DNA of 64,000 nt from Actinoplanes octamycinicus (GTDB lineage Bacteria; Actinomycetota; Actinomycetes; Mycobacteriales; Micromonosporaceae), in assembly GCF_014205225.1 (NCBI RefSeq), contig NZ_JACHNB010000001.1, positions 1,054,001-1,118,000 on the forward strand, read 5' to 3'. A program made the position numbers and the translations under genes. The notes under the pieces are model-generated. The model was not told the origin of the DNA. It made no database searches and saw only the letters and a list, made by a program, of their open reading frames with translations. Each line of letters opens with the position of its first letter. Position 1 is the first letter of the stretch. This document shows positions 1-64,000 of this stretch, one piece after another.

Positions 1-2
1 CG

Positions 3-1784
3 GCGGACACGCTGCTGCGCCGCGACGTGGCGATCAAGGAGGTCGTCCTCCCCCCGGGTCTGGCCCCGAGCGACCGCGACACGATGTACGAGCGGACCAT
101 GCGCGAGGCCCGGGCCGCCGCCACGCTGCAGCACCCCGCGGTCGTCCAGGTCTACGACGTGGTCCACGAGAACGGCCGTCCGTGGATCGTGATGGAGCTG
201 CTCGAGGCGCGCAGCCTGGCCGACATGGTGATCGAGGACGGCCCGGTCGCGTCCCGGGTGGTCGCCAAGATCGGCATCGCGCTGCTCGGCGCCCTGGAGG
301 TGGCGCACGCGCGCGGCGTGCTGCACCGCGACGTGAAACCGGCGAACGTGCTGATCTGCTCGGACGGCCGCTGCGTGCTGACCGACTTCGGCGTCGCCCG
401 GATGCCCACCGACGTGCAGCTGACCACGCCCGGCATGGTGCTCGGCTCGCCGCACTTCATCTCCCCGGAGCGGGCCATGGGCCACGACTTCGGGCCGCCC
501 AGCGACCTGTTCTCGCTCGGCGTCACGCTCTACACCGCGATCGAGGGCCGGCCGCCGTTCGACAAGGGCGACCCGATCGAGACCATGCACGCGGTGGTCG
601 AGGACCCGCCCGCGCCGGTGGTCCGGGCCGGCTCGCTCACCCCGGTGCTGATGGGTCTGCTGGAGAAGGACCCGGCCAAGCGGATGGACGTGCAGACCGC
701 CCGCACCCTGCTGCGGCAGCAGCTGGCCGGCCCGCTGGCCAGCAAGAACCCGCCGCACATGATGACCGACCCGTATTCGGTGGTGCCCTCGCCGCGGCCG
801 GTCTCGCCGCCGCCGTCGGCGGCCGCCGAGACCCAGCAGATCCCGCCCAGCGGCCAGATCGGCGGCCGGGCCATGCTCGCGCCCGGCGAGTCGCTCACCG
901 ATCACCTGAGCAAGCTGGAGCAGCAGAACGCGCCCGGCGGCCGGCGGCGCGCCCCGGAGCCGGCGGACGCCGGCTTCCCGACCGGCGCCATGCCGGCCCA
1001 CCAGATCCCGCAGCCGGGCGGCAGCCCGACCAGCGTCATCCCGCCGCAGGGCGGCTGGCAGCCGGGCGGGCCCCGGCAGGGCACCGTGGTGACCAGTCCC
1101 GCCGCGAAACGGCGGATGGCGCTGCAGAACGCCACCCAGAAGGCGAAGGACACCACCGGCCGGGCCGTCGCGACGTTCCGCGGCTGGCCGCGCAACAAGC
1201 AGCTGGCGGTCGGCGGTGGCGGCGTGGCCGCGGTGCTGGCGCTGATCCTGGTCGTCTCGCTGACCGGTGGCGGCGGCGCGCCGGCCGCGGCGCCGACGGC
1301 CGCGCCGCAGGCCAGCGCGCCGGCCACCGGCGCGGCCGCGGACACCCAGGACTACAAGGGCAACAAGGCGATCTCGGTGAAGGTGCCGGCCGGCTGGAAA
1401 CGCACCGCCGGCAAGACCTACGTCGACTACATCGACCCGGACGACGCGCTGCGCAAGGTCCGGGTGCTGGCCGAGGAGGGCAAGGCCTCGCCGTCCCGGT
1501 TCGTCAGCGAGATCGCGCCGAACGGGCTGAAGAAGTCCGCCAACTGTCCGAAGCCGTTCAAGTCGCTGGGCAGCACCACCGAGGGCGTGCAGATCGCCGG
1601 CCGCCCGGCCGCGCAGTTCGAGTACACCTGCGGCTCGGGCGACGCGATGCGGCACGGCATCTGGCGGATGACCCAGGTCGACGGCACGATGTACTCGTTC
1701 TTCCTGACCACGCCGGCGGCCGAGTTCGAGGACAGCAAGAAGTATTTCGAGGCGATGGCGCAGAGCTTCCAGCTCAACCTGTGA
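3..1784 (+). CDS. Ser/Thr protein kinase (PknB-like), 5' end missing
   Basis: Membrane-anchored Hanks-type kinase that phosphorylates Ser/Thr of unknown targets. The frame is open to the window edge, and the VAIK lysine lies in the first dozen visible codons, so the glycine-rich loop and true start are upstream. Visible in order are the HRDVKPAN catalytic loop (about visible residue 108), the DFG motif about 20 residues later, a SPER activation-segment end, a Pro-rich linker, one membrane helix (bases about 1200-1265, followed by TGGGG), and an Ala-rich spacer leading to a roughly 130-residue extracytoplasmic domain with two Cys. The outer domain has no PASTA repeats, so any ligand is unknown. 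It ends 23 bases before the mutase gene on the same strand. Kinase assignment is firm; the role is not known. Confidence 0.93.
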   Translation, partial: ADTLLRRDVAIKEVVLPPGLAPSDRDTMYERTMREARAAATLQHPAVVQVYDVVHENGRPWIVMELLEARSLADMVIEDGPVASRVVAKIGIALLGALEVAHARGVLHRDVKPANVLICSDGRCVLTDFGVARMPTDVQLTTPGMVLGSPHFISPERAMGHDFGPPSDLFSLGVTLYTAIEGRPPFDKGDPIETMHAVVEDPPAPVVRAGSLTPVLMGLLEKDPAKRMDVQTARTLLRQQLAGPLASKNPPHMMTDPYSVVPSPRPVSPPPSAAAETQQIPPSGQIGGRAMLAPGESLTDHLSKLEQQNAPGGRRRAPEPADAGFPTGAMPAHQIPQPGGSPTSVIPPQGGWQPGGPRQGTVVTSPAAKRRMALQNATQKAKDTTGRAVATFRGWPRNKQLAVGGGGVAAVLALILVVSLTGGGGAPAAAPTAAPQASAPATGAAADTQDYKGNKAISVKVPAGWKRTAGKTYVDYIDPDDALRKVRVLAEEGKASPSRFVSEIAPNGLKKSANCPKPFKSLGSTTEGVQIAGRPAAQFEYTCGSGDAMRHGIWRMTQVDGTMYSFFLTTPAAEFEDSKKYFEAMAQSFQLNL

Positions 1785-1795
1785 CGGCACTGTGC

Positions 1796-1801
1796 TATCA
1801 A
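1796..1801 (+). promoter_or_regulatory. Predicted -10 of a leaderless promoter for the phosphohexomutase gene
   Basis: The hexamer TATCAA is preceded by TGC (extended -10 style). It ends six bases before the ATG at 1808, and no Shine-Dalgarno sequence precedes that ATG. The same TANNNT-six bases-ATG layout recurs at several genes here. No convincing -35 was seen. Confidence 0.4.
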
Positions 1802-1807
1802 TCCGGA

Positions 1808-3460
1808 ATGGCACCAGAAGTTGATATTGACCTGACGGCGGCAGCCGAGGCCTGGCTCGCGGACGACCCGGATCCGGCGAGCCGGGCGGAGCTGCGCGAG
1901 CTGATCGACGGTCTCCCGGCCACCGCCGCGGAACTGCGCGACCGCTTCGCCGGACCGCTCACCTTCGGCACCGCCGGCCTGCGCGGCCGGTTGCGCGCCG
2001 GGCCCAACGGGATGAACCTGGCGGTGGTCACCCGGGCCGCGGCCGGCCTGGTCCACTGGCTGGCCGGACAGGGCGGCGAGGGGCCGCTGGTGATCGGTTA
2101 CGACGCCCGGCACGGCTCCCGCGAGTTCGCCGAGGTGACCGCCCGGGTCGCCACCGGCGCCGGGCGCCCGGCGCTGCTGCTGCCCGGGGTGCTGCCCACC
2201 CCGGTGCTGGCGTACGCGGTGCGGGCGCTGGACGCGGTGGCCGGCGTGATGGTCACCGCCAGTCACAACCCGCCGCAGGACAACGGCTACAAGGTCTACC
2301 TGGGCGCGGCGCTGGGTGGTCCGGCCGGGGACGGCGCGCAGATCGTGCCGCCGGCCGACGCCGGCATCGAGGCGGCGATCCGGGCGGTCGCGAGCGCCGC
2401 TGCGGTTCCGCTGGGCGACGCGGGCACGGTCCTGGATCAGGAGATCATTTCGGCGTACGTCCGGAGCGCGGCGGCCGTGGTCGACCCGGCCGGGCCGCGT
2501 GACCTGAGCGTCGCCTACACCCCGCTGCACGGGGTGGGTGGCGAGACGCTGGCCGCCGCGTTCGCCGCCGCCGGCTTCCCCCGCCCGGTCGTGGTGGGCG
2601 AGCAGGGCCTGCCGGACCCGGAGTTCCCGACCGTCACGTTCCCGAACCCGGAGGAGCCGGGCGCGATGGACCTGCTGGTCGAGCTGGCCGGCAGCACCGG
2701 GGCGGACCTGGCGATCGCCAACGACCCGGACGCGGACCGCTGCGCGGTGGCGGTCCCCGGGCCGGGCGGCGCGTGGCGGCCGCTGCGCGGGGACGAGCTC
2801 GGGGTGCTGCTCGCCGACCACCTGATCCGGCGCGGGACCCCCGGCACGTACGCCACCACGATCGTCTCGTCCAGCCTGCTCGGTCGCCTGTGCGCGGCCC
2901 GGGGCGTGCCGTACGCGGAGACGCTGACCGGCTTCAAGTGGATCGTCCGGGCCGCCGAGGACCTGGCGTTCGGGTACGAGGAGGCGCTCGGCTACTGCGT
3001 CGCCCCGGCCATGGTGCGCGACAAGGACGGGATCACCGCGGCGCTGACCGTGGCCGAGCTGGCCGCCGGGCTCAAGGCGGAGGGTCGTACCCTGGCCGAC
3101 CGGCTGGACGAGCTGGCGGTCGAGTTCGGCGTGCACGCCACCGACCAGCTGTCGGTGCGGGTGGACGACCTGGCCGAGATCGGCGCCGCGATGGGCCGGG
3201 CCCGGGGCAACCCGCCGGCCACGCTGCTCGGCGCGCCGGTCAGCGAGGTGCTCGACCGGCTCCCGGAGAACGACGTGCTGACCTTCCGGACCGCGACGAC
3301 CCGGGTGGTGATCCGTCCGTCCGGGACCGAGCCGAAGCTCAAGGCGTACCTCGAAGTGGTGGAACCGGTCGGCGACGGTGACGTGGCCGCGGCCCGCACC
3401 CGCGCCGCGGCCGGTCTGTCCGCGCTGCGCGCGGAGATCGCGGCGGTCCTCGGCGTCTGA
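1808..3460 (+). CDS. Phosphomannomutase/phosphoglucomutase
   Basis: Alpha-D-phosphohexomutase of 550 residues that interconverts hexose 1- and 6-phosphates and so supplies precursors for nucleotide sugars. Motifs are the TASHNP phosphoserine loop (about residue 150), the DPDADR metal loop (about 305) and the RPSGTEPK phosphate-binding loop near the C-terminus (about 503). The N-terminal helix with FGTAGLRG is typical of the PGM2-like bacterial subfamily. The ATG at 1808 is chosen because a -10-like TATCAA lies six bases upstream and the frame upstream is antisense-like filler within the kinase gene. It sits beside a large glycopolymer locus, which fits a supply role. Mannose or glucose preference cannot be read from sequence. 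Confidence 0.92.
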   Translation: MAPEVDIDLTAAAEAWLADDPDPASRAELRELIDGLPATAAELRDRFAGPLTFGTAGLRGRLRAGPNGMNLAVVTRAAAGLVHWLAGQGGEGPLVIGYDARHGSREFAEVTARVATGAGRPALLLPGVLPTPVLAYAVRALDAVAGVMVTASHNPPQDNGYKVYLGAALGGPAGDGAQIVPPADAGIEAAIRAVASAAAVPLGDAGTVLDQEIISAYVRSAAAVVDPAGPRDLSVAYTPLHGVGGETLAAAFAAAGFPRPVVVGEQGLPDPEFPTVTFPNPEEPGAMDLLVELAGSTGADLAIANDPDADRCAVAVPGPGGAWRPLRGDELGVLLADHLIRRGTPGTYATTIVSSSLLGRLCAARGVPYAETLTGFKWIVRAAEDLAFGYEEALGYCVAPAMVRDKDGITAALTVAELAAGLKAEGRTLADRLDELAVEFGVHATDQLSVRVDDLAEIGAAMGRARGNPPATLLGAPVSEVLDRLPENDVLTFRTATTRVVIRPSGTEPKLKAYLEVVEPVGDGDVAAARTRAAAGLSALRAEIAAVLGV

Positions 3461-3474
3461 TCCGCCGTGGCCGA

Positions 3475-3514
3475 CCGGTTCTGGCCGGCTCCTCGGGGAG
3501 CCGGCCGGAACCGG
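3475..3514. terminator. Bidirectional hairpin terminator
   Basis: Two 18-base arms, left CCGGTTCTGGCCGGCTCC and right GGAGCCGGCCGGAACCGG, pair with a single T-G wobble around the loop TCGG. The hairpin sits between the convergent mutase (stop 3460) and GPP34 (stop 3534) genes. No T-tract is present, as is common in actinomycetes. Confidence 0.8.
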
Positions 3515-3533
3515 GCGCTGACCTCGGGTCCGG

Positions 3534-4217
3534 TCAGGACGCCTTCGGGGTGCCGAGCGCGGCTGAGATGGCCTTGCCCAGGGTGGCGACCACCAGCGCG
3601 ACGCTGGGGCGCACGATCGAGTCCTCCATGGCCGCGCCGCCGGCGAACCCGGCGCCGGCGGAGATCGCCTCGAGCCGGCGGTGGGCCTGCTCGGCCTGCT
3701 CCGGCGGGAGTTTCAGGGCCGGCTCCATCCGGGCCGCGCAGAGCAGGGTGGCCAGCGCCGCGGTCCGCTCGTCGGGTGCCAGGTCACTGGTCAGCGCCTC
3801 GGCCAGCCGGCCCCGGATCTCGGCCTCGTAGGCCGGGTCGGTGGTCGGGTAGCGGTGCACGTGGATGAAGTCCATCTGGGTCTCGTCGACGTCCTTGACC
3901 ACGCCGCGGGCGCACAGGTCCTCCAGGACCCGGGTGCGCAGCCGGTGCCGCAGCCGCTGCAGCCACTGCGCGGGGGTGTGCGGCGGGTCGCCGGCGATCT
4001 TGGTGAGCACCGCGTCGGCGATCTCGTCGCCGATCGGCGAGGGGTCGGTGACCTTCAGGTAGCCGTCGACATAGGCGACCCGGCCCGCCAGCGCGAGATC
4101 GATCAGCACAGCCGCGGCCATGCCGAGATCGAGCCCGATCCGGGAGCCGGTCGCTTTACCCGTCTGATCGTCGTACGCGAGAAGTAGGAGTTCCTCGGCG
4201 AGCGGAATGGAGGTCAT
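3534..4217 (-). CDS. GPP34 family phosphoprotein (GOLPH3/Vps74-like)
   Basis: A 227-residue protein with the whole-length pattern of the GPP34 family: N-terminal LAEELLLLAYDD, a helical LGMAAAVLIDLALAGRV segment, and a C-terminal hydrophobic SVALVVATLGKAISAAL helix. In eukaryotes the family binds phosphatidylinositol 4-phosphate and retains glycosyltransferases in the Golgi. Bacterial members are common in actinomycetes but their role is not established. The ATG is preceded by TATGTT at six bases and no ribosome site, suggesting a leaderless mRNA. Its position next to glycosyltransferase genes is suggestive only. Confidence 0.85.
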   Translation of the reverse strand: MTSIPLAEELLLLAYDDQTGKATGSRIGLDLGMAAAVLIDLALAGRVAYVDGYLKVTDPSPIGDEIADAVLTKIAGDPPHTPAQWLQRLRHRLRTRVLEDLCARGVVKDVDETQMDFIHVHRYPTTDPAYEAEIRGRLAEALTSDLAPDERTAALATLLCAARMEPALKLPPEQAEQAHRRLEAISAGAGFAGGAAMEDSIVRPSVALVVATLGKAISAALGTPKAS

Positions 4218-4223
4218 GGAGAA

Positions 4224-4229
4224 AACATA
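4224..4229 (-). promoter_or_regulatory. Predicted -10 of a leaderless promoter for the GPP34 gene
   Basis: On the minus strand TATGTT is followed by six bases (TTCTCC) and then the ATG at 4217. There is no Shine-Dalgarno site, so transcription probably starts at or next to the A of the start codon. Confidence 0.5.
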
Positions 4230-4370
4230 ACGGCTGTGCGCTCCACCGCCAGTGGTCGGTCGGGGGGCATCCCGGTTGCGATCCGGTGGATGATCCGCGG
4301 GGACCGGTCCGGGCCGGAGCGGTGGCCGGAACAGTCGCCGGAGATGCCGGAAAAATCGTCCGATCGGGGG

Positions 4371-6422
4371 TCAGGCGCCGAACACCCGGCGGACCACCCG
4401 CTCGGCGGCATGGCCGTCCTCCAGGGCGCAGAACCGCTCCCGGAACCGGGCTCGCATCGCGGTCGCGGCCGCACTCGTCACCTGCCCGCCGCGGAACGCC
4501 TCGACCAGCTCCGTGAAACTGCGGGCGAAGGTGCCGGCGTGCTCGGTGGACAGATCGAAGGAGACGCCGCGGACCGCCCGGTAGACCTCCCAGTCCGGCG
4601 CGAAGATCACCAATGGCCGGTCCAGCACCGCGTAGTCGAACATCACCGAGGAGAAATCGGTGATCATGACGTCCGAGGCGATGCTGAGCAGCTCGACGGA
4701 CGGGTGCCGGGACACGTCGAGGACCCGCGGGTGCCGCGGCGGGAAGCCCAGCGAGTCGTAGAAGTAGTGCCCGCGCAGCAGCACCCGGGTGTCCGGGCCG
4801 AGCGCCTCGGCCAGCTCGTCCACGTCCAGCACCGGGGTGAAGACCGGATGCCACTCGCGGTGCGTGGGCGCGTAGAGCACCACCCGCTCGTGCGGGGCGA
4901 TGCCCAGCTCGGCGCGGGCCGCCGCGGTGTCCGCCGGGGTGGCCCGGGCCAGCCGGTCGTTGCGCGGGTAGCCGGTCTCCAGGGTCTCCCCGCTGATCGG
5001 GAACTGCCGGTCCCAGAGCAGCGTGGTGTGCCGGTTGGCGGTGACGCTGAAGTCCCACTTGGCGATGTTGCGGCGCATCCGCTCGATGTCGAAGCCACCC
5101 AGCGAGGCCGGGAACCGGGGCTGGTCCAGGCCCATCGTCTTGAGCGGGGTGCCGTGGTGGGTCTGCACGTGGACCTGGCCGGGGCGCTTGACCAGGTACG
5201 GCGGGAAGGTGGCGTTGTTGATCAGGTACTTGGCGCGGGCCAGGGCGCGGAAGTAGGCCCGGGTGCCGGGCCGGACGACCGGCACGCCGTCCGGGACCGC
5301 GCGGTCCTTCTTGACCACCCAGACGCCCCGGACGGCGGGGACCAGCTCGGCGGCCTTCTCGTAGATGGCCGCCGGGTTGCAGGCGTAGCCGCGGTACCAG
5401 TACGCCGCGTAGACCGCGAGGTTCTCGTCGACCGGGCGGCGCAGCTGCACCTGGTAGTAGAGCCGGAGCAGGGCCTTGCGCAGGGTACGGCGGCCGCGGC
5501 GGAGCGGGCGGCGCAGCCTGGCCGGCAGCGCGCGGACCGCCCGCCACAGCCGGTAGGTCCGGTACGCGTCCGCCCCCAGCAGCCGGAAGCGCATCCCGTC
5601 CAGCGGGCCGGTCCGGTGCCGGCGCAGCAGGCCGGCGATCCGGCCGAACAGGGCGCGGCGCTCGCCCGGCGGGACCACGCCGCGCCGCAGCACGCCGAGC
5701 AGGTCGTCGACCGCCCGGACCAGGGTGCGCGGGCCGGCCCCGGGCAGGCTCAGCACGTGCTCGTACTGGGTCACCGCGTCGGCGTGCGCCGGGGACGGGG
5801 TGCCGCGCAGCGCGCCCGGCCGGTCCGGGCGGGCCACGTAGCAGGGCTGCTCGACGGTCGCCACGGTCGCGGCGGCGGCCAGCACCTCGTACGCGAAGGC
5901 GATGTCCTCGTAGTGGCCCGGCCGGAACCGGATGCCGGCGTCGATCAGGAACTGCCGGCGGACGATCAGCGCGCCGAGCGGGACCGGCGGCGCGGCCAGC
6001 GCCGCCGGGCCGACCGGCACCTCGGCCGGTGTGGTCCACCGGCTCACCTTGCGGTTCCACAGCTCCCGGGCGGTCCCGGCGACCAGCACGTCCGGTGCCC
6101 CGGCGGCCAGCCGGTCGGCGATCACCGGGAGCGCGCCGGGCACGATCCGGTCGTCCCCGTCGACGAACCACACGTAGTCGCCGGTGGCCCGGTCCAGGCC
6201 GGTGTTGCGCGCCGCGCCCGGGCCGCCGGTGCTCGCCCGGTGCACCACGACGAGCCGCGGATCGGCGGCCGCGCGCTCGTCGAGCAGGGCGCCGGAGTGG
6301 TCCGGCGACGCGTCGTCGACCGCGATCACCTCGGCCCCGGCGCCGCCCGGGGGCAGCACCGAGTCGAGGCACTCCGACAGGTATCCCTGCACCCGCCAGA
6401 CGGGCACCACCACGGTGAGCAT
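4371..6422 (-). CDS. Bifunctional GT2 glycosyltransferase / CDP-glycerol glycerophosphotransferase (TagF-like)
   Basis: A 683-residue fusion. Residues 1 to about 230 are a GT-A family 2 glycosyltransferase (VDDAS at 35-39, DGDD at 88-91). After a basic linker, residues from about 330 form a CDP-glycerol:poly(glycerophosphate) glycerophosphotransferase domain with HHGTPLKTMG (about 445) and ITDFSSVMFDY (about 610). The expected role is to build or decorate a teichoic-acid-like glycerophosphate polymer at the cytoplasmic face of the membrane. A GAAGG ribosome site precedes the ATG. It lies 33 bases downstream of galE on the same strand, so probably in one operon. Exact acceptor and product are unknown. 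Confidence 0.88.
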   Translation of the reverse strand: MLTVVVPVWRVQGYLSECLDSVLPPGGAGAEVIAVDDASPDHSGALLDERAAADPRLVVVHRASTGGPGAARNTGLDRATGDYVWFVDGDDRIVPGALPVIADRLAAGAPDVLVAGTARELWNRKVSRWTTPAEVPVGPAALAAPPVPLGALIVRRQFLIDAGIRFRPGHYEDIAFAYEVLAAAATVATVEQPCYVARPDRPGALRGTPSPAHADAVTQYEHVLSLPGAGPRTLVRAVDDLLGVLRRGVVPPGERRALFGRIAGLLRRHRTGPLDGMRFRLLGADAYRTYRLWRAVRALPARLRRPLRRGRRTLRKALLRLYYQVQLRRPVDENLAVYAAYWYRGYACNPAAIYEKAAELVPAVRGVWVVKKDRAVPDGVPVVRPGTRAYFRALARAKYLINNATFPPYLVKRPGQVHVQTHHGTPLKTMGLDQPRFPASLGGFDIERMRRNIAKWDFSVTANRHTTLLWDRQFPISGETLETGYPRNDRLARATPADTAAARAELGIAPHERVVLYAPTHREWHPVFTPVLDVDELAEALGPDTRVLLRGHYFYDSLGFPPRHPRVLDVSRHPSVELLSIASDVMITDFSSVMFDYAVLDRPLVIFAPDWEVYRAVRGVSFDLSTEHAGTFARSFTELVEAFRGGQVTSAAATAMRARFRERFCALEDGHAAERVVRRVFGA

Positions 6423-6455
6423 GCGTGTGCCTTCAGGTGTCCGGGCAGCGTCGCC

Positions 6456-7463
6456 TTACGGCTTGCCGGCCAGGTCCGGGAGGATCCGGTCGCGCTGGGC
6501 GAACCAGTTCAGCGAGTCCCGGATGCCGTCCGCGACCGAGTGCTCGGCCCGCCAGCCGAGCAGGTCGGCGGCCCGGGTGCTGCGGGTGTAGGCGCCGGCC
6601 GAGTCACCGGGGCGGCGCGGCGCGTGCTCGATCGCCACCGGGCGGTCGGCCACCTGGTTGAACGCCTCGACGAACTCCAGCACCGTGGTGCCGGTGCCGG
6701 TGCCGAGGTTGATCGCCAGCGAGTTCTGGTCCTCGAAGAGTCCGTCGAAGACCTCGAGCGCGCGCAGGTGGGCGCCGGCCAGGTCCCAGACGTGCACGTA
6801 GTCGCGGATGCCGGAGCCGTCCCGGGTCGGGTAGTCGACGCCGGTCACCGGGAACGGCCGCTCCGCCCGGTACGCCTCGATCAGCTTGCCCAGCGCGTGG
6901 CTCGGCGCCGGCAGCTGCAGGCCGGTCCGCATCTTCGGGTCGGCGCCGATCGGGTTGAAGTAGCGCAGCGAGAGCACCCGCAGCGGGGTGGCCGCGGTGA
7001 TGTCGCCGAGCATCTGCTCGACGATCAGCTTGGTCCGCGCGTACGGGCTGAGCGCGGTCAGGTGGGAGCTCTCGTCGACGGTGAAGTCCTCGCCGGGCTC
7101 GTAGATCGAGGCGGACGAGCTGAACAGCAGGCGGGTGACGCCCTTGCCGATCAGGTGGTCGACGAACTCCAGGGTCTTGGCGACGTTCTCCCGGTAGTAG
7201 TGCACCGGGCGCTCCACCGACTCGGGCACCACGATCAGCGCGGCGCAGTGCACCACGGCGGTGATGTCCGGGTGCTCGTCGAAGATCCGGTCGAGCACCG
7301 CGGGGTCCGCGATGTCCCCCTCGTAGAAGGGCCGGCCCTCGCAGAACTCCCGGCGTCCGGTGACCAGGTTGTCCAGAATTACCGGTTGGTGGCCGGCATC
7401 GAGCAGGCACGACGCGATCGTGCTCCCGATGAACCCGGCGCCGCCCGCGATCAGCACCTTCAC
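6456..7463 (-). CDS. galE: UDP-glucose 4-epimerase
   Basis: Extended short-chain dehydrogenase of 335 residues that interconverts UDP-glucose and UDP-galactose (or the GlcNAc/GalNAc pair) with bound NAD. It shows the GGAGFIGS dinucleotide loop, an SSSASIYEP segment holding the catalytic Ser, the catalytic pair YARTK, and RYFNPIGA. The GTG at 7463 is preferred: GAGAGG lies nine bases upstream of it, but directly abuts the alternative ATG at 7472, too close to initiate there. The product follows as MKVLIAGG. It is the first gene before the GT2/TagF fusion, suggesting it supplies a galacto-sugar for the surface polymer. A second galE is at 49942. Confidence 0.92.
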   Translation of the reverse strand: MKVLIAGGAGFIGSTIASCLLDAGHQPVILDNLVTGRREFCEGRPFYEGDIADPAVLDRIFDEHPDITAVVHCAALIVVPESVERPVHYYRENVAKTLEFVDHLIGKGVTRLLFSSSASIYEPGEDFTVDESSHLTALSPYARTKLIVEQMLGDITAATPLRVLSLRYFNPIGADPKMRTGLQLPAPSHALGKLIEAYRAERPFPVTGVDYPTRDGSGIRDYVHVWDLAGAHLRALEVFDGLFEDQNSLAINLGTGTGTTVLEFVEAFNQVADRPVAIEHAPRRPGDSAGAYTRSTRAADLLGWRAEHSVADGIRDSLNWFAQRDRILPDLAGKP

Positions 7464-7519
7464 GCGAAACATCCTCTCGATCTGCGATTTCCGGCCACGA
7501 GGCTAGCCGACCACGGCGC

Positions 7520-7548
7520 CTCCCCGGGCAGGGCGTACGCCCGGGGAG
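7520..7548. promoter_or_regulatory. Inverted repeat in the divergent galE / glycosyltransferase intergenic region
   Basis: Perfect 10-base arms CTCCCCGGGC and GCCCGGGGAG are separated by nine bases, inside the 202-base gap between divergent genes starting at 7463 and 7666. It could be an operator or an mRNA leader hairpin. A TAACCT hexamer further right (about 7580) may be the -10 of the rightward transcript. Confidence 0.3.
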
Positions 7549-7665
7549 CGATCGTGAGAATGGTCCTAGGCCCCTAGCTGTAACCTATGATGCTGACCGC
7601 CGTGGACCCCGCGCCCCCTTGTCCACAACCTCCGCGCTCTTCTGAAGTCGAAGGACCCCTCAACA

Positions 7666-10527
7666 GTGACCTCGCCTGACCCACGACTGCCGGATGTCAC
7701 AGTTGTGGTCATCGTGTACAACGACGCGGACCGGATCGCGACAGCGGTCCAGTCGGTCCTGGATCAGTCGCTGCGCAGCCACGAGGTCATCGTGGTGGAC
7801 GATCACAGCACCGACGGTACGCCGGCGGTGGTGGAACGGATCGTCGCCGAGCACCCGGACGTGGTGCGGTTCATCCGGCTGCCGAAGAACTCGGGACATT
7901 GCGGGGCGCCGCGGAACGCCGGGGTGGCCCAGGCCCGCGGCCGGTTCATCATGTTCCTGGACAGCGACGACACGCTGGACCGGCACGCCTGCCGGAACAT
8001 GGTGGCCGAGGCCGAGCGGACCGAGGCCGACCTGGTGATCGGCCGGTGCGTGCGGGTCGACGTGGCGACCGGCCGGGAGACCTCCTGGATGCCCTGGCTG
8101 GTGCACCAGAGGGTGGTCTACTCGTCGATCCACGAGCAGCCCGACCTGCTCTACGACGTGCTCTCCACCAACAAGCTCTACCGCAAGGACTTCCTCACCC
8201 GGGAGAACCTGGTCTTCCTGGAGGACCGGCTCTACGAGGACAACCTCTTCTCCGCCTCGGCCTACCTGGCGGCCAAGAAGATCGCGGTCATCCCGCAGCG
8301 GATCTACAACTGGATGATCGAGACCAAGGCGGCCAACCTCTCGATCACCCGCCGCGCCGCCGACCTGCGCAACATCACCGACCGGATCGCGGTCACCAAG
8401 CAGATCGACGAGCTGCTGCACGCGCACGACGCCGACGAGCTGCGGCTGCAGAAGGACATCCGGTTCATCGAGAACGACCTGCGGGTGCACCTGGCCCGGC
8501 TCAGCCAGCTGCCCGAGGAGAACCAGCGGGCCCTGGTCGAGACCGCCCAGCCGTACGTGCGGACCCTGCAGGAGGAGGCGTTCCGCCGGGCCAAGCCGCT
8601 GCCCGCGATGGCCGCCTACCTGGTCCGGCAGGGTGACCACGCGGGCGTCGCCTCGGTGCACGACTACCTGGTGAACCGCGGGATCAAGGCACGGCTCACC
8701 ACCGACCTGGTGATCCGCGACGGCCGGGTCTACTGGACCGACCGGCACCTGGACGACCCGCTGGGCCGGGACGTGCTGGACGTGACCGAGATGGGCTTCC
8801 AGGACCGGCCGATCAGCAAGCTGCGGCTGGGCAGCGAGATCCGCGACGTGCGGCTGGACGGGGAGAAGGTCACCCTGACCGGCGTCTTCACCAACCCGCT
8901 CGGCCGGGTCGGCGCGGAGGGCAAGCCGAAAGCCCGGCTGGTCTTCGAGAACCGGCGCAACAAGCAGCGCTCGTTCGCCACCGGGGTGAAACTGGCCGTC
9001 GACGAGCGCCAGGTCACCTGGACCGCGTCGTTCGACTCGGCGGCGCTGCTGCGCCCGGTCGGCCTGGTCGACCCGGTGTGGTCGGTCAAGCTCAGCCTGA
9101 ACACCGGCGGCGAGGTCGCCAACCTGGCGCTGTTCGCCGAGCCGGAGCTGCTGGACCGGCTCAAGCTGCCGACCCGGCCGAAGCTGAGCCGGCTGACCGC
9201 CGACGTCTTCGAGGCCTACCAGGCGGACGGGCTGAACATCGCGTTCCGGCTGGCCGCCGAGGGCTCGGCGGCCAAGGCCGGCGCCTCGGTGATCACCGCG
9301 GTGCGCGACACCCACCTCGGCGACCGGGCCTGGGGCCTGGTGGCCGAGCTGCAGCGCAGCACCCGGCAGAAGAAGAACAAGCGGGCCACCAAGCTGGCGT
9401 GGTACGAGAACGTCTTCACCAAGATGCCCATCAAGAAGGGCAGCGTGGTGTTCGAGAGCCACATGGGCAAGCAGTACTCGGACAGCCCGCGGGCGATCTA
9501 CGAGGAGATGAAGCGGGCCGGCATCAAGTTCGACCCGATCTGGGTGCACGCCGACGCCAACCCGAGCGGCTTCCCCAAGGACGTCAAGCTGGTGCAGCGG
9601 CAGTCGTACGCGTACCTGCGGGCGCTGGGCACCGCCGAGTTCTGGATCGACAACCAGGGCTTCCCGCACGACCTGCGCAAGCGGGCCGGCACCACGTACA
9701 TCCAGACCTGGCACGGGTCGGCGTTCAAGCGGATGGGCTTCGACCAGGCCGCGGTGAAGCAGCAGACCGAGAAGCAGCAGGAGCGGCTGCAGACCGCGAT
9801 CGACCGGTTCGACTACTTCCTGGTGCGCTCCGAGCACGACGTCCGGACCCTGGCCAAGGGCCTGCGGATCGGCGCCGAGCTGCTGCGGGTCGGCTACCCG
9901 CGCAACGACGCGCTGGTCAACAACGACAACCAGGAGGAGCTGGCCAAACTGCGCAAGCAGCTCGGCCTGACCGACGGCCGCAAGGTGGTGCTCTACGCGC
10001 CGACCTTCCGGCCCGAGGAGGTGAACCGGAAGTCCGGCCTGGAGCTGCCGTTCGACCTGGCCGACTTCGTGCACCGGTTCGGTGAGGAGGTGGTGCTGCT
10101 GATCCGGCCGCACTACCTGGTCTCGTTCGCGCTGCCACCGGCCTACGAGCACTCGGTGCGCAACGTGCAGCACGTGCACGACGTGACCCCGCTGATGCAG
10201 ATCTCCGACGCGCTGATCACCGACTACTCCTCGCTGATGTTCGACTATTCGCTGCTGAACCGGCCGATGATCTTCCACGTCCCGGACTACGACGACTACG
10301 TGAACACCAGCCGCGGCGCCTACTTCGACCTGGCCTCGACCGCGCCCGGCCCGATCACCCAGACCTCCGACGAGCTGCTCGACGCGGTTGCCGGCCTGGA
10401 CGGGAACGTGACCGCGTTCGCCGAGAAACGGCGCGAGTTCGTGGCCGAGTTCGGCGAGTACGACACCGGTCAGGCCGCGAAGGCCGTCGTGGACCACTTC
10501 TTCCGGACGGGGAACCGCCGTGGCTGA
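7666..10527 (+). CDS. Bifunctional GT2 glycosyltransferase / CDP-glycerol glycerophosphotransferase (TagF-like), long form
   Basis: A 953-residue fusion with the same plan as the gene at 4371 but longer. The GT2 domain (residues 1 to about 230) has VDDHSTDG and DSDD. A central region of about 300-560 is of unknown fold with beta-rich composition. The glycerophosphotransferase domain has TWHGSAFKRMGF (about 680) and ITDYSSLMFDYS (about 850). It probably polymerises or adds glycerol- or ribitol-phosphate units on a wall polymer. The start is a GTG with AAGGA about ten bases upstream. The end overlaps the next gene by eight bases, indicating translational coupling. Confidence 0.88.
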   Translation: MTSPDPRLPDVTVVVIVYNDADRIATAVQSVLDQSLRSHEVIVVDDHSTDGTPAVVERIVAEHPDVVRFIRLPKNSGHCGAPRNAGVAQARGRFIMFLDSDDTLDRHACRNMVAEAERTEADLVIGRCVRVDVATGRETSWMPWLVHQRVVYSSIHEQPDLLYDVLSTNKLYRKDFLTRENLVFLEDRLYEDNLFSASAYLAAKKIAVIPQRIYNWMIETKAANLSITRRAADLRNITDRIAVTKQIDELLHAHDADELRLQKDIRFIENDLRVHLARLSQLPEENQRALVETAQPYVRTLQEEAFRRAKPLPAMAAYLVRQGDHAGVASVHDYLVNRGIKARLTTDLVIRDGRVYWTDRHLDDPLGRDVLDVTEMGFQDRPISKLRLGSEIRDVRLDGEKVTLTGVFTNPLGRVGAEGKPKARLVFENRRNKQRSFATGVKLAVDERQVTWTASFDSAALLRPVGLVDPVWSVKLSLNTGGEVANLALFAEPELLDRLKLPTRPKLSRLTADVFEAYQADGLNIAFRLAAEGSAAKAGASVITAVRDTHLGDRAWGLVAELQRSTRQKKNKRATKLAWYENVFTKMPIKKGSVVFESHMGKQYSDSPRAIYEEMKRAGIKFDPIWVHADANPSGFPKDVKLVQRQSYAYLRALGTAEFWIDNQGFPHDLRKRAGTTYIQTWHGSAFKRMGFDQAAVKQQTEKQQERLQTAIDRFDYFLVRSEHDVRTLAKGLRIGAELLRVGYPRNDALVNNDNQEELAKLRKQLGLTDGRKVVLYAPTFRPEEVNRKSGLELPFDLADFVHRFGEEVVLLIRPHYLVSFALPPAYEHSVRNVQHVHDVTPLMQISDALITDYSSLMFDYSLLNRPMIFHVPDYDDYVNTSRGAYFDLASTAPGPITQTSDELLDAVAGLDGNVTAFAEKRREFVAEFGEYDTGQAAKAVVDHFFRTGNRRG

Positions 10528-11668
10528 CAACCGTGACATCTTCCTGGTCGTCAACAGCGTCGACGAGCTGGGCGGGCTGACCAAGTGGGCGCACGACATC
10601 GCCCACCTGTTCACCGCCCGCGGCCACCGGGTCACCATGATCGGCGTCGAGCCGGCCACCGACTTCCGGGACTACGGCAAGGACCTGCCGTTCGCGAAGC
10701 ACACCCTGCACGCCGAGAAGCTGCCGCGCCGGCACAAGGTGTCCGGCCTGGCCGCGCTGAACCCCGGGCACGCCCGGCAGGTCCGCCGGCGCGAGCAGCT
10801 CTTCGCCGGCGGGGTGGCCAAACTCAACGCGCTGCTGCGCACCGGCGGCCCCGGCGCGGTGGTGATCGCCGCGCAGGTGTGGGCGGCCGAGTGGGTGGTC
10901 GCCGCGGACACCACCGGGATGCACGTGATCGGCATGTCCCACGAGTCGTGGGCGGCGTGCCGGGCGAGCAGCCGGTTCAACCGGGTGCTCAAGTACTACG
11001 GCGACATGGACATGCACCTGTCGCTGACCGAGGCGGACGCGGACGCCTGGGCCCGGTCCGGCATGTCGAACGTCGGCGCGATGCCGAACCCGCTGATGAC
11101 GGTGCCGCACACCCGGCCGACGCTGGACGAGAAGACCCTGGTCACGCTCGGCCGGCTGAACCACGAGAAGGGCATGGACCTGCTCCTGGAGGCGTGGGCG
11201 CCGGTCGCCGCGCGGTACCCGGACTGGCAGCTGAAGGTGTTCGGCGCCGGGCCGGACGAGCAGAACCTGCGGACCGAGGCCCGCGAGCTGGGCCTGGACG
11301 ACACGGCGATCTTCCAGGGCACCACCACCGACATCGACGGGGCGCTCAGCGCGGCCTCGATCTACGTGCTGCCGTCCCGGGCCGAGGGCTTCCCGATCGC
11401 CGTGATGGAGGCGATGGCGTACGGCCTGCCGACCGTGGCCTTCGACTGCGCCCCGGGCATCCGGGAGCTGATCGAGGACGAGGTCAGCGGCGGCCTGGTG
11501 GTCACCGCGGGCAACGTGCCGGGCTTCACCGCCGGCATCGAGCGGCTGATCGAGGACCGCGAGCTGCGGGCCAAGCTCGGGTCGGCCGGTCGGGAGTCGG
11601 TGCAGCGGTTCAGCCCGGACAGCGTCGTCGACCGCTGGGAAGCGGTGTTCACCCTGCTGGACCGCTAG
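10520..11668 (+). CDS. Glycosyltransferase family 4
   Basis: GT-B glycosyltransferase of 382 residues. The N-terminal half is acceptor-binding (GGLTKWAHDIAHLF). The C-terminal half carries the nucleotide-sugar site with LGRLNHEKGMDLLLEAW and the EX7E motif in SRAEGFPIAVMEA. The resemblance is to enzymes such as poly(glycerol-phosphate) alpha-glucosyltransferases, which would fit the TagF-like partner whose stop it overlaps by eight bases. The GTG at 10520 is used because of that overlap. Donor and acceptor are not readable from sequence. Confidence 0.86.
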   Translation: MADNRDIFLVVNSVDELGGLTKWAHDIAHLFTARGHRVTMIGVEPATDFRDYGKDLPFAKHTLHAEKLPRRHKVSGLAALNPGHARQVRRREQLFAGGVAKLNALLRTGGPGAVVIAAQVWAAEWVVAADTTGMHVIGMSHESWAACRASSRFNRVLKYYGDMDMHLSLTEADADAWARSGMSNVGAMPNPLMTVPHTRPTLDEKTLVTLGRLNHEKGMDLLLEAWAPVAARYPDWQLKVFGAGPDEQNLRTEARELGLDDTAIFQGTTTDIDGALSAASIYVLPSRAEGFPIAVMEAMAYGLPTVAFDCAPGIRELIEDEVSGGLVVTAGNVPGFTAGIERLIEDRELRAKLGSAGRESVQRFSPDSVVDRWEAVFTLLDR

Positions 11669-11758
11669 GTTCGGAAAACCGTCTCGCTGCCGCGATGCCC
11701 GCCTGCACTCATGCGGATGATTTTCTTGTACGACTGGGCGTCCCGTGCGAGCCGGCTC

Positions 11759-11816
11759 GCAAGGCTGCGGCCCGCACCAGACCGCAACGCGTGTCGTGCG
11801 GGTCCGCCGGCCTTGC
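11759..11816. terminator. Long imperfect inverted repeat between convergent genes
   Basis: The left arm begins GCAAGG and continues through CCCGCAC. The right arm begins GTGCGGG and ends CCTTGC, with a loop of about 18 bases and a few internal mismatches. It fills the gap between the glycosyltransferase ending at 11668 and the dehydrogenase whose stop begins at 11816, so a two-way terminator is the simplest reading. Confidence 0.5.
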
Positions 11817-13099
11817 TAGCCGCCGATGACCAGTCGGCGGATGTCTCCCCAGCGCGCCGGGTCGGTTACCCGGCGGCCGTCCACCAGCACCTTCACTCCG
11901 GGCAGGTCAGCCTGGGTGAGGGTGCGGTATTCGGCGTGGTCGGCCTGGACGATCGCGGCTTCGACCGGCTCGCCGGTCCAAGCGGGCAGGCCCAGCGCGG
12001 TCAGTTCGGCGTCGCGGTACAGCGGATCCGCGACGTAGGGCACGGCGCCGCGCCTCCGCAGCTCGGCGACGGTCGGGAAGACTCCGGAGAACGCGGTCTC
12101 CTTGACACCGCCCCGGTAGGCCGCGCCGAGCACCAGCACGCCGCGGCCAGTCAGGTCGCCGACTGCGGCGGCGAGCAGGTCGACCGCGTAGCCGGGCATC
12201 CCGGCGTTCGCCTCCCGGGCCGCCCGGACCACCGTGGCGGCCGGGTCGTTCCACAGGTACAGCCGCGGGTAGACCGGGATGCAGTGCCCGCCGACCGCGA
12301 TCCCGGGCGTGTGGATGTGGCTGTACGGCTGGGTGTTGCACGCCTCGATCACCGTCTCGACGTCGATGCCGAGCGTGTCGGCGTACCGGGCGAACTGGTT
12401 GGCCAGCCCGATGTTCACGTCCCGGTACGTCGTCTCGGCGAGTTTCGCCAGCTCGGCCGCCTCGGCGCTGCCCAGGTCCCAGACACCGTTGGGCCGGGCC
12501 AGGTCGGGGCGCTCGTCGAAGTCCAGCACCGCCCGGTAGAACGCCACCCCGCGGGCCGCCGACGTGGCGTTCACCCCGCCCACCAGCTTCGGGTATTTCC
12601 GCAGGTCGGCGAAGACCCGCCCGGTCAGCACCCGCTCCGGGCTGAACACCAGGTCGAAGTCCTCCCCGGCGACCAGGCCGGAACCCTCGCGCAGCAGCGG
12701 CGCCCAGCGCTGCCGGGTGGTGCCGACCGGCAGCGTGGTCTCGTAACTGACCAGCGTCCCGGGCCGCAGCCCGCGGGCGATGTCCCGGGTGGCCGACTCC
12801 ATCCAGCCGAAGTCCGGCTGCCCGTCGGCGTCCACGAAGAGCGGCACCACCACCACGACCGCGTCCGACCCGGCGACCGCGGCCGAGGTGCCGGTGGTCG
12901 CGGTGAGCAGGCCGGCGGTGACCGCCTCCTTGAGCCTGACGTCCAGGTCGGCCTCGCCGGGGAACGGGACCAGGCCGTCGTTCACCGCCCGGACGGTCGG
13001 CTCGGCGACGTCCGCGCCGACCACGGTGTGCCCCTTGGCCGCGAACTGCACGGCCAGCGGCAGTCCGATCTTGCCCAGGCCGACCACGCAGATCCTCAT
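11816..13099 (-). CDS. UDP-sugar 6-dehydrogenase (UDP-GlcNAc/UDP-ManNAc dehydrogenase type)
   Basis: A 427-residue NAD-dependent enzyme that oxidises C6 of a UDP-hexose to the uronic acid in two steps. It has the N-terminal Rossmann loop GLGKIGLPLA, the SPERVLTGR segment, and the catalytic Cys in AVGGHCIPVYP. These favour the WecC/WbpA (N-acetylhexosamine) branch over plain UDP-glucose dehydrogenase. The ATG at 13099 overlaps the stop of the upstream glycosyltransferase as ATGA. A much longer open frame continues upstream but is only the shadow of that gene. With the Gfo/Idh and DegT genes at 19792-21929 it could form a diamino-uronic acid pathway. Confidence 0.9.
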   Translation of the reverse strand: MRICVVGLGKIGLPLAVQFAAKGHTVVGADVAEPTVRAVNDGLVPFPGEADLDVRLKEAVTAGLLTATTGTSAAVAGSDAVVVVVPLFVDADGQPDFGWMESATRDIARGLRPGTLVSYETTLPVGTTRQRWAPLLREGSGLVAGEDFDLVFSPERVLTGRVFADLRKYPKLVGGVNATSAARGVAFYRAVLDFDERPDLARPNGVWDLGSAEAAELAKLAETTYRDVNIGLANQFARYADTLGIDVETVIEACNTQPYSHIHTPGIAVGGHCIPVYPRLYLWNDPAATVVRAAREANAGMPGYAVDLLAAAVGDLTGRGVLVLGAAYRGGVKETAFSGVFPTVAELRRRGAVPYVADPLYRDAELTALGLPAWTGEPVEAAIVQADHAEYRTLTQADLPGVKVLVDGRRVTDPARWGDIRRLVIGG

Positions 13100-14619
13100 C
13101 CGGCACTCTCCTCCAGCAGACCCCGATAGACGTCGATCAGCACCTCGGCCTGGCTGTCCCAGGTCCAGGTGTCGAGCAGGCCGGGCTTGTCGTACGCCGC
13201 CCGGTAGCGCCCCGGGTCGGCCAGCACCTGCCGCACCGCCCGCAGGTAGTCGTCCACGTCCCGGGCCCGGAACACCTCGCCCTGGCCGGTCTCCCGGACC
13301 GTGCCGGCCATCGTCCGCACATCGCTGACCACCAGCGGCAGCCGGGCGTGCGAGTACTCGAAGAACTTGGTGATCAGCGCGATCTCGTGGTTCGGCCAGT
13401 GGTGGATCGGGATCACCCCGGCGTCCGCGCCGGACAGCATCGGCACCACCTGCCAGTGCGGCACGTAGGAGAGGACGTGCACCCGGTCCCGGACGCCGAG
13501 CTCTTCGGCCCGCTTGCCCAGCCCGGTCATGAACGCGCCGTGGTGATTGTTGGTGACCAGCGCGACGTGCACGCCGGGCTGCCGGGGCAGCGCCTCCACC
13601 ATGATGTCCAGCCCGCGCTGCGGCGCCGCCGCGCCGCTGTAGACCACCAGCGGGGTGTCCGGCCCGACCCCGCACATCGCCCGCAGATCGGCGCCCGGCT
13701 CGTCGTCGAGGATCGGACCGTGGTCGAAGGCCGGCGCGTTCAGCACCACCCGGGGCAGCGCGCACAGCCCGTGCGCGGTGCGCAGCATCTCGGCCAGGTC
13801 GGCGGAGACGGTGGTGACCGCGTCGGCGTGCGGCGCGTACTCCCGCTCGTGCGCCATGTGCCCGAGCCGCCAGCGGGCGTGCTCGGTCCACGGCCGGACG
13901 CCGGGCAGGAACTCGTGCGCGTCCCAGACCAGCTTGACGTCCCGGCCCCGGGCCCGGGCCCGGATCTTGGCGCGGGCGCCGACGCCGAGCATCCGGAAGT
14001 CGTTGGCGTGGATCAGATCCGGCTGGAGCTGGTCGACCACCTTCCCGTACGCCAGCTCCCAGTCCCACAGCCCGGGCTCGATCCGCCGCCACGACCGGTC
14101 GCCCAGCGCGGCCTGCCAGAACCAGGTGTAGAGCCGGTCGGCCGGGGTGTCCAGGCGCTTGCGGGCGGCCCGCGACCGGGTGGTCTGCTGCCGGCGCAGG
14201 CCCACCCAGCGGCCGGTGGCCCGGGCGGCGAGCGACTCGGCGCGCAGCAGCGCGGCGTCCAGCCCGCGCGGCCCCATCGCCCGGCGCACCTGCAGGTCGG
14301 CCCGCCACGCCTTGACCGCCTGGGCGCGCCGGGTGCCCACCCCGGTCGGCGGGTAGGCCAGCGGCGCGGCCACCCAGTGCCGGCGGAACTCGTGCGGGCG
14401 CTTGTGCAGCGGCGTCGGCATCGGCAGCAGCCGCACCCGGGCCGGGCCGAGGGTCCAGGTGTGCTCCTTGCCGTCCGGGGAGCGGCCCAGCAGGGTCACC
14501 GCGAACCCGGCCTCGGCGGCCGACCGGGCCTGTTTCTGCACCCGCGAGTCGCCGTGCACGCCGTTGTCGACGAGCATCACGATCCGCTGCCCGGCCGGGC
14601 TGGCCTCGGCCACGTCCAT
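13096..14619 (-). CDS. Glycosyltransferase family 4 (GT-B)
   Basis: About 507 residues. After a short N-terminus comes MLVDNGVHGDSRVQKQA, typical of GT4 enzymes that modify glycans, followed by an Arg-rich insertion of about 100 residues. The C-terminal donor domain has VVYSGAAAPQRGLD and a late segment corresponding to the nucleotide-binding E-rich loop. The start is uncertain. The ATG at 14619 has a GGAAAAGAGA stretch just upstream; a GTG at 14649 would add ten residues, but its GGAG lies 16 bases away. It is coupled to the dehydrogenase by an ATGA overlap. Substrates are unknown. Confidence 0.82.
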   Translation of the reverse strand: MDVAEASPAGQRIVMLVDNGVHGDSRVQKQARSAAEAGFAVTLLGRSPDGKEHTWTLGPARVRLLPMPTPLHKRPHEFRRHWVAAPLAYPPTGVGTRRAQAVKAWRADLQVRRAMGPRGLDAALLRAESLAARATGRWVGLRRQQTTRSRAARKRLDTPADRLYTWFWQAALGDRSWRRIEPGLWDWELAYGKVVDQLQPDLIHANDFRMLGVGARAKIRARARGRDVKLVWDAHEFLPGVRPWTEHARWRLGHMAHEREYAPHADAVTTVSADLAEMLRTAHGLCALPRVVLNAPAFDHGPILDDEPGADLRAMCGVGPDTPLVVYSGAAAPQRGLDIMVEALPRQPGVHVALVTNNHHGAFMTGLGKRAEELGVRDRVHVLSYVPHWQVVPMLSGADAGVIPIHHWPNHEIALITKFFEYSHARLPLVVSDVRTMAGTVRETGQGEVFRARDVDDYLRAVRQVLADPGRYRAAYDKPGLLDTWTWDSQAEVLIDVYRGLLEESAG

Positions 14620-14743
14620 CGCGTTCTCTTTTCCGTCGAAAAAGCCCACGCGGGCGAAGAAGGATCTCCGTAAAACGTATGATTCTGGACAAAGGTAACC
14701 GCCGAACAGGGCACCCTCCGGCTACGACATGGGCTGAACCACC

Positions 14744-16123
14744 ATGGAAAAACCGCACCACTCGATCGGTCGTCGCTGGGCGCGGGTGACCGGCCCCCGC
14801 CGCCGGCCGGATCACCGCCGTCCGCACGCCTACTACCTGGCCATCGGCTTCCCACCGGCGGCGAAGAGTTCGGCGTACCGGATGCGGGAGACCGCCAACC
14901 AGCTGTACGCGCACGGCTGGGACGTGACCGTGCTGACCATCTGCCAGGAGGCCTGGGAGCGCGAGTTCGGCCTGGACCACAGCCTCTCCGCGGACGTGCA
15001 CCCGGCGATCCGGGTGGTCGAGCTGCCGCTGTGGCGCGACGAGCTGGACACCGAGATCCGCAACTTCTCCCGGGCCCGGTCGCTCGACCCGGCCGGCTGG
15101 GCGGCTCAGGCCCGGCACGACCGGCTGGCCACCTTCCCGGAGCCGTCGTTCGGCGGCTGGGCGCCGGCGCTCACCGAGGCGATCCTCCGGCTGCACCGGC
15201 GGGACCCGGCCGACCTGCTGGTCACCACCTGCGCGCCGTACGTGACCCTGGCCGCCACCTGGGCGCTCTGGGAGCGGCACCGGGTGCCGTACGTGGTCGA
15301 CTTCCGGGACGGCTGGTCAATCGACGTGATCGGCGGCGGGGTGGCCTTCCCGCCCGGCTCGATCGCCGGGCGCTGGGAGAGCCGGGTGCTCGGCTCGGCG
15401 CTGGAGGTGTGGACGGTCAACGACCCGATCGCCGAGCACTACCGGCAGCGCTACCCGGCGATCGCCGGCCGGGTGCACGTGGTGCGCAACGGCTACGACC
15501 AGGACAGCGTCCCGCGGGCGTTCCGGGCCCCGGACCCGGAGCGCGGGCTGCGGTTCGGCTACCTGGGGACGATCACCTTCCCGGTGCCGCTGCTGGCCGC
15601 GGTGCTGGACGGCTGGCGGATCGCCCGGGTGGAGGACCCGCTGATCGCGAACGCCACCTTCGAGCTGCGCGGGCACATCGGGGCGGGTGCCGCGCGCGAG
15701 GACAACGCGTACGCGGAGATGCTGCGCGCGGCCGCGCCGGACGGCGTCCGGTTCGCCGGCCCGGTCCCGAAGGCCGAGGTCGCCGCGGTCTACGGCGGGT
15801 GGGACGCGCTGGTCTTCATCGTGACCGGCGGCCGGTACATGACCTCCGGAAAGGTCTACGAGGCCTACGCCAGCGGACTGCCGGTGGTCTCCGCGCACGA
15901 GCCGGACCACGACGCCTCGTTCGTGCTGGACGGCAACCCGCTCTGGACCGGCGCGGCCGGGACCGACGCCGACCGGCTGGCCGAGTCGTTCAAGACAGCC
16001 GCCAAGCTGGCCGTGACGGCCACGCCGGAGCAGCGCGCGGCGACCCGGGCGGCGGCCGCCCGGTTCGCCCGGGCCGCCCAGCTCGCGCCGGCCGTCCGCC
16101 GGGTGACCGAGGCGGTCCGATGA
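14744..16123 (+). CDS. Glycosyltransferase (GT4-like)
   Basis: A 459-residue GT-B type protein. An Arg-rich leader of about 30 residues precedes YLAIGFPPAAKSSAYRMRET, the usual N-terminal GT4 segment with the acceptor-site glycine loop. The second half contains FGYLGTITFPVPLL and YEAYASGLPVVSA, matching the donor-binding domain. It is divergent from the gene at 13096, with a 124-base gap that should hold both promoters. Its TGA overlaps the ATG of the next gene, so the two are co-translated. Probable cytoplasmic enzyme of surface polysaccharide synthesis; sugar specificity unknown. Confidence 0.8.
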   Translation: MEKPHHSIGRRWARVTGPRRRPDHRRPHAYYLAIGFPPAAKSSAYRMRETANQLYAHGWDVTVLTICQEAWEREFGLDHSLSADVHPAIRVVELPLWRDELDTEIRNFSRARSLDPAGWAAQARHDRLATFPEPSFGGWAPALTEAILRLHRRDPADLLVTTCAPYVTLAATWALWERHRVPYVVDFRDGWSIDVIGGGVAFPPGSIAGRWESRVLGSALEVWTVNDPIAEHYRQRYPAIAGRVHVVRNGYDQDSVPRAFRAPDPERGLRFGYLGTITFPVPLLAAVLDGWRIARVEDPLIANATFELRGHIGAGAAREDNAYAEMLRAAAPDGVRFAGPVPKAEVAAVYGGWDALVFIVTGGRYMTSGKVYEAYASGLPVVSAHEPDHDASFVLDGNPLWTGAAGTDADRLAESFKTAAKLAVTATPEQRAATRAAAARFARAAQLAPAVRRVTEAVR

Positions 16124-18303
16124 CCCGGGTCCTGATCGTCAGCAACGGGGTGCCCGGCCGGCCCGGCGTGCTCACCGACGCGCTGCACCGGATGCGCGAG
16201 TCCGGCGCCCTGGTCACCCTGGTCTCCGGCGCGCCGGCCGAGAAGGTCGCGCTGCCCGGCGGCGGCGCGGCGGTGCACGCCCTGCGGCCCGCCAAGCAGC
16301 TGCCCCGGCCGGACAAGCGGGCGTACCCGGCGGCCGGCAAGGGGCGCAAGCTCTGGCTCCGGGCCCGGCACGACCACCGGCTGCGCGGCCTGGTCCGGGC
16401 CGCCGACGTGCTGGTCGCGCTGGACCAGCACGCGGTGCACACGGTCTGGCAGTTCGCCCGGCGCAACCGGGCCGCCGACGCGGTCTTCGGGCTCGCCCCG
16501 GCGCTGCGCGCGGTCGCCACCCGGGCCACCGAGCCGGGCCGGTACCGGCTGCGCCGGGTGCTGCGCGCCGGACCGTCGCCGGCGGTGGCCGCCGAGGCGC
16601 TCGGCGAGCGGGTGGACCGGCTGGTGGAGCGGGTCGCCCGCAAGGGCGCCGGCCGCCGGGTGCTGCGCGACCCGCGCGGCCGGCGGGCCTGGCGGCTGCT
16701 GCTCGGCGCGCCGCTGCTCGGCGACGAGCGCCGGCTGCGCTGGACCGAGCGGGTCGCCGGCCGGCTCGGGGAACTGGGCCTGCCGGGCGAGGCCGGCCTG
16801 GTCCGGGCTGCCGCCGCCCGGCGCGCCCGGCCCAGCGTGGCCACGGCGGACAGCCTGGAGGCGGCGGCGCAGGCCGAGTTCGCGGCCGGCCGGATCCCGG
16901 TGTTCCTGCGCGAGGCGGCGGCCGCCCAGTTGCACCTGGCTGACCGCGCGCTGGCCCGGGACGACCTGGCCGAGGCGACCCGGCGGTTCGCCAAGGTGAT
17001 CCCGTTGCTGTTCAACCGCGCGGTGCATTTCGACTCGCTGACGTCGCCGAGCGCGCGGGATCCGTACCGATATCTCGGCGATCTGCACGCCAGCGCGACC
17101 GGACAGGCCCTCGCCGCCCCGCGTGGCCGGCGGGTCCCGGCGGCCGCGCCGCCGGCCGGGCGGCCGCACCGGCTGCTCTTCGTCACGCACACCAACGTCT
17201 ACTTCCTCACCGAGATCATCGAGCGGTACCGGAACCGCCCGGACGTCGAGGTGCGGCACCTGGAGCTCACCGCGGACCCGGAGGTCACGCTGCTCGGCAA
17301 GCAGACCGGGCGGCTGATCCGGCACCAGCTCAGCGGCGCCTCGGACTACGGCGACGCGCTGCGCCAGGTGTTCGCGCCGGACCTGGCGTGGGCCGACACG
17401 GTCTTCGTCGACTGGTGTCTGGGGCACGCCGCGATGCTGGCCACCCTCGACCCCGGCACCGCCCGGGTGATCGTCCGGCTGCACAGCTACGAGGCGTTCA
17501 CCGTCTTCCCGCACCTGCTCGACCTGTCCCGGGTGGACGACCTGGTGTTCGTCTCCGAGCCGCTGCGCGAGTTCGCCACCGCGGCGGTTCCCCGGCTCCG
17601 CGGGCCCGGCGCCCCGCGCACCCCGGTGGTCACCAACGCGGCCCGGCTGGACCGCTACCGCCGGCCGAAGCCGGACGCCGCCCGGTTCACCCTCGGCCTG
17701 GTCGGGGTGGGCGCGATCGCCAAGGACCCGCGCTGGGCCTTCCAGGTGCTGCGCGAGCTGCGCCGGCACGACGAGCGGTACCGGCTGGTGCTGATCGGCA
17801 AGGACCTGGACGAGGGGCCGAACCCCACCTCGGCGGCCTACTTCGCCGACTACGCCGCGGACCTGGCCGACCTGGAGGGGCGGGGCCTGCTGCGCCGCAC
17901 CGGGCAGACCGACGACGTGCCGGGCGCGCTCACCGAGGTCGGCGTGGTGCTCAGCAGCTCGGTCCGGGAGAGCTTCCACCTCGGCCTGATCGAGGGCGCG
18001 GCCAGCGGGGCGGTGCCGGTGGTCCGGGACTGGCCGTTCTTCGCCGGGCAGCGGGCCGGCGCGCGGAGCATCTTCCCGGCCGGCTGGGTGGTCCGCGACC
18101 CGGCCGAGGCGGTCCGGCGGATCCTGGCCGGCACCGCCACCGCGGACGTCTGGCGGGCGGCCGGCGCGGCCGCCGCCGAGCACGCCCTGGCCACCTGGGA
18201 CTGGTCGGTGACCGCCGGGCAGTACGACGAGCTGATCCTGGGCGAGCGGCTCAGCCCCGGACCAGGGTCCGGCGCAGCCGGGCCGCCATCCGCCGCACGG
18301 TGA
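16120..18303 (+). CDS. Large glycosyltransferase with GT4-like C-terminal domain
   Basis: A 727-residue protein. The start ATG overlaps the preceding stop (ATGA). Residues 1 to about 330 are Arg/Ala-rich with an N-terminal TRVLIVSNGVPGRPGVL strand-loop; their function is not recognised. From about residue 345 a GT-B pattern follows: LLFVTHTNVYFLTEIIERY, then LGLVGVGAIAKDPRW, and near the end SSSVRESFHLGLIEGAASG, which corresponds to the EX7E donor loop. It converges with the next gene and their 3' ends overlap by 53 bases. Probably a polymer-modifying transferase; the N-terminal part could be a second, degenerate domain. Confidence 0.78.
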   Translation: MTRVLIVSNGVPGRPGVLTDALHRMRESGALVTLVSGAPAEKVALPGGGAAVHALRPAKQLPRPDKRAYPAAGKGRKLWLRARHDHRLRGLVRAADVLVALDQHAVHTVWQFARRNRAADAVFGLAPALRAVATRATEPGRYRLRRVLRAGPSPAVAAEALGERVDRLVERVARKGAGRRVLRDPRGRRAWRLLLGAPLLGDERRLRWTERVAGRLGELGLPGEAGLVRAAAARRARPSVATADSLEAAAQAEFAAGRIPVFLREAAAAQLHLADRALARDDLAEATRRFAKVIPLLFNRAVHFDSLTSPSARDPYRYLGDLHASATGQALAAPRGRRVPAAAPPAGRPHRLLFVTHTNVYFLTEIIERYRNRPDVEVRHLELTADPEVTLLGKQTGRLIRHQLSGASDYGDALRQVFAPDLAWADTVFVDWCLGHAAMLATLDPGTARVIVRLHSYEAFTVFPHLLDLSRVDDLVFVSEPLREFATAAVPRLRGPGAPRTPVVTNAARLDRYRRPKPDAARFTLGLVGVGAIAKDPRWAFQVLRELRRHDERYRLVLIGKDLDEGPNPTSAAYFADYAADLADLEGRGLLRRTGQTDDVPGALTEVGVVLSSSVRESFHLGLIEGAASGAVPVVRDWPFFAGQRAGARSIFPAGWVVRDPAEAVRRILAGTATADVWRAAGAAAAEHALATWDWSVTAGQYDELILGERLSPGPGSGAAGPPSAAR

Positions 18304-19792
18304 TCCGCCGGACCTCGACCCCGACCCGGCCGTCCGGCCCGCACACCACGCCGACCAGGAAGAGGCGTCCGCCGAGCCGGTGCAGCCGGCGCCCGGCCGC
18401 GGACACGTCGGAGGCGGTCACCGGATAGCGCCGGGCGCCCCGGCGGAAGGTGATGTCCCGGAACCGGCCGTGCGACTCGCCGCGCACCAGGTCGTCGACC
18501 GGGATCGCGGCGGCGGCCGTCGCCCGGCTCAGCTCGGCCGGCGCGCTCGGCCCGCGCCGCACCTGCACCGCCGGCGCCGGCTCGCCGTCCTGCCGCGGGA
18601 TCCAGGTGGGCCAGCGCAGCAGCAGCGCCGGGCGGCCGTCCGGGCAGCGGCCCCAGCCGAGCGTGGCCGGGCCGTCCTGCCGGTCCAGCGCGATCGCCTC
18701 GGCGGTGGCGTCGAACCACTCGTCCGGGAAGCCCCGGCCGGGCGCCCGGAAACCCGGGAACGCCACGTAGTAGCGGCCCCGGTCGGCGATCGCCGGACGC
18801 AGCCGGTGCTCGGCGTAGTGCCGGGCCAGCGCCAGCACGTCGTCGGCGGTGCCGTACTGGGCCACGCTGATCGCCGCCCGGTGCCGGACCGGCAGGTCGC
18901 GCCGGGCCGCCTCGGTCAGGTACGCGTCGGCCAGCTTGCGGACGCCCTGGTGGACGGTCTCCCGGTCGTCCGGGCCGGCGCTCAGGAACCGCTTGCCGAG
19001 CAGCTTGCCGACCTCCCAGGAGAAGTGCCGGACCAGCAGGTTGTGCCGGGCGCGCGGCTCGCTGACCAGGTCGGCGGCCCGGGCCAGCAGCAGTGTGGTG
19101 TCCTGCAGCAGCCGGACCGGCGGGGTCCGGAAGGTGATGTTGCTGGCGTCGGTGCGGCGCACCGCGTAGTAGAACTCGTAGCCGGTCCGGACCGCGATCC
19201 GCCGCGCGGCGAGCACCGCCCGGATCGTGAACGGCTGGTCCGAGCAGGACGCCATGTCCTCCGGGAAGCGGATCCGGTGCTCCTCGAGCAGCGCCCGGCG
19301 GAACAGCTTGGTGTTGGACAGCGCCCAGGCCAGCGGCGAGTCGGCCAGGGTGATCGCGTCCCGGTCGCCGGCCGCGAAGATCCGCTGGTCGACCTTGCGG
19401 CCGCCGGCCCCGACCAGCCGGCCGAGCACGATGTCGGCGCCGGTCTCGTCGGCCGCGCCGACCAGCCGTTCCAGCGCCTCCGGGCCGAGCCGGTCGTCGG
19501 CGCCGACGAAGAACACGTAGCGTCCGGTGGCCCGGTCCAGGGCCCGGTTGCTCGGGCCGGCCGGGCCGCCGGAGTTCGGCTGGCGCAGCACCAGCACGGT
19601 GTCCGGGTACCGGGCCGCCCAGGCGTCCAGCTCGGCGCCGCCGCCGTCGGTGGACCCGTCGTCGACCGCGATCACCTGCAGCCGGTCCGGCCCGATGGTC
19701 TGGCCGAGGATCGACTCCAGGCACTCGGTCAGGTAGGGCATCGTGTTGTAGACCGCGACCACGACGGTCACGTCCGGCACCGGCGCGGCCAC
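18251..19792 (-). CDS. Glycosyltransferase family 2 with C-terminal extension
   Basis: 513 residues. The N-terminal GT-A domain shows VTVVVAVYNTMPYLTECLES, VDDGSTDGGG and GADDR in the place of the usual DXD. The remaining 250 or so residues are predicted globular with a basic, beta-rich end that is not recognised. The GTG at 19792 shares a base with the stop of the upstream oxidoreductase gene (TAGTG), a typical re-initiation arrangement. An in-frame ATG at 19816 would overlap that gene by 25 bases. Its 3' end overlaps the convergent neighbour by 53 bases. Role: sugar addition in the same surface-polymer pathway. Confidence 0.83.
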   Translation of the reverse strand: MAAPVPDVTVVVAVYNTMPYLTECLESILGQTIGPDRLQVIAVDDGSTDGGGAELDAWAARYPDTVLVLRQPNSGGPAGPSNRALDRATGRYVFFVGADDRLGPEALERLVGAADETGADIVLGRLVGAGGRKVDQRIFAAGDRDAITLADSPLAWALSNTKLFRRALLEEHRIRFPEDMASCSDQPFTIRAVLAARRIAVRTGYEFYYAVRRTDASNITFRTPPVRLLQDTTLLLARAADLVSEPRARHNLLVRHFSWEVGKLLGKRFLSAGPDDRETVHQGVRKLADAYLTEAARRDLPVRHRAAISVAQYGTADDVLALARHYAEHRLRPAIADRGRYYVAFPGFRAPGRGFPDEWFDATAEAIALDRQDGPATLGWGRCPDGRPALLLRWPTWIPRQDGEPAPAVQVRRGPSAPAELSRATAAAAIPVDDLVRGESHGRFRDITFRRGARRYPVTASDVSAAGRRLHRLGGRLFLVGVVCGPDGRVGVEVRRITVRRMAARLRRTLVRG

Positions 19793-20850
19793 TAGCCGAC
19801 GGGTTCCGTGAGCCATTCCCGGGGCGACGGCGACCGGTGCCCCGGCGGGCCGACCGGCTCCCGGACGTCGATCGTGCCGCCCTCCCGGGCCGAGCGCAGC
19901 ACCGCCTCGGCCACCTCCACGGTCCGCATCGCCTGGCGCAGGGTGACCGTGTCCCGGGACTCGCCGCGCACCGCGTCCCGGAACCGTTCGTGCTCGACCA
20001 GCAGCGGTTCCCGCTTCGGGATGGCGTAGCGGACCATGTCGCCCTCCGCGACGCCCCGGAAGGTGCGCAGCGCCTCCCACTCGGTGCCGACCGCGCCGTT
20101 GGCGTAGAAGGTCAGATCGGCGGTCAGCGTGTCGGCCACGAAGCTGCCCCGCTCCCCGGTGATCACGGTGGACCGCTCCTTGAACGGGCTCAGCCAGTTG
20201 ACCAGGTGGTTGGCCATCAGGCCGCCCTCCAGCCCGGCCACCGCGGAGACCATGTCCTCGTGCGGGCGGCCGCTGCGGGACGCGGTCCGGGCGGAGACCT
20301 GCGCGTACGGCCGGCCGGTCACCCAGGCGGTCAGGTCGATGTCGTGGGTGGCCAGGTCCATCACCACGCCCACGTCGGCGATCCGGCCCGGGAACGGTCC
20401 CTGCCGCCGGGTGACGATCTGGTAGATCTCGCCCAGCTCGCCGGCTTCGAGGCGGGCCCGCAGGCTCTGCAGCGCCGGGTTGTAGCGCTCGATGTGCCCG
20501 ACCGCGCCGATCAGGCCCCGGCTCGCGAACGCGTCGACCAGCCGCCGGGCGCCGGCCACCGTGGGCGCCAGCGGCTTCTCGATCATGGTGTGCACGCCGG
20601 CCTCGGCCAGCCGCAGCCCGATCGGCTCGTGCAGCGCGGTCGGCGAGGCCAGCACCGCGTAGTCGAGGCGCAGCGCCAGCAGCTCGTCCAGGTCGCGGAC
20701 CACCGGCACGCCGGCCGGCGCGATCACTCCGGGCGCCGGGTCGAGGACGCCGACCAGCTCGACGCCGGCCAGCCCGGTCAGCACCCGGGCGTGGTTGCGG
20801 CCCATCGCGCCCAGCCCGATCAGGCCGGCCCGCAGCGTCGCCCGGCTCAT
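19792..20850 (-). CDS. Gfo/Idh/MocA family oxidoreductase
   Basis: A 352-residue NAD(P)-dependent sugar oxidoreductase. It has an N-terminal Rossmann loop GLIGLGAMGRNHARVL, the EKP motif (IEKPLAP) that holds the catalytic Lys, and the DLATHDIDL segment with the active-site His/Asp region of WbpB/WlbA-like enzymes. In that family the enzyme oxidises the 3-hydroxyl of a UDP-N-acetyl-uronic acid, giving the 3-keto substrate of a partner aminotransferase. The next gene upstream is exactly such an aminotransferase, overlapping by ATGA. The assignment to UDP-GlcNAc uronic acid is inference from this pairing. Confidence 0.88.
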   Translation of the reverse strand: MSRATLRAGLIGLGAMGRNHARVLTGLAGVELVGVLDPAPGVIAPAGVPVVRDLDELLALRLDYAVLASPTALHEPIGLRLAEAGVHTMIEKPLAPTVAGARRLVDAFASRGLIGAVGHIERYNPALQSLRARLEAGELGEIYQIVTRRQGPFPGRIADVGVVMDLATHDIDLTAWVTGRPYAQVSARTASRSGRPHEDMVSAVAGLEGGLMANHLVNWLSPFKERSTVITGERGSFVADTLTADLTFYANGAVGTEWEALRTFRGVAEGDMVRYAIPKREPLLVEHERFRDAVRGESRDTVTLRQAMRTVEVAEAVLRSAREGGTIDVREPVGPPGHRSPSPREWLTEPVG

Positions 20851-21929
20851 GCCGGCACCGCGGCGGTGGTCACGGCCTCGACGATCCGCTCCAGCTCGGC
20901 GCCGGTCAGGGTGGGGAAGACCGGCAGGGACAGCACTTCGGCGGCCGCCCGATCGGTCTCCGGCAGGTGGTCCTTCCCGTTTTCGTACGGCCGCAGCCGG
21001 TGGATCGGCGTCGGGTAGTACACCGCACTGCCCACCCCACGCTCGGCGAGTGCCGCCTGCAACGCGTCCCGGCCGGCCGGCACCCGTACCGTGTACTGGT
21101 GGTAGACGTGCCGCGCGCCGGGCGCCACCGGCGGGGTGAGCACCCCGGTCAGGTGCCGGTCCAGGTAGGCCGCGTTGGCCCGGCGGCGCTCGGTCCACTC
21201 GGCGAGCCGGCCCAGCTGCACCCGCCCGATCGCCGCGGCCACGTCGGTGAGCCGCATGTTCGCGCCCACGATCTCGTTCTGGTACCGCTGCTCCATCCCC
21301 TGGTTGCGCAGCAGGCGCAGCCGCCGGGCCAGGTCCGGGTCGGCGGTGGTGATCATGCCGCCTTCCAGCGAGTGCATGTTCTTGGTCGGATAGAAGCTGA
21401 AACAGCCGGCCACCCCGAACGCGCCGGCCGGGACGCCGTGCAGCGCGGCGGCGTGCGCCTGGGCGGCGTCCTCCACCACGGCCAGGCCGTGCCGGTCGGC
21501 GAGCGGCATGATCCGGTCCATCGCGGCCGGGTGGCCGTAGAGGTGGACCGGCATGATCGCGACCGTGCGCGGGGTGATCGCCGCGGCCACCGCGGCCGGG
21601 TCCAGGCCGAACGAGCCGGGCTCGATGTCCGCGAAGACCGGGGTGGCGCCGGCCAGCCGGACCGCGTTGGCGGTGGCGGCGAACGAGAACGACGGGACGA
21701 TCACCTCGTCGCCCGGCTTCAGGCCGAGCCCCAGCAGGGTCAGCTGCAGCGCGGAGGTGCCCGAGTTGACGGCGACGCAGTGCCGGCCGGCGACCAGCGC
21801 GGAGAACTCCTCCTCGAACGCGGCGACCTCCGGCCCCTGCACGACCAGACCGCTGCTCAGCACCCGGACCGCGGCGGCGATCTCGTCCGGCCCGATCACC
21901 GGACGGGCCGATGGAATGGACGCCGTCAT
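20847..21929 (-). CDS. DegT/DnrJ/EryC1/StrS family PLP-dependent sugar aminotransferase
   Basis: A 360-residue PLP enzyme that converts a keto nucleotide sugar to the amino sugar with glutamate as donor. Visible are NSGTSALQLTLLGLGLKPGD (cofactor phosphate loop), VEDAAQAHAA (the Asp that contacts the pyridine nitrogen) and SFYPTKNM with the Schiff-base Lys. The ATG at 21929 is chosen because GGGAG lies six bases upstream; the longer frame from 21986 lacks a site. It is first gene of the operon with the oxidoreductase and the GT2 enzyme, matching the WbpE step after WbpB. Confidence 0.9.
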   Translation of the reverse strand: MTASIPSARPVIGPDEIAAAVRVLSSGLVVQGPEVAAFEEEFSALVAGRHCVAVNSGTSALQLTLLGLGLKPGDEVIVPSFSFAATANAVRLAGATPVFADIEPGSFGLDPAAVAAAITPRTVAIMPVHLYGHPAAMDRIMPLADRHGLAVVEDAAQAHAAALHGVPAGAFGVAGCFSFYPTKNMHSLEGGMITTADPDLARRLRLLRNQGMEQRYQNEIVGANMRLTDVAAAIGRVQLGRLAEWTERRRANAAYLDRHLTGVLTPPVAPGARHVYHQYTVRVPAGRDALQAALAERGVGSAVYYPTPIHRLRPYENGKDHLPETDRAAAEVLSLPVFPTLTGAELERIVEAVTTAAVPA

Positions 21930-22085
21930 CTGCGCTCCCTCACCACAGGCAGGCGGGGTCGGCCCCGCGAGTGACGGGGCGATCACCTGCTGTTACCTGG
22001 GGGTGGCGCGAGTCACGTTACAGCACCGAACGGCGCATTTTGGCTAATGTGCGTCGCGATCACCACATGTCGACGGGAGATGCGC

Positions 22086-22571
22086 ATGCGGGCGGTACTC
22101 GCCACGCTGGGATACGTTTTGTCGCCCGATTCCTCGCGGGTCCTGATGATCCGCCGGGACACCCGGCCGGACGACATCCACTTCGGCTACTACAACGGCC
22201 TCGGCGGAAAGCTCGAACCGGACGAGGACGTGGCGTCCGGGATGCGCCGGGAGATCGCCGAGGAGGCCGGGCTGGAGTGCGGCAGGCTGGATTTCGCCGG
22301 CACCGTGTCGTGGCCCGGATTCGGGCGGGACGGGGAGAACTGGTTCGGTTTCCTCTACCGGATCCCGGAGTGGAGCGGCACGCCGAGAACGGCGAACGAC
22401 GAGGGCTCGCTGCACTGGGTGGACCGGGCCGATCTGCTCGCCGGGAGACTGCCGATGTGGGAGTCGGACCGGCACTTCCTGCCGTTGGTGTTCGCCGACT
22501 CCCCCACCGTCTTCCACGGCGTGATGCCGTTCCGGGCCGGTCGGGCGGTGTCCTGGTCCTACACCGTCTGA
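22086..22571 (+). CDS. NUDIX hydrolase (8-oxo-dGTP diphosphatase-like)
   Basis: 161 residues. The Nudix box is clear: G-G-K-L-E-P-D-E, then REIAEEAGL, matching GX5EX7REUXEEXGU. Family members hydrolyse nucleoside diphosphates linked to another moiety. The N-terminal LATLGYVLSPDSSRVLMIRR and the GKLE start of the box resemble MTH1/MutT-type enzymes, so sanitising oxidised dGTP is plausible but unproven. The ATG at 22086 is preferred over 22080 and 22047 because GGGAG is spaced six bases from it. A TAATGT hexamer at 22044 may be the -10. It converges with upp with 30 bases between stops and no obvious hairpin. Confidence 0.88.
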   Translation: MRAVLATLGYVLSPDSSRVLMIRRDTRPDDIHFGYYNGLGGKLEPDEDVASGMRREIAEEAGLECGRLDFAGTVSWPGFGRDGENWFGFLYRIPEWSGTPRTANDEGSLHWVDRADLLAGRLPMWESDRHFLPLVFADSPTVFHGVMPFRAGRAVSWSYTV

Positions 22572-22601
22572 CCGGCGCGCACGGCGTACCGGAAAGGGGT
22601 C

Positions 22602-23234
22602 TCAGAAGCGGCGCATGCCGCCGAACTGGCGGTCGCCGGCGTCACCCAGGCCGGGCACGATGTAGGCCTTCTCGTTGAGGCCCTCGTCGATCGAGGCGGT
22701 GATCAGGCGCAGCGGGAGGCCGGAGTCCTTCAGCCGCTCGACGCCCTCCGGGGCGGCCAGCACGCAGCAGACGATGATGTCGGTGCAGCCCCGGTCGGCG
22801 AGCAGCCGGCAGCAGTGGATCAGCGAGCCACCGGTGGCCAGCATCGGGTCGAGGACCAGCACCGGCTGGCCGGAGAGGTCGGCCGGCAGCGACTCCATGT
22901 AGGCGCGCGGCTCGTGCGTCTCCTCGTCGCGGGCCAGGCCGACGAAGCCCATCGACGACTCCGGGAGCAGCGCCAGCGCGGCGTCGGCCATCCCCAGCCC
23001 GGCGCGCAGCACCGGCACGATCAGCGGCGGGTTGGCCAGCCGGGTGCCCTCGGTGGGCGCGACCGGGGTCTCGATCGGGAACTTCTCGATCGCGAAGAGG
23101 CGGGCCGCCTCGTAGACCACCATCGTGGTCAGCTCGTGCAGGGAGGCGCGGAAGACACCGGACTCGGTCTCGGTCCGGCGCATCGCGGTGAGCCGCGTCT
23201 GGGCCAGCGGGTGATCTACGACAAGGACGTCCAC
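22602..23234 (-). CDS. upp: Uracil phosphoribosyltransferase
   Basis: A 210-residue enzyme that makes UMP from uracil and PRPP in pyrimidine salvage. It has the [10 protein letters not shown] segment, the PRPP-binding loop [13 protein letters not shown] and the C-terminal uracil-binding [11 protein letters not shown]. The GTG at 23234 gives the N-terminus [10 protein letters not shown], which matches the family length and start. An upstream GTG at 23255 would add seven residues but no ribosome site supports it. It is divergent from deoC, so both salvage genes share a 60-base promoter region. Confidence 0.95.
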
Positions 23235-23281
23235 GGGGCTCAACCTACCGTTCACCCAAGATCAACTGATACCAGCCTGCT

Positions 23282-23287
23282 TAGAAT
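23282..23287 (+). promoter_or_regulatory. Predicted -10 of a leaderless promoter for deoC
   Basis: TAGAAT lies seven bases before the deoC ATG at 23295. There is no Shine-Dalgarno site, which points to transcription starting at the start codon. The -35 region is weak. Confidence 0.5.
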
Positions 23288-23294
23288 CGTTCTC

Positions 23295-24224
23295 ATGACT
23301 GCGACAGCGCCCATCGGGCTGTCCGATCTCCGCTCCTACCTGCACGGCCTCCCCGGGGTCGACAAGGTGGGCGTCGAGGCAAGGGCGGCCGCGCTCGGCA
23401 CCCGATCGGTGAAGACGAGCAGCAAGGCGAAAGCGATCGACCTGGCGATCCGGATGGTCGATCTCACCACCCTCGAGGGCGCCGACACGCCCGGCAAGGT
23501 GCGCGCCCTGTGCGCGAAGGGGCGCCGGCCCGACCCGGCCGACCCCAGTTGCCCGCCGGTCGCCGCGATCTGCGTCTATCCGGCCATGGTGCCGGTGGCC
23601 GCGGCCGCGCTGGCCGGCTCCGGCGTGCACCTGGCCAGCGTGGCTACCGCGTTCCCGTCCGGCCAGGCCCCGCTGGAGGTGAAACTGGCCGACACCCGGG
23701 CCGCGGTCGCCGCCGGCGCCGACGAGGTGGACATGGTGATCAGCCGCGGCGCGTTCCTGGCCGGCGACTACGCCAAGGTGTTCGACGAGATCGTCGCGGT
23801 CAAGGAGGCGTGTGGCGGCGCGCACCTCAAGGTGATCCTGGAGACCGGCGAGCTGGCCACCTACGACAACGTGCGGCGCGCCTCCTGGCTGGCGATGCTG
23901 GCCGGCGCCGACTTCATCAAGACCTCCACCGGCAAGGTCACGGTGAACGCCACGCTGCCGATCACGCTGGTCATGCTGGAGGCGGTCCGCGACTTCCGGG
24001 CGTCGCACGGCCGGCAGGTGGGGGTCAAACCGGCCGGCGGGATCAAGAACACCAAGGACGCGATCAAGTACCTGGTGCTGATCAACGAGACGGTCGGCGA
24101 TGACTGGCTGAGCCCGGACTGGTTCCGGTTCGGCGCGTCCTCGCTGCTCAACGACCTGCTGATGCAGCGCACCAAGCTGACCACCGGCCATTACTCCGGT
24201 CCCGACTACTTCACCCTGGACTGA
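23295..24224 (+). CDS. deoC: Deoxyribose-phosphate aldolase
   Basis: A 309-residue class I aldolase that splits 2-deoxyribose 5-phosphate into glyceraldehyde 3-phosphate and acetaldehyde. The barrel motifs are present: DEVDMVI, LKVILETGEL, the Schiff-base Lys in DFIKTSTGK, and GVKPAGGIK with the second essential Lys. Length fits the longer actinobacterial/eukaryotic type rather than the shorter E. coli type. An aldehyde dehydrogenase follows at once on the same strand and would oxidise the acetaldehyde. With deoA and cdd at 39-41 kb it completes deoxynucleoside breakdown. Confidence 0.95.
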   Translation: MTATAPIGLSDLRSYLHGLPGVDKVGVEARAAALGTRSVKTSSKAKAIDLAIRMVDLTTLEGADTPGKVRALCAKGRRPDPADPSCPPVAAICVYPAMVPVAAAALAGSGVHLASVATAFPSGQAPLEVKLADTRAAVAAGADEVDMVISRGAFLAGDYAKVFDEIVAVKEACGGAHLKVILETGELATYDNVRRASWLAMLAGADFIKTSTGKVTVNATLPITLVMLEAVRDFRASHGRQVGVKPAGGIKNTKDAIKYLVLINETVGDDWLSPDWFRFGASSLLNDLLMQRTKLTTGHYSGPDYFTLD

Positions 24225-24231
24225 GGACTGT

Positions 24232-24333
24232 GCCCGCCCAGGCGGCTCCGCCGCACGTCAAAAGCGGAAAGTCGTGGTGGAAGCCCGCCCAGGCGGCTGC
24301 GCCGCACGTCAAAAGCAGAAATTCGTGGTGAAA
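24232..24333 (+). repeat. 51-bp tandem duplication between deoC and the aldehyde dehydrogenase gene
   Basis: Two units, 24232-24282 and 24283-24333, differ at four positions. Each starts GCCCGCCCAGGCGGCT, continues CGCCGCACGTCAAAAG and ends GTCGTGGTGG or its variant. The second copy abuts the ATG at 24334. Within each unit GCGGC and GCCGC can pair into a short hairpin. No clear ribosome site other than the GTGGTGAAA context is seen, so the repeat may affect initiation. Confidence 0.85.
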
Positions 24334-25750
<1,417 letters not shown>

Positions 25751-25758
<8 letters not shown>

Positions 25759-26596
25759 GACATCGAAAGCGGTGGCCGGCGCGGAACCCGTGCGCCTGGC
25801 CGTCCGCAAGACCTACAAGCTCTACATCGGCGGCAAGTTCCCGCGCAGCGAGTCAGGACGGACCTACGTGGCAGACGGCGACAACGTGGCCCTCGCCTCG
25901 CGCAAGGACGCCCGTGACGCGGTGGTCGCGGCCCGGGCGGCACAGGGCGGCTGGGCCGGCGCCACGGCGTACAACCGCGGCCAGGTGCTCTACCGGGTGG
26001 CCGAGATGGTGGAGGCGCGCCGGGCCGAGTTCACCGCGCTGGGCGTCCCCGGCGCCGAGCTGGACGTCGCGGTGGACCGCTGGGTCTGGTACGCCGGCTG
26101 GTCCGACAAGATCGCCCAGGTGGCCGGCGGGGCGAACCCGGTGGCCGGCCCGTTCTTCAACATCTCCGCGCCGGAGCCGACCGGCGTGGTCGCGGTCGTC
26201 GCCCCGGCCGGCCTGCTCGGGCTGGTCAGCGTGATCGCCCCGGCGATCGTCACCGGCAACACCGCGGTGGTGCTGGCCGCCGACCCGCAGATCGCGATCA
26301 CCCTGGCCGAGGTCTTCGCCACCTCGGACGTGCCGGGCGGCGTGGTGAACATCCTCACCGGGCGCTACGCCGAGACCGCGCCCTGGCTGGCCGCGCACGC
26401 CGACGTGAACGCCCTGGACCTGACCGGGGTGGAGCACCCGGACCTGGCCGCCGAGCTGGAGCGGGCCGCGGCCGGCACGCTGAAGCGGGTGATCCGGCCG
26501 GCCACCGGTCCGGTGGATTTCACCGCCGACCCCGGTCTGAAACCGATGACCGCGCTGTTGGAGACCAAGACGGTCTGGCACCCGAAGGGTTATTAG
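25751..26596 (+). CDS. Truncated aldehyde dehydrogenase-like protein, predicted non-catalytic
   Basis: 281 residues, just over half an ALDH. It aligns with the N-terminal part and cofactor domain of its upstream neighbour: KLYIGGKFPRSESGRTY, WVWYAGWSDKIAQVAGG and VTGNTAVVLAADPQ in the place of VTGNTVVLKPAE. The PWNF Asn is replaced by PAGLLG and the cofactor Lys by Ala. The sequence stops before any ELGGK Glu or catalytic Cys. The start is a TTG at 25751 with a perfect GGAGG six bases upstream, overlapping the preceding stop. Tight coupling suggests a regulatory or structural subunit of the active ALDH. It does not look like a recent frameshift, because the end (HPKGY) is clean. Confidence 0.82.
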
Positions 26597-26710
26597 GCCC
26601 GCGCTGAGGAAAGTGGAGGGGACGGGGCCGCTGTCACACAGCGTTGCGGACTAGGGTATGTGCCCGTAGTCACCCGTCCGCCCACCCTCAGATCAACCCG
26701 GAGGTCAACC

Positions 26711-27592
26711 GTGACCAGCCAGTCCGACGAGCCCGAGGCGTCCGCGCCGGTGGCCGAGAAGTCCTCAGCGGAAGGACTCAACGGGCGTGAGCTCTGGGAG
26801 GAGGTCCGCGTCGAGCCGGTCGAGATCGCTCTCCCCGGCAGTGTCGGCCTGACCCTCCGGGCGTACCGGAAGGTCTCCGAGCTGACCCCGACCGAGATCG
26901 AGGCCGAGGAGGACGACCCCTTCGACACGCGCAAGCGCGCCGCCCTGGACGAGGACGGCGAGGAGGGCGTCATCGTCGACGAGGAGTACGAGGCGCTGCT
27001 CGCCGAGGGCGACGAGGACGAGAAGTCCGGCGACGAGACGTCCGACAAGGCCGAAGGGTCCGACTCCGACGACGAGTCGGAGGAGGCCAAGGGCCAGCCG
27101 GACGACGAGGAAGTACCCATGTTCCTCAGTCACAAGGGCCGCCTGCTCGCCTTCAAGAACGCCGAAGCGCTGGTCTCCTTCATTCGTTCGGGTGCTCCGC
27201 ACGATCTCGCACAATTGGACACCTGGGGCGACCTGGCGGAGCGGGTACAGTCGAGCGACATCGACCCGCTGCCGGAGGAGCGCTACGAACTCGACCTCGT
27301 GGTGGAGAACCTGCGTGGCGGGCACGACACGTGGGATCTGCCGCTGTTGATCGCGGCCGGCGAGGTGTCCCGGGATCTCGGGTACGCGCTCCGGCTCAAG
27401 CCGGTGATCCTGGCCCTGTCGCCCGGTTCCCCGCTCGACGACCTGGACGAGTCCCTCCGTGCCGCGCAGAGCGGTGGTATGGGCGGTTTCTTCGGTCGTC
27501 GGCGATTGAAGAAAATCGGGGCACAACAGGCGAGTCTCGGCTGGCGTTCGGTGATCGGCAAGATCTCTGCTGCTGTGGACTGGCGTGACTGA
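26711..27592 (+). CDS. Conserved actinobacterial protein of unknown function, acidic
   Basis: 293 residues, not recognised by function. The N-terminal 30 residues are Ser/Ala/Glu-rich. A segment of about residues 20-60 looks folded (ELWEEVRVEPVEIALPG). A highly acidic low-complexity stretch follows (about 75-135, mostly Asp, Glu, Ser). The C-terminal half is a compact domain with FLSHKGRLLAFKNAEALVSF, ENLRGGHDTWDLPLLIAAGE and a basic GRRRLKKIG run before the VDWRD end. The GTG at 26711 is chosen for GGAGG at six bases. It is followed on the same strand, with a 64-base gap, by the IS110-like protein, so both may act together. Confidence 0.75.
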   Translation: MTSQSDEPEASAPVAEKSSAEGLNGRELWEEVRVEPVEIALPGSVGLTLRAYRKVSELTPTEIEAEEDDPFDTRKRAALDEDGEEGVIVDEEYEALLAEGDEDEKSGDETSDKAEGSDSDDESEEAKGQPDDEEVPMFLSHKGRLLAFKNAEALVSFIRSGAPHDLAQLDTWGDLAERVQSSDIDPLPEERYELDLVVENLRGGHDTWDLPLLIAAGEVSRDLGYALRLKPVILALSPGSPLDDLDESLRAAQSGGMGGFFGRRRLKKIGAQQASLGWRSVIGKISAAVDWRD

Positions 27593-27656
27593 CCGATTAC
27601 CAGGGAACATCAGTCCTTGGCCACAGAGAAGCACTCCCGGGGAGGAGGACGACGCC

Positions 27657-29957
27657 GTGGCGCTCGTGCGCGTGTACTGCGGTCTGGCGTCGGCTGATGA
27701 TTCGGTGCGTTCGGCCTCGGCCGCGCCGCTGACCATCGCCGTGGTGGACGACGCAGGCCGGCTGCTCGGCGTCCATGAGATCAGCGACGACCCGGCGGGT
27801 TATGCCCAGCTGGGGACGCTTCTCGTGGAACGGACGACGGGATTCAGCGACGCGGCGGTGGCCGCCGACAGTGACGACCACATCGTCACCTCGCTGCTGA
27901 CCGCCGCCGGCCGGCCGCTGGTCGTGGTCGACGACGACGACGCCGACGACTTCGCCGAGCGCTTCTCGGACGACGACTCCCCCGAGGAGATCAACGCCCC
28001 GGCCGCCGCCCGGCGGGCGGTCGGGCTGGCCCGGGCCCTGCAGGCCGGCGCGATCGCCGCGGTGACCCTCCCCGCGCCGCGCGAGCTGGTCAGCTACAAG
28101 CCGGTCCTGGCCGCCCACGTGGCCATGCTGGTCGGGCGGAACGCGTCCGCGGTGGCGCTCCGCGAGGTGCTCCGCGAGCTCTACCCGGCCGCCCTGCGGG
28201 CCTACCCGGACCCGGCGCACCCGCTGGCCATGGCGGTCCTGGAGGCGGTCCCCGAGCCCGGCCGGCTGACCGGCCGGGGCGGCGACCCGGCCCAGGCCGT
28301 GCAGGACGTCGCCACCACGCTCGCCCGCTCCGGCGCCGGTGACCGGGACCAGGTGGTCGCCGCGGTCACCGCGCTGCAGGTGGCGATCAGCGAGTCGCCG
28401 CGCCGTGGCGGGGTCAACAAGTCGCTGGCGCCGGCCGCCGCCGAGGCGGTCCGGCACGCCATCGCCGCGGTCCGCACCTGCGACGAGGCCTGCGCCGCGC
28501 TGGTCGGCACGCTCGCCGCCCGCGGCGGCAGCCCGGCCGCCGAGCCGAATGTCGGCCGTCGCGCCGCCCGCCGGGCCGCCGAGCCCGCCGGGCTGCCGGC
28601 CCCGGCCGCCCCGGTCGAGGCGCCGTCCCGGTTCGGCCGTCGTGGCCGTCCCGAGCCGGCCGTCGCCGGCCTGGGCACCGGCCCGGCCACCCCGCAGCCG
28701 ATGAACGCTCCGCCGGTCGCCCCGGACCCGATCGCGCCGCCGCCGGTGGCGCCGGCCGCGGCCAACGGGCTCCCCAGCCGGTCCGGCGCGCCGGGCAACC
28801 GGCCGGTGTCGGTGCCCCCGCCCCCGCCGGGCATGACACCGATCACCCCGGGCACCCGGCCGGTGCCGGGCAGCCGGACGCCGGGTGGCCTGTCCACCCC
28901 GGTCTCGCCGGCGGCGCGCAACCCGGTCTCGGCCGGCGGCACGCCGAGTCCGGCCGACGCGGGCGAGCCGTTCCGCGCCACGCTCACCCACGCCGAGCTC
29001 AACCGGGCGCGGGCCGAGCGGCAGCGCACGGTGATCCCGGCCCGGCCGAACACGCGGACCACCCCGCCGCCCGCCGCGGCGGCCGGGACCACGACCGGCC
29101 CGACCGACTTCAGCCTGCCGATGCCGACGCCGCGTCCCGCCCAGGAGACGACGCCGGAGCCCGGCTCCCGGGCGAACTGGCCGCTGCTGAACGCCGGTGG
29201 CGACGACGCCGCGGTCAGCCCGCCGGTCTCGCCGGCCGCCTCCGGCGCCACGTCGTACGGGTCGGCCGCCGCCTCGGTCAGCCCGGCCGGTGGCGCCGAG
29301 GGCCGGATCCGGCCGCCGTGGCAGGACATGCCGAAGGAGCCGCCCGCCCTGCGGCTGGTGGAGTCCCAGCTCAACGGCGGTGGCCGGGCCAAGCTGCCGG
29401 GTCTCGACCAGCTCGGCGACCCGCCCCCGCTGCGGGTCGTCGACGGTGGCGCCCGCGGCGCCGACAGCCTGCCGCCCAGGGTGACCGCGCTGGACCGCAG
29501 CGCCACCCCGCCGGTCCCGGCCGACGGCAGCGACGGCGACCTGCTGATCTTCGCGGCCGCCCGGTCCGCCTGGTTCACCGGCGGTCCCTCCGGCGACTCG
29601 GGCAGCGTCGACTGGGCGAACCCGAACGACAGCGGCTGGCGTGCCGCGGAGAAGGCGGCCACCCCGGCCGTCGCCGCGGAGACCTCGGCCGGCCTGCCCA
29701 AGCGGGTGCCCCAGGCCAACCTGGTGCCCGGCTCCCCGCTGCGCGAGGAGCGGCCGCTGCGGATCGTCCGGGACGCGGCGTCGATCGCCGCGCACACCAC
29801 CGGGTACTTCCGTGGCTGGCGGCGCGGTCAGGAGATCGGCGGCTTCGCGATGGGTGGCCGCCCGGGCCGCGAGGCGGCCGGCGGGTGGGACTTCACCCGG
29901 GACCGTGAGGGCGCCGACGAGTACCGCAACAACGGCGCCGGTTACGGCGGCCGCTGA
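27657..29957 (+). CDS. IS110-like (DEDD fold) protein with degenerate active site, Pro-rich linker and conservon-kinase-like tail
   Basis: 766 residues. The N-terminal 165 or so follow the order of an IS110 transposase DEDD domain: VRVYCGLAS for strand 1, then LTIAVVDDAGRLLGVHEI, DPAGYAQLGTLL, AAVAADSDDHIVTSLLTAAG and ARRAVGLARALQAG. The acidic residues at the first and last catalytic positions are gone. Residues to about 300 are helical, then a Pro/Ala-rich linker runs to about 635. The tail (637-766) has SAWF, GWRAAEKAA, AGLPKRVPQANLVPG and YFRGWRRGQE, which parallel the C-terminus of the kinase at 32285. The GTG at 27657 has AGGAGG eight bases upstream; a GTG at 27585 overlapping the previous gene is possible but unsupported. 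Function unknown; transposition by it is unlikely. Confidence 0.75.
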   Translation: MALVRVYCGLASADDSVRSASAAPLTIAVVDDAGRLLGVHEISDDPAGYAQLGTLLVERTTGFSDAAVAADSDDHIVTSLLTAAGRPLVVVDDDDADDFAERFSDDDSPEEINAPAAARRAVGLARALQAGAIAAVTLPAPRELVSYKPVLAAHVAMLVGRNASAVALREVLRELYPAALRAYPDPAHPLAMAVLEAVPEPGRLTGRGGDPAQAVQDVATTLARSGAGDRDQVVAAVTALQVAISESPRRGGVNKSLAPAAAEAVRHAIAAVRTCDEACAALVGTLAARGGSPAAEPNVGRRAARRAAEPAGLPAPAAPVEAPSRFGRRGRPEPAVAGLGTGPATPQPMNAPPVAPDPIAPPPVAPAAANGLPSRSGAPGNRPVSVPPPPPGMTPITPGTRPVPGSRTPGGLSTPVSPAARNPVSAGGTPSPADAGEPFRATLTHAELNRARAERQRTVIPARPNTRTTPPPAAAAGTTTGPTDFSLPMPTPRPAQETTPEPGSRANWPLLNAGGDDAAVSPPVSPAASGATSYGSAAASVSPAGGAEGRIRPPWQDMPKEPPALRLVESQLNGGGRAKLPGLDQLGDPPPLRVVDGGARGADSLPPRVTALDRSATPPVPADGSDGDLLIFAAARSAWFTGGPSGDSGSVDWANPNDSGWRAAEKAATPAVAAETSAGLPKRVPQANLVPGSPLREERPLRIVRDAASIAAHTTGYFRGWRRGQEIGGFAMGGRPGREAAGGWDFTRDREGADEYRNNGAGYGGR

Positions 29958-29972
29958 CAGATCCGGCTCGAC

Positions 29973-30006
29973 GAGGCCGAGTTCACCTTCCGGTGAGCTC
30001 GGCCTC
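29973..30006 (+). terminator. Hairpin terminator after the IS110-like gene
   Basis: Arms GAGGCCGAGTTCACC and GGTGAGCTCGGCCTC pair over 15 bases with one wobble around the loop TTCC. It starts 15 bases after the stop at 29957 and ends one base before the -10 hexamer of the next gene. Confidence 0.75.
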
Positions 30007-30012
30007 TACTGT
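30007..30012 (+). promoter_or_regulatory. Predicted -10 of a leaderless promoter for the HAD hydrolase gene
   Basis: TACTGT is followed by six bases and the ATG at 30019; no ribosome site is present. It directly follows the terminator arm, so transcription of the HAD gene is probably separate from the gene before it. Confidence 0.45.
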
Positions 30013-30018
30013 TCCGGC

Positions 30019-30711
30019 ATGCGAGCGGTCATTTTCGACTTCTTCGGTACGCTCAGCGACCCCTCCGCCGAGGCCGAGCGGCTCGGCACGTTCGCCGTCA
30101 CCGCGGCCGCCCTGGGGGTGCCGGCCGACCGGTTCGGCGCGGTGATGGCGGCGACCTTCCGGCGCCGGGCGACCGGCGAGCACGGCGGGACCCGGGACAC
30201 CCTGCTGGCGATGGCCCGGGCGTGCGGGGTGGAACCGGGCGAGGCGCAGCTCGACGCGGCGCTGGCGAGCCACCGCGCGGGCGCTCAGATCGTCCGCAGG
30301 CCCCGTCCGGAGGCGCTGGCGGTACTGGACCGGGTACGCGAGCTCGGTTACGTCCTGGGGCTTCTCAGCGACTGTTCCAGTGAACTGTGCGAGGCGTGGG
30401 CGGAAACGCCGTACGCGGCCCGGATCGACGCCCCGGTCTTCTCCTGGCGCGAGGGCCGGCTCAAGCCCGACCCGCGGCTGTACGCCACGGTCGCCGAGCG
30501 GCTCGGCGTCGCCCCGGCGGAGTGCTGGTTCGTCGGCGACGGCGGCGGCCGGGAGCACCACGGCGCCCGGCAGGCCGGGATGCGGCCGGTGCTGATCACC
30601 AACGACGCCTACCCGGAGGTCCGGCACCTGCGCGCCGACCCGGACAGCTACCTGCCGCCGGACCGGCTGCCGGACCTGACCGGGCTGCCCGCACTGCTCG
30701 GACCGGCCTGA
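30019..30711 (+). CDS. HAD superfamily hydrolase
   Basis: 230 residues. Motif I is FDFFGTLSD with the nucleophile Asp, motif II the Ser in LLSDCSSE, motif III the Lys in GRLKPDPRLY and motif IV VGDGGGREHHGAR. The cap is helical and short. Such proteins are mainly phosphatases of small phosphorylated metabolites. The second motif I Asp is replaced by Phe, as in the haloacid dehalogenase-like FDxFGTL group, so phosphatase activity is likely but not certain. It is monocistronic, between two hairpins. Confidence 0.88.
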   Translation: MRAVIFDFFGTLSDPSAEAERLGTFAVTAAALGVPADRFGAVMAATFRRRATGEHGGTRDTLLAMARACGVEPGEAQLDAALASHRAGAQIVRRPRPEALAVLDRVRELGYVLGLLSDCSSELCEAWAETPYAARIDAPVFSWREGRLKPDPRLYATVAERLGVAPAECWFVGDGGGREHHGARQAGMRPVLITNDAYPEVRHLRADPDSYLPPDRLPDLTGLPALLGPA

Positions 30712-30779
30712 CCACTCTCGGTCAACGGTGACTCACCGTCGTCGATCCACTGCGTGGCGCACCGGACCGGAGACGCGCG

Positions 30780-30812
30780 AAAGCCCCGCTCCGGCTCGCG
30801 GAGCGGGGCTTT
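30780..30812. terminator. Strong bidirectional terminator
   Basis: A perfect 13-base stem AAAGCCCCGCTCC / GGAGCGGGGCTTT encloses a seven-base loop, with A and T ends so that either strand finishes in a short T run. It lies between the convergent HAD gene and the GTPase gene. Confidence 0.87.
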
Positions 30813-30821
30813 CACCGATCG

Positions 30822-31433
30822 TCAGGCGGGCGCTACCGCGCGCGTGCGACGCATCGTCAGCACATACTCGACGAGCGAGATGAGGACGTTTTTCGTCGAC
30901 TCACGGTTGCGGGCGTCGCAGCTCACCACCGGCACGTCGCTCGAGATCGCCAGCGCGTCCCGGACGTCCTGCGGGTTGTGGTACTGCATGCCGTCGAAGC
31001 AGTTGATCGCCACCAGGTACGGCAGGCGACGGTGTTCGAAGAAGTCGATGGCGGCGAAGCAGTCGGCGAGCCGACGCGTGTCCACCATGACCACCGCACC
31101 GATCGCGCCCCGCACCAGCTCGTCCCACATGAACCAGAACCGGGTCTGGCCGGGGGTGCCGAACAGGTACAGGATCAGATCGCGATCGATGCTGATCCGG
31201 CCGAAGTCCATGGCGACGGTGGTGGTCATCTTGCCCGGCACCTGCCGGTTGTCATCGACGCCCACACCGGCCGAGGTCATGATCGCCTCGGTCGTCAGTG
31301 GGGTGATCTCCGAGACCGAGCCCACCAGCGTCGTCTTACCGACGCCGAAGCCACCGGCGATGACAATCTTCGCCGATGTCACGCGTCCGCCCGCAGCGGG
31401 ACGTTGCGACATGTCAGAGCCTGCGAAGTCCAC
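30822..31433 (-). CDS. cvnD: Conservon GTPase (CvnD-type ATP/GTP-binding protein)
   Basis: 203 residues, a Ras-like small GTPase of the bacterial MglA/CvnD type. The P-loop GGFGVGKTTLVG lies near residue 27, the switch region contains MTTTVAMDFGRI, and FGTPGQTRFWFMW is the G3 motif. The guanine-specificity NKxD motif is not canonical (AINCFDG). The GTG at 31433 overlaps the DUF742 gene by 20 bases and yields MDFAGSD, the usual start of this family. It is the last gene of the four-gene conservon, proposed from Streptomyces to work as a membrane-associated G-protein-like complex. Confidence 0.92.
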   Translation of the reverse strand: MDFAGSDMSQRPAAGGRVTSAKIVIAGGFGVGKTTLVGSVSEITPLTTEAIMTSAGVGVDDNRQVPGKMTTTVAMDFGRISIDRDLILYLFGTPGQTRFWFMWDELVRGAIGAVVMVDTRRLADCFAAIDFFEHRRLPYLVAINCFDGMQYHNPQDVRDALAISSDVPVVSCDARNRESTKNVLISLVEYVLTMRRTRAVAPA

Positions 31434-31800
31434 TCAGCACCCTTTCCAGCAGTTCCGTGCCTACCGCGTCGGTCTCGTCCTCTAGCGAGGTGGGCTCGTA
31501 CACCGCGAGCAGGCCGTCAGAGGCCATGTCGGCGACGATCACACGTGCCACACCGAGCGGCAGTTGCATGCGTGCGGCGATCTCGGCCAGCGACTGAACT
31601 CGGCCGCCGTCGCACATCGCCGCGATGTACTGATGCTCGCTTCCACCCTGCCCGCCGCGGATCATTCCCGATCGCCCGCGCACGGTTGTCTCGACCAGCG
31701 CTTCCAGCGCTATCTCAAGTTTGGGCCGGGTTCGACCACGGGTCACGGCATACGGCCTGACCAGCGCGCCGGTCGGCTCATCGCGTTCAGGCATTGTCAC
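31414..31800 (-). CDS. cvnC: DUF742 protein (CvnC-type)
   Basis: 128 residues. The DUF742 signature is clear: LVRPYAVTRGRT at the start and a winged-helix-like part with LAEIAARMQLPLGVARVIVADM and GLLAVYEP. It is thought to bridge the roadblock protein and the GTPase. The GTG at 31800 is preferred because GGAGG is spaced eight bases from it; a TTG at 31806 is too close and an ATG at 31794 is possible. A 77-base gap separates it from cvnB, wider than the overlaps elsewhere in this operon. Confidence 0.9.
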   Translation of the reverse strand: MTMPERDEPTGALVRPYAVTRGRTRPKLEIALEALVETTVRGRSGMIRGGQGGSEHQYIAAMCDGGRVQSLAEIAARMQLPLGVARVIVADMASDGLLAVYEPTSLEDETDAVGTELLERVLSGLRRL

Positions 31801-31883
31801 CGTCAACCCCTCCCTCGGCCACTCGAAGTGTATTGGTTCTCAAGTTTTTGGACAGTAGCCGGATGGGCCGGCTCACCGCGCCT

Positions 31884-32288
31884 TCAGCCCAGCACCCCGG
31901 CCGCGGAACGCGGCGCGGGAGTCAGCGCCTCGCCGACGCGGTCGACCAGCAGGGCCATCTCGTAGCCCACCTGCCCGACGTCGCAGCTGCGAGCCGCGAG
32001 CACCGCGAACGAGGAGCCGTCAGAAATGGACATCAGGAACAGGAACCCATTGTCCATCTCCACGACCGTCTGGAGAACAGCACCGCCCTCGAAGCACCGG
32101 GCCGCGCCCTGGGTCAGGCTGACCAGGCCGGACGCGATCGCCGCGAGCTGGTCCGCACGGTCCCGGGGGAGGTCCCGCGAGGCCGCCAGGAGCAGGCCGT
32201 CGGCGGAGACCGCGATCGCGTGCGCGACCCCGGGAACGCGGTCAGCAAAGTTGGCGAGAAGCCAACCGAGATCCTGCGTAGATGTCAT
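31884..32288 (-). CDS. cvnB: Roadblock/LC7 domain protein (CvnB-type)
   Basis: 134 residues, one roadblock/LC7 domain: [20 protein letters not shown] at the N-terminus and the central strand [16 protein letters not shown], then a long helix and the sheet with [23 protein letters not shown]. Such proteins are GTPase partners or activating proteins for MglA/CvnD. AAGGAG lies eight bases before the ATG. That ATG overlaps the stop of the sensor kinase gene (ATGA), so production is coupled to it. Confidence 0.93.
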
Positions 32289-35200
32289 GCCTCATGCTCC
32301 TTGCCAGCCTGCGAGGGCTGCTGCCCTCCCGGAGTCTCCTCCAGGTTGGTCGATTGTTCCTTGGTGCGACCGCGCTGCACACCCCGGTGGTACGCGGACA
32401 GCAGACCGCGGACCCCCTCGGGCGTACGGCGCTGGACGGAGTTACCGCCCCGGTCAACACCGCCGGGGACGAGTTGCGCCATCGGCGTGCGCTTCGGAAG
32501 GCCCGCCGTGGTGGTCGTGTCGATGGCGACTTCGGACGCCTTGCGCGCGGCCGACCAGCCTTCGTCGGCCGCGGTGTGCCACGGGTTGGAGGCCGGGGCC
32601 CCGCCACCGTAGGAACCGGCACCGGCCGCCGCGGGGGCGCCGACCGTGGCCGTGTCGAACTCCCGGGCCTCCGGGGAGGCCGCCTGCTGCGGCACGCCCG
32701 CGGTCCGAGCCGGCTCGCCGGTCGGGATCCGCTGCGAGACCACCGCCTCGTCCCCGCTGCCGGAGACGGACGGCTTGCCGCTGGTCGCCTGGGTCGTGGT
32801 GAACCAGGCCGACTCGAGCTCCCGGAAGATCGGCAGCTCCATGGTCTCGTCGGCGAACGGCACCGCGCCCTCCCGGGCCGGGGCCTGCGCCGCCGCGATC
32901 TGAGCCGCCGCGGCGGCCTGCGCGTCGGCGGCCGGAGCGCTCACCGGAGCGACCGCGTCGTAGGCCGGCGGGGCCGACGCGGGCAACGCCGCCATCGGCG
33001 GGTTGACCGGACGGGCCACCTCGGGCTGCGGCTCGGCGTTCTCCGGACGGTACCGCGGGATCTCGGCGGTCATGTCGAGCGCCGCGGCGAGGTTCTCCGG
33101 GACGTGCGGGGTGGCGCTCTCCCGGTCACCGGCGACCGGCGGCCAGGCCGGCGGCGCCGAGGCGAACGGGTTCGCCGAGACCGGGTCGACCGGGGCCGCG
33201 GAGACCGGCGGCGCGGACGGGACCGGCGGGGCCGAGGTCACCGGCGGCGCCGAGGTGACCGGCGGGGCCGACGGCACCGGCGGCGCGGACACCGGCGGCA
33301 TGAACGGGGTCCGGCCCTGGCTCTCCGGGTTGGCCGGGAGCTGGCGCGGAATGGTCGCGCCGAAGCCGTTCATCTCCCCGTCGGGACGCTGGTAGTCGTT
33401 GCCGTTGCGGCGCTGGGCCAGCTCGTCCAGCCCGGCGAAGCCCTGCGGGCCGGTGCTGATCGGGCCGGACGGGAGCGGCGGCAGCGGCTCGTTGCTGCGC
33501 GGGCCGAAGCCGTTCGCGCCACCGAAGCCGTTGGCGCCACCGAACCCGTTGGCCGAGCCGTTGAAGCCGTTGGAGCCGTTCGACCCGTTCAGCCCGCCGC
33601 CACCGAAACCGTTGGACGGCGCGGCGCCGGTCAGGTCGGACCAGGCCGGGACGCCACCGTTGGTGCCGTTCGCGGCGGGGTCGTACGGCCGGTTGCCGGG
33701 GAAGCCGCCGCGGCCGCTCTCCAGGGCCAGCGGCTCGCCGAACGACGGCATCGCGGCCGGCGGCGGCGCGTCGTAACCACCCGGGATGCGAGCGGAGCCG
33801 GCGCTGGCCAGGACGGAGACGGGCAGGCCCACCTCGGCGACGGTGCCACGCTCGCGGTCGGCCGGGCGGAGCTCGACCCGGACCGCGTGCCGGTTCGCCA
33901 GCCGGGCGACCACGACCAGGCCCATCATCCGGGAGACGGCGACGTCCACGGTCGGCGGGTTGGCCAGCCGCTCGTTCAGGTCGCGCAGCTGCTCGCGGCT
34001 GATGCCGATGCCGTGGTCCTCCACGGTGAGCACCGCGTTGTCGCCGACCCGGCGGGCCTCGACGAGCACGTTCGAGTTCGGCGGGGAGAAGGCGGTGGCG
34101 TTGTCGAAGAGCTCGGCGACCAGGTGGACCATGTCGTTGACGGCGTGCGCCGCCACCTCGATCTCCCGGTCGATGACGCCGAACTCGATCCGGGTGTAGT
34201 GCTCGACCTCGGACTGCGCGGCGCGCAGCACGTCGATCAGAGCGGCCGGCTCGCGCTGCACACGGGTGGAGTCGGCGCCGGCGAGGACCAGGAGGTTCTC
34301 GTCGTTGCGCCGCATCCGGGTGGCCAGGTGGTCGAGCTGGAAGAGCTCGGCCAGCCGGTCCGGGTCCTCCTCGCCGCGCTCCAGCCGGTCCAGGTGACCG
34401 ATCAGCCGGTCGACCAGGATCTGCGAACGGCGGGCGAGGTTGACGAACATGGTCGCGACCGAGGCCCGCAGGGCGGCCTGCTCGGCCGCGGTCCGGACCG
34501 CCTCCAGGTGGACCGCGTTGAACGCCTCGGTCACCTGCCCGAACTCGTCCCGGCTGCGCACCGGGAGGGGCTCGGCGATCTGGTCGGCGACCTGGGCCGG
34601 CGTGAGCGACGCGGAGAGCGCCGGGTCACGCAGCCGGGACACCGCGTGCGGCAGGCCGAACTGGGCCACCGCGAGCGCGCCCTGCCGCAGCTCCCGCAGC
34701 GAGCGGGCCATCGACCGGGCGACCAGCCAGGCGAACAGGATGGCCAGCAGCAGCATGCCGAGCAGGATGCTGGTCTCGACGAAGACCCGGCGGTTCGTGG
34801 TGTTCCGCAGCTCGGTGGCCTTGGCCACGATGTCCTTGTCGAGCTTCGACTCGACCTGGCGGAACGTGTTGTTGTAGCCGGTCATCGCCTTCTCGTACTC
34901 ATCCGTGGTGAGCACGTTGCGGTCGATGGTGGTGCCGGTGCTGCCGAGCAGCGGGCCGGTGAGGTTGGTGGCCTCCCGCTGCGCCGCGTTGTGGTCGGTG
35001 GTGTTGGTGAAGTACTCGAACTCGCCCTCGGCGGAGACCGACTCCAGCGTGCTCTTGGCCAGCTTGAAACCGGTGTCCGCGCTCAGGAACGCCTGACGCA
35101 GCGTCGGGGTGAATTCCTGGGCGCCGATCACCTGGTGACCGAGGTAGCGCTCGATGGAGATGTACTCCTTGGCGCGGGCCACCTCGGCGACCGCGCGGAG

Positions 35201-35824
35201 CCGGTCGCTCAGCGTGGTGTCGCTGGCCTGCTGGGCGGCCACGTCCCGGACCGCGAGCAGGTCGTCGATCAGCTTGGTGTACGTCCCGTCGACGCTGGTC
35301 GTGCTCTGCGTCTTGTTGGCCACCTGGCTGCGGAACGCGGCGAGGTCGGCCAGGTTGTGGTCCAGACGGGTGAGCAGGATGTCGACCCGGTCCGGCACGT
35401 CCTCCAGGGCGGCGCGCTGCTGCGCGTACGGCTGGTTGGCGGCCTCGACCTTGGGGTGCTCCTCGTTGTACTTCGCGATCCCGTACTTGAGGAGCTCGTC
35501 GTCGGGCTTGCCGCCGCGGAACTTCTTGTTCAGGTTGTCGTCGGTCGCGACGGCGATCATCATCGCGTAGGACCGCTCGGATTGAAGCTGGTCGACCAGC
35601 CCGCCGGCCGCCTCGGACAGTGCAGCGAGCGTCCGGGCGTTCTCGGCGTTGTCAGCCTCCTCGATGTGGTCGACCAGGCCGTTGACGCCGACGATGATCG
35701 TCGCCACGGTCGGGACCAGCATGATGAGGCCCAGCTTGGACCAGATGGGTAGGTCTCGCAGCCGACCCGTGGGTCGACGCAGACGCGACATGACGCCGTC
35801 CGCCTCACTAGGGCGCTTGCTCAC
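32285..35824 (-). CDS. cvnA: Nitrate/nitrite-sensing-type sensor histidine kinase of a conservon (CvnA-type)
   Basis: 1179 residues. In order: TM1 (about 31-51), an extracytoplasmic helical NIT-type sensor domain (about 60-330), TM2 (about 348-370), HAMP, a helical segment with [12 protein letters not shown] that could hold the phospho-accepting His (about 495), and a HATPase_c domain with DNATAFSPP (N box) and VEDHGIGIS (G1). A Pro/Ala/Gly-rich, Asn-rich tail of about 450 residues follows, ending in a conserved patch [15 protein letters not shown] plus YHRGVQRGR. The GTG at 35824 is preferred because AGGAGG is eight bases upstream; the ATG at 35854 lacks a site. No response regulator gene is adjacent, as expected for conservons. 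The ligand is unknown. Confidence 0.92.
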
Positions 35825-36280
35825 GTCACCGTCCTCCTGATTCGGACCCGGCATTCGGCTCGCCGGGCACCGCGCACGACCGACTCGCCGGGTCGGGCCC
35901 CCGAGATTCCATCACGACGAGTGTCAAAGAGAAAGACCAGGCGGACACGGACCGGTTGTGTGACGCGATGTTGCAACGTCGCAGTTGGACATCGCCGGTC
36001 TGAAATCACTACCTGTAGAGGTGCAGGTCTCTCAAGGTCACTCACGATGTCGGCGCGGCGTTGGGGGGTGGGCGCAGGCCGACGGGTCAGATCGTAGTCG
36101 ATCGCGACAGGAACGACGATGGCTCGGTGCCCCGCGATCGGCAAGGCAAGATGCCGGATTATGCCGAGTTTGTAGGCGGGAGTGTAGCCGAACGGTGGAC
36201 CCGGAGAACCGGACAGGCAATTTCGACCGACGTACGTTCGCCCGTATCCCGGAAAAGCGGAATACGGGGAAAGTCGGATT
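35825..36280. other. Intergenic region between conservon and adenosine deaminase genes
   Basis: A 456-base non-coding stretch. It should hold the conservon promoter on the minus strand and the 3' end of the adenosine deaminase transcript, which enters from the right. Apart from the hairpin at 36241-36268 I see no convincing gene, tRNA or repeat. Confidence 0.5.
36241..36268 (-). terminator. Hairpin downstream of adenosine deaminase
   Basis: CCCGTAT and ATACGGG arms plus three more pairs after one mismatch enclose the loop GAAAAG. It lies 13 bases beyond the add stop. It is moderately strong and has no T-tract. Confidence 0.45.
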
Positions 36281-37402
36281 TTACGCGAGCAACTTGGCGT
36301 ACGCCGGCTTGATCACCTCGTTGATCAGCACCAGTCGCTCGTCGTACGGGATGAACGCCGACTTCATCGCGTTGATGGTCAGCCACTGCAGTTCCGCCCA
36401 GCCCCACCCGAACGACTCGGCGAGCAGGCTCATCTCCCGGCTCATCGAGGTCCCGCTCATCAGCCGGTTGTCGGTGTTCACGGTGACCCGGAAGCGCAGG
36501 TCGTGCAGCAGCTTGATGGGGTGCTCGGCGATCGACGCGGCCGCGCCGGTCTGCACGTTCGACGACGGGCAGAGCTCCAGCGGGATCCGCTTGTCCCGGA
36601 CGTAGGCGGCGAGCCGGCCGAGCACCGGCGGGGCGGCCTGGGTTCCCCCGGTCGGGGTCACCGAACTGGGGCCGGAGGCCGCCACGGTGATGTCGTCGAC
36701 CAGCCGCACGCCGTGCCCGAGCCGGTCGGCGCCGCACCACTGGATCGCCTCCCAGATCGACGGCAGGCCGAACGCCTCGCCGGCGTGGATGGTGAAGTGG
36801 AAGTTCTCCCGCTGCAGGTACTCGAAGGCGTCCAGGTGCCGGGTGGGCGGGAACCCGGCCTCGGCGCCGGCGATGTCGAAACCGACCACCCCGGTGTCCC
36901 GGAACCGGACCGCCAGCTCGGCGATCTCCTGGGACCGGGCGGCGTGCCGCATCGCGGTCAACAGGGTGCCGATCCGGATCGGGCGGCCCTGCGCGGCTGC
37001 CTCGGCGCAGCCGTCGCGGAACCCGGCGTGCACCGCCTCGACCACCTGGTCCAGCGTCAGACCGCGCTCCAGGTGCTGCTCCGGGGCATACCGCACCTCG
37101 GCGTACACCACGCCGTCGGCGGCCAGGTCGAGCGCGCACTCCCTGGCCACCCGGTGCAGGCCCTCCTCGGTCTGCATCACCGCGACCGTGTGCGCGAAGG
37201 TCTCCAGGTACCGTTCCAGCGAGCCGGAGTCGGCGGCCGCGACGAACCAGTCGCCCAGCCGGGCCGGATCGGTCTCCGGCAGCTCGTGGCCCACCGCCGC
37301 GGCCAGCTCCACGATCGTCGCCGGGCGCAGCCCGCCGTCCAGATGATCGTGGAGGAGAACCTTGGGAGCCTTGACGATGTCCGAGTGTGCGATGCCTGCC
37401 AT
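36281..37402 (-). CDS. add: Adenosine deaminase
   Basis: A 373-residue zinc enzyme that converts adenosine and deoxyadenosine to inosine forms. The [10 protein letters not shown] motif near residue 18 gives the first metal ligands, HAGEAFG the third His with the catalytic Glu, GHGVRL the next His, and LELCPSSN the substrate-binding end. Length and motif order match bacterial Add. A TAGGCT hexamer lies six bases before the ATG with no ribosome site, suggesting a leaderless mRNA. It is divergent from the methyltransferase gene with only 26 bases between start codons. It belongs functionally with the uptake and salvage genes to its right. Confidence 0.95.
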
Positions 37403-37408
37403 CAGCGA

Positions 37409-37414
37409 AGCCTA
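37409..37414 (-). promoter_or_regulatory. Predicted -10 of a leaderless promoter for add
   Basis: On the minus strand TAGGCT is followed by six bases and the add ATG. The corresponding -35 would fall at or inside the beginning of the divergent methyltransferase gene, so the two promoters must overlap. Confidence 0.45.
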
Positions 37415-37428
37415 GAGGGAACCGACCG

Positions 37429-38259
37429 ATGATCGATGGCGCATTGCCGTACTTGTCGTGCCCGGTGTGTCGACAACCACTGGATCGACACGACCGGGCC
37501 CTGCGTTGCGCCCGCGGGCACAGCTTCGACATGGCCAAGCAGGGTTACGCCGACCTGAGCGCCGGCCGCCTCCCGCACACCGGCGACAGCGCCGAGATGA
37601 TCGCGGACCGCGCCGCCTTCCTGTCCGCCGGCCACTACCGGTTCATCGCCGACGCGCTGGCGCGCGAATCAAGCCCCTTGACGGTACGCCCGGAGCCGTC
37701 CCTGATCGTCGACGCCGGCACCGGCACCGGGGACTACCTGGCCCACGTGCTCGACGCCTGCCCGGCGGCCACCGGCCTGGGCCTGGACGTGTCGAAACCG
37801 GGCCTGCGCCGGGCCGCCCGGGCGCACCCGCGGGCCGCGGCCGTGCTCACCGACCTGTGGCGCCCGCTGCCGATCGTGGACCGGGCGGCCACCGTGATCC
37901 TGAACGTCTTCGCCCCGCGCAACGGCCCGGAGTTCCACCGCGTGCTGCGCCCGGACGGCGTGCTGCTGGTGGTCACCCCGGCCGCCGACCACCTGGCCGA
38001 GCTGGTCGCCGCGCACGGCCTGATCCAGGTCGACCCGGACAAGGCGGCCCGGGTCAGCGGCGCCCTGGAGGACCACTTCCAGCCGGTCGCCACCGGCACC
38101 CACCGGCACGTGATGCGACTGACCGCCGCCGAGGTCCGCACGCTGGTCGGGATGACGCCGAGCGCCCGGCACGTCCCGGTGGCCGACCTGCCCGCCACCG
38201 ACCTGACGGTGACCGCGGCGGTGGAGCTCACCGCGTACCGAAAGAAGGGTGTGGCCTAG
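37429..38259 (+). CDS. Putative 23S rRNA (guanine-N1)-methyltransferase (RlmA/TlrB-like)
   Basis: 276 residues. The N-terminal zinc ribbon CPVCRQPLDRHDRALRCARGH is followed by SFDMAKQGYADLSAG, characteristic of the RlmA family. The Rossmann SAM site is VDAGTGTGDYLAHVLDA. Family members methylate N1 of G745 (RlmA-I, Gram-negative) or G748 (RlmA-II/TlrB, Gram-positive) in 23S rRNA; the latter adds to tylosin resistance. GAGGG precedes the ATG. Its TAG overlaps the TAG of the convergent gene within a CTAG palindrome. Which guanine is modified cannot be told here. Confidence 0.85.
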   Translation: MIDGALPYLSCPVCRQPLDRHDRALRCARGHSFDMAKQGYADLSAGRLPHTGDSAEMIADRAAFLSAGHYRFIADALARESSPLTVRPEPSLIVDAGTGTGDYLAHVLDACPAATGLGLDVSKPGLRRAARAHPRAAAVLTDLWRPLPIVDRAATVILNVFAPRNGPEFHRVLRPDGVLLVVTPAADHLAELVAAHGLIQVDPDKAARVSGALEDHFQPVATGTHRHVMRLTAAEVRTLVGMTPSARHVPVADLPATDLTVTAAVELTAYRKKGVA

Positions 38260-38936
38260 ACCGACAGGTCGACCTCTTCCCATTCCGGGGGTTTCTCGTG
38301 GTAGGGGCCGTGGAAGATGACCGCCCACTCGAGCGCCCACCGGCGCTGCCCGATCGCGTTGCTGTCCACCTCGCCGGGCAGCGGCAGGCCGGCCTGCTCG
38401 GCCTCCTGGAAGGCCCAGTCCAGGCAGTAGTAGAGATCGAGCAGCACCGCCGCCTCGGCCGCGTCCCGGACCGCGACCAGCGACCGGGACCGCCAGCGGC
38501 CGAAGGTCTCCCCGGCCGGCAGATCCGGCATCTGCGCCATCAGCTGGTCGTCCGGCGGCACCGTCGGGTCCAGGTGCCGGCCCAGGCCGAGCAGCCAGGC
38601 CAGCGCGAACACCGCGTCGTGGTGCAGCACGAACGAGCGGTGGTCACCCTTGGCCCCGATCACGAACTGCCACTCCGGCGGGGTGACCAGCTCCACCAGG
38701 TGCGACGCGAGCAGCCAGCTCATCGCCGCCTCGGTGGGCATCCCGAAGCAGCGCGCGACGACCACGTGCAGCACCGCGGCACGCGCCTCCAGCTCGGCGA
38801 CCGGCCGCAGCTCGACCGTGTCGCCGAGCTCCCAGACCAGCGGGAAGCTGGGCGGCGGCAGGGGCAGCGCGAGCCGGGACAGTTCGTCCAGGCTGGCCTC
38901 GCGAACCGCGCGTGGGTCGGGGGCGGCCTTCGTCAT
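38256..38936 (-). CDS. DUF4272 domain-containing protein
   Basis: 226 residues. The DUF4272 pattern is seen in the helical core and the C-terminal GQRRWALEWAVIF segment followed by WEEVDLSV. No catalytic motif is visible and its function is unknown. It begins six bases after the stop of deoA on the same strand, so it is probably the last gene of the cdd-deoA transcript. Its stop codon shares the CTAG palindrome with the convergent methyltransferase stop. Confidence 0.75.
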   Translation of the reverse strand: MTKAAPDPRAVREASLDELSRLALPLPPPSFPLVWELGDTVELRPVAELEARAAVLHVVVARCFGMPTEAAMSWLLASHLVELVTPPEWQFVIGAKGDHRSFVLHHDAVFALAWLLGLGRHLDPTVPPDDQLMAQMPDLPAGETFGRWRSRSLVAVRDAAEAAVLLDLYYCLDWAFQEAEQAGLPLPGEVDSNAIGQRRWALEWAVIFHGPYHEKPPEWEEVDLSV

Positions 38937-38942
38937 GGTGCG

Positions 38943-40220
38943 TCAGGCTATGCGGTCCAGCAGGAGGCCGGCCGAGGCGGGTGCCGCCGTCCCGATCTTG
39001 ATCGCGGCGGCCGCGTCGGCCCGGGCCGCCTCGATCCGGGAGGCGTCGTCGGTCCGCAGTTCGAGCAGCACGTCCCCGGCCGCCACCCGGTCCCCCGGCT
39101 TGACCTTGAGCTGCACCCCGGCGCCGAAGCTGACCGGGTCCTCCTTGCGGGCCCGGCCGGCGCCGAGCCGCCAGGCGGCCACGCCGATCCCGTACGCGTC
39201 CATCGTGGTGACCACCCCGGCGGACTCGGCGCGCAGCACCTCGGTGTGCGCCGCGGTGGGCAGCGCCGCGTCCGGATCCCCGCCCTGCGCCCGGATCATC
39301 GCCTTCCAGCTGTCCATCGCCGCGCCCGAGGCCAGCACCTTCTCCGGGTCGGCGTCCACACCGGCGGCGGCCAGCATCTCCCGCGCCAGGGCGAGGGTGA
39401 GTTCCACCACATCGGACGGTCCGCCGCCGGCCAGCACCTCGACCGACTCGGCCACCTCGTTGGCGTTGCCCACGGCCAGGCCCAGCGGCGTGCTCATGTC
39501 GGTGAGCAGCGCGACCGTGGTGACCCCGCTGTCCTTGCCGAGCCGCACCATGGTCCGGGCCAGTTCCCGCGCCTGCTCCAGGTCCTTCATGAACGCGCCG
39601 GAGCCGACCTTGACGTCCAGCACCAGCGCGCCGGTGCCCTCGGCGATCTTCTTGCTCATGATCGAGCTGGCGATCAGCGGGATCGCCTCGACCGTGCCGG
39701 TGACGTCGCGCAGCGCGTAGAGCTTGCGGTCGGCCGGGGCCAGGCCCTCACCGGCCGCGCAGATCACCCCGCCGACGTCCTGGAGCTGGGCGAGGAACTC
39801 CTGGTTGCTCAGCCGGGCCCGCCAGCCGGGAATCGACTCCAGCTTGTCCAGCGTGCCACCGGTGTGCCCGAGGCCCCGGCCGGACAGCTGCGGGACGGCC
39901 ACCCCGCACGCCGCGACCAGCGGGGTCAGCGGCAGCGTGATCTTGTCGCCGACGCCGCCGGTGGAGTGCTTGTCGGCGGTCGGCCGGGACACCGCGGACA
40001 GGTCCAGCCGCTCGCCGCTGGCGATCATCGCGGCGGTCCACCGGGCGATCTCGGCGGGGCTCATGCCGCGCAGCAGGATCGCCATCGCCAGGGCGGACAT
40101 CTGCTCGTCGGCGACCACGCCCTTGGTGTACGCGTCGACCACCCAGTCGATCTGCGCGTCGGACAGCGCGTGCCCGTCCCGCTTCGCCCGGATGACGTCT
40201 ACGGCCGCGATGCCGCTCAT
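38943..40220 (-). CDS. deoA: Thymidine phosphorylase
   Basis: A 425-residue enzyme that cleaves thymidine or deoxyuridine with phosphate into base and 2-deoxyribose 1-phosphate. The motifs are ADKHSTGGVGDK (phosphate site), PQLSGRGLGHTGGTLDKLES (substrate site) and a C-terminal alpha/beta hammerhead with LKVKPGDRVAAGDVL. The ribosome site GAGG is four bases before the ATG and is supplied by the last unit of a 41-bp repeat. It lies between cdd and the DUF4272 gene. Confidence 0.95.
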   Translation of the reverse strand: MSGIAAVDVIRAKRDGHALSDAQIDWVVDAYTKGVVADEQMSALAMAILLRGMSPAEIARWTAAMIASGERLDLSAVSRPTADKHSTGGVGDKITLPLTPLVAACGVAVPQLSGRGLGHTGGTLDKLESIPGWRARLSNQEFLAQLQDVGGVICAAGEGLAPADRKLYALRDVTGTVEAIPLIASSIMSKKIAEGTGALVLDVKVGSGAFMKDLEQARELARTMVRLGKDSGVTTVALLTDMSTPLGLAVGNANEVAESVEVLAGGGPSDVVELTLALAREMLAAAGVDADPEKVLASGAAMDSWKAMIRAQGGDPDAALPTAAHTEVLRAESAGVVTTMDAYGIGVAAWRLGAGRARKEDPVSFGAGVQLKVKPGDRVAAGDVLLELRTDDASRIEAARADAAAAIKIGTAAPASAGLLLDRIA

Positions 40221-40221
40221 G

Positions 40222-40333
40222 AATCCTCTTTCCAGCGCTGCGGGAACCCGCTCACGCCTGTTCCTGTTTTTTCCAGCGCTGCGGGAGCCCGCTCACGCCT
40301 GTTCCTCTTTTTTCCAGCGCTGCGGGATACCCT
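40222..40333 (-). repeat. 41-bp tandem repeat across the cdd 3' end and the deoA leader
   Basis: TTTCCAGCGCTGCGGGA recurs at 40229, 40270 and 40311, a 41-base period. On the minus strand the first unit encodes the last residues of Cdd (QRWKKEEQA then stop). The second is a non-coding copy with the same stop-like end. The third is shortened and ends in the deoA ribosome site. GCGGG and CCCGC within each unit can pair. Confidence 0.9.
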
Positions 40334-41012
40334 CCGGCAGCTCGCCCTCGCCTGCCCAGGACAGTCCGCCCTCGGCGTCCACCACCACGATCCGCGGAGT
40401 GCGGACCAGACCCCAGGCCACCGCGGCGGAGGCGGTCGGGAAGTTCGGCCCCTCCTCCAGGATGCCCTTGTCCTCGCCGGTGCCCGGGGCGCCGGACGAG
40501 CGCTCCCAGTACCCGGTCCAGATCGTCGCGCCGCCGGACAGGTCCGGGTGCACGAAGACGGTGCCGCGGCCGCGCCACTTGGCCAGCTCGGCGGGGACCT
40601 CCGGGCCGCCGGCCGGGCCGGTGACCTTCTCCATGTCCACCCAGCCGAACGCGTGCGGCAGCAGCTCGTCCATCCGCAGCGGCCGGGGCAGCGCCTCGAC
40701 CAGCATGTCCGGGCCGCCGTGCTCCCAGAGCAGCTGACGGCAGCGCCCGCACGGCATCAGCGGCGCCCCGGTGGCATCCACGCAGGACATCGCCACCAGC
40801 TTGCCGCCGCCGCTCGCGTGCAGCGCGCTGACCAGACCGCACTCGGCGCACAGGGTCATCCCGAGCGAGGCGTTCTCGACGTTGCAGCCGACGATCACCC
40901 GGCCGTCGTCGACCAGGCCGGCGACGCCGACCGGGAAGTCGGATGCGGGCACGTAGGCACGACGCATCACCTCGATGGCGGCTGCTCGTAGAGCCGCCCA
41001 GTCGATCTCCAT
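40293..41012 (-). CDS. cdd: Cytidine deaminase with unusual C-terminal extension
   Basis: 239 residues. The first 115 or so are a complete cytidine deaminase: VGCNVENASLGMTLCAECG holds the catalytic Glu and a zinc Cys, and MPCGRCRQLLWE the other two Cys. It deaminates cytidine and deoxycytidine. Typical enzymes end near residue 130; here about 105 more residues follow, with GTVFVHPDLSGGATIWTGYW, TASAAVAWGLVRTPRIVVVD and a final GIPQRWKK, not recognised. The ATG has a CAGAAT hexamer seven bases upstream and a TTGACG further back, and no ribosome site, so it may be leaderless. A strong terminator separates it from the ABC transporter genes upstream. Confidence 0.9.
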   Translation of the reverse strand: MEIDWAALRAAAIEVMRRAYVPASDFPVGVAGLVDDGRVIVGCNVENASLGMTLCAECGLVSALHASGGGKLVAMSCVDATGAPLMPCGRCRQLLWEHGGPDMLVEALPRPLRMDELLPHAFGWVDMEKVTGPAGGPEVPAELAKWRGRGTVFVHPDLSGGATIWTGYWERSSGAPGTGEDKGILEEGPNFPTASAAVAWGLVRTPRIVVVDAEGGLSWAGEGELPEGIPQRWKKEEQA

Positions 41013-41049
41013 GATCTCGATTCTGCCCCACTGTCCGGTCCGTCAACGA

Positions 41050-41078
41050 CGGATGCCCGGGCCAGGCCCGGGCATCCG
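41050..41078 (-). terminator. Terminator after the nucleoside ABC transporter operon
   Basis: Perfect 14-base arms CGGATGCCCGGGCC and GGCCCGGGCATCCG around a single A sit 12 bases beyond the permease stop. They probably end the transporter transcript before cdd. Confidence 0.82.
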
Positions 41079-41089
41079 TGGAGAAAAGC

Positions 41090-42358
41090 TCAGCTCTTGA
41101 TGTACGGGATGCCGTCCGCGGCGGGCGCCCGCACCCGGCCGACCAGACCGGCCACCGCGATGATCGTGGCGATGTACGGCAGCATGCTGAGGAACTGGTT
41201 CGGCACCGGGCTGCCGATCGCGGCCAGGTAGAACGCCAGCTTCTGGGCGAACCCGAAGAACAGCGCCGCGCCGAACGCCCCGATCGGCGAATACCGCCCG
41301 AAGATCAGCGCGGCGAGCGCGATGAAGCCGGCGCCGGCCGTCATGTTCTTGGTGAAGCTGCCGGTCGCCACCAGCGTGAAGTACGCCCCGCCGAGACCGG
41401 CCACCACGCCGCCGAGCAGCACGTTCAGGTAGCGCAGGCCGCGCACCCGGATGCCCACCGTGTCAGCCGCGGTGGGGTGCTCGCCGACCGCCCGGGTCCG
41501 CAGGCCCCACCGGGTCCGGTTGAGCCCGAAGTGAATCACCACGACCAGCGCCAGGGCGATCCAGAGCAGCAGCGTGGCGTGGAAGAACACCGGGCCGAGC
41601 ACCGGGATGTCGGCCAGCCCCGGGATGCGCCAGCTGGGCATCTGCGGCGGGGTGTTGTACTTCGCCGCGTCGGGCTGCATCAGCCGCTCGTAGAGGAAGC
41701 CGGTGACCCCGAGCGCGAACAGGTTCAGCACGATGCCGACCACGGTCTGGTCGACCAGGTAGCGGATCGACAGCACGGCCAGGATCGCCGCGATGATCAC
41801 ACCGCCGACCGCGGCGCTGATCAGGCCGGCCCAGACGCTGCCGGCCATGGTGCCGATCAGGGCGCCGCCGAACGCGCCCATCAGGAACTGGCCCTCGATC
41901 GCGACGTTCACCACGCCGGACCGCTCGCCCAGGACACCGGCCAGGGCGCCGAGGATCAGCGGCAGGGCGAGGTCCATGGTGCCGCTGAGGGTGTCCTCCA
42001 GGGCCAGGAACTGACCGGCCACCTGCCAGCACAGGAACGACAGCACGAAGGTCACGATGCCGATCACCAGCAGCGCGTTCGACCAGCGTTTGAGCAGGCC
42101 GGACACCAGCAGGCCGCCGGCCACCACGGTCAGCACGCCGAACAGCACCGCGCCGAACTGGCCGTTGATCGAGAGTGCGGCCCCGGTGGCGTCCTCGGTG
42201 AGCGTGAACCGGGCGTCCTCGCTCGGCGCGAGCGAGCCGAACAACAGCGCGGCGACGACGCCGAGCAGGGTCAGGGCCACCCCGAGGCGGCGCTGCCGGG
42301 TCCAGAACGGCTCCGGCGCGGCGACCTCGGCCAGCTCCTCCACAGTCGTGGTCGACAT
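41090..42358 (-). CDS. ABC transporter permease, nucleoside type (second subunit)
   Basis: 422 residues with about nine or ten hydrophobic segments, BPD_transp_2 family (the group with branched-chain amino acid, sugar and nucleoside permeases). The EAA-like loop region contains AVGEHPTAADTVGIRVRGLRY. In BmpA-type systems this subunit pairs with the larger permease gene just upstream. The ATG at 42358 follows AGGGCTGAGGAC, and the previous stop is four bases away. Substrate class is inferred from the BmpA lipoprotein and the neighbouring deaminase and phosphorylase genes. Confidence 0.9.
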   Translation of the reverse strand: MSTTTVEELAEVAAPEPFWTRQRRLGVALTLLGVVAALLFGSLAPSEDARFTLTEDATGAALSINGQFGAVLFGVLTVVAGGLLVSGLLKRWSNALLVIGIVTFVLSFLCWQVAGQFLALEDTLSGTMDLALPLILGALAGVLGERSGVVNVAIEGQFLMGAFGGALIGTMAGSVWAGLISAAVGGVIIAAILAVLSIRYLVDQTVVGIVLNLFALGVTGFLYERLMQPDAAKYNTPPQMPSWRIPGLADIPVLGPVFFHATLLLWIALALVVVIHFGLNRTRWGLRTRAVGEHPTAADTVGIRVRGLRYLNVLLGGVVAGLGGAYFTLVATGSFTKNMTAGAGFIALAALIFGRYSPIGAFGAALFFGFAQKLAFYLAAIGSPVPNQFLSMLPYIATIIAVAGLVGRVRAPAADGIPYIKS

Positions 42359-42362
42359 GTCC

Positions 42363-43604
42363 TCAGCCCTTCGCCGTGGTGCGCGCGGCACGGAGTTGGA
42401 AGATCGCCTTCACCAGTGCGGGGGCGGCGATGAAGATGACGATCAGGGCCTGCAGCACGGTGACCAGTTCCAGGGAGATACCGGTGAACGACTGCATCCG
42501 GTTGCCACCGGCCCGCAGCGCGCCGAACAGGATCGCGGCGAGCAGGGTGCCCCACGGGCGGTTGCGGCCGAGCAGCGCGACCAGCAGGCCGTCGAAGCCG
42601 ATGTTGCCGGCCACCGACGGGGTCAGCGCGTACGCCGTGCCCAGCACCTGGGTCGCCCCGCCGAGCCCGGCCAGGCCACCGGCCACCGCCATGAGCAGGG
42701 TGTACGTCTTGGCCACGCTGATCCCGGCGGTCTTCGCGGCGTGCGCGTTGGAGCCCACCGCGCGCAGCTCGAAGCCGAACGCCGACCGGTTCAGCAGCCA
42801 GGCCACCCCGGCGGTGACCAGCACCGCCAGCACGATGCCCAGGTGCACCCGGAGCACGCCGCCGAACGACGGCAGCTGGGCCGACTCGGCGACCGCCTTG
42901 CTGATCGCGTCGCTGCGGCCGGGCTGCTGGATGCCCTTCTGGATGACCAGCCAGGACAGGAAGAGCCCGGCGATGTAGTTGAGCATGATCGTGGTGATCA
43001 CCTCGTGCGCGCCGGTCCGGGCCTTGAGCAGGCCGGGCAGGAAACCCCACAGGGCGCCGCCGAGCGCGCCGGCGACCAGCGCCACGATCAGGTTGAGCAC
43101 GATCGGCAGGCCGAAGCTGAACCCGGCGACCCCGGCCGCGATGCAACCGAGCACCGCCTGACCCTGCGCGCCGATGTTGAACAGGCCGCCGCGGAAGGCG
43201 AGCGAGACCGACAGGCCGGTGAAGACCAGCGGGGCGGCGTAGGTCAGCGTCTCGGAGATCGGCGAGAACGCGTCCTGCCAGGAGCCGGAGCCGGAGAGCC
43301 AGGCGCTGATCGCCTCCGGGTCACCGAGCGCGCCCTTGAGCAGGTCGGCGTAGGCCGAGCTGATCAGCGCCCAGCTGGCCTCGATCGCGTCACCCGGGCG
43401 GGCGGTGAAGTAGCCGAACTTCGCCAGCACCGCCGCGTCCGAGATGACCACCAGCACCGCGCCGATCAGCACGGCCAGGAAGATCGACAGGACGGTGACC
43501 GTGACGCTGTTCGACGCCCAGAGGTTGCGCAGGAAGGCGTTGAGGAACGTCTCCTTCCCGGCCGGCGCCTCGTCCTTCTTCGGTGTGGTCGTCTCGGCGG
43601 TCAC
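42363..43604 (-). CDS. ABC transporter permease, nucleoside type (first subunit)
   Basis: 413 residues. A cytoplasmic N-terminus of about 30 charged residues is followed by about nine membrane segments of the BPD_transp_2 family. Typical stretches are GGLFNIGAQGQAVLG, HEVITTIMLNYIA and AVGSNAHAAKTAGISV, all usual in nucleoside and riboflavin-type permeases. The GTG at 43604 overlaps the stop of the ATPase gene (GTGA), so subunit production is coupled. A longer open frame upstream is a shadow of the ATPase gene. Confidence 0.9.
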   Translation of the reverse strand: MTAETTTPKKDEAPAGKETFLNAFLRNLWASNSVTVTVLSIFLAVLIGAVLVVISDAAVLAKFGYFTARPGDAIEASWALISSAYADLLKGALGDPEAISAWLSGSGSWQDAFSPISETLTYAAPLVFTGLSVSLAFRGGLFNIGAQGQAVLGCIAAGVAGFSFGLPIVLNLIVALVAGALGGALWGFLPGLLKARTGAHEVITTIMLNYIAGLFLSWLVIQKGIQQPGRSDAISKAVAESAQLPSFGGVLRVHLGIVLAVLVTAGVAWLLNRSAFGFELRAVGSNAHAAKTAGISVAKTYTLLMAVAGGLAGLGGATQVLGTAYALTPSVAGNIGFDGLLVALLGRNRPWGTLLAAILFGALRAGGNRMQSFTGISLELVTVLQALIVIFIAAPALVKAIFQLRAARTTAKG

Positions 43605-45124
43605 TTCTTCTCCTCGTTGCCGCCGGTGATGCCGGCCATCAGCAGGCCGATCTCCTCGCGCGGGGTGTCCGGCGAGACGATCGCCAGGATCCGGCCGCGG
43701 TACATCACCGCGATCCGGTCGGCCAGCCCGACCACCTCGTCGAGCTCGCTGGAGACCACCAGCACCGCGGTGCCCTGGTCCCGCTCGTGGATGATCTGGC
43801 CGTGGATGAACTCGATCGAGCCGACGTCCACGCCGCGGGTCGGCTGGGACGCGATGAACAGGCGCAGCGGCCGGGACATCTCCCGGGCGATGACGACCTT
43901 CTGCTGGTTGCCGCCGGAGAGGGTGCCGACCGCGGACTCCGGTGACTGGCACCGGATGTCGAACTGCGTGACCCGCTCCTTGGCGTTCCCGCCGATCTTC
44001 GTGAGGTCCAGCCGGAACGCGTTGCCGAACGGCTCCCGGTCGTACATGTCCAGGATCAGGTTCTCGGCGACGCTGAACTCCTTGACCACGCCGTCGTGGC
44101 TGCGGTCCTCGGGGACGTAGCCGACGCCGGAGCGCAGGATCTTCTTGGTGCTCTGCCCGGCCAGGTCCTCGCTGTCCAGCTCGATCGTGCCGGCGCGCAC
44201 CTCGCGCAGCCCCATGATCGCCTCGACCAGCTCGGTCTGCCCGTTGCCCTGCACCCCGGCGATGCCCATCACCTCGCCGGCACGGACCTCCAGGTCGACG
44301 CCGTCGACCGCGCGGATCCCCCGGTCGTCGTCGACGACCAGGCCGGCCACCTGGAGCACGGCGCGGCCCGGCTCGGCCGGCTGCTTGTCCACCTCGAGGC
44401 TGACCGCGCGGCCGACCATCAGGGCGGCCAGCTCGTCCTCACTGGTGTCCGGGCTGGCGGTGCCGACGATCTTGCCGCGGCGGACCACGGTGATCCGGTC
44501 GGCGATCGCCTTGACCTCTTTGAGCTTGTGGGTGATGAAGACGATCGACTTGCCCATCTCGGTGAGCGAGCGCATCACCGCGAGCAGTTCCTCGGTCTCC
44601 TGCGGGGTGAGCACCGCGGTCGGCTCGTCCAGGATCAGCAGGTCGACGTCGCGGGTCAGCGCCTTGACGATCTCCACCCGCTGCTGGGCGCCGACCGGCA
44701 GGTCCTCGACCAGCGCGTCCGGGTCGACCGGCAGGCCGAACTTCTTCGAGGTCTCCAGCACGTCCCGGCGGGCGCGGCGGCGGTCCAGCCAGCCGAGCGG
44801 GCCGCCGCGGGTCTCCTCGGCGCCGAGCGCGATGTTCTCCGCCACGGTGAAGACCGGGACCAGCATGAAGTGCTGGTGCACCATGCCGATGCCGGCCGCG
44901 ATCGCGTCGCGGGGGCTGCGGAAGACCGTGGGCTCGTCGTTCACGACGATCTGGCCCTCGTCCGGCTGCAGCAGGCCGTACAACTGGTTCATCAGGGTGG
45001 ACTTGCCGGCGCCGTTCTCGCCCAGCAGGGCGTGCACCTCGCCGGGCTCGACGGTGATGTCGATGTGGTCGTTGGCCACCAGGTCGCCGAAGCGCTTGGT
45101 GATGCCGCGCAGTTCCAGTTTCAG
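43601..45124 (-). CDS. ABC transporter ATP-binding protein, nucleoside type, with predicted CTG start
   Basis: 507 residues with two fused ATPase domains, as in sugar and nucleoside importers. The first has Walker A GENGAGKST, Q-loop VHQHFM, signature LPVGAQQRVEI and Walker B LLILDEPTA. The second has GVQGNGQTEL in the place of Walker A and LSGGNQQKVVIAREM. ATG, GTG and TTG choices start too late: the first GTG (45079) would remove the opening strand KLELRGITKRFGDL that every such domain needs. A CTG at 45124 restores it and has GGGAG exactly six bases upstream, so CTG initiation is proposed. It energises uptake through the two following permeases. Confidence 0.9.
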   Translation of the reverse strand: MKLELRGITKRFGDLVANDHIDITVEPGEVHALLGENGAGKSTLMNQLYGLLQPDEGQIVVNDEPTVFRSPRDAIAAGIGMVHQHFMLVPVFTVAENIALGAEETRGGPLGWLDRRRARRDVLETSKKFGLPVDPDALVEDLPVGAQQRVEIVKALTRDVDLLILDEPTAVLTPQETEELLAVMRSLTEMGKSIVFITHKLKEVKAIADRITVVRRGKIVGTASPDTSEDELAALMVGRAVSLEVDKQPAEPGRAVLQVAGLVVDDDRGIRAVDGVDLEVRAGEVMGIAGVQGNGQTELVEAIMGLREVRAGTIELDSEDLAGQSTKKILRSGVGYVPEDRSHDGVVKEFSVAENLILDMYDREPFGNAFRLDLTKIGGNAKERVTQFDIRCQSPESAVGTLSGGNQQKVVIAREMSRPLRLFIASQPTRGVDVGSIEFIHGQIIHERDQGTAVLVVSSELDEVVGLADRIAVMYRGRILAIVSPDTPREEIGLLMAGITGGNEEKK

Positions 45125-45241
45125 CGGAATCTCCCGAGTCTCGGTGCTGGTCCTGGTGGGGGGTGGTCTAACGCGAGCCGCCGCCGGTCACGAGCTGGGA
45201 ACCCGTGGCCGAGCGGCGGCCGACATGCTACTACTGCAAGG

Positions 45242-46336
45242 TCACTTCGGGGCGCTGGCCGACTCGGCCTTGACCGTACCGGCGACGATGTCCTTCTTCA
45301 GCTGCTCCAGCTCCGACTTCAGGGTCGCGTCGACCTTGCTCTCGAACTGGTTGAACGGGGCCAGGCTGACGCCGTCGTTCTCCAGGGTGCCGATGTAGCC
45401 CGGGGTGGCCTCGAGCTTCTCGCCCTTGGCGCCCTTGACCACGGACTCCTTGACCGCCTCCTGGACGTTCTTCACCACGGTGCTGAGGAACACGTCGCAG
45501 TACTGCGCGGCCGACTTGCAGCCGTCCTGGTCGACCCAGATGACCGAGACCTTGCCGGCCGAGTCCTTGGCGACCTGGGCGGTGCCCAGACCGGTGCCGC
45601 CGGCGACCGGCATGACCACGTCGGCGCCCTGCGAGACCAGGGTCTGGGTGATCGTCTTGCCCTTGTTCTGGTCGATGAAGCTGTCGGCGAAGGTGCCGTT
45701 CTGCTTCGCCTTGTCCCAGCCGAGGACCTGGACGGTCTTGCCCTTCTTCTGGTTGTAGTAGGCGACGCCGTCGGCGAAGCCGTCCATGAAGATGGTGACC
45801 GGCGGGATCTTCAGGCCGCCGTAGGTGCCGACCTTGCCCGACTTCGAGTAGCCCGCGGCCAGGTAGCCGGCCAGGAAGGCGGCCTGCTGGGTGGCGAACT
45901 GCATCGGGTAGACGTTGGCGCCGGAGCTGCTGCTGTCCACGATGGCGAACTGCGAGCTGGTGCTCTCGCCGGCGACCTTCTTGGTCGAGTCGCCCATCAG
46001 GCCGCCGACCGCGAGGATGTAGTCACACTTCTGCGAGACGAAGTTGCGCAGGTTCGGCTCGTAGTCGGCCTCGGAGGACGAGGCGACGTACTTCGGGTCC
46101 ACGTTGCTGGCCTCGGCCTTGGCGGCCTGGATGCCGGCCCACGCGGAGGCGTTGAACGACTTGTCGTCGATGCCGCCGGTGTCGGTCACCATGCAGGCCT
46201 TGTAAGCGGCGGCCGCGCTGGAGCTGGCGCTGCCGGACGAGGTCTCCTCCGGAGCGTCACCACAAGCCGCGGCTGCGAGCGTCAGCCCACCTGCCGCGAG
46301 AATCGCCACGATCCGCTTCCCACGTACTGGGCGCAA
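45242..46336 (-). CDS. BmpA/PnrA-type nucleoside-binding lipoprotein
   Basis: A 364-residue substrate-binding protein of the BmpA family (periplasmic binding fold type I), which binds purine or pyrimidine nucleosides outside the membrane. The lipobox LAAAAC puts the lipidated Cys at residue 25, after a basic start MRPVRGKR and hydrophobic core. Typical segments are DTGGIDDKSFNASAWAGIQ, CDYILAVGGLMGDSTKKVA and VSVIWVDQDGCKS. The start is a TTG at 46336 with GGAGG five bases upstream. Longer frames run into non-coding leader. It is first of the four-gene transporter operon. Confidence 0.92.
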   Translation of the reverse strand: MRPVRGKRIVAILAAGGLTLAAAACGDAPEETSSGSASSSAAAAYKACMVTDTGGIDDKSFNASAWAGIQAAKAEASNVDPKYVASSSEADYEPNLRNFVSQKCDYILAVGGLMGDSTKKVAGESTSSQFAIVDSSSSGANVYPMQFATQQAAFLAGYLAAGYSKSGKVGTYGGLKIPPVTIFMDGFADGVAYYNQKKGKTVQVLGWDKAKQNGTFADSFIDQNKGKTITQTLVSQGADVVMPVAGGTGLGTAQVAKDSAGKVSVIWVDQDGCKSAAQYCDVFLSTVVKNVQEAVKESVVKGAKGEKLEATPGYIGTLENDGVSLAPFNQFESKVDATLKSELEQLKKDIVAGTVKAESASAPK

Positions 46337-46580
46337 GACGCCCTCCTTCCACTGCTCACCGCACTGTCGGCAAGTCTCAGGTCGGCAGCGTATCCGGGGG
46401 TCATGGGGTCGGCAGGCGTTCGGTACGGACTGTTGGCGCACCGTTATCGCGCCGCAATCACCAGGGATTTTGCCTGCCGCTTTCGGTGGGATCCCAGCGG
46501 AATTGCCCGGCGGCCGCGTAACCGGGGATTAATCTTCGCCGTCGGCAACCCCATGCGATCACGATTCGCTTCGGTTGCGG

Positions 46581-46844
46581 TCACTTTTCGGTCACGGCCG
46601 CGTTCTCTGTCAAGACCCTTTTCGGTACGGCCCGCCACGCGCGCACGCCGAGCACGCCCACCACCGTCCCGATCGTCAGCGACGCCGCGATCAGCAGGGC
46701 GTGCACCCAGAGGAACGAGGTCGGCGACCCGCCGTCGAAGGACCGGTCGTCCCGGTAGATCGCCAGAGCGAACCGGGGCCAGATCACCCAGGTCCAGACG
46801 CCGACCGCCATCAGGAACGCCGCCCACCGTCGCGTGATCACCAC
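46581..46844 (-). CDS. SCO4848 family small membrane protein
   Basis: 87 residues with two membrane helices: WAAFLMAVGVWTWVIWPRFA near the start and FLWVHALLIAASLTIGTVVG in the middle, then a basic tail. This arrangement, with RD-rich loop and PTSFLWVH, matches the actinobacterial family named after SCO4848, whose function is unknown. It ends 21 bases before the next upstream gene on the same strand. The 244 bases between this gene and the lipoprotein gene should carry the transporter promoter. Confidence 0.82.
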   Translation of the reverse strand: MVITRRWAAFLMAVGVWTWVIWPRFALAIYRDDRSFDGGSPTSFLWVHALLIAASLTIGTVVGVLGVRAWRAVPKRVLTENAAVTEK

Positions 46845-46865
46845 CGGGTCAGTATCGCAGCGCGG

Positions 46866-47264
46866 CTAACCGGTCAGCCGGGCGGCTATCCGGCGCCACC
46901 CGGCGCGGACCAGCTCCGGATCCGGCTCGTCCGGCGGCGGACCGGACCCGGCCGGCTCGGCCAGCAGGTCGTCGGCCGGGTCGGTGTCGTCCTGCGCCTG
47001 CGCCCGGATCAGCGCGATCTCCTCGCGGATGGCGTCCGCCCCGGCCAGCGGCAGCATCGGCTCGACCACCGCCATCAGGTCGGCGTCGGCCACCACGGCA
47101 CGGGCCAGCGCCACCGCGTGCTCCCGCTCGTACGGCCCGCAGACCACCGGGTCCCAGTCCTCCCGGTCACCGAGCGAGCCGATGGTGATCACCCAGGGCT
47201 GGTCGGCCAGCGGCGAGCCGGGCGGCAGGTGCAGCGTGACGAGAGTCCCCACGCAGCACATCAT
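46866..47264 (-). CDS. Hypothetical protein coupled to the YihY/BrkB gene
   Basis: 132 residues, not recognised. The N-terminal part TLVTLHLPPGSPLADQPWVI looks like a small beta-rich domain. An Ala-rich helix with VALARAVVADADLMAVVEPM follows, then an acidic Pro-rich linker and the end VRAGWRRIAARLTG. The paired ATGs at 47264 and 47261 overlap the upstream stop (ATGA), so it is translated after the membrane protein. A longer open frame is the shadow of that gene. Codon use fits the neighbours, so it is probably real. Confidence 0.7.
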   Translation of the reverse strand: MMCCVGTLVTLHLPPGSPLADQPWVITIGSLGDREDWDPVVCGPYEREHAVALARAVVADADLMAVVEPMLPLAGADAIREEIALIRAQAQDDTDPADDLLAEPAGSGPPPDEPDPELVRAGWRRIAARLTG

Positions 47265-48181
47265 CGCGGCCGGGCGTCCCGGATCCACAGGTTTTGGCCC
47301 ACCGGAGCGGTTTTGTCGTCGGCGGACAGATCCACCACCCGGCCGTGCGGGCTGGTCGCCGCCCAGGCCGCGCCGAACAGCAGCAGCTGGTGGAAGACGT
47401 AGAGGTAGACCAGCGCGCCGACGGCCGAGCCGACCAGGCCGTACGCCGGGTTGCGCTGGACCATCGCGACGAACGACTTGCCCACCGTGTTGAGCAGCAT
47501 CAGCCCGATCCCGACCTGCAGCACCGGCGGCGTCATCCGCCGCGCGGTCATCCGCAGCCGGGGCACCGCGGTCAGCAGGGCCGCGGCCAGCAGCATGTTC
47601 ACGCCCAGCGTGAGGATCAGGCTGACCACCGTGAGAGTGTTCTGGAAGCCGCCGTCGGCCATCCAGACCAGCACCTTCTCCAGGCCGTAGACGGCCAGCT
47701 GGGTGAGCGCCAGCAGGATCAGGATGCCGACCAGCACCAGCAGGTCCAGCCCCTGCCGGATGCCGAAGTAGCCGGGCTGCTCGCGCAGCTGCCAGATGTG
47801 CCGCTGCGAGGAGCGGATCGCCTCCACCCAGCCGATGCCGGTGAAGGTCAGGCCGACGATGCCGACGATGCCGACGGTCTTCTTGCTGTCCAGGATCGCC
47901 TGCACGTCGAGGAACGGCAGGTTCTGCCGGAGGAAGTCGTGCACCGCGTGGAACAGCTCGGGATTGCTGGTGAGCAGGAACCCGAAGACCGAGTAGCCGA
48001 TCAGCAGCAGCGCGAAGACGGCGAAGAACGCGTAGTAGGCGCTCGCGGCGGCCAGCCGGCCGCCCTGCACACCGTCGTACCGCAGCAGCGTCCGGCACAG
48101 GTGGTCGAAGTAGCGGGAGCGGTACCGCACCTTCATGATCCGGGCCGCCACCGCGTCGTAGGCCCGATCGATGGGGTTCAC
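47261..48181 (-). CDS. YihY/virulence factor BrkB family membrane protein
   Basis: 306 residues with six membrane helices and the family hallmarks: GRLAAASAYYAFFAVFALLL near the first helix, GIGWVEAIRSSQRHIW in the middle and SAVGALVYLYVFHQLLLFGA near the end. Once misassigned as RNase BN, the family has no settled function; transport or envelope roles are proposed. The start is a GTG at 48181 with only weak ribosome-site complementarity. It is coupled to the following small gene. Confidence 0.9.
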   Translation of the reverse strand: MNPIDRAYDAVAARIMKVRYRSRYFDHLCRTLLRYDGVQGGRLAAASAYYAFFAVFALLLIGYSVFGFLLTSNPELFHAVHDFLRQNLPFLDVQAILDSKKTVGIVGIVGLTFTGIGWVEAIRSSQRHIWQLREQPGYFGIRQGLDLLVLVGILILLALTQLAVYGLEKVLVWMADGGFQNTLTVVSLILTLGVNMLLAAALLTAVPRLRMTARRMTPPVLQVGIGLMLLNTVGKSFVAMVQRNPAYGLVGSAVGALVYLYVFHQLLLFGAAWAATSPHGRVVDLSADDKTAPVGQNLWIRDARPR

Positions 48182-48202
48182 CGCGCGACCGTAACCGACG
48201 GA

Positions 48203-48733
48203 TCAGCCGCCGAGCGGGAAGTCACGCCGCGGCCGCCAGGGTCCCTCGCCACCGTGCGAGAAGAGCGTGAACGACGACACCGGGAATCGCGCCGAGAACC
48301 CGGCGAGATCGTCGAAGACCGCGTCCAGCGCGTCCGGCGCCACGTCCTGCGCCACGGTGACGTGCGGGTGGTAGGGGAACCGGCTGTCCCGGCGGATGTC
48401 CTCGGACCGGGTGATCGCCTCGGCGAGCAGCTCACACTCGCTGATGCCCATCGCCAGGCTGACGAAAACCACCTCGGTGACCGGCCGGAACGTGCCGGTC
48501 CCGCGCAGGTGGATGGTGAACGGCGGCTGGGCCGAGGCGACCGACTCCAGGTGTTTCTCCACCGCCGGCAGCACGTCGGTGTCCACCTCGGTCGGGCCGA
48601 GCAGGGTGACGTGCGCCGGCGTCCAGGCGGCCTGCGGGTCGCCGGCCTCCGCGCGCCGGCGGGTCAGCATCGCGCCCCAGGGCTCCGGGATGTCGATGGC
48701 CACGCCGATCCGGGTGCGGGCGGGGTCGGACAC
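48203..48733 (-). CDS. 2'-5' RNA ligase family protein (2H phosphoesterase)
   Basis: 176 residues. The two HxT motifs of the 2H superfamily are present as AHVTLLGP and HPHVTVAQD, with the expected spacing of roughly 90 residues. Members cleave or form 2'-5' linkages or hydrolyse cyclic phosphates on RNA. The GTG at 48733 starts five bases after the trpS stop, so the two are likely co-transcribed, an arrangement that hints at RNA processing. The exact substrate is unknown. Confidence 0.87.
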   Translation of the reverse strand: MSDPARTRIGVAIDIPEPWGAMLTRRRAEAGDPQAAWTPAHVTLLGPTEVDTDVLPAVEKHLESVASAQPPFTIHLRGTGTFRPVTEVVFVSLAMGISECELLAEAITRSEDIRRDSRFPYHPHVTVAQDVAPDALDAVFDDLAGFSARFPVSSFTLFSHGGEGPWRPRRDFPLGG

Positions 48734-48738
48734 CGGGG

Positions 48739-49821
<1,083 letters not shown>

Positions 49822-49836
49822 TCATGTTCGAACCTG

Positions 49837-49865
49837 TTGACTTATGAGCGTTTCTGGACGATTCT
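49837..49865 (+). promoter_or_regulatory. Candidate promoter for galE-galK
   Basis: TTGACT (49837-49842) is followed after 17 bases by GATTCT (49860-49865). A TAAGAT hexamer partly overlaps the second. It sits about 75 bases before the galE GTG in the divergent gap with trpS. Confidence 0.4.
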
Positions 49866-49941
49866 AAGATCGCGTCCGCGAAGCTTGCCCGCGGCAGAAG
49901 AACACCAGGACACCCGCACCTTTCAGAAAGGTCCCTGAGCC

Positions 49942-50916
49942 GTGAAATTGCTCGTCACCGGCGGCGCCGGTTACGTCGGCAGCGTGACCAGCCGGCTGCT
50001 GCTCGACGCCGGCCACGAGGTCGTGGTGCTGGACAGCCTGCGGACCGGGTTCCGCGAGGCGGTCGCCCCGGACGCCACCTTCGTCGAGGCGGACATCGCC
50101 GACGCCGGCCGGGTGCTCACGCGGGCGGCCGGCTTCGACGCGGTGCTGCACTTCGCCGGGCTGATCGCGGCCGGCGAGTCGATGGCCAGGCCCGAGCTGT
50201 ACTGGCACGAGAACGTGGTGAAGTCGCTCGCCCTGCTGGACGCGGTCCGCGCCGCCCAGGTGCCCCGGGTGATCTTCTCGTCCACCGCCGCGGTCTACGG
50301 CAACCCGGTCGAGATCCCGATCAGCGAGACCGCCGCCAAGGCCCCGACCAGCACCTACGGGTCCACCAAGCTGGCCTTCGACCTGGCCCTGACCTCGGAG
50401 ACGTTCGCGCACCGGCTGGCCGCCGTCTCGCTGCGCTACTTCAACGTGGCCGGGGCGTACATCGCCGGCGGGCACGAGATCGGCGAGCGGCACGACCCGG
50501 AGACCCACCTGATCCCGATCACCCTGCAGGTGGCCGCCGGCAAGCGGGACAAGCTGCAACTGTTCGGCGACGACTACCCGACCGGCGACGGCACCTGCGT
50601 GCGCGACTACATCCACGTCGAGGACCTGGCCCGGGCGCACCTGCTGGCGCTGGAGGCGGCCACCCCCGGCGCGCACAAGATCTACAACCTGGGCAACGGG
50701 AACGGCTTCTCCAACCGGCAGGTCGTCGAGGCGGCCCGCGAGGTGACCGGCGCCGCCATCCCGGTGGAGATCGCCCCGCGCCGGGACGGCGACCCGGCCA
50801 CCCTGGTGGCCTCCTCCGACCGGGCCTGCGCCGAGCTGGGCTGGGTACCCCGGAAGAACACCCTGCAGGCGATGATCGGTGACGCTTGGACCTTCTACCG
50901 GAAGCACGTGGCATGA
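49942..50916 (+). CDS. galE: UDP-glucose 4-epimerase
   Basis: 324 residues. GGAGYVGS is the NAD loop, SSTAAVYG holds the catalytic Ser, YGSTK the Tyr/Lys pair, and RYFNVAGA and NLGNGNGFSNRQV finish the fold. Interconverts UDP-glucose and UDP-galactose. Unlike the copy at 6456, this one is coupled to galactokinase through an ATGA overlap, so it most likely serves galactose catabolism rather than polymer synthesis. No galT gene is present next to them. Confidence 0.94.
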   Translation: MKLLVTGGAGYVGSVTSRLLLDAGHEVVVLDSLRTGFREAVAPDATFVEADIADAGRVLTRAAGFDAVLHFAGLIAAGESMARPELYWHENVVKSLALLDAVRAAQVPRVIFSSTAAVYGNPVEIPISETAAKAPTSTYGSTKLAFDLALTSETFAHRLAAVSLRYFNVAGAYIAGGHEIGERHDPETHLIPITLQVAAGKRDKLQLFGDDYPTGDGTCVRDYIHVEDLARAHLLALEAATPGAHKIYNLGNGNGFSNRQVVEAAREVTGAAIPVEIAPRRDGDPATLVASSDRACAELGWVPRKNTLQAMIGDAWTFYRKHVA

Positions 50917-52061
50917 GCATTCGCGACGAGGCCGTCAAGGCCTTCACCGAGGCGTACGGCGCGGACCCCGCCGGATTGTGGGCCGCCCCCGGCCGGGTCA
51001 ACCTGATCGGCGAGCACACCGACTACAACGACGGCTTCGTGCTGCCCTTCGCGCTGCCGCAGCGCACCGTCGCGGCGGCCGGCCCGGCCCCGGACGGCGT
51101 CTTCTCGATCTGCTCCACGCTGGCGCCCGAGCCGGTGACCTTCGGCCCGGAGACCGCGCCCGGCGAGGTGACCGGCTGGGGGGCCTACGTGGCCGGGGTG
51201 GTGTGGGCGCTGCGCGAGGCCGGCTTCGAGCCGCCCGCCGCGCGCATCGCGATCGCCTCGGACGTGCCGCTCGGCTCCGGCCTGTCGTCGTCGGCCGCGC
51301 TCGAATCGGCGGTGCTCACCGCGCTGGCCGACCTGGGCGGGCTGGACGTGCCGCTGGAGCGGCGCCCGGCGATCGCCCAGCGCGCCGAGAACCTCTACGT
51401 CGGCGCGCCCACCGGCATCCTCGACCAGTCCGCGTCGATCCGCTGCGAGGCCGGCCGGGCGCTGTTCCTGGACTGCCGGTCGTACGCCATCGAGCAGATC
51501 CCGTTCGACCTGGCCGCCGCCGGCCTGGCCATCCTGGTGATCAACAGCAACGCCCCGCATCAGCACGTCGACGGCGAGTACGGCGCCCGCCGCAAGAGCT
51601 GCGAGGAGTCCGCCGCCGTCCTGGGCGTGCCCGCGCTGCGCGACGTCGGCGTCCCCGAGCTGCCCGCCGCCCTGGACCGGCTCGGCGACGAGGTGCTACG
51701 CAAACGCACCCGGCACATCGTCACCGAGAACCAGCGGGTACTGGACACGGTGGCGCTGCTGCGCGCCGGCCGGGTCCGCGAGATCGGCCCGCTGCTGACC
51801 GCCTCCCACACCTCGATGCGCGACGACTTCGAGATCACCGTGGCCCAGGTCGACGTGGCCGTGGAGGCGGCCCTGGCCGCCGGCGCCCACGGAGCCCGGA
51901 TGACCGGCGGCGGCTTCGGCGGCTGCGTCCTGGCCCTGATCGACGCCGGCCGAGCCGAGGAGACCGCCGCCGCGGTCGCCGCCGCCTACGCCGACCACGG
52001 CTTCACCGCCCCGACGAGCTGGGTCGCGGTAGCCGGCCCCGGCGCCACCAAACTCCCCTGA
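50913..52061 (+). CDS. galK: Galactokinase
   Basis: A 382-residue GHMP kinase that phosphorylates galactose at C1. Motif 1 is GRVNLIGEHTDYNDGFVLP (sugar binding), motif 2 PLGSGLSSSAALES (ATP loop) and motif 3 RMTGGGFGGCVLAL. The ATG at 50913 overlaps the galE stop. The gene ends just before a long tandem-repeat array with no ordinary terminator; that array itself can fold into many hairpins. Confidence 0.95.
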   Translation: MSIRDEAVKAFTEAYGADPAGLWAAPGRVNLIGEHTDYNDGFVLPFALPQRTVAAAGPAPDGVFSICSTLAPEPVTFGPETAPGEVTGWGAYVAGVVWALREAGFEPPAARIAIASDVPLGSGLSSSAALESAVLTALADLGGLDVPLERRPAIAQRAENLYVGAPTGILDQSASIRCEAGRALFLDCRSYAIEQIPFDLAAAGLAILVINSNAPHQHVDGEYGARRKSCEESAAVLGVPALRDVGVPELPAALDRLGDEVLRKRTRHIVTENQRVLDTVALLRAGRVREIGPLLTASHTSMRDDFEITVAQVDVAVEAALAAGAHGARMTGGGFGGCVLALIDAGRAEETAAAVAAAYADHGFTAPTSWVAVAGPGATKLP

Positions 52062-52090
52062 TCCACACGCGGCCGCCCCGGCCGCTTTTC

Positions 52091-52560
52091 GAAGCTTCCT
52101 GGGCGGCCGGCAGTATCCCGCCACCCCACGAAGTTGCTGAGGCGGCCGGCACCACCCGGCCACCCCACGAAGCTACTGAGGCGACCGGCACCACCCGGCC
52201 ACCCCACGAAGCTGCCGAGGCAACCGGCACCACCCGGCCACCCCTCCAAGTTGCTGGGGTGGCCGGACACCGTCCGGCCACTCCACGAGGCTCCTGGGGC
52301 AACCGGCACCACCCGGCCACCCCTCCGAGTTGCTGAGGCGGCCGGCCGGACACCATCCGGCCGCCCGTCGGCGCTGCTGCGCGGCCGCCCACCATCTGGC
52401 CGCCCGTCGGCGTTGCTGCGCGGCCGCCCACCATCCGGCCGCCCGTCGGCGCTGCTGCGCGGCCGGACACCATCCGGCCGCCCGTCGGCGCTGCTGCGCG
52501 GCCGGACACTACCCGGCCGTCCCTCGGAAGTGCTGGCGGCCGGGCTCCACCCGGCCGTCC
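52091..52560. repeat. 39-bp tandem repeat array with a hairpin in each unit
   Basis: About twelve units. Starts of one unit type fall at 52091, 52130, 52169, 52208, 52247, 52287 and 52326; the second type repeats CACCAT or its variant at 52351, 52390, 52429, 52468 and 52507. Both have a 39-base period. Most units contain inverted arms such as GGCCGGA/TCCGGCC, GGCCGGG/CCCGGCC or, at 52259-52281, a perfect GTGGCCGGAC/GTCCGGCCAC. Several frames are open on both strands because the period is 13 codons, but no start site supports a protein. Confidence 0.9.
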
Positions 52561-52725
52561 AGTCGCGCACGACGGCCCAGCCGAACCGGCGCGCACCCTG
52601 TCACCAGCACAAACGAAAGATCGCGGACCCCGCCCTTCCCTGGGGGAGCCCCCGCTGAACAGTGTGGCGGACAAGTGGGGCGGCCTGTGGGTGGGCTGTG
52701 GACAACGGCGCACTGTGGGTTTCCT

Positions 52726-52811
52726 GTTCGGCGACCGGAGACCGGCGATGACGTTCGGCGACCGGGGACCGGCGATGCGACGGGGCACGGGCAATGACGT
52801 TCGGTGACCGA
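52726..52811. repeat. 27-bp direct repeat, two and a half copies
   Basis: GTTCGGCGACCGG followed by a purine and GACCGGCGATG begins at 52726 and 52753. A shorter relative, GTTCGGTGACCG, begins at 52799. It lies between the 39-bp array and the insertion sequence in a non-coding stretch. Confidence 0.7.
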
Positions 52812-52894
52812 CCGCGGACAATGAAGAGGGTGGCGATCGCTTTGGACGCGCAGCGGCCAGATCGCCGCCCTCGGCCCGCGCTACTTAAAGAGAA

Positions 52895-53115
52895 TTTGGT
52901 GTACGACCGCGGCCCGGCCAGGCTTGGTCGAGGTGATCGGTAGGGTGCTCAGGCCCGCGCTGCCCACTCATATGGCGGGGTGTGGCTCTCTCCCGGCTTG
53001 GACCCTGCCGGTCACCGTGGCGCGGAGTGGCTGAAGAGGGGTTTGCCCAGCTGTAAGTAGCGTTGCCCTCCCGCTGGTGTGGTTCTGCCGCGACGACGGG
53101 AAGGTCAACGGGTAC
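52895..53115 (+). ncRNA. Candidate bridge RNA (seekRNA) region of the IS110 element
   Basis: About 220 non-coding bases precede the transposase ATG. They contain several stems: CGACC/GGTCG (52904-52930), CCCGC with GCGGG across 52953-52979, and CCGGC/GCCGG (52993-53011). The left-end non-coding RNA of IS110-group elements has this location and size and carries target- and donor-binding loops. No guide loops were matched to a target, so this is location- and structure-based only. Confidence 0.3.
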
Positions 53116-54294
53116 ATGGGTCAGCTGATCATTGGAGTCGATCCGCACAAGCGGTCCGCGACGATCGAGATCATCAACGAGCGTGAACAGGTGCTGGCCC
53201 GTGGCAGGTACGGCACCGACACCGGTGGCTACCAGCAGATGCTCGCCGCCGGCCGCCGTCACGCCGGCCGGGTGTGGGCGGTCGAGGGCTGTAACGGCAT
53301 CGGCCGGCACCTGGCCCAGCGGCTGGTCGCCGACGGCGAAACCGTGCTGGACGTCCCGGCGAAACTCGCCGCGAAAGCCCGCAACTTTGACACCGGGCAC
53401 GGCCGTAAAACCGACGGTCACGACGCGCACCACATCGCGGTGACCGCCCTGCGCACCCCGGGCCTGCGCCGCGTTCACGCCGACGGCGCCACCGTCGCGC
53501 TGCGGCTGCTGGCCGACCGCCGCGACCAGCTCGGCGCCACCCGCACCGAGACCATCAACCGGCTGCACCAGCTACTGCTCGAACTGATCCCCGGCGGCGC
53601 GAAGAAGAACCTGACCACCGACCAGGCCCGCACCCTGCTCGAACGCGTCAGCGTCCCGGCCGGCGACATCGTCACCGCCACCCGCTATCAGCTGGCCGGC
53701 GACCTGGCCGACGAGCTCACCACCCTGGACACCAAGATCAAAGCAGCCAACCGGCAGCTGAAGACCGTGCTGGCCGCCACCGGCACCCAGCTGACCAGCC
53801 TCAACGGCATCGGCCCCTCCGGCGCCGCCCGCCTGCTCGGCGACATCGGCGACATCAGCCGCTTCCCGACCCGCGGGCACTTCGCCACCTGGAACGGCAC
53901 CGCCCCCATCGACGTGTCCTCCGGCGACAACCATCATCACCGGCTCAACCGGGCCGGGAACCGGCGCATCAACCGGGTCCTGCACATCATGGCCATCACC
54001 CAGCTCCGCTTCGACACCCCCGGCCGCGCCTACTACCAGCGCAAACGCGCCGAAGGCAAAACCGCGATGGAAGCCATGCGAGCGTTGAAACGACGCCTGT
54101 CCGACACCGTCTACCGCCAAATGATCAAAGACGACCACACGGCACAACAGACAGCGACGGGTCCGGGAGGACACACGGGGGCGACTCTGAACTCCAGCGC
54201 GGCCGACCCAAACCCCAAGATCGACACTTCGGAAAAGTCACAACCCGGACCCGCCAACCACCACCCTAAAACACCCCTCACACCAACCCCTTGA
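53116..54294 (+). CDS. IS110 family transposase (DEDD recombinase)
   Basis: 392 residues, apparently intact. The N-terminal DEDD domain shows GVDPHK (first Asp), AVEGCNGIG (Glu) and RKTDGHDAHH (last two Asp). A long coiled-coil-like helix follows, then the C-terminal Tnp domain with LNGIGPSGAARLLGDIG, WNGTAPIDVSSGD containing the candidate nucleophilic Ser, and NRAGNRRINRVLH. The ATG at 53116 places GVDPHK near residue 7, as is usual; a GTG at 53077 would add 13 residues. It ends in a Pro/Thr-rich tail of about 40 residues. It mobilises the element by RNA-guided recombination if active. Confidence 0.93.
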   Translation: MGQLIIGVDPHKRSATIEIINEREQVLARGRYGTDTGGYQQMLAAGRRHAGRVWAVEGCNGIGRHLAQRLVADGETVLDVPAKLAAKARNFDTGHGRKTDGHDAHHIAVTALRTPGLRRVHADGATVALRLLADRRDQLGATRTETINRLHQLLLELIPGGAKKNLTTDQARTLLERVSVPAGDIVTATRYQLAGDLADELTTLDTKIKAANRQLKTVLAATGTQLTSLNGIGPSGAARLLGDIGDISRFPTRGHFATWNGTAPIDVSSGDNHHHRLNRAGNRRINRVLHIMAITQLRFDTPGRAYYQRKRAEGKTAMEAMRALKRRLSDTVYRQMIKDDHTAQQTATGPGGHTGATLNSSAADPNPKIDTSEKSQPGPANHHPKTPLTPTP

Positions 54295-54345
54295 CAGAGG
54301 GGTGCCGGGAGCATGCGATCCGCACCCCGGCGGACGTGCGCACAT

Positions 54346-54361
54346 CAAGATTTTGATCTTG
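54346..54361. promoter_or_regulatory. Inverted repeat upstream of the small gene at 54386
   Basis: CAAGAT and ATCTTG flank the loop TTTG. The repeat overlaps a TTGATC hexamer that could be a -35 for a TATGGC hexamer at 54374, which lies six bases before the ATG. It could be an operator, or mark the edge of the insertion sequence. Confidence 0.35.
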
Positions 54362-54385
54362 GGGTTGATCGGGTATGGCTCAGGC

Positions 54386-54595
54386 ATGACGACTGAGCCC
54401 ACCGCGCGTGACGAAGAGAACGAGCCGAACGAGTTCGGCTTCTCCGGCGAGCCGAGCCTGCCCGAGCCGCACCAGGTGCCGCATCTGGCGGAGGGTGAGG
54501 GCGAGCGGATCGCGGTGCCCTCCGGCGACCTCACCGGGGCGATCACCGAGGCGATCGAAGAGGTCTCCGAGCAGCGGCGCGACGACAAAAACTGA
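54386..54595 (+). CDS. Small hypothetical protein
   Basis: 69 residues, very acidic, without a recognised family. It starts MTTEPTARDEENEPNEFGF, continues SGEPSLPEPHQVPHLAEGEG and ends in a predicted helix LTGAITEAIEEVSEQRRDD. The ATG at 54386 has a TATGGC hexamer six bases upstream, the same leaderless-like layout as other genes in this window, and no ribosome site. Codon bias is consistent with coding. A longer frame from 54302 would include part of the insertion-sequence flank and is less likely. Confidence 0.6.
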   Translation: MTTEPTARDEENEPNEFGFSGEPSLPEPHQVPHLAEGEGERIAVPSGDLTGAITEAIEEVSEQRRDDKN

Positions 54596-54651
54596 ACGAC
54601 CGGCAGGGCGACCCGCCGACGTGAACAGTGCACGCCGGATCGGCTCGGCCC

Positions 54652-54850
54652 GCTTGAGCAGAGGCTGGACCGGGACGGCCCGGCTGAGCAGGGACTGACC
54701 GGGCGACCCGGTTGAGCAAAGGCTGAACCGAAGCGGCCCGGCTTGACCGCGGCACGGTTGAGCAAAGGCTGGACCGAAGCGGCCCGGCTTGACCGCGGCA
54801 CGGTTGAGCAAAGGCTGGACCGGGATGGCCCGGCTGGGCACGGACTGACC
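54652..54850. repeat. 46-bp tandem repeat array
   Basis: GTTGAGCAAAGGCTG begins at 54711, 54757 and 54803, a 46-base period with high identity through CGGCCCGGCTTGACCGCGG. A diverged unit precedes it from 54652. The period is not a multiple of three, so it does not encode a protein repeat. The stretch 54596-55134 shows nothing else I can name. Confidence 0.85.
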
Positions 54851-55134
54851 GCGGCGGCTCGGCTGAGCGGAGGCGACGCAGCCGAGCCGCCCGCCCACGC
54901 GCGGACCCGGCTGAGCGATACCGGAACGGCCGGGTGCGGGAGCCGGGGCGACCCGAGCGGACGACCCCGGGCGACTGCGGCCAAGAGCGGGCGACAACCC
55001 CGCTGAGCAGCGCCGGATCGACGGGACGAGGGCCCGCCGGCGCATCCGGCCGAGCCATTCGGGCCTCCCCCACCTGGCCTTTCGCCCGATCACCCGCAGG
55101 AGCGAGACCAGGGGGACCCCGGCCGACCGGCGGT

Positions 55135-55140
55135 TATGGT
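55135..55140 (+). promoter_or_regulatory. Predicted -10 of a leaderless promoter for the STAS-like/HATPase gene
   Basis: TATGGT is followed by six bases and the ATG at 55147, with no Shine-Dalgarno site upstream. Confidence 0.45.
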
Positions 55141-55146
55141 GTGGGC

Positions 55147-55956
55147 ATGGGGGTCAGCCCACCGTATCTTCACGATGACACCGAGCAAGGTGTCTCCGTC
55201 CGCGTCGACATCGCCGCCGACGCTGCCGTCTCGCTGCTCACGGTTCGCGGGCCCTGGGACGACCGGCTCCGGCAGAACACGTCGGTCTCGCTGCGCCGCT
55301 GCTTCACCGAGCATCCGGACGCGCTGATCGTCGACCTGAGCCGGCTGCGCGACCCGCGCAGCGAGAGCGTGCCGACCTGGACCACGGCCCGGACCGTGGC
55401 GGCCGGCCTGCAACCGCCGGTGCACCTGGCCCTCTGCGTGCCGCCGGACCTGCCGCTGGCCGACCGGATGCAGGGTCTGGGCGCCGGGCGGTTCCTGCCG
55501 GTCTACGCGAAGGTGCGGCAGGCCCGGGTGGCCGTCGCCGGCCGGATCCCGGACGCCGAGCGGCTGGTGGTCACGCTCCGGCCGGACACCGACGCGCCGA
55601 GCCTGGCCCGGAACCTGGTCAGTGACGCCTGCCTGGGCTGGGGTCTGACCGGGCTGCTGCACCGCAGCCGGCTGGTGATGTCCGAGCTGGTGACGAACGC
55701 GGTCGAGCACGCCGGCACGGAGATCCGGGTGGTGGTGACCCGGCGCGGCGCCGGGCTGCACCTGTCGGTCGGTGACGGCGATCCGCGGATGCCGCGAATG
55801 CTGCGCCCGGCCCGGCCGCGCAAGGGGATGCCGCTGGACGAGCGGGGCCGCGGCCTGCAGACCGTGCACGAGACGGCCGAGCTGTGGGGTGCGGTGCCGA
55901 CCCCGAGCGGGAAAGTGGTGTGGGCGACGGTCCGGGAGCGCCGGACCGCCGCCTGA
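55147..55956 (+). CDS. STAS-like plus HATPase (anti-sigma/RsbW-like) regulatory protein
   Basis: 269 residues. The first 110 or so have the strand-helix order of a STAS anti-sigma antagonist domain (VSLLTVRGPWDDRLRQ, ALIVDLSRLRDP). From about residue 150 an RsbW-type GHKL ATPase domain follows with SELVTNAVEHAG (N box), LSVGDGDPRMP (G1) and GRGLQTVHETAELWG (G2). The usual STAS phosphorylatable Ser is not clearly placed. It probably acts in partner-switching control of a sigma factor, but none is encoded nearby. Convergent with cysN, stop to stop gap of seven bases and no terminator hairpin seen. Confidence 0.83.
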   Translation: MGVSPPYLHDDTEQGVSVRVDIAADAAVSLLTVRGPWDDRLRQNTSVSLRRCFTEHPDALIVDLSRLRDPRSESVPTWTTARTVAAGLQPPVHLALCVPPDLPLADRMQGLGAGRFLPVYAKVRQARVAVAGRIPDAERLVVTLRPDTDAPSLARNLVSDACLGWGLTGLLHRSRLVMSELVTNAVEHAGTEIRVVVTRRGAGLHLSVGDGDPRMPRMLRPARPRKGMPLDERGRGLQTVHETAELWGAVPTPSGKVVWATVRERRTAA

Positions 55957-55963
55957 GGTGACG

Positions 55964-57262
55964 CTAGGACGCCTCGATGATCATGCCGGCGGCGACCGTA
56001 CGGTTGGTCGCCTCGTCGATCAGGATGAAGCCGCCGGTGGTGCGGTTGCGCCGGTACTCGTCGGCGAGCAGCGGCACCGTGGTGCGCAGCCGGACCCGGC
56101 CGATCTCGTTGAGCGCCAGCGCCTGGGCCGACTCGTCGCGGTGCAGCGTGTTCACGTCCAGCCGGTACTGCAGGCCGCGGACCACGGTCCGGGCGGTCCG
56201 GGTGGTGTGCTTGATCGTGTACTTGCCGCCGACCCGGAGCGGGGCGGTCTCGTCCATCCAGCAGACCATCGCCTCGATGTCCTGCGCGGGGGTCGGGGCG
56301 TTGTGCGGCCGGCAGATCATGTCGCCGCGCGAGATGTCGATCTCGTCGGTCAGCCGGACCGTCACCGACATCGGCGGGAACGCCTCGTCGACCGGGCCGT
56401 CGGCGGTGTCGATCGACGCGATCTTGCTGGTCAGGCCGGACGGCAGGACCATCACGTCGTCGCCGGGCTTGAGCACGCCGGAGGCGACCTGACCGGCGTA
56501 ACCCCGGTAGTCGGTGACCGTGGTCGACTGCGGACGGATCACGTACTGCACCGGGAAGCGGACGTCGACCAGGTTGCGGTCGCTGGCGATGTGCACGTGC
56601 TCCAGGTGGTGCAGCAGGGACGGGCCCTCGTACCACGGGCTCTTGTCCGAGCGGGAGGCGATGTTGTCGCCGTTGAGCGCGGAGATCGGGATGATCGTCA
56701 GGTCGGGGGCGTCGAGCTTGGCCGCGAACGAGGTGAACTCGTCGGCGATCCGGTCGTACACCTCCTTGTCCCAGTCGACCAGGTCCATCTTGTTGATGCA
56801 GAGCACCAGGTGCGGGACCCGCAGCAGGCTGGTCAGGAACGCGTGCCGGCGGGACTGCTCGACCAGGCCCTTGCGGGCGTCGACCAGGATCAGCGCCAGG
56901 TCGGCGGTGGAGGCGCCGGTGACCATGTTCCGGGTGTACTGGATGTGCCCGGGCGTGTCCGCGATGATGAACTTGCGCTTGGGCGTGGCGAAGTACCGGT
57001 ACGCCACGTCGATCGTGATGCCCTGCTCCCGCTCGGCACGCAGGCCGTCGGTGAGCAGTGCCAGGTTGGTGTACTCGTCGCCGCGGGACGCGCTGGCCGC
57101 CTCGACCGCCTCGAGCTGATCCGCGAAGATCGTCTTGGTGTCGTAGAGCAACCGCCCGATGAGCGTGGACTTGCCGTCGTCGACGCTGCCCGCGGTGGCG
57201 AAGCGGAGCAGGTCCATGGTGCGGGCGGCGCCGGCCTCAGGCTCGAGAATCGCCTGGCTCAT
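55964..57262 (-). CDS. cysN: Sulfate adenylyltransferase subunit 1 (GTPase subunit)
   Basis: A 432-residue EF-Tu-like GTPase that drives formation of adenosine 5'-phosphosulfate by CysD. The P-loop is GSVDDGKSTLIG, G3 is DTPGHIQYTRNM and G4 is NKMDLVDWD, followed by two beta-barrel domains. No C-terminal APS kinase (CysC) domain is fused, unlike NodQ-type proteins. The ATG overlaps the cysD stop by one base (TGATG). An order cysQ-cysD-cysN on the minus strand indicates one sulfate-activation operon. Confidence 0.95.
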   Translation of the reverse strand: MSQAILEPEAGAARTMDLLRFATAGSVDDGKSTLIGRLLYDTKTIFADQLEAVEAASASRGDEYTNLALLTDGLRAEREQGITIDVAYRYFATPKRKFIIADTPGHIQYTRNMVTGASTADLALILVDARKGLVEQSRRHAFLTSLLRVPHLVLCINKMDLVDWDKEVYDRIADEFTSFAAKLDAPDLTIIPISALNGDNIASRSDKSPWYEGPSLLHHLEHVHIASDRNLVDVRFPVQYVIRPQSTTVTDYRGYAGQVASGVLKPGDDVMVLPSGLTSKIASIDTADGPVDEAFPPMSVTVRLTDEIDISRGDMICRPHNAPTPAQDIEAMVCWMDETAPLRVGGKYTIKHTTRTARTVVRGLQYRLDVNTLHRDESAQALALNEIGRVRLRTTVPLLADEYRRNRTTGGFILIDEATNRTVAAGMIIEAS

Positions 57263-58173
57263 CAGAAGTAACCCTCTCGCTTACGGTCTTCCATCGCGGC
57301 CTCGCTGACCTTGTCGTCGCCGCGGGTCGCGCCCCGCTCGGTGATCCGGGTGGCGGCCACCTCGTCGATCACCTTGTCCACGGTGTCGGCGTCGGAGAGC
57401 ACCGCCGCGGTCTGCGACGCGTCGCCGACGGTGCGGTAGCGCACCTGGCGGACCTGCGAGGTCTCGCCGTCGCGCAGCCGGATGAACTCGTTGACCGCGT
57501 AGAACATCCCGTCCCGCTCGACCACCTCGCGGTCGTGGGCGTAGTAGATGCTCGGCAGCGGGATCTGCTCCTTGGCGATGTAGTGCCAGACGTCCAGCTC
57601 GGTCCAGTTGGACAGCGGGAACACCCGGATCGACTCGCCCGGGTGGTGCCGGCCGTTGTAGAGCGCCCAGAGCTCGGGACGCTGGTTCTTCGGGTCCCAC
57701 TGGCCGAACTCGTCGCGGAAGCTGAACATCCGCTCCTTGGCCCGCGCCTTCTCCTCGTCGCGGCGGGCGCCGCCGAAGAGGGCGTCGAACCGGTATTTCT
57801 CCACCGCGTTGAGCAGCACCGGGGTCTGGATCCGGTTGCGGGTGCCGTCCGGCAGCTCGCGGACCAGGCCGGTGTCGATCGCCTCCTGCACGCTGGCGAT
57901 CACCAGGTTCAGCCCGAGGGCGGCGACCCGGCGGTCCCGGTATTCGAGGACCTCGGGGAAGTTGTGCCCGGTGTCGACGTGCATCACCGGGAACGGGATG
58001 CGCCCGGGGGCGAACGCCTTCTCCGCGAGGCGGAGCATGACGATCGAGTCCTTGCCGCCGGAGAAGAGCAGCACGGGGCGCTCGAACTCGGCCATGACCT
58101 CCCGCATGACGAAGATGCTCTCCGCTTCGAGAGCATCCAGATGCGAGACGCGATAGTCCTTCGTCTGGCTCAT
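57262..58173 (-). CDS. cysD: Sulfate adenylyltransferase subunit 2
   Basis: 303 residues. The PP-loop LLFSGGKDSIVMLRLAEKAF near residue 35 binds ATP and the later HVDTGHNFPE, RRDEEKARAKER and FPLSNWTELDVWHYI match the ATP sulfurylase/PAPS reductase fold. It attaches sulfate to AMP with CysN. The end EDRKREGYF is typical. Followed immediately by cysN. A gap of 51 bases from cysQ contains no evident promoter. Confidence 0.95.
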   Translation of the reverse strand: MSQTKDYRVSHLDALEAESIFVMREVMAEFERPVLLFSGGKDSIVMLRLAEKAFAPGRIPFPVMHVDTGHNFPEVLEYRDRRVAALGLNLVIASVQEAIDTGLVRELPDGTRNRIQTPVLLNAVEKYRFDALFGGARRDEEKARAKERMFSFRDEFGQWDPKNQRPELWALYNGRHHPGESIRVFPLSNWTELDVWHYIAKEQIPLPSIYYAHDREVVERDGMFYAVNEFIRLRDGETSQVRQVRYRTVGDASQTAAVLSDADTVDKVIDEVAATRITERGATRGDDKVSEAAMEDRKREGYF

Positions 58174-58224
58174 CAGTTCAAACCCCAGCTCATTCTGCGA
58201 TTTTCCACGGCCGCGGCCGGATCG

Positions 58225-59121
58225 TCATTGTGGCGGAAGATGCTTGCTGATCGCAGCAAGCAACCGAGGAGCGAGATCTTTGCGACAGACGACCAGGTCA
58301 GGCAACTTCGGATCGGCCTGGTTATAACTCAGCGGCGTGCCGTCGATGCGTGACGCGTGCAATCCCGTGGCCAACGCCACAGCGACCGGCGCCGCCGAGT
58401 CCCACTCGTACTGCCCGCCGGCGTGCACGTAGGCGTCCGCCTCGCCGCTGATCACCGCGGCGATCTTCACCCCGGCCGAGCCCATCGGCACCAGCTCGGC
58501 GCCCAGCTCCTCGGCGAGCGCGGTGACGAAGGCCGGCGGGCGGGTGCGGCTGGCGGCGATCCGGATCGCGCCACCGGTGGCCGACTCGAGCGGCATCGGC
58601 GGGTAGGCCGGCGGGTTGTCGGTGGCGATGGTGCGGTGCCGGGCCGGCATCGCGACCGCGCCGGCGGAGAGGCACGAGGCATCCGACTTGCAGGCGTCGG
58701 CGGTCCAGAGCGCCACGTGCACCGCCCAGTCGGTACGGCCCTCCTCCGAGTACTCCCGGGTGCCGTCCAGCGGGTCGACGATCCAGACCCGGGAGGCGCT
58801 CAGCCGGTCCGGCCGGACCATGCCCGGCTCGCCGTCACGCCACGCGACCCGGGCGTGCTCGTCCTCCTCGGACAGCACCGCGTCGGCCGGGCGCCAGCGG
58901 GCCAGCTCGGCCCGCAGCAGGTCGTGCGCGGCCTTGTCGCCGGCCGCCTTGAGCGCCTTGCCGTCCGCATGGCCCAGCTCGGCGCGGACCCGCAGCAGCT
59001 CCTGGCCGGCCCGCTCGGCGAGCCAACGAGCGAACGCGGCGTCGATGACGGGTGGGGCGCCGCCCTCGGCACCGTCCCGGGGCCCGGCCACGCGTGCGGA
59101 CGCCTTCGTCTGCTCGCCCAT
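58225..59121 (-). CDS. cysQ: 3'(2'),5'-bisphosphate nucleotidase CysQ
   Basis: 298 residues of the inositol monophosphatase superfamily. The metal site is formed by LSEEDEH and WIVDPLDGTREY, with the second signature QYEWDSAAPVAV. It removes the 3'-phosphate from PAP or PAPS and so relieves inhibition in sulfate assimilation. AAGGAG lies seven bases before the ATG, a strong site. It heads cysD and cysN on the same strand. Confidence 0.92.
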   Translation of the reverse strand: MGEQTKASARVAGPRDGAEGGAPPVIDAAFARWLAERAGQELLRVRAELGHADGKALKAAGDKAAHDLLRAELARWRPADAVLSEEDEHARVAWRDGEPGMVRPDRLSASRVWIVDPLDGTREYSEEGRTDWAVHVALWTADACKSDASCLSAGAVAMPARHRTIATDNPPAYPPMPLESATGGAIRIAASRTRPPAFVTALAEELGAELVPMGSAGVKIAAVISGEADAYVHAGGQYEWDSAAPVAVALATGLHASRIDGTPLSYNQADPKLPDLVVCRKDLAPRLLAAISKHLPPQ

Positions 59122-59148
59122 TCGTCTGCTCCTTCGTCCAGCCGACCG

Positions 59149-60801
59149 TCAATACGCCCCTGACGAGCGCACCACTGCAGTCATCGTCCTCAGCAGGATC
59201 ACCAGATCCAAACTGAGCGACCAGTTCTCGACATAACGCAGGTCGAGACGGACCGCTTCCTCCCAGGAGAGGTCTGACCTGCCGGACACCTGCCACAACC
59301 CGGTCATCCCCGGTTTGACAGCCAACCGGCGCCGCACGTCGTCGGCGTAGGCGGCAACCTCCGTCGGCAACGGCGGCCGCGGTCCGACCAGCGACATCTG
59401 CCCGGACAGCACGTTCAGCAGCTGCGGGAGCTCGTCCAGCGAGAACCGGCGCAACCACCGACCGACCGGGGTCACCCGCGGGTCGTCGCGGATCTTGAAG
59501 AGCACACCGTCGTGCTCGTTCAGATGCCGCAGCTCGGCGAGCCGGGCCTCGGCATCCAGGTACATGCTGCGGAACTTGAAAATCCGGAACATCTGCCCAT
59601 CGCGTCCCACACGCACCTGGCGAAAGAGTACCGGTCCGCGTGACGTGAGTCGCACCCAGAGCGCCACCCCGAGCAGCAGCGGGGCGAACAGGATCAGCAG
59701 CAGGAGCGCGCCGACCCGGTCGACCACGTCCTTCACCAGGCGCGATCCGCCGTGCAGCCGGGGATGCTCGACGTGCAGCATGGGCAGCCCGTCGAACGGC
59801 CGGATCGTGGTGCGTGCCCCGGCGACGTCGACCAGCGCGCTGGCCACCACCAGGTCCACCTCGTCGCGTTCCAGCCGCCAGGCCAGCCGGCGCACCGCCG
59901 CTCCGTCCAGCTCCGGGCAGCTCAGCACCACCACGGTGTCCGCGTCGGCCTGCTCGACCGCGGCCGCCACGTCCTCGAAGGTGCCGTAGACCGGCAGGCC
60001 GACCTCCAGCCCGTCGGCGCCCGGCGGCAGGCAGGCGCCGACCACCTCGAGCCCGTGATAGCGCTCGCGGCGCAGCTGCCGGGTGATCCCGATCACCGAC
60101 AGCTCATGACCGACCACGATCACCCGGCGCAGCGCCTCGCCCCGGGCCCGGGCCAGGTGCAGCCGCTTGCGCAGCGCGAATCGCAGCACCAGGACCGCGG
60201 CGACCGCGGCCGGCAGCGCGGCCAGCACATAGGACCGGGCCAGATCGAGATTCAAGGCGTACGACAGCAGCGCCACCCCGGCGATCAGCCCGACCCCGCC
60301 ACGGATCACCCGCTGGTACTCGTCCGTGCCGACGAAGAGGTAGCGGCGCTCGTAGGCGCGGGAGACCGCGAGCACGGCCAGCAGCACCACCGGGAGCAGC
60401 GCGGAGAGCAGCAGATAGGACCGGTGGTAGCCGGCCACCCCGGCGCCGACGCCGGCGGTCAGGTCGGCCAGCACCAGGGAGCGGACGTAGCGCCGTTCCC
60501 AGCGCTGCCGCCGGGACAGGGCGGCGTGCCGGCCTCGCGGCCGGATGAACGACCGGGTGGCCGACGACCGGTTGCGTCGCTGCGACCAGTGCCGGTCCAT
60601 GGCCTGGTTGTGCGCCCGCCCGGCGGGGTCCGGCACCGACGGGCCGAGCGGCGCCGGGATCCGCGCGTTGCGCCCGGAGGCGTGCCGCAGCGGCGGGTGC
60701 TGCGGGCCCTGATTGACCGGCGGCTCGGTCCGGATGGTGGGCAGATCGAGGGTGGGACCAGTCAACGCGTCCGCCCGGCTTTCGGACACGTCCTGCGACA
60801 T
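59149..60801 (-). CDS. Polyprenyl-phosphate sugar-1-phosphate transferase (initiating glycosyltransferase)
   Basis: 550 residues of the WbaP/CpsE type. An N-terminal disordered region of about 100 residues is followed by four membrane helices (about 110-205), a soluble CoA-binding-like Rossmann domain (RRVIVVGHELSVIGI onward), a fifth hydrophobic segment near residue 350 and the catalytic bacterial sugar transferase domain with FKFRSMYLDAEARLAEL, RRFSLDELPQLLNV, MSLVGPRPPLP and KPGMTGLWQVSGRS. It starts lipid-linked polysaccharide synthesis at the membrane by transferring a hexose 1-phosphate to undecaprenyl phosphate. It may prime the polymer built by the 4-22 kb locus. Confidence 0.92.
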   Translation of the reverse strand: MSQDVSESRADALTGPTLDLPTIRTEPPVNQGPQHPPLRHASGRNARIPAPLGPSVPDPAGRAHNQAMDRHWSQRRNRSSATRSFIRPRGRHAALSRRQRWERRYVRSLVLADLTAGVGAGVAGYHRSYLLLSALLPVVLLAVLAVSRAYERRYLFVGTDEYQRVIRGGVGLIAGVALLSYALNLDLARSYVLAALPAAVAAVLVLRFALRKRLHLARARGEALRRVIVVGHELSVIGITRQLRRERYHGLEVVGACLPPGADGLEVGLPVYGTFEDVAAAVEQADADTVVVLSCPELDGAAVRRLAWRLERDEVDLVVASALVDVAGARTTIRPFDGLPMLHVEHPRLHGGSRLVKDVVDRVGALLLLILFAPLLLGVALWVRLTSRGPVLFRQVRVGRDGQMFRIFKFRSMYLDAEARLAELRHLNEHDGVLFKIRDDPRVTPVGRWLRRFSLDELPQLLNVLSGQMSLVGPRPPLPTEVAAYADDVRRRLAVKPGMTGLWQVSGRSDLSWEEAVRLDLRYVENWSLSLDLVILLRTMTAVVRSSGAY

Positions 60802-60939
60802 CCCACGAACCCCCCGTCACGTCGGCGGCGCGCCGGAAAGCGGGCGCCTGTGGTGACCAACGGACGGACGGCGGAGCCGTCACGGTATGACTAGGCGGAC
60901 AAATCGACCCAATAGGTCACGGCGTTCCGGCCCGAACCA

Positions 60940-61530
60940 TCAGCTTCCGTGGTATTTGTTCTGCGCCCACTCGACACCCTCGAGCACGATCGCCTCCACC
61001 ACGTCGGCCGCCCGGTCCACCAGGAAGTCCAGCTCCTTGCGCTCCGCCGAGGAGAAGTCGGAGAGCACGTAGTCCGCCGGATCCTGCCGCCCCGGAGGCC
61101 GCCCGATGCCGAACCGCACCCGCGCGTAGTCCTTGCTGCCCAGCGACTTCGACATCGAACGCAGCCCGTTGTGGCCACCCTCACCGCCGCCGAGCTTCGC
61201 CCGAACCTGACCGAACGGCACATCCAGCTCATCATGCACCGCGATCACATGAGCCACGGGCACTTTGAAGAACTGCGCCAGCGACACCACCGGGGCGCCG
61301 GACAGGTTCATGTAGGTCAGCGGCTTCACCAGCACCAGCTTGGGCCCGCCGAACCCCAGCCTGCCCTCACCGGCCTCGGCCTGCGCGCGCTTCGCCCGGC
61401 CCAGCTTCGTCCCCAGCCGGGACGCCAGCAGGTCGGCCACCATGAAGCCCACGTTGTGCCGGTTGCCGGCGTACTCCCGGCCCGGGTTACCCAGGCCCAC
61501 CACCAGCCACGGCGACTCGACGTCACTCAC
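60940..61530 (-). CDS. pth: Peptidyl-tRNA hydrolase
   Basis: A 196-residue enzyme that recycles peptidyl-tRNA released from ribosomes. WLVVGLGNPGREYAGNRHNVG contains the catalytic His and Asn, followed by KPLTYMNLSG, HDELDVPFG with the catalytic Asp and GGGEGGHNGLRS. The GTG at 61530 is preferred since GAGAGG is eight bases upstream and the protein then starts at the family-typical position; a frame from 61578 would run through a hairpin. It follows rplY on the same strand. Confidence 0.95.
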   Translation of the reverse strand: MSDVESPWLVVGLGNPGREYAGNRHNVGFMVADLLASRLGTKLGRAKRAQAEAGEGRLGFGGPKLVLVKPLTYMNLSGAPVVSLAQFFKVPVAHVIAVHDELDVPFGQVRAKLGGGEGGHNGLRSMSKSLGSKDYARVRFGIGRPPGRQDPADYVLSDFSSAERKELDFLVDRAADVVEAIVLEGVEWAQNKYHGS

Positions 61531-61553
61531 CCTGCAAACCTCTCCGGAATACA

Positions 61554-61589
61554 CATCAGGGAAAGTGCCGGTCGGCACTTTCCCTGATG
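61554..61589 (-). terminator. Perfect hairpin between rplY and pth
   Basis: The 17-base arms CATCAGGGAAAGTGCCG and CGGCACTTTCCCTGATG are exact complements around GT. It lies 41 bases past the rplY stop and 23 bases before the pth GTG. It can end the rplY transcript or attenuate read-through into pth. Confidence 0.7.
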
Positions 61590-61630
61590 ACTGGTCTACC
61601 GCGTTGACTCGACGCGCGCGAGCGCCGGAA

Positions 61631-62242
61631 TTACTCCGCCGCGGCCGCCTCGGCGGCCTCCGCGTCAGCGGCGTCCTCCTCGGCGGTCTGGACGCTCTGC
61701 GCGGCGTTGATGATCGCCAGCACGGTGTCCGCGTCGACCGCGAGCTCCACGCCCTGCGGCAGCTTCACGTCACCGGCGGTCAGCTGGGTGCCGGCCTCCA
61801 GGCCGTCGATCGGCAGCTCCAGCTCGGCCGGCAGGTGCAGCGCCTCGGCGACCACCGCGACGGTGTTCGACTCGTGCACGATCAGGGTGTTCTTCGCGGC
61901 CTCACCGGTCAGGCTGACCGGGATGTCCACCTGGACCTTCTCGCCCCGCTTCACGATCAGCAGGTCGACGTGCTCGTAGGTGTCCTTGATCGGGTCACGC
62001 TGGATCGCCTTCGGCAGGGCCAGGGTGGCGGCCGCGTTGCCGGCGATGTCGATGGTGAAAATCTGGTTCAGACCGCCGTGCCGGATGGCAGCGGCGAACT
62101 CACGGGCCGGGAGCGCGATGTGCTGCGGCGCCTCGCCGTGGCCGTACAGCACGGCGGGCACCAGGCCAGCCCGGCGCGTGCGGCGGGCACCACCCTTGCC
62201 GAACTCGGTGCGGGGCTCGGCGCTGATCTTTACCTCGGACAC
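61631..62242 (-). CDS. rplY: 50S ribosomal protein L25 / general stress protein Ctc
   Basis: 203 residues, the long Ctc form. The N-terminal L25 domain (EPRTEFGKGGARRTRRAGLV, then PAVLYGHG) binds 5S rRNA and is followed by the TL5-type C-terminal beta domain with HVDLLIVKRGEKVQVDIPVS. The tail is Ala/Glu-rich. Located between prs and pth, the usual actinobacterial order glmU-prs-rplY-pth. The 349 bases to prs hold the prs terminator and presumably the rplY promoter. Confidence 0.95.
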   Translation of the reverse strand: MSEVKISAEPRTEFGKGGARRTRRAGLVPAVLYGHGEAPQHIALPAREFAAAIRHGGLNQIFTIDIAGNAAATLALPKAIQRDPIKDTYEHVDLLIVKRGEKVQVDIPVSLTGEAAKNTLIVHESNTVAVVAEALHLPAELELPIDGLEAGTQLTAGDVKLPQGVELAVDADTVLAIINAAQSVQTAEEDAADAEAAEAAAAE

Positions 62243-62537
62243 GGGGAAACTCCTGAAACTCTTCGATGCGGGCTGCGTCTAAGTCTGCGGCTGCGGTATT
62301 CCGGCAGTGCTTCAGTGGTGATCTGCGACGGCTCAGAGCCGACGCCGGCGCTGCCGGGCAAGGGGGCGCGCTGGGCACAGGCCCGGAGCACCGCGTCGAT
62401 CACGGAGCCTCGAGCGGACTGCGAACCTCAGCAGACCGCGGGGCACCCTCGCCGTGGCAACCGCACTAGCTTACCTGCTCCGAACCCGCAGAAATCAGCG
62501 GGTCCGGTACGTGCGGGGAGAAACCTGAAAACACACG

Positions 62538-62579
62538 GAGAGCGCCCGCCACCGGGCGAACCGGCGGACGGGCGCTCTC
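62538..62579 (-). terminator. Terminator downstream of prs
   Basis: GAGAGCGCCCG and CGGGCGCTCTC form a perfect 11-base outer stem; an inner stem CCGCC/GGCGG can extend it. It begins 12 bases after the prs stop. Confidence 0.82.
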
Positions 62580-62591
62580 ACCCCTCGTGAA

Positions 62592-63572
62592 CTAGCTCAG
62601 GCCACCGAACAGCGTGGTCACGGAACCGTCGTCGAACACCTCACGGATCGCCCGCGCCAGCAGCGGCGCGATGGACAACACCGTGATCTTGTCGAGCCGC
62701 TTCTCCGGGGCCAGCGGCAACGTGTTCGTCACCACGAGCTCGGAGATCCGGCTGTTCTTCAACCGCTCGGTGGCCGGGTCGGAGAGCAGCGCGTGGGTGG
62801 AGGCCACGATCACGTCCGCGGCGCCCTCGTCGAAGAGGATGTCGGCGGCCTTGGCGATCGTGCCGCCGGTGTCGATCATGTCGTCCACGATCAGGCAGAC
62901 CCGGCCCTCGACCTCGCCCACCACCCGGTTCGCCACCACCTGGTTCGGCTTCAGCGGGTCGCGGGTCTTGTGGATGAAGGCCAGCGGGCAGCCGCCCAGC
63001 CGGTCGGTCCAGCGCTCGGCCACCCGGACCCGGCCGGAGTCCGGCGCCACCACGGTCATCGGCCGGCCGGCGAACTTCTTCTCCACGTACTCCGCGAGGA
63101 TGTCCATCGCGAACAGGTGGTCCACCGGGCCGTCGAAGAAGCCCTGGATCTGCGCGGTGTGCAGGTCGACCGTGAGGATCCGGTTGGCGCCCGCGGTCTT
63201 CAGCAGGTCGGCGATCAGCCGGGCCGAGATCGGCTCCCGGCCGCGGTGCTTCTTGTCCTGCCGCGAGTACGGATAGAACGGCAGCACCACGGTGATCCGC
63301 TTGGCCGAGCCACGCTTCAGCGCGTCGATCATGATGAGGGTTTCCATCACCCAGCGGTTCACCCCCTCGGTGACCGACTGCACCACGAAGGCGTCCGAGC
63401 CGCGCACCGACTCCTTGAACCGAACGAAAAGTTCACCGTTGGCGAACTCGTAGGAGTCCGACGGCGTCGGCGCCACGCCGAGCACCTGACCGATCTCCTC
63501 GGCCAGCTCCGGGAAGCCCTGGCCGGAAAAGAGCATCAGACTCTTACGGTTCTCCGCGACGATGCTGCCCAT
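62592..63572 (-). CDS. prs: Ribose-phosphate pyrophosphokinase
   Basis: 326 residues, makes PRPP from ribose 5-phosphate and ATP for nucleotide, His and Trp synthesis, and so feeds Upp in the salvage route above. Motifs: RQDKKHRGREPISARLIADL, the catalytic loop TVDLHTAQIQGFFDGP, and the PRPP-binding loop CLIVDDMIDTGGTI. The ATG at 63572 has GGGAG ten bases upstream; the longer frame to 63656 crosses non-coding leader. It follows glmU on the same strand. Confidence 0.96.
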   Translation of the reverse strand: MGSIVAENRKSLMLFSGQGFPELAEEIGQVLGVAPTPSDSYEFANGELFVRFKESVRGSDAFVVQSVTEGVNRWVMETLIMIDALKRGSAKRITVVLPFYPYSRQDKKHRGREPISARLIADLLKTAGANRILTVDLHTAQIQGFFDGPVDHLFAMDILAEYVEKKFAGRPMTVVAPDSGRVRVAERWTDRLGGCPLAFIHKTRDPLKPNQVVANRVVGEVEGRVCLIVDDMIDTGGTIAKAADILFDEGAADVIVASTHALLSDPATERLKNSRISELVVTNTLPLAPEKRLDKITVLSIAPLLARAIREVFDDGSVTTLFGGLS

Positions 63573-63683
63573 CGGATCGCTGCTCCCGTGGATTAGGGGG
63601 TGGGGTTCCCGTGAAGTATCCCTGCCGGACACGTAACCGCCATGTTTCCAGGGCACTACGTGGGATGCCTCACCCCCGCTGGA

Positions 63684-64000
63684 TTAGTCCTGATCAGGGG
63701 TGATATCCCGGGCCCGCTCGGCGGCCTCGGCGGACACCGTGCCGGCCCGTTTCATCGCCACCCAGCCCTCGATGTTGCGCTGCTGCGCGCGGGTCACCCC
63801 GAGGTTGCCGGCCGGGACGTCCTTCACCACCGCGGAACCGGCCGCGACGTAGGCGCCCGGGCCGATCTCCACCGGCGCGATCAGCACCGAGTCGGACCCG
63901 ACGAACGCCGCCTCGCCGACCACGGTCCGGCTCTTCCGCACCCCGTCGTAGTTGGCGAAGATGGTGCCGGCGCCGATGTTCGCCTTCGCGCCGATCTCGG
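63684..64000 (-). CDS. glmU: Bifunctional N-acetylglucosamine-1-phosphate uridyltransferase/acetyltransferase, 3' part
   Basis: The gene runs in from the right edge; only the last 105 codons or so are here. They encode the end of the left-handed beta-helix acetyltransferase domain: [39 protein letters not shown] and [19 protein letters not shown], then a short tail. The full enzyme makes UDP-GlcNAc for peptidoglycan and surface polymers. The order glmU-prs-rplY-pth supports the assignment. Confidence 0.92.

What the first reader, a model, noticed from the sequence alone, without database searches (positions are those of the whole stretch)
29563..29957. C-terminal module shared between the IS110-like protein and the conservon sensor kinase
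The last 130 residues here contain SAWF, GWRAAEKAA, AGLPKRVPQANLVPG and YFRGWRRGQE. The kinase encoded at 32285-35824 ends with [29 protein letters not shown] and YHRGVQRGR in the same order. Such a tail is a known feature of conservon kinases but has no reason to occur on a transposase-like protein. Two proteins 2.5 kb apart sharing a tail points to a common binding partner (for example the roadblock or DUF742 protein) and to a conservon accessory component not previously described.
Basis: partly seen in the sequence, partly recalled or inferred. Interest (0 to 1): 0.75.

Follow-up and report, generated by a model that had tools for sequence, protein, structure and literature searches.

The report
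Dead IS110 protein with kinase tail
A gene descended from a jumping-gene enzyme has lost its cutting residues, carries the same tail as the sensor kinase of a neighbouring bacterial G-protein switch, and in some lineages sits directly beside its own copy of the switch's roadblock protein, so it is probably an undescribed part of that signalling system.

Summary
The protein at 27657-29957 and the conservon kinase (32285-35854, minus strand) share four C-terminal boxes in the same order: xxIFxxxxSAWF, WxxxxDxGWxAA, GLPKRxPxAxLVPG and YxRGxxRGx (39% over 80 aa; 0 of 2000 shuffles; profile E=1e-17). On kinases the tail is known ("LPxR motif"). The new part is its other carrier. The head is an IS110 recombinase RuvC-like domain (PF01548) that lost the DEDD tetrad and the Tnp domain. 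The head was found in 119 of 121 genomes of the window's family; class samples gave no clear case outside it, though not every weak hit was read. Head-tail tails form one clade (99/95).

In 20 loci of divergent genera the gene is followed on the same strand by a second, distinct roadblock gene; five of these show no conservon in the ~20 kb fetched. In 69 others, including this window, a convergent conservon has its roadblock gene 1.2-8.3 kb away. The likeliest reading is a domesticated, catalytically dead IS110 protein that docks on a roadblock protein through a CvnA-type tail. Binding is inferred, not shown. Two second copies lack a roadblock neighbour.

The parts
27657..29957 (+). head-tail gene: IS110-derived head, Pro-rich linker, CvnA-type tail, C-terminal extension (about 766 aa if the GTG at 27657 behind a GGAGG is the start; the ORF tool lists 27585)
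   Evidence: conserved block begins at about 27663
27663..28526 (+). degenerate IS110 RuvC-like (DEDD_Tnp_IS110) domain plus a predicted long C-terminal helix
   Evidence: profile hits ~420-aa ORFs; hhalign prob 97.9; PF01548 in 10 of 19 members; tetrad lost
28527..29534 (+). Pro/Ala-rich variable linker, low-confidence (disordered) in the model
29535..29576 (+). tail box 1 (GDLLIFAAARSAWF)
29613..29660 (+). tail box 2 (WANPNDSGWRAAEKAA)
29691..29735 (+). tail box 3 (AGLPKRVPQANLVPG), holding the LPxR motif
29784..29831 (+). tail box 4 (IAAHTTGYFRGWRRGQ)
29832..29954 (+). C-terminal extension (EIGGFAMGGRPGREAAGGWDF...), seen in lineages without the second roadblock gene and, shortened, in L236
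32285..35854 (-). conservon sensor kinase CvnA (NIT, HAMP, HATPase_c) with the homologous tail
32366..32581 (-). tail boxes 2-4 of the kinase
32801..32839 (-). tail box 1 of the kinase ([13 protein letters not shown])
   Evidence: sequence printed
31884..32288 (-). CvnB, roadblock/LC7 protein; proposed partner of both tails here
   Evidence: (PF03259 8.8e-23)
31414..31806 (-). CvnC, DUF742
30822..31433 (-). CvnD, small GTPase (PF03029, with weak Ras matches)
26660..27592 (+). upstream co-directional gene, weakly SatS-like, that precedes head-tail in nearly all loci

Best explanation
The gene encodes a domesticated, catalytically dead IS110 recombinase head fused, apparently once in an ancestor of this family, to the C-terminal tail of a conservon kinase. 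It works as a soluble, non-kinase partner of a roadblock/LC7 protein: the disordered tail docks on the roadblock through the motifs that CvnA uses. In some divergent lineages the partner is a dedicated second roadblock (here called CvnB2) encoded directly downstream. In the crown lineage, including this window, CvnB2 is absent from the locus and the CvnB of the convergent conservon next door is the likely partner. By occupying or scaffolding CvnB, the protein would add a cytosolic input to the CvnD GTPase switch or compete with the kinase. The head probably supplies dimerisation and perhaps nucleic-acid binding. Shown: tail homology, IS110 descent, loss of the catalytic tetrad, one clade of head-tail tails, family-wide presence, roadblock linkage. 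Inferred: tail-roadblock binding, the partner switch, competition with CvnA, the role of the head.
For: Tail homology. Phylum sample: of 63 tail rows, 37 have E<1e-5; they are 2 head-tail genes and 35 conservon kinases (33 with the kinase core in the same ORF; for L100 and L101 the core lies outside the fetched DNA) (classified). IS110 descent: the head profile hits ~420-aa ORFs at 3e-11 and, once broadened, at down to 3e-33; 10 of 10 such class hits scanned are PF01548; L143 and L154 pass the PF01548 cut-off as whole proteins without PF02371; best PDB profile hit is IS621, E=0.023. Dead: D,E,D,D in 40 IS110-like ORFs against mostly A,D,A,R in 91 head-tail rows. Present in 119 of 121 family genomes. 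Head-tail tails one clade, 99/95. Linkage: of 94 head-tail loci, 89 have a roadblock gene on the stretch; in 20 it is CvnB2 with 19-176 bases between the tail and roadblock matches, in 69 only the CvnB of a convergent conservon. Six genomes hold 3-8 roadblock genes each. CvnA9 is reported to interact with CvnB9 and CvnC9 (PMC8510531 passages).
Against: No interaction was measured or modelled. The loci share ancestry, so the linkage counts are not independent; in most, the conservon neighbour may be inherited gene order beside the same upstream gene. Second copies L156 and L157 carry the tail without a roadblock nearby. CvnB2 is a separate clade from all sampled conservon CvnBs (100/100), so its binding surface may differ. 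CvnA is reported to contact CvnC as well. Box 1 was found, by a crude WF test, in only 12 of 31 kinase tails outside the family. Both structure models are of low confidence (pLDDT 58.8 and 50.2). The neighbouring kinase has a NIT sensor domain, whereas known accessory proteins overwhelmingly go with kinases that lack one (PMC13343842).
Confidence: 0.6

Rival explanations
1. The tail binds another shared partner, such as CvnC (DUF742), CvnD, or a membrane or pole component, and the roadblock genes are neighbours for other reasons.
For: CvnA9 is reported to interact with CvnC9 as well as CvnB9 (PMC8510531 passages). The tail is low-confidence in the model with one short helix, which would suit many partners. 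L156 and L157 lack a roadblock.
Against: In L143, L147, L148, L149 and L154 blastp with the window's proteins finds no DUF742 or GTPase gene in the ~20 kb fetched, yet the roadblock gene directly follows. In G307 (L149) another roadblock gene lies about 14 kb away, just outside the stretch, so a conservon may be near there.
Confidence: 0.2
2. The neighbourhood is mere inherited gene order: the protein took a kinase tail long ago for an unrelated role (for example localisation) and has nothing to do with conservon signalling.
For: The loci appear to descend from one event, and the same upstream gene precedes head-tail nearly everywhere. In some genomes no conservon is left in reach and head-tail stayed.
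Against: The tail stays under constraint (dN/dS 0.28). Where no conservon is on a long stretch, a roadblock gene is, except around the two second copies. The C-terminal extension is seen where CvnB2 is absent (not in second copy L156) and in one locus with both.
Confidence: 0.14
3. It is an IS110 transposase, active or a decaying relic, and the tail is incidental.
For: PF01548 homology; IS110 copies are common in this genome (37 PF01548 matches).
Against: The first Asp of the tetrad is absent from every head-tail row that has a residue there, and no row keeps both of the last two. PF02371 is absent. Mostly one copy per genome in 119 of 121 genomes. Purifying selection.
Confidence: 0.03
4. The similarity is an accident of Ala/Gly/Pro composition.
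For: Full-length blastp with composition adjustment and phmmer give no significant match.
Against: None of 2000 shuffles exceeds 73 against 129; four ordered boxes; profile E=1e-17; the tail recurs in conservon kinases of other families.
Confidence: 0.01

Closest known systems
CvnA conservon histidine kinases and their C-terminal LPxR extension (Wuichet and Sogaard-Andersen 2014, PMC4316618, passages seen)
   Same: Homologous tail at the C terminus; encoded beside roadblock genes.
   Different: Head-tail has no HAMP or HATPase match; an IS110-derived head stands in place of the kinase.
Conservon accessory proteins CvnE (cytochrome P450) and CvnF (GAF) (PMC13343842, abstract and sections 3, 6, 15 read)
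   Same: Extra protein encoded next to a conservon and proposed to modulate it.
   Different: Different fold, not in the cvn operon, shares the kinase's tail, and sits beside a kinase that has its own NIT sensor domain.
IS110 family recombinases (IS621, ISCro4; PMC11208160, passages seen)
   Same: RuvC-like N-terminal domain PF01548 and the LREFYPAAL-type segment after it.
   Different: No DEDD tetrad, no PF02371 Tnp domain, longer, mostly one copy per genome.
MglB/MfpD/CvnB roadblock proteins (PDB 9hef and 3leq matched by a profile of CvnB2 plus the window's CvnB)
   Same: CvnB2 is a Robl_LC7 protein (4 of 4 scanned).
   Different: CvnB2 is a separate clade and follows head-tail instead of a kinase.
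Piv/MooV invertases (recalled; seen here only as a cited title in PMC11208160)
   Same: IS110-related protein serving the host.
   Different: By that title Piv needs its conserved motifs for catalysis; this protein has lost the tetrad.

Membership tests
IS110 family recombinase | PF01548 RuvC-like domain homology | tested here: met
   10 of 19 heads match PF01548, best 1.5e-10; whole proteins L143 29.7 and L154 39.0 bits against cut-off 29, L150 17.6, and no match for L141, L147, L160. The window's own protein has no PF01548 match; for it the case rests on profiles.
IS110 family recombinase | intact DEDD catalytic tetrad | tested here: not met
   commonest residues A, D, A, R in 91 rows against D, E, D, D in 40 IS110-like ORFs; no row has the first Asp, none has both of the last two
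IS110 family recombinase | PF02371 Tnp domain with the conserved serine | tested here: not met
   no match in the window protein or in six relatives; present in control IS110 ORFs L057 and 7 of 10 class hits
IS110 family recombinase | mobile, with a non-coding bridge RNA region | not tested
   mostly one copy per genome; no search for a bridge RNA was made
conservon kinase CvnA | C-terminal tail with LPxR motif | tested here: met
conservon kinase CvnA | kinase core (HAMP/HATPase_c) | tested here: not met
   no Pfam match in the head-tail protein
conservon accessory protein | encoded in or beside a conservon | tested here: met
   of 94 head-tail loci, 69 have a conservon and no CvnB2, 11 have both, 5 have CvnB2 and no conservon in ~20 kb, 4 have CvnB2 on stretches too short to tell, 3 are contig ends, 2 are second copies without roadblock
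conservon accessory protein | accompanies a CvnA without sensory domain (pattern reported for CvnE/CvnF) | tested here: not met
   window kinase has PF08376 NIT, 2.1e-33
conservon accessory protein | physically or genetically acts with a Cvn protein | not testable with these tools
   needs binding or genetics

The most novel reading that the evidence does not exclude
A transposon-derived, catalytically dead nucleic-acid-binding protein has been wired into a bacterial Ras-like GTPase switch by grafting the sensor kinase's docking tail onto it. CvnB or CvnB2 would then receive input from DNA or RNA state (or be tethered to the nucleoid) in competition with the membrane kinase: a bacterial G-protein pathway with a transposon-derived input arm.
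Probability: 0.2. Interest if true: 0.9.

Novelty: new variant of a known kind. Interest (0 to 1): 0.7.

Why it matters
How conservon kinases talk to the roadblock and GTPase proteins is open, and the kinase tail is a motif without an assigned function (the authors of PMC4316618 are cautious about one). A soluble protein carrying only that tail, encoded beside its own roadblock gene in some lineages, is a natural experiment that makes the question testable: test the tail against the roadblock. It would also be a family-wide domestication of IS110 for signalling. No such case came up in the paper searches made (listings; open-licence PMC only).

Tried and rejected
Chance composition: rejected by shuffles and profiles. 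Active or decaying transposase: rejected by loss of the tetrad, absence of PF02371 and purifying selection. Recent gene conversion between the neighbouring tails: not supported, since head-tail tails are one clade apart from the kinases (99/95; the tool warns of few columns and long branches). CvnB2 as a recent duplicate of the neighbouring CvnB: not supported, separate clade. AlphaFold2 of the head (pLDDT 58.8) and of the whole protein (50.2) was too weak to rest on; the two best Foldseek hits of the head model are ISCro4 chains (IS110 family) at E=1.8e-3 and 2.3e-3, none reaches 1e-3, and rmsd is about 21 with TM-scores of 0.25-0.28. Tail and PDB: nothing better than E=5.1. Neighbours of the second copies L156 and L157: no roadblock found; a resolvase-like ORF, by eye, lies near L157.

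Limits of the searches: the genome search scores only some candidates per genome (20, 7, 17, 6, up to 53). One search missed four genomes that one search found with full scoring and a broader profile, so absence is weak; (45 genomes, up to 53 scored) again found head-tail only in G000.

Rows dropped before counts: an out-of-frame row (L043) was dropped between A1 and A2; L158 (an IS110) was left out of the 94 head-tail loci; L035 was left out of A11 because its head-tail gene is frame-broken. Three family genomes with weak head hits (G343, G363, G402) were not fetched to check for the tail. Two pairs of loci (L033/L226, L040/L227) are probably the same assemblies, from equal contig lengths, so loci are not all independent. 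Labels f1, g1 and so on are the tool's unnamed handles.
Full report
WHAT WAS CLAIMED. I tested sequence, origin, distribution and neighbourhood.

THE TAIL IS REAL. Tail against tail the two proteins are 39% identical over 80 aa. The local score is 129 against at most 73 in 2000 shuffles that keep composition. Full-length blastp with composition adjustment and phmmer miss it; I put this down to the Pro/Ala-rich linkers. Profiles built from seven kinase tails and eight head-tail tails match over the whole length with E=1e-17. The module has four boxes: box 1 xxIFxxxxSAWF, box 2 WxxxxDxGWxAA, box 3 GLPKRxPxAxLVPG, box 4 YxRGxxRGx.

WHO CARRIES THE TAIL. In an even sample of 296 genomes of the phylum, a mixed profile of boxes 2-4 gives 63 matches in 32 genomes, with 20 candidates scored per genome at most. 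I fetched or already held DNA for all 63 rows and classified them. Of the 37 rows with E<1e-5, two are head-tail genes and 35 are conservon kinases: in 33 the kinase core (blastp to the window's CvnA) is in the same ORF, and for L100 and L101 the core lies outside the fetched DNA but CvnB, CvnC and CvnD follow. Of the 26 weaker rows, 15 are kinases by the same test and 11 are chance or unclear. So in this sample every strong carrier outside the family is a conservon kinase or stands where one is expected. [quoted passage not shown] Box 1 is less general: within 230 residues before the tail, a WF was found in 12 of 31 kinase tails from outside the family, for example in forms such as TPLYDTLETNWF and LPIFEAARSDWF.

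WHAT THE HEAD IS. The window protein alone has no PF01548 match, but a profile of 12 heads hits ~420-aa ORFs of other actinobacteria at 3e-11, and one of these, L057, is an IS110 transposase by Pfam (PF01548 3e-38, PF02371 1.5e-13). Head against IS110 profile: probability 97.9, E=3e-13. With divergent family members included, the profile hits IS110-sized ORFs at down to 3e-33; 10 of 10 of these that I scanned are PF01548, 7 of them with PF02371. Of 19 heads, 10 match PF01548, best 1.5e-10. As whole proteins L143 and L154 pass the curated cut-off, L150 scores below it, and L141, L147 and L160 do not match; none has PF02371. The best PDB match by profile is IS621 (E=0.023), and the two best Foldseek hits of a low-confidence model are ISCro4. 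In an alignment of 40 IS110-like ORFs and 91 head-tail rows, the catalytic D, E, D, D columns read mostly A, D, A, R in head-tail. The first Asp is absent from every head-tail row that has a residue there; four rows have Asp at the third position and four others at the fourth, none at both. None of the 40 IS110-like ORFs has the tail. The gene is therefore a catalytically dead IS110 head whose Tnp half is missing and which ends in a linker and a CvnA-type tail.

DISTRIBUTION. Forty-six relatives in named genomes carry titles of Micromonosporaceae genera (family assignment from general knowledge). In 121 genomes of the window's family the head profile finds 115, and a broader profile with full scoring finds 4 of the 6 misses: 119 of 121. 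The two left are assemblies of 780 and 440 contigs. Three weak hits (G343, G363, G402) were not fetched to confirm the tail. In 394 genomes of the class, 37 match at E<=1e-4; the three of this family stand far apart (E<=2e-103), the next best being 3e-33, and the others are mostly IS110-sized ORFs, not all fetched. Only 6 candidates per genome were scored there, so absence is weak evidence; a repeat on 45 class genomes with up to 53 scored found head-tail only in G000 and four hits of 208-451 aa in three other genomes. Head-tail tails form one clade apart from all kinases (99/95; the tool warns of few columns and long branches), which favours one graft that is not refreshed from the neighbour. 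Selection is purifying: dN/dS 0.23 head, 0.45 linker, 0.28 tail, 0.18 extension.

THE NEIGHBOURHOOD. I examined 95 loci: the window, the 46 loci and 48 stretches from unnamed family genomes. L158 turned out to be an IS110, leaving 94 head-tail loci. In 89 of them a roadblock/LC7 gene is on the stretch. The exceptions are three contig ends (L015, L036, L051) and two second copies in genomes that also have a normal one (L156; L157, which is frame-broken). L043, L047 and L050 start inside the gene; their conservons are seen. In 69 of the 89 the only roadblock is the CvnB of a convergent conservon, its match 1.2-8.3 kb from the tail, as in the window. In 20 (L141-L155, L221-L224, L236) a second roadblock gene, CvnB2 (38-44% identical to the window's CvnB for the 15 measured; PF03259 in 4 of 4 scanned), follows head-tail on the same strand with 19-176 bases between the two matches. 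Eleven of these 20 also have the convergent conservon, four stretches are too short to tell, and five (L143, L147, L148, L149, L154) show no conservon kinase, DUF742 or GTPase gene by blastp in the ~20 kb fetched. Six genomes examined hold only 3-8 roadblock genes each; in G307 (L149) one of them lies about 14 kb from the head-tail gene, just outside the stretch, so a conservon may be near there. CvnB2 is a clade of its own (100/100). A conserved C-terminal extension after box 4 is found in the head-tail genes without CvnB2 that were printed, except second copy L156, and in shortened form in L236, which has both; it is absent from the other 19 with CvnB2.

MECHANISM. Most likely the tail is a docking element for roadblock proteins. 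CvnA has it at its C terminus with cvnB downstream; head-tail has it at its C terminus with cvnB2 downstream. CvnA9 is reported to interact with CvnB9 and CvnC9 (PMC8510531, passages; the primary paper was not seen). AlphaFold2 gives the tail region pLDDT below 50 apart from isolated residues, with one short helix in box 2, in keeping with linear docking motifs. In lineages without CvnB2, the neighbouring CvnB would serve both the kinase and head-tail. What the head adds is open: the model shows a long helix (residues 253-288) suggestive of dimerisation, and IS110 heads belong to nucleic-acid enzymes. The direction of the effect on the GTPase cannot be told from sequence.

RIVALS. The tail could bind CvnC, CvnD or a localisation factor; or the neighbourhood could be gene order inherited from one ancestor beside the same upstream gene. 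The five loci with a roadblock but no conservon in reach, the constraint on the tail, and the use of this tail by conservon kinases elsewhere argue against these but do not exclude them. The known accessory proteins CvnE and CvnF overwhelmingly go with kinases lacking a sensor domain (PMC13343842, section 6); the kinase here has one, so head-tail is not simply one of them.

NOVELTY. The kinase tail is known. An IS110-derived, dead protein carrying it, present family-wide and linked to roadblock genes, did not appear in any of the paper searches made (listings); these cover only open-licence PubMed Central text. I file it as a new variant of a known kind: a domesticated transposase serving as a conservon-linked component.

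Noticed in passing
window about 53131-53592, + strand: An IS110 copy (PF01548) lies in the window by its genome coordinates; G000 has 37 PF01548 matches, many of equal score.
   Followed up: partly
window 26660-27592: The gene upstream of head-tail, weakly SatS-like (NF050072, 1.5e-6, far below its cut-off), precedes head-tail in nearly all loci, so the pair is a deep syntenic unit; a recalled relation to mycobacterial Rv3311 was not tested.
   Followed up: partly
window 31884-32288 and relatives: CvnB of this conservon is 93-100% identical across the loci that hold it, strikingly conserved, as one might expect if it serves more than one partner.
   Followed up: partly
   Followed up: partly
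L236 (G321): Possible intermediate: has CvnB2, the convergent conservon and a shortened C-terminal extension.
   Followed up: no
L195-L202 and the matching rows (family f4): Two tail-bearing conservon kinases about 5 kb apart on one strand in eight genomes (tandem conservons).
   Followed up: no
window 30019-30711: A small ORF between head-tail and the conservon (HAD-like by eye); similar ORFs are found in only some relatives.
   Followed up: no
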